This document shows positions 1-9,600 of a stretch of DNA of 9,600 nucleotides, one piece after another. Location: NCBI GenBank assembly GCA_001803565.1, contig MHDQ01000013.1, positions 1 through 9,600 of the forward strand, read 5' to 3'. The DNA comes from Nitrospinae bacterium RIFCSPLOWO2_12_FULL_45_22. Its GTDB lineage: Bacteria > 2-12-FULL-45-22. The position numbers and the translations under genes are program-made. The stretch's first letter is position 1; each line of letters begins with the position of its first letter. The notes under the pieces are model-generated. The model worked only from the letters and a program-made list of their open reading frames with translations. It was not told the origin of the DNA and searched no databases.

Positions 1-147
1 CGTCTGATTCAGCAATCTTTAGCAACTCATGCAAAGCCAATAAAAATAAACTGTTAACACTTAACATGAGCGAAGCAGATAGGCAGTTAAAGTAAATTAA
101 AGAAACTGGGGCCCTTACCCGGAGTGGTTCTACAAAAACCAAGAATT
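1..147 (-). other. Left-edge stretch downstream of the primase gene; possible start of an ORF leaving the window
   Basis: No convincing gene or terminator is visible. An ATG at 67-65 on the minus strand opens a frame of 22 codons that runs off the left edge without a stop, beginning MLSVNSLFLLALHELLKIAE. No Shine-Dalgarno sequence precedes it, so it may be chance. It is recorded because the element must continue leftward on the same strand. Confidence 0.2.
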
Positions 148-1956
148 TTATTCAACCCAATACCGGATCCCCCTTCCCTTCGTTTTCTTTCGATCCAAAT
201 CATGCTTATCACTTTTTATCGTCTCTTCCTCTTCGGCCTGGTTCAAAATCTTCCTTGCCTCCGTATCTCCACAGCCTGTCTTCTCTTTTATTGCTTGTAA
301 CAAGATGGATTGGTTATCAACCGAGCCTCCAAATTGGCTAAGAAGCTCCCTAACCCGGATAGGTGGGCAAAGGCTTTCCTCCTCTATTGGATAACAAAGT
401 AAGGTCTCAGGATCTCTTTCTAGCAATACAGGCCTCTGTGGTTTTCCTTCTCTGATCTTTACAAATTCTATCTGCAAGACTTGTTTATCAGCCTTATCTT
501 TACCTTTCGCAGATAGAGTAATCATCGTATCGGCCCAGTCGTGTATAGCCATCGCTCCCCTGGTACGGTAAGTCGTATTGGTTTCATCCTTTAGCGGCTT
601 CCTGAAGTGATGCGTTACTATGACGGCTACTCCGGTTTGATTACAAATGAAAGTTATCCTATCCAAAACCGCCCTCATTTTTGCGTTGTTGTTTTCTTCC
701 TCTGTGTGAAAGGTTATTAGTGGATCTAGCATCAAGACATCAATTTGATGTTTTTGGATGAGTGAAATTAGTTTTTGCAAGTCTGTATCATCTGTTATCT
801 TTAGCTGTGGTCTTTCTGGCTCGACAATAAAGATACCCTCTGGGAGTTCCTTCCCACTACTAAGCATCTTCCTTAACCTGGATTGTAGGCTGCTGTTAGT
901 CCCTTCCTGAGGGACATATAGGACCTTCACGCCACGCCTCTTTACCTCGAATTTGCCGAGTATGGGTTGTTGTTTAGTAAATTCAATCGCCCATTGGAGC
1001 ATTAGTAGGCTTTTTCCTATTCCTCCTTCGCCAGCTACAATTACTTTACCCAAAGCTGGGATAACTCCTTCTGCTACGATGGCTTGGCCGGTTTTATACT
1101 GGGTTGAGAGAAACTCTCTAAGTGATAGAGCTAATCTGTCTCCATCTTCTAGCTCATAGGGTAGGGCATCTTCATCCAGTTTATATCTTAAAAGCGCCGC
1201 CAGCCTATATTTATTGGCCATCCGTTGACCATCTCTATCCAACCAGTCAGAGATATCTTGTTTCTCTTCGAGTGCGAAGCTCTTGGAATGAACGATCCTA
1301 ATTGATTTTGCATAAGGTTTTAGGCTTTTGGCCACCTGATCTTTATGGATACGCCCCGCCTCATCATTATCATAAAGAACCACTATATTGAAGCCCTCGA
1401 GCTGTTTTGAGTACTCCTCTCGCCATTTTCCTGCACCAAACGGGCTTGTGGCCGCAACAAACCTTTCAGACCCGCACAGGAGTTCATTGAGGGCCATGAG
1501 GTTATCGCAGTCTTTTGGGCCTTCGGTTATTACGATAAGAGTGTCTTTATCGGCTTTAGCTATCAGATGAAAATTATAAATGATAGGCTTTTCATCTCCC
1601 AAGCCCCAAGTATAGCCATCTCTGCCGCATGGTCTTCGGATGGCGAACCTTTTACCTCTGAACCGGACTTCTTGGAAAGCAACTGAGCCATCAGCCCTGC
1701 AATAGGAATGAACTGCCTCCATTTCATCCCTAGAATCACCGGCTACTTTAAAGCTAGAATCATATAATCGCCCTTTCCAATCACATCCAAAGCAGTGATA
1801 AAGTTGATCTTCAGGGGAAATAGATAAGCTTTCCTTTCGATCATCATGCTTAGGGCACAGAGCCAACCAATTAGAGCCTATTTTCTTGGCCACGACAGTG
1901 ACGACTTGCCGTCGTTCTTTGTCCCATAGCTCAAAGGATTGTGATTGGCTATTCAT
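148..1956 (-). CDS. Primase-helicase fusion (CHC2-type zinc finger, Toprim, RepA/RecA-like ATPase)
   Basis: Predicted replication protein of the mobile element, expected to prime DNA synthesis and unwind DNA at its origin. A DnaG-like zinc finger uses C34, H37, C55 and C58. A Toprim domain follows, with EGPKD at 145-149 and the metal-binding DND at 196-198. The second half is a RecA-fold helicase of the RepA type: Walker A GEGGIGKS (309-316), Walker B ending in D411, and a THH motif at 448-450. Residues from about 530 look like a winged-helix tail. The 602-residue length suits such fusions, and all key residues are present. The ATG overlaps the upstream HTH gene by 8 bases (ATGAATAG), with AAAGGAG seven bases before it, so the pair is probably translationally coupled. 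The zinc-finger/Toprim/helicase order recalls T7 gp4, but the ATPase is RepA-like; the superfamily call is firm, the in vivo role inferred. Confidence 0.9.
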   Translation of the reverse strand: MNSQSQSFELWDKERRQVVTVVAKKIGSNWLALCPKHDDRKESLSISPEDQLYHCFGCDWKGRLYDSSFKVAGDSRDEMEAVHSYCRADGSVAFQEVRFRGKRFAIRRPCGRDGYTWGLGDEKPIIYNFHLIAKADKDTLIVITEGPKDCDNLMALNELLCGSERFVAATSPFGAGKWREEYSKQLEGFNIVVLYDNDEAGRIHKDQVAKSLKPYAKSIRIVHSKSFALEEKQDISDWLDRDGQRMANKYRLAALLRYKLDEDALPYELEDGDRLALSLREFLSTQYKTGQAIVAEGVIPALGKVIVAGEGGIGKSLLMLQWAIEFTKQQPILGKFEVKRRGVKVLYVPQEGTNSSLQSRLRKMLSSGKELPEGIFIVEPERPQLKITDDTDLQKLISLIQKHQIDVLMLDPLITFHTEEENNNAKMRAVLDRITFICNQTGVAVIVTHHFRKPLKDETNTTYRTRGAMAIHDWADTMITLSAKGKDKADKQVLQIEFVKIREGKPQRPVLLERDPETLLCYPIEEESLCPPIRVRELLSQFGGSVDNQSILLQAIKEKTGCGDTEARKILNQAEEEETIKSDKHDLDRKKTKGRGIRYWVE

Positions 1957-2143
1957 CCCCTGTCTCCTTTGCCCCCATCCGTTCCCGTCTCAGGGACTCA
2001 AGCTCAGCCCGCAGGAAGTACCGATACCCGTTAGGCATCCTTCGCTCTTTCAAGACACCACGTTTAATGCAGTTGTAGACGGCCTGATAACTTAAACCAA
2101 GATAACGGCTGGCATCACCCGTAAGCATAATTTGAGTATCCAT
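1949..2143 (-). CDS. Excisionase-like / AlpA-like helix-turn-helix DNA-binding protein
   Basis: A 64-residue protein of the MerR-like HTH_17 (excisionase) superfamily. The helix-turn-helix covers about residues 7-30 (LTGDASRYLGLSYQAVYNCI), followed by a basic wing, RRMPNGYRYF (34-43), and a recognition tail rich in Arg and Glu. Proteins of this size bend DNA for excision, regulate integrase or replication genes, or do both. The start is well supported: AAAGGAGGGA (2151-2160) lies eight bases before the ATG. Its stop overlaps the start of the primase-helicase gene by 8 bases, forming a regulator-replication operon. The likely binding sites are the repeats just upstream at 2174-2280. No integrase is adjacent, so a role as transcriptional or replication regulator is as plausible as excision itself. 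Confidence 0.8.
   Translation of the reverse strand: MDTQIMLTGDASRYLGLSYQAVYNCIKRGVLKERRMPNGYRYFLRAELESLRRERMGAKETGDE
1964..1970 (-). promoter_or_regulatory. Ribosome binding site inside the HTH gene for the primase-helicase
   Basis: AAAGGAG on the minus strand lies seven bases before the ATG at 1956-1954 and within the last codons of the HTH gene. It fixes the primase start and supports translational coupling across the ATGAATAG overlap. Confidence 0.75.
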
Positions 2144-2173
2144 AACATCATCCCTCCTTTTTAAATTTTAAAG

Positions 2174-2185
2174 CCTTTATAAAGG
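2174..2185. repeat. Perfect 12-bp palindrome CCTTTATAAAGG
   Basis: CCTTTATAAAGG reads the same on both strands and lies about 30 bases before the HTH start codon. Its right half overlaps the first direct-repeat copy. The position suits an operator for a small HTH protein. Confidence 0.6.
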
Positions 2186-2280
2186 ATTATAAATTACCCC
2201 CCCCCTGATTATTTTTAAGGTAAATCCAAATTAAATTTACCCCTAAAATAAGCTAATAAAATCAAAGGATTATAAAGGAT
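2181..2280. repeat. Iteron-like direct repeats AAAGGATTATAAA
   Basis: AAAGGATTATAAA occurs exactly at 2181-2193 and 2264-2276, and its first seven bases recur at 2274-2280, overlapping the second copy. The copies are 83 bases apart, close to eight helical turns. They resemble replication iterons or paired operator sites; there are too few copies to decide. Confidence 0.5.
2219..2241. repeat. Inverted repeat GGTAAAT / ATTTACC between the direct repeats
   Basis: Seven-base perfect arms at 2219-2225 and 2235-2241 enclose a nine-base AT-rich spacer. The repeat is weak as an RNA hairpin and more likely a protein-binding site, if it has any function. Confidence 0.4.
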
Positions 2281-2322
2281 GGAAAAATAGGGATGGAGGA
2301 TTGAGGAGATTAAGAGAAGGGG

Positions 2323-3159
2323 TTAGTTTTTCTTTTTGACTCTAGGCAAGTCTATTTTCTTCAAGCTCTCTTCCTTTAGACCTAATCGTTTTAGGGTAGC
2401 CTCCTCGGCCAGTTTTTTCGCAGTCTTTAGACCATCTCGGCCATACTTAGTAACAAAAAGGGCTATCTTATTTGATCCTATATGAGAAGGGCCTAAGCTA
2501 ATCAATCCATCTAAATCAGGGAATTCTTTCATTAATTCTCTCTGCCAGTCTCTACTATTGCTTTTCATTAGCTCTTCTGCTTTAGCAACCACCTTATGAA
2601 AATATTCTCCATAGAGCAAAAACGCTGCCTTGATCTTTTCGTCTGAGTAGGGCTTATCTCCCCCTGGTCTCTGTGGGATAATAGCTCTAATAAACTCCCT
2701 ATTTTGTTTTCTTAATTCAGTATCAGGGCTAGTTCTAATCTCTTCCAGCCGGGTAGCAACAAACCTACTTACTTCAGGATCAGTGAGAGTATAAGGAAAG
2801 TGCCGGATCAAATAGGATAACCTTTCCCTTATTTTTACTTTACCCTTCTCATCCGCCATTAGGTAGGATTCATTCACGTTCTCAATCAGTTTAATATCTT
2901 TAAGCAACCGCTCTAGTGTTTTTGATGGTTGATCTATTTCCCTCCATAATTGCTCCCGGGCCTTCTCATCTAAATCAAGGTACTCAGTTAACTTCTTAAG
3001 TAGTTCTTTTGGTCGTTTATCCGGTCCATGAGAATATCTATCGGGCAAACTACCAGTCAAGGCATTATCATATCTACTAATAAAATTATCTATATCCCAT
3101 AGTGTTAGCCCTTCAAAAAAATCTTCTTGTTTAGACTTGTTCTGATCTTCCGTAACCAT
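2323..3159 (-). CDS. Unrecognised charged, helical 278-residue protein of the mobile element
   Basis: No family is recognised. The protein is soluble, very rich in Lys, Glu, Arg and Leu, and without Cys, signal peptide or membrane segment. Predicted helices dominate, notably residues 50-105 and 180-215, and the tail from about 240 is strongly basic, ending RVKKKN, which would suit nucleic-acid contact. The start is good: a GGAGG core lies six bases before the ATG. It is the gene immediately upstream of the repeat region and the HTH/primase operon, on the same strand, so a role in replication, partition or element control is possible from position alone. Codon use suggests a genuine gene rather than a chance frame. 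Confidence 0.75.
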   Translation of the reverse strand: MVTEDQNKSKQEDFFEGLTLWDIDNFISRYDNALTGSLPDRYSHGPDKRPKELLKKLTEYLDLDEKAREQLWREIDQPSKTLERLLKDIKLIENVNESYLMADEKGKVKIRERLSYLIRHFPYTLTDPEVSRFVATRLEEIRTSPDTELRKQNREFIRAIIPQRPGGDKPYSDEKIKAAFLLYGEYFHKVVAKAEELMKSNSRDWQRELMKEFPDLDGLISLGPSHIGSNKIALFVTKYGRDGLKTAKKLAEEATLKRLGLKEESLKKIDLPRVKKKN

Positions 3160-3194
3160 CCCCTACCTCCCTCAAGTAAGCTCCCTTTACCGTT

Positions 3195-3740
3195 TTAATC
3201 TCCAATAGAAAATATTGAAATGCTTATCTCTCCAATGATTTTAGGCGAACCACTTTGAACTGAGCCAGCTTCGGCCAGCGCAGCAAAGGCCTGATAAGTA
3301 CCCGCTGGTAAGCCGGTAGGTAAGGTTATAGAGAAGAAAGGTGTTAGTGGGAAATCGTATCCTGGGCTCAGTTCCAAAGATGTACTGGCTGGGGTAAAGG
3401 TTCTTGGGTCATCTGCTTTGGCTGGTACCAGATTCTTTTGAATGCGAGGGGAGGCAAAAAAGTAGATACTACCATTGGGGGCAATAATGCCTAAAAAGAT
3501 ATCTACTATCTGAGTAGTATCAGTAGGATTACTGATGCTAAATGAAAGAGTGAAGGTATCTCCTGGGGAATAGTTACTTTTGTTGCTGGCTATGGTAATG
3601 ATGGGCTTAGTGCTTACCACTACTTTTATCTCTTCTGATTGGCTGCTTTCATTACCGGCATTATCAACCGCACTGAGGGACAGGTAATAAGTGCCTTCCG
3701 GGACATCGGAGGCAGTAAGGGATGTTATCTTACCTAACAT
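3195..3740 (-). CDS. C-terminal fragment of a secreted Ig-like / FN3-like surface protein
   Basis: Residues 1-45 look like the end of a fibronectin-III or bacterial Ig-like domain (GTYYLSLSAVDNAGNESS). A second beta-sandwich-like domain spans about 48-181 (NYSPGDTFTLSFSISNPTDT near its start). Both are typical of the C-terminal ends of large extracellular proteins. There is no signal peptide, and the first domain begins part-way through. No Shine-Dalgarno sequence precedes the ATG at 3740-3738; the frame stays open only 12 more codons upstream to a TGA at 3779-3777. The best reading is a 5'-truncated gene remnant carried or created by the element, probably not expressed as a secreted protein. 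A separate function of the short form cannot be excluded. Confidence 0.55.
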   Translation of the reverse strand: MLGKITSLTASDVPEGTYYLSLSAVDNAGNESSQSEEIKVVVSTKPIITIASNKSNYSPGDTFTLSFSISNPTDTTQIVDIFLGIIAPNGSIYFFASPRIQKNLVPAKADDPRTFTPASTSLELSPGYDFPLTPFFSITLPTGLPAGTYQAFAALAEAGSVQSGSPKIIGEISISIFSIGD

Positions 3741-3776
3741 TATTGGTAGGGCATGGATAATATTTCTTGAATAAAT

Positions 3777-3974
3777 TCATCTAGGTTTTCTTGGAGATTT
3801 CAGACGGCGATTACCTTCTTGTTTTCTCCGTTTAGAATTTTTAAACATACTCAGATCATCATAAATTGTATGACAATAATTACACTCCCATTTTCCATCC
3901 GGTAATTGGTACAGGCGATCATGCTTTTTACCTGGACGACATTTTGTACAACTCTTGTCTGGAGTAATTACCAT
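3777..3974 (-). CDS. Small zinc-ribbon protein (65 residues)
   Basis: Two CxxC pairs, C9-TK-C12 and C31-NY-C34, spaced by about 18 residues with an aromatic and charged linker, form a likely zinc ribbon. The tail after residue 44 is very basic (KRRKQEGNRRLKSPRKPR), so nucleic-acid binding is plausible. I place the start at the ATG at 3974-3972 because AAGGAG lies nine bases upstream. A longer reading from an ATG at 4013 would add 13 residues but has no ribosome binding site. The gene sits 71 bases after the AbiTii gene on the same strand, within the accessory part of the element. The specific function is unknown. Confidence 0.65.
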   Translation of the reverse strand: MVITPDKSCTKCRPGKKHDRLYQLPDGKWECNYCHTIYDDLSMFKNSKRRKQEGNRRLKSPRKPR

Positions 3975-3983
3975 AGTTTTGTT

Positions 3984-3989
3984 CTCCTT
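3984..3989 (-). promoter_or_regulatory. Ribosome binding site that fixes the zinc-ribbon start
   Basis: AAGGAG on the minus strand, nine bases before the ATG at 3974-3972. It favours this internal start over the upstream ATG at 4013, which lacks such a site. Confidence 0.7.
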
Positions 3990-4045
3990 AAAAACAACGG
4001 CGGTATAGGTCATTACGCGTCTGTTGGAAGCAGTTAGTTAGGTCT

Positions 4046-4960
4046 TTACAGCCCATAATAAGAATTTATCGCTTTCGTTAATACGGAAGTGGCAACCGAA
4101 GAGCTTATTTCCCAACTTCCCTTAGCCGCCTTGTTCATCATTTTTGTCATCCATGACATAACTTTATTGCCAATTTTATTTTGTTTAGGGTTTTCTTTGC
4201 TATCTTGGTGGATTGCCTTTTCGAGGTCGGATATCTCTTTCTCTGATATATTATGGTTTCTTAGATAATTTACTAATGAATCAATGTCATGTTTTTGAAC
4301 AGTCAACGCGATCTGAGCAAAATTTGTACTCCCTGCCGCAACATTATGAACATTTCCATAAATATTTGTGTTGAATACCTGCGTGACTTTTTCTTGTGGT
4401 AATGGAGGTGAATTAATTTGAGCTTCGCCAGCATCGGGCGCTTCGCTTTCTATCTCTAAGACAAAACTAAGAATTTTATTTCTTACAACGTCAACTAGGC
4501 TAACAACCGAATTAATAGCTATAACTTTCCATGCAGCTACACAATTCATACCTGTATAGAATCTATCCGCAACAGATGCTACGAAATCTGGTGGCCAAGG
4601 CTCTTGTAGCGCACTTCCCTTAGATTTATTTATGAGAGCCACATAAGCACTGATCGGGTCCATTAAATAGCTATGGCGAAAACTTTCTTGAAACTTTTCC
4701 GGCAAACAGCTTATAGGTATATCAGCATTGCGAAGGCCGCTCCAAAAAGGGCCGGAAAAATGCCCTTTTGAATGGACACTCAAGATTCTGTAGTCTGGTA
4801 AATCCTTAATAGTTTTATATCCATTTAGCTCGAATTCCACCCATTGCTTAAAAGCTTCATTTCCTAGACGAGCAGCTAAAACTTTGCACTTCCGAAGCAC
4901 TACAGATATATCAATTCTAGCATCAATCGCTGCGTCCTGAATATCCCTTAAAAGTGACAT
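4046..4960 (-). CDS. AbiTii-family abortive-infection (phage resistance) protein
   Basis: The N-terminal 60 residues match the AbiTii domain as I know it: MSLLRDIQDAAID, then LLRKCKVLAARLG-like residues at 21-33, then EFKQWVEFELNGY-like residues and a DLPDYRIL segment at 53-60. After a linker near 170-195, VFNTNIYGNVHNVAAGS (195-211) is the glycine-rich motif common in this family and in other prokaryotic immune proteins. Residues 220-300 are helical; the last 20 or so are amphipathic and could meet a membrane. Family knowledge: AbiTii is a phage-resistance domain whose mechanism is not known to me. The start is supported by GGGAGGG six bases before the ATG. The 304-residue gene appears intact, stands alone rather than in an obvious operon, and lies about 1.1 kb from the att end, a typical cargo position. 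Confidence 0.8.
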   Translation of the reverse strand: MSLLRDIQDAAIDARIDISVVLRKCKVLAARLGNEAFKQWVEFELNGYKTIKDLPDYRILSVHSKGHFSGPFWSGLRNADIPISCLPEKFQESFRHSYLMDPISAYVALINKSKGSALQEPWPPDFVASVADRFYTGMNCVAAWKVIAINSVVSLVDVVRNKILSFVLEIESEAPDAGEAQINSPPLPQEKVTQVFNTNIYGNVHNVAAGSTNFAQIALTVQKHDIDSLVNYLRNHNISEKEISDLEKAIHQDSKENPKQNKIGNKVMSWMTKMMNKAAKGSWEISSSVATSVLTKAINSYYGL

Positions 4961-5304
4961 TTTCTACCCTCCCTTATAACAAGGCATTTTACAATGTTGA
5001 TTGCTTTTATGAATACTTCCCATCCAGGTAAATAAGTATGACATAATATGGTGGTGATAAATCATTGATTTAATTCTCTATATTGTATTTGTGGGCCAAT
5101 CCGCTCATAGCCATTATCGAAAGAACAAAGGAAACAACCCCCAGGCCATACCATCATTCAGGTTATTCACCATCCCTGCCTGACTGCAGCTAAACAGGGC
5201 TTTATCCCTCCAACTGGTAATTAATAGGATATCGGCCAGGGATTACCGGCTTATCGGGTCTAGGTTCTCTATCCCCCAAAAGAAGATCCCCTTTTTCTCC
5301 CAGG
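4961..5304. other. Gap between the AbiTii gene and the 54-residue gene, holding transporter debris
   Basis: No intact gene is seen. The middle (5062-5242) holds a decayed minus-strand MFS transporter fragment, listed separately. The AbiTii promoter should lie between about 4975 and 5060, which is AT-rich, but I find no convincing -35/-10 pair. From 5304 down to 5204 a different minus-strand frame is also open for about 34 codons; it matches nothing known to me. Confidence 0.5.
5062..5242 (-). pseudogene. Decayed fragment of a major facilitator superfamily (MFS) transporter
   Basis: Reading the minus strand from 5242, 42 open codons give a stretch containing LLITSWRDKALFSC and QAGMVNNLNDGMAWGLFP. 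This strongly resembles the conserved middle of a family of MFS transporters, between the central loop and the seventh membrane segment. The frame then meets TAA at 5116-5114 and a TGA shortly after. A shift of one base continues as DNGYERIG, which again fits the family, before diverging and stopping at 5064-5062. The rest of the roughly 400-residue transporter is missing on both sides. This is a gene relic with truncation, a stop and a probable frameshift; it encodes no working protein. Recognition is by motif memory, not a search. Confidence 0.6.
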
Positions 5305-5469
5305 TTAGTTTTTATCGGTCTTTGAAGAAGGTTCTATTTTTAAGGTCTTCATTGCTTCCTTTAACATATCTCCATATTTTTCAACTTCTGATGTAGTGGT
5401 AGCTGAACTGATCTTATTTACTAATATTTTTATATCGTCCGTAAATTCATCTATTTTCTTCTTACTCAT
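5305..5469 (-). CDS. Small charged helical protein (54 residues) coupled to the membrane protein gene
   Basis: This protein begins MSKKKIDEFTDDIKILVNKI and ends SSKTDKN. It is soluble, mostly helical and rich in Lys, Glu and Thr, with no Cys and no recognisable domain. The gene overlaps the upstream membrane-protein gene by 8 bases (ATGAGTAA), and GGAGG lies nine bases before its ATG, inside the last codons of that gene. The tight overlap and good ribosome site make it a credible gene despite its size, and suggest that the two products are made together and may interact. Function unknown; an antitoxin or regulator of the membrane partner is one speculative reading. Confidence 0.65.
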   Translation of the reverse strand: MSKKKIDEFTDDIKILVNKISSATTTSEVEKYGDMLKEAMKTLKIEPSSKTDKN

Positions 5470-5821
5470 TCTCCTTTTCCTCCGGTAGAATAGAGGTAAT
5501 TGCCTCCCCTAATTTTTTGGTTTTTCTTTGCCAAATACTTATTTGATGCTTCTCCATTAAACTAATTAGTATACTACCACCTCCTAGCCCTGCTAATACT
5601 GACATTGCGAATTGTTTCCCAAAGGGTGGAGGAGTTAAATCTAACAAATAAATAACAACCCCTGCTACTCCTCCCACAAAGATGGGGGATAAAAATCCCG
5701 GTTCCCATGATCGTCCTTGCTCATCTTCTTTTATTCTTGGATATAAAAACTCCCTCTCAATAATAAGACAATTAAGAATCCCTCCAAGTACCCCTCCCAT
5801 GAGTATATAAAATATCTTCAT
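5462..5821 (-). CDS. Small membrane protein with three predicted transmembrane helices
   Basis: The 119-residue protein has hydrophobic segments at about 3-21 (FYILMGGVLGGILNCLII), 44-62 (LSPIFVGGVAGVVIYLL) and 70-89 (QFAMSVLAGLGGGSILISLM). Glycine-rich helix-packing motifs occur in all three. A charged loop at 22-40 and a charged tail after 90 lie on the membrane faces. The layout weakly recalls small bacterial membrane proteins of the DUF4257 type, but I cannot confirm this. The ATG at 5821 has only a poor ribosome binding site (GGGAAAA, 16 bases upstream); no better in-frame start exists. Its stop overlaps the 54-residue gene. It is the last element gene before the att scar, a frequent place for cargo with defence or toxin functions. 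Confidence 0.7.
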   Translation of the reverse strand: MKIFYILMGGVLGGILNCLIIEREFLYPRIKEDEQGRSWEPGFLSPIFVGGVAGVVIYLLDLTPPPFGKQFAMSVLAGLGGGSILISLMEKHQISIWQRKTKKLGEAITSILPEEKENE

Positions 5822-5851
5822 TTTAGTTAATCGTCTTTTTTCCCATAAAAA

Positions 5852-5873
5852 ACTCTAAAGGTTCTCTAAAGGT
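5852..5873. repeat. Two tandem 11-bp repeats upstream of the membrane-protein gene
   Basis: ACTCTAAAGGT (5852-5862) is followed directly by TCTCTAAAGGT (5863-5873), 10 of 11 bases identical. They lie about 30-50 bases upstream of the minus-strand start at 5821. One helical turn apart and in the same orientation, they could bind two protein monomers side by side, as operator or recombinase arm sites. No clear promoter hexamers were identified around them. Confidence 0.4.
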
Positions 5874-5957
5874 CATATCAAAATTCTACCATATTTTACC
5901 CTATTCTAGCCAATGAAAATTAAAAAGATTTCTTTAAGCAAAATGCTTTAGTATCAA

Positions 5958-5994
5958 GGGTTTAGCCTTACCTGTAAGGGTCTTGGCTAAACCC
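5958..5994. repeat. Perfect 10-bp inverted repeat next to the att site
   Basis: GGGTTTAGCC (5958-5967) and GGCTAAACCC (5985-5994) pair perfectly around a 17-base loop, ending 19 bases before the tRNA fragment. No T-run follows on either strand, so it is not a standard terminator. It lies inside the element beside the crossover region, where integrase or excisionase arm sites are normally found. An alternative is a factor-dependent stop for readthrough. Confidence 0.55.
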
Positions 5995-6013
5995 CTGATT
6001 TGGCCCAGTTTTA

Positions 6014-6060
6014 GATTCCTAATCCCTAGGTCGGACGTTCGAGTCGTCTCGGGGGTACCA
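6014..6060 (+). other. attR-like site: 3' fragment of a tRNA-Arg(CCU) gene
   Basis: Read on the plus strand: anticodon loop TTCCTAA (6016-6022; anticodon CCT at 6018-6020, T33 and A37 in place), anticodon-stem 3' strand TCCCT, variable loop AGGTC (6028-6032), T stem GGACG/CGTCT around TTCGAGT (6033-6049), acceptor 3' strand CGGGGGT (6050-6056), discriminator A and encoded CCA (6058-6060). Upstream, pairing survives only for the inner two stem bases (G6014, A6015). The sequence where the acceptor 5' strand should be (about 5985-5991) is GGCTAAA, which cannot pair. So only the 3' part is present, left when an element crossed over within the anticodon arm. The tRNA-Arg(CCU) gene is a known integration target (E. 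coli argW). Confidence 0.8.
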
Positions 6061-6096
6061 ATAAAATCAAGCTACCATATCCCAAATGGCCCGCCT

Positions 6097-6137
6097 GCCG
6101 GAGTCATGAAATATCTGTCTTTCTAGTCCGGCCTTTT
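6097..6137 (+). terminator. Possible weak terminator that once followed the tRNA gene
   Basis: GCCGGA (6097-6102) pairs with TCCGGC (6127-6132), followed by CTTTT. The loop of 24 bases is long and the stem has only six pairs, so the call is weak. The position, 37 bases after the tRNA CCA, would suit the native terminator of the tRNA-Arg transcript. Confidence 0.3.
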
Positions 6138-6254
6138 CACAGACTTTCAGCTATGCCCTCTTAAGTCCCACTGCAAGAAAAGCATCCTACCCCCATTATT
6201 ATTGGTGGTATCGGAGTCAATATAGATAATACCTGGAGTTGATAGAAAAAAGAG

Positions 6255-6284
6255 TTGACATAGGGGGATACCATCATTTATTAT
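6255..6284 (+). promoter_or_regulatory. Sigma70-type promoter for the DUF362-AOR operon
   Basis: A perfect -35 TTGACA (6255-6260) is followed after 18 bases by TATTAT (6279-6284), five of six matches to the -10 consensus. Transcription would start near 6291, leaving a leader of about 125 bases before the GTG at 6417. The promoter lies right of the att scar, so the operon keeps its own promoter whether or not the element is present. Confidence 0.6.
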
Positions 6285-6330
6285 CGGTGAAGAAGTTTTT
6301 TGAGGTAAATTTAAAGAAGGCAAGGGGATA

Positions 6331-6420
6331 ATGAGAAAAGAGAGGTTTTTTGGCAAGTATCAAGTATATAGAAAAGCTGACCCAGTTTGGTCTATTTTGC
6401 GTAGGAGGAGAGTAAGGTGA
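6331..6420 (+). CDS. Possible 29-residue basic leader peptide overlapping the DUF362 start
   Basis: An ATG at 6331 opens 29 codons that end at TGA 6418-6420, overlapping the GTG start of the next gene by 4 bases (GTGA), as in translationally coupled pairs. AAGGGG lies only three bases before the ATG and AGAAGG ten bases before. The peptide is very basic (eight Arg, three Lys). However, its Arg run, LRRRRVR, is largely the coding of the next gene's own ribosome site, so composition gives no independent support. It could be a coupling leader or chance. Confidence 0.3.
   Translation: MRKERFFGKYQVYRKADPVWSILRRRRVR
6404..6410 (+). promoter_or_regulatory. Ribosome binding site supporting the GTG start of the DUF362 gene
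   Basis: GGAGGAG lies six bases before GTG 6417-6419. The match and spacing are near ideal, and no ATG in the first residues has a comparable site, so GTG is taken as the start. Confidence 0.75.
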
Positions 6421-7727
6421 CATCTAAAGTTTATTTTATGGATGATCGGGCTATGGCCCCAGAAGAGAGTCTAGTAGCTAAGATGTTGACCGTTGCAGAG
6501 GCCGCGGGTTTTGACGAGATAATCGAACCAGGCAAAACCGTGGCTATTAAGCTCCATATGGGCGAGTATAATAATACCGCTTATCTAAGACCCAGTTATG
6601 TCCGGGCATTAGTGGATAAGGTAAAGGCATTGGGGGGAGAGCCAGTGGTAATGGATACTACTACCCTGCCATATCTGCCCTTCCCATCCAGGGCTACCGC
6701 GGTAGATTACCTAAAGACCGTGGAGAGGAACGGGTTTAATTCTGGTACCGTTGGTTGCCCCATTGTGGTAGCTGACGGCTTTGTAGGGACAGATGACGTA
6801 AGGTTAGATTTGCCGGAAGGGTTTGTCTTGAAAGAGCAGTATGTAGCTACCGGCTTTGCCTTAGCCGATGCGATGATTGTCTTGAGCCATTTCAAGGGGC
6901 ATCCATTAGGTACCTTCGGTGGCTCAATCAAGAATATGGGCGTAGGTTGTGCATCCAAAAGGGGAAAACTCAATCTACACCTGGGTGGACATCCCAAGTA
7001 TGGATTAAAAGCCCGTCCTTTTAATCCTCATATGTGCAGAGGCAAGGAATGCGAAAGGTGGATGCTTTGCCAGACTTGTTGCCCCCGGTACTGTTTCACC
7101 GTTACTGAGCATTCTATTGAATGGAATAGGGACAAATGCGTGGGTTGTTTTGCCTGTCTATTTGTTACTATGTTGTGCGGGGTCTTTGGTGTAGTAGAAG
7201 ACTTTTTCGATGTCAGTGCTGCCGGTATAGCCGACTCTGCCTTAGCTGTCACCAAGACCTTCCTGCCCAATAAGATAGGTTATATCAATATGGCTATTGA
7301 TATCTCACCCTGGTGTGACTGTGTAAACTTCAGTGATAGGGCCTTTGTACCCAACCTGGGTGTTTTTGCCTCTAAAGACCCGGTAGCCGTGGATAGGGCC
7401 TGTATAGATATGGCCAGGGACTCTATAGGCATGCCCGGCTCTATTGCGGAAGAGAAAGGGGCTATTAGCCCCGGTATTCCTAAATTCTCTGCTTGTGCCT
7501 CTTTTCTTGGTGTGAGTGAGAATATCCAGATCAAGACAGGCGAACGGATAGGGTTAGGTAGTCTGGATTATGAATTGGTCCATCAAAAACCGGGTGACCC
7601 GACTAAGTTCTTGTTCACTACGGTACCGGCGGGGTTAAAATTTGGGCCTTATTTTGAGAAGACCCCTATTTATCCCGAAGGTGGATTCAGACAACTAATG
7701 GAAGTACCTATAGAGGAGGTAAGATAG
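6417..7727 (+). CDS. DUF362-domain iron-sulfur protein, probable electron-transfer partner of AOR
   Basis: A 436-residue cytoplasmic protein. The N-terminal DUF362 domain shows TVAIKLHMGE (41-50), a DTTTLP turn (80-85) and the family signature SHFKGHPLG to KNMGVGCASK (157-181). A ferredoxin-like insert follows, with Cys at 207, 212, 218, 221, 222, 226, 241, 244, 247 and 254. DUF362 sequence resumes with WCDC (299-302) and VFASKDPVAVDRACID (316-331). Some DUF362 proteins carry two [4Fe-4S] clusters and are thought to be redox partners. Here the Cys spacing departs from two plain CxxCxxCxxxCP motifs, so the number of clusters is uncertain. The AOR gene starts four bases after the stop, so electron transfer to or from AOR is a reasonable inference, not established. 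Confidence 0.85.
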   Translation: MTSKVYFMDDRAMAPEESLVAKMLTVAEAAGFDEIIEPGKTVAIKLHMGEYNNTAYLRPSYVRALVDKVKALGGEPVVMDTTTLPYLPFPSRATAVDYLKTVERNGFNSGTVGCPIVVADGFVGTDDVRLDLPEGFVLKEQYVATGFALADAMIVLSHFKGHPLGTFGGSIKNMGVGCASKRGKLNLHLGGHPKYGLKARPFNPHMCRGKECERWMLCQTCCPRYCFTVTEHSIEWNRDKCVGCFACLFVTMLCGVFGVVEDFFDVSAAGIADSALAVTKTFLPNKIGYINMAIDISPWCDCVNFSDRAFVPNLGVFASKDPVAVDRACIDMARDSIGMPGSIAEEKGAISPGIPKFSACASFLGVSENIQIKTGERIGLGSLDYELVHQKPGDPTKFLFTTVPAGLKFGPYFEKTPIYPEGGFRQLMEVPIEEVR

Positions 7728-7731
7728 GATC

Positions 7732-9582
7732 ATGAAAGGATACATGGGCAAACTAATCAGGGTGAATCTTACCAAAGGCGAGATCAAGACCGAAGAATTA
7801 GATCCCAAAAAGGCTCGTGACTATATTGGCGGTGCGGGCTTAGGCACCAGGATATGTTATGATGAGATCCCTACCGGGGCTGACCCTTTAGGCCCAGCCA
7901 ATAAGCTGGTGTTTATGACCGGGCCGGTCACGGCTACCAAATTCCCTACCTCAGCCCGCTACGAAGTCTGTACTAAATCACCCCTTACCGGTATCTGGGT
8001 AGATGCCTCTTCTTCGGGCTTCTGGGGAACTCAGTTCAAGACTACAGGTCATGATGGCATAATTATTGAAGGCGCCTCAAGCAAACCGGTCTATCTCTGG
8101 ATTGACAATGATCGTATAGAGTTGCGTGATGCTAGCCATTTATGGGGCAAAGATAGCTTCGAGACCCAGGATATTATCATAAATGAAGTAGGCGATAAAA
8201 AGGCACGGGTTACCTGCATTGGTCAGGCGGGCGAGCGGGAAGTATTGCTCTCTGCTGTGATGAATGACGAGGGCCGGGCCGCTGGCCGGGCGGGGGTCGG
8301 TGCGGTCATGGGCTCTAAAAAATTAAAAGCTATTGCCGCTCGCGGTACCCGTAAGGTAGAAGTAGCAGATGATGAGACCTTTTCTACCTTTTGCAAAAAA
8401 ATGATCCAGGGACTGACCAAACACCCGCTGGTAGAGGCCCTTGGAGTTTATGGCACTGCTTGTATGCTGGATCAGGGCTGGGTAACCGGTGATATCCCCT
8501 TAAAGAATTGGGCTAAAGGCTATTGGAAGGAAGGCTGTGTGGCTATTGGGGGGAAGAAGATGGCCGATACCATCTTGAAGCCCCATGCCGCCTGCTTCAA
8601 CTGCCCCATCCGCTGCGCCCGCTGGATCAAGATAGAGAGCGGCAAATATGCTATGGAAGGGCCAGGGCCAGAATATGAAAGCTTGACCTCCCTGGGTGTC
8701 CTCTGTATGAATGATGACCTGGAGAATATCTGTTACGCTAATGATCTTTGTAACCGCTACGGGCTGGATACAATATCAACGGGCTCGGCTATTGCCTTTG
8801 CTATGGAGGCATACGAAAAAGGGGCCCTGACCAAAGATGATACCGGTGGTCTGGACCTCTCCTGGGGTAATGCGGAGGCAGTTATTGAGCTTACCCGGCT
8901 CATCGGCCAGAGAAAGGGCTTAGGGGAACTGCTAGGCAAGGGTGTCAAGCGGGCAGCGGAAGCCATTGGTAAAGGTAGTGAAAAGTATGCCGTCCATGTA
9001 AAAGGGCTAGAAGTACCCATGCATGACCCCCGGGCCTATCATAGCATGGCGGTCAATTATGCTACTTCACCCCGGGGGGCTTGCCATCTACACGGTGGTC
9101 CTTTTATGTTCGAGTTGGGTTTTATTGCCCCAGAGGCTGGAGTTACTTATAAACCAGGTCGCTTCGATAAGAAGGGTAAAGGGCTTCTGGCAAAAGCGGC
9201 CCAGGATCTGGCCAGTTTAATCAACTCTTTAGTAGTCTGCTTCTTTGCCGGTATGGGCTTGCAGCCACTGCACCATATGGTACTGCTTAATACCGTTACT
9301 GGTGCGGGATATACTACCAAAGAGCTGTTGCTTATCGGCGAGAGGATATCTAACCTCCAGCGGGCCTTCAACCTCCGCTGCGGTATCACGGCCGTGGATG
9401 ATAAATTACCACCCCGATTATTGGAGCCTACACCGGATGGTGGTGCAGCCGGTAGGGTACCGGATATAAAATTTCAGTTGGAGGAATATTATCAGGTACG
9501 AGGCTGGGATGCTAAGGGCATCCCTACCAAGCAGAAATTGCAAGAATTGGGCCTGGAAGAAGTCATCAAAGACTTGTATTGA
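7732..9582 (+). CDS. aor: Tungsten-dependent aldehyde:ferredoxin oxidoreductase
   Basis: Oxidises aldehydes to carboxylic acids in the cytoplasm, passing electrons through a [4Fe-4S] cluster to ferredoxin; the cofactor is a tungsten bis-pterin. The 616-residue length is normal (Pyrococcus furiosus AOR has 605). The cluster ligands C288, C291 and C295 (CFNCPIRC) stand at the same numbers as in the P. furiosus enzyme, and the fourth is C503 (LVVCFF). Other family segments are YIGGAGLGTR (31-40), ARYEV with R76, NDEGRAAGRAGVGAVMGSKK (178-197), GPEYESL (312-318), GLDTISTG (344-351) and the late pterin loop NLRCGITAVDDKLPPR (547-562). AGGAGG is followed by 12 bases to the ATG; a second ATG four codons on has a poorer site. 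The pairing with the DUF362 iron-sulfur gene suggests an operon. The aldehyde substrate cannot be read from the sequence. Confidence 0.95.
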   Translation: MKGYMGKLIRVNLTKGEIKTEELDPKKARDYIGGAGLGTRICYDEIPTGADPLGPANKLVFMTGPVTATKFPTSARYEVCTKSPLTGIWVDASSSGFWGTQFKTTGHDGIIIEGASSKPVYLWIDNDRIELRDASHLWGKDSFETQDIIINEVGDKKARVTCIGQAGEREVLLSAVMNDEGRAAGRAGVGAVMGSKKLKAIAARGTRKVEVADDETFSTFCKKMIQGLTKHPLVEALGVYGTACMLDQGWVTGDIPLKNWAKGYWKEGCVAIGGKKMADTILKPHAACFNCPIRCARWIKIESGKYAMEGPGPEYESLTSLGVLCMNDDLENICYANDLCNRYGLDTISTGSAIAFAMEAYEKGALTKDDTGGLDLSWGNAEAVIELTRLIGQRKGLGELLGKGVKRAAEAIGKGSEKYAVHVKGLEVPMHDPRAYHSMAVNYATSPRGACHLHGGPFMFELGFIAPEAGVTYKPGRFDKKGKGLLAKAAQDLASLINSLVVCFFAGMGLQPLHHMVLLNTVTGAGYTTKELLLIGERISNLQRAFNLRCGITAVDDKLPPRLLEPTPDGGAAGRVPDIKFQLEEYYQVRGWDAKGIPTKQKLQELGLEEVIKDLY

Positions 9583-9600
9583 TTAATTTAGGGACGCAGA

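Follow-up and report, generated by a model that had tools for sequence, protein, structure and literature searches.

The window analysed here is an entire contig (C13, 9600 bp) of a MAG that comprises 3.67 Mb in 321 contigs and is 85% complete. It carries a 3′ fragment of tRNA-Arg(CCU) at positions 6014-6060, and all of the named genes to the left of this fragment are on the minus strand. These encode a primase-helicase (148-1956), identified by family matches to a CHC2 zinc finger and AAA_25, a type of protein that serves replication in phages, plasmids and integrated elements; an excisionase-like HTH_17 protein (1949-2143; phrog_2907 and phrog_66); a 278-aa protein with no family match (2323-3159); a piece of an Ig-like protein, the family of which is repeated in the genome (3195-3740); a 78-aa cysteine-rich ORF, also with no family match (3777-4013); an AbiTii-family protein (4046-4960, E 1e-48), predicted to act in anti-phage defence and to be element cargo; and a 119-aa protein with a weak match to DUF4257 (5462-5821). 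The many genome copies of the Ig-like family include copies beside tRNA-Glu (C100) and in a region at tRNA-Arg(CCG) that bears an integrase (C80). Identification of a sister element through primase homologues in viral, phage and plasmid sets was rejected, the homologues being too distant. Short stretches at 5118-5281 recur on contigs C210, C123 and C2 with 87-92% identity and may represent a small mobile repeat.

An inverted repeat, ATCAAGGGTTTAGCC / GGCTAAACCCCTGAT, stands immediately to the left of the fragment, on its element side, at 5953-5999 (no strand assigned). It is a possible integrase or excisionase site, or a possible transcription stop. The repeat was considered as an integrase arm site since it contains ATCAAGGG, but only 1 of 55 distinct fragment-type viral sites has such a copy there, and a role as a general arm site was rejected. 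The literature searched on ATCAAGGG and integrases yielded nothing relevant.

To the right, the fragment is followed on the plus strand by the flank ATAAAATCAAGC (6061-6072), in which ATCAAG begins at +5 after the CCA, as it also does behind a number of intact tRNAs, and behind the Leu(CAG) fragment, in the same genome. Two conserved metabolic genes come next, encoding a DUF362 protein (6417-7727, plus strand) and an aldehyde ferredoxin oxidoreductase (AOR; 7732-9582, plus strand), and no integrase follows up to the end of the window. The DUF362-AOR pair is found in the same order in the closest relative compared, a same-order "Nitrospinota bacterium" (G001, JACOWJ01), where the DUF362 protein is 76% identical. 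The GC content is 0.41 to the left of the fragment versus 0.49 to the right, with approximately 0.445 in the sampled loci. Based on the gene content, the GC values and this synteny, the left side appears to be an element and the right side chromosome.

The left end of the contig itself runs into a dispersed repeat. Bases 1 to 88-99 recur at the ends of four other contigs whose surroundings are otherwise unrelated, so that the assembly probably broke at an insertion-sequence-like repeat, with 1-99 (no strand assigned) the probable end of the insertion sequence. At least five copies of this repeat are present, and the five contigs that stop on one all do so in the same direction.

The tRNA-Arg(CCU) fragment

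The letters of 6014-6060 are GATTCCTAATCCCTAGGTCGGACGTTCGAGTCGTCTCGGGGGTACCA. The initial annotation had read them as a tRNA-Arg(CCU) stretch running from the anticodon loop through the CCA, and the assignment of each part bears this out. The 7-nt anticodon loop TTCCTAA is found at 6016-6022 (plus strand), followed by the 3′ stem strand TCCCT, the variable loop AGGTC, the T arm GGACG-TTCGAGT-CGTCT, the acceptor strand CGGGGGT, the discriminator A and CCA. Intact tRNA-Arg(CCT) genes found in other bacteria, in a search of 386 genomes, match 45 bases of the fragment, the best of them with 4 differences. In one of them (G041), the acceptor strand ACCCCCG and the anticodon-stem strand AGGGA are exactly those that had been predicted for the absent part. 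A chance origin of the fragment is excluded: the window has a single copy of its core 29-mer, and 200 shuffles had none. The fragment is placed between annotated genes (one ending at 5821, the next starting at 6417) and overlaps no conserved coding domain. It runs to the end of the tRNA, and its orientation fits an element on its 5′ side.

The 5′ half is missing, as had also been noted. On the 5′ side of the loop, pairing with the 3′ stem strand is possible for G30 and A31 but not for positions 27-29, and neither ARAGORN nor Rfam called a tRNA anywhere in the window. The proposed extent of 47 bases was retained only in part. The secure fragment is 6016-6060, because the identity blocks of two comparable pairs in this genome (see below) begin at loop position 32 or one base earlier; the "GA" at 6014-6015 need not derive from the tRNA. 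One explanation for the missing half would be an intron-interrupted tRNA or a split tRNA gene with its 5′ half nearby. Introns are indeed present in the anticodon loops of some tRNAs, but no Rfam family of any kind matched the window at E values up to 1, no acceptor-complement candidate from the window resembles a tRNA 5′ half and the genome-wide pattern search for the matching 5′ half gave 0 hits, leaving this explanation with a negligible probability.

Islands at tRNA-Asn and tRNA-Leu(CAG) in the same genome

The same anatomy, complete with an integrase and an intact partner, is found at two other tRNAs of this genome. For tRNA-Asn, the intact gene, with an integrase downstream of its 3′ end, is on contig C139, and an exact copy of its 3′ part is on C20. 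The two are identical over 45 nt, from the first loop base (position 32) to the CCA. For tRNA-Leu(CAG), the intact gene and the integrase downstream of it are on C56, and the exact 3′ copy is on C222. Here, the identical stretch is 56 nt long and extends from one base ahead of the loop to 1 nt beyond the CCA. Genes for an HTH_17 protein and a DUF3854 protein, the latter a predicted primase, are located on the element side of the Leu fragment.

The fragment of the window appears to start, and ends, like those of the Asn and Leu islands. The window and the Leu(CAG) island also both carry HTH_17 and primase genes (the primase being predicted in the Leu island) on the element side of the fragment, and their flanks are similar, with CCA-GCAAA-ATCAAG after the Leu fragment and CCA-ATAAA-ATCAAG in the window, ATCAAG standing at +5 in both. 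Given this shared fragment layout, gene content and flank, the window would most simply be a third attR of the same anatomy, the attL partner of which was lost in an assembly gap. The Asn and Leu islands, however, share a P-side block and TATGGCG repeats, both of which are absent from the window; therefore, the element of the window probably uses an integrase of another subfamily.

The TATGGCG sites are paired, 11 bp apart, and on the element side. Relative to the CCA, they are found at +46/+57 in the Asn attL (L290), at +57/+68 in the Leu attL (L291) and at -190/-179 in the Leu attR (L292), and are candidate integrase arm sites. In addition, two related integrase genes, at 2960-4138 of L135 (C80) and 98-1276 of L136 (C222), are on the same strand as the tRNAs and stop 7-17 bp short of the 5′ end of an intact tRNA-Arg(CCG) and tRNA-Gly(GCC), respectively. 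Such a polarity is rare, and with it the 5′ part of the tRNA may come from the element.

The block behind the tRNA ends was also found outside this genome. In viral contigs, attachment sites have ATCAAGGSYTTACG beginning 4-6 bases behind the CCA of the tRNA; the copy of the window is at 6066-6072. Among IMG/VR stretches in which a tRNA 3′ end is followed by ATCAAGG, 92 have the block at +4, at least 120 at +5, at least 120 at +6 and 10 at +9. In many of these sites, the 5′ half of the tRNA is missing and an integrase ORF is located nearby. In the +5 set, the consensus runs on as ATCAAGGGCTTACG, and a stem of at least 7 pairs starting at AAGG was found in 66 of 92 distinct sites, versus 7 after shuffling. 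The block is thus common at attachment sites and is often a terminator-like hairpin. In the genome studied here, a similar block (ATCAAGG, ATCAAGC or ATCAGGA) is located exactly at +5 after the CCA in 7 of 34 tRNAs; the tRNAs followed by the block include those for Asp, Asn, Arg(CCG), Leu(TAA), Leu(CAG) and Glu. Possible roles for the block are an integrase site, a tRNA terminator that attP brings along, or a combination of the two. Because chromosomal flanks carry it too, the block does not tell on which side the element is found.

The fragment as the probable right attachment site of an element

We interpret 6014-6060 as the attR of an element integrated in tRNA-Arg(CCU), with the crossover in the 7-nt anticodon loop, and give this reading a probability of roughly 0.88. 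The initial annotation had already proposed an attR with a crossover in the anticodon arm, and both the contrast between the flanks and the Asn and Leu islands argue in its favour, the latter by analogy within the genome. In the proposed mechanism, a small element carrying the primase-helicase, the excisionase-like HTH_17 protein and the AbiTii cargo would insert into the plus-strand tRNA-Arg(CCU) by means of a tyrosine integrase, with strand exchange across the anticodon loop as the overlap region, as suggested by the loop sequence and by where the identity of the Asn and Leu pairs starts. The attP of the element would bring its own version of the tRNA sequence from the loop through the CCA, and the tRNA would thereby be rebuilt at the left end (attL), outside the assembly. 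The original 3′ half, 6016-6060, would be displaced to the right end, where it would form the core of attR. The integrase gene would be expected at the missing left end, adjoining the rebuilt tRNA. In this mechanism, the integrase, the intact or rebuilt tRNA-Arg(CCU) and the exact point of crossover are inferred.

The searches for the predicted partners are to be read with the state of the assembly in mind. No second copy of the fragment was found across the assembly with up to 3 mismatches allowed, and an intact tRNA-Arg(CCU) was not found in this 85%-complete assembly, in which contig C13 ends at base 1. This absence carries little weight, because His, Phe, Arg(TCT) and other expected tRNAs were likewise not found. 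Similarly, no integrase gene is encoded in the window, where 1-6013 reaches the end of the contig without the left end of the element; elsewhere in the genome, 17 Phage_integrase matches score above the family cut-off. No empty site was found at the DUF362 loci of relatives, and the relatives with the right-flank genes have no adjoining tRNA. A search of viral contigs gave no exact match to the 29-mer of the fragment.

Alternatively, the junction could be an attP or a tandem arrangement, formed by a circular element or by two consecutive elements. Both flanks would then be element DNA, the right flank would open with the P′ side, and the DUF362-AOR genes would belong to a mobile element sharing the +5 ATCAAG flank. 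The position of ATCAAG fits, as the same block is found behind the tRNA portion of many viral attP sites, but the block is also present in the Leu attR flank and after intact tRNAs that are followed by ordinary genes. For this reason, we rejected the +5 motif as proof of an element on the right. Moreover, an integrase is usually encoded within approximately 20-200 bp to the right of true P′ sides, but here the DUF362 and AOR genes are found, in an order conserved in G001. We therefore consider an attP or tandem junction very improbable.

The fragment could also be the remnant of a dead tRNA gene that lost its 5′ half through a deletion or an unrelated insertion, with no site-specific integration. 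The lack of a partner tRNA-Arg(CCU) in the assembly and of an integrase in the window would agree with such a loss, but the fragment breaks off exactly at the anticodon loop, just as in the two islands verified in this genome, and mobile-element genes stand next to the break. A dead remnant is accordingly very improbable.

Comparison with known tRNA islands

Integration of this type follows a textbook mechanism: it is standard for tyrosine integrases to recombine across the anticodon loop as a 7-bp overlap, with the stem providing the core sites (reviewed in PMC8371274). With the attR reading, at least three tRNA genes of a little-sampled Nitrospinota-related lineage are used as island sites, and an AbiTii defence gene is placed on a tRNA-targeting island. 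In addition, the conserved block 4-6 bp behind tRNA ends could aid the detection of island ends.

Phages with tRNA-dependent lysogeny (PMC10865867) resemble the element of the window in that both integrate inside a tRNA gene. Lysogeny of those phages reportedly requires phage-encoded tRNA genes; in the element of the window, a rebuilt tRNA would lie at attL, outside the assembly. Close counterparts are also the islands of the Islander collection, in which a 3′ fragment is present in 3760 of 3919 islands and the site is centred on the anticodon in 2083 (PMC4383910). The full Islander signature consists of the tRNA, the fragment and the integrase, while for the element of the window the assembly contains only the fragment. 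Islands of this kind are already well known, Islander listing thousands of the anticodon type and with 3′ fragments, and its anticodon-site "A" islands (Mantri & Williams; PMC4383910) share with the window a 3′ fragment at the far end, a crossover (probable for the window) in the anticodon loop and element-type genes in between.
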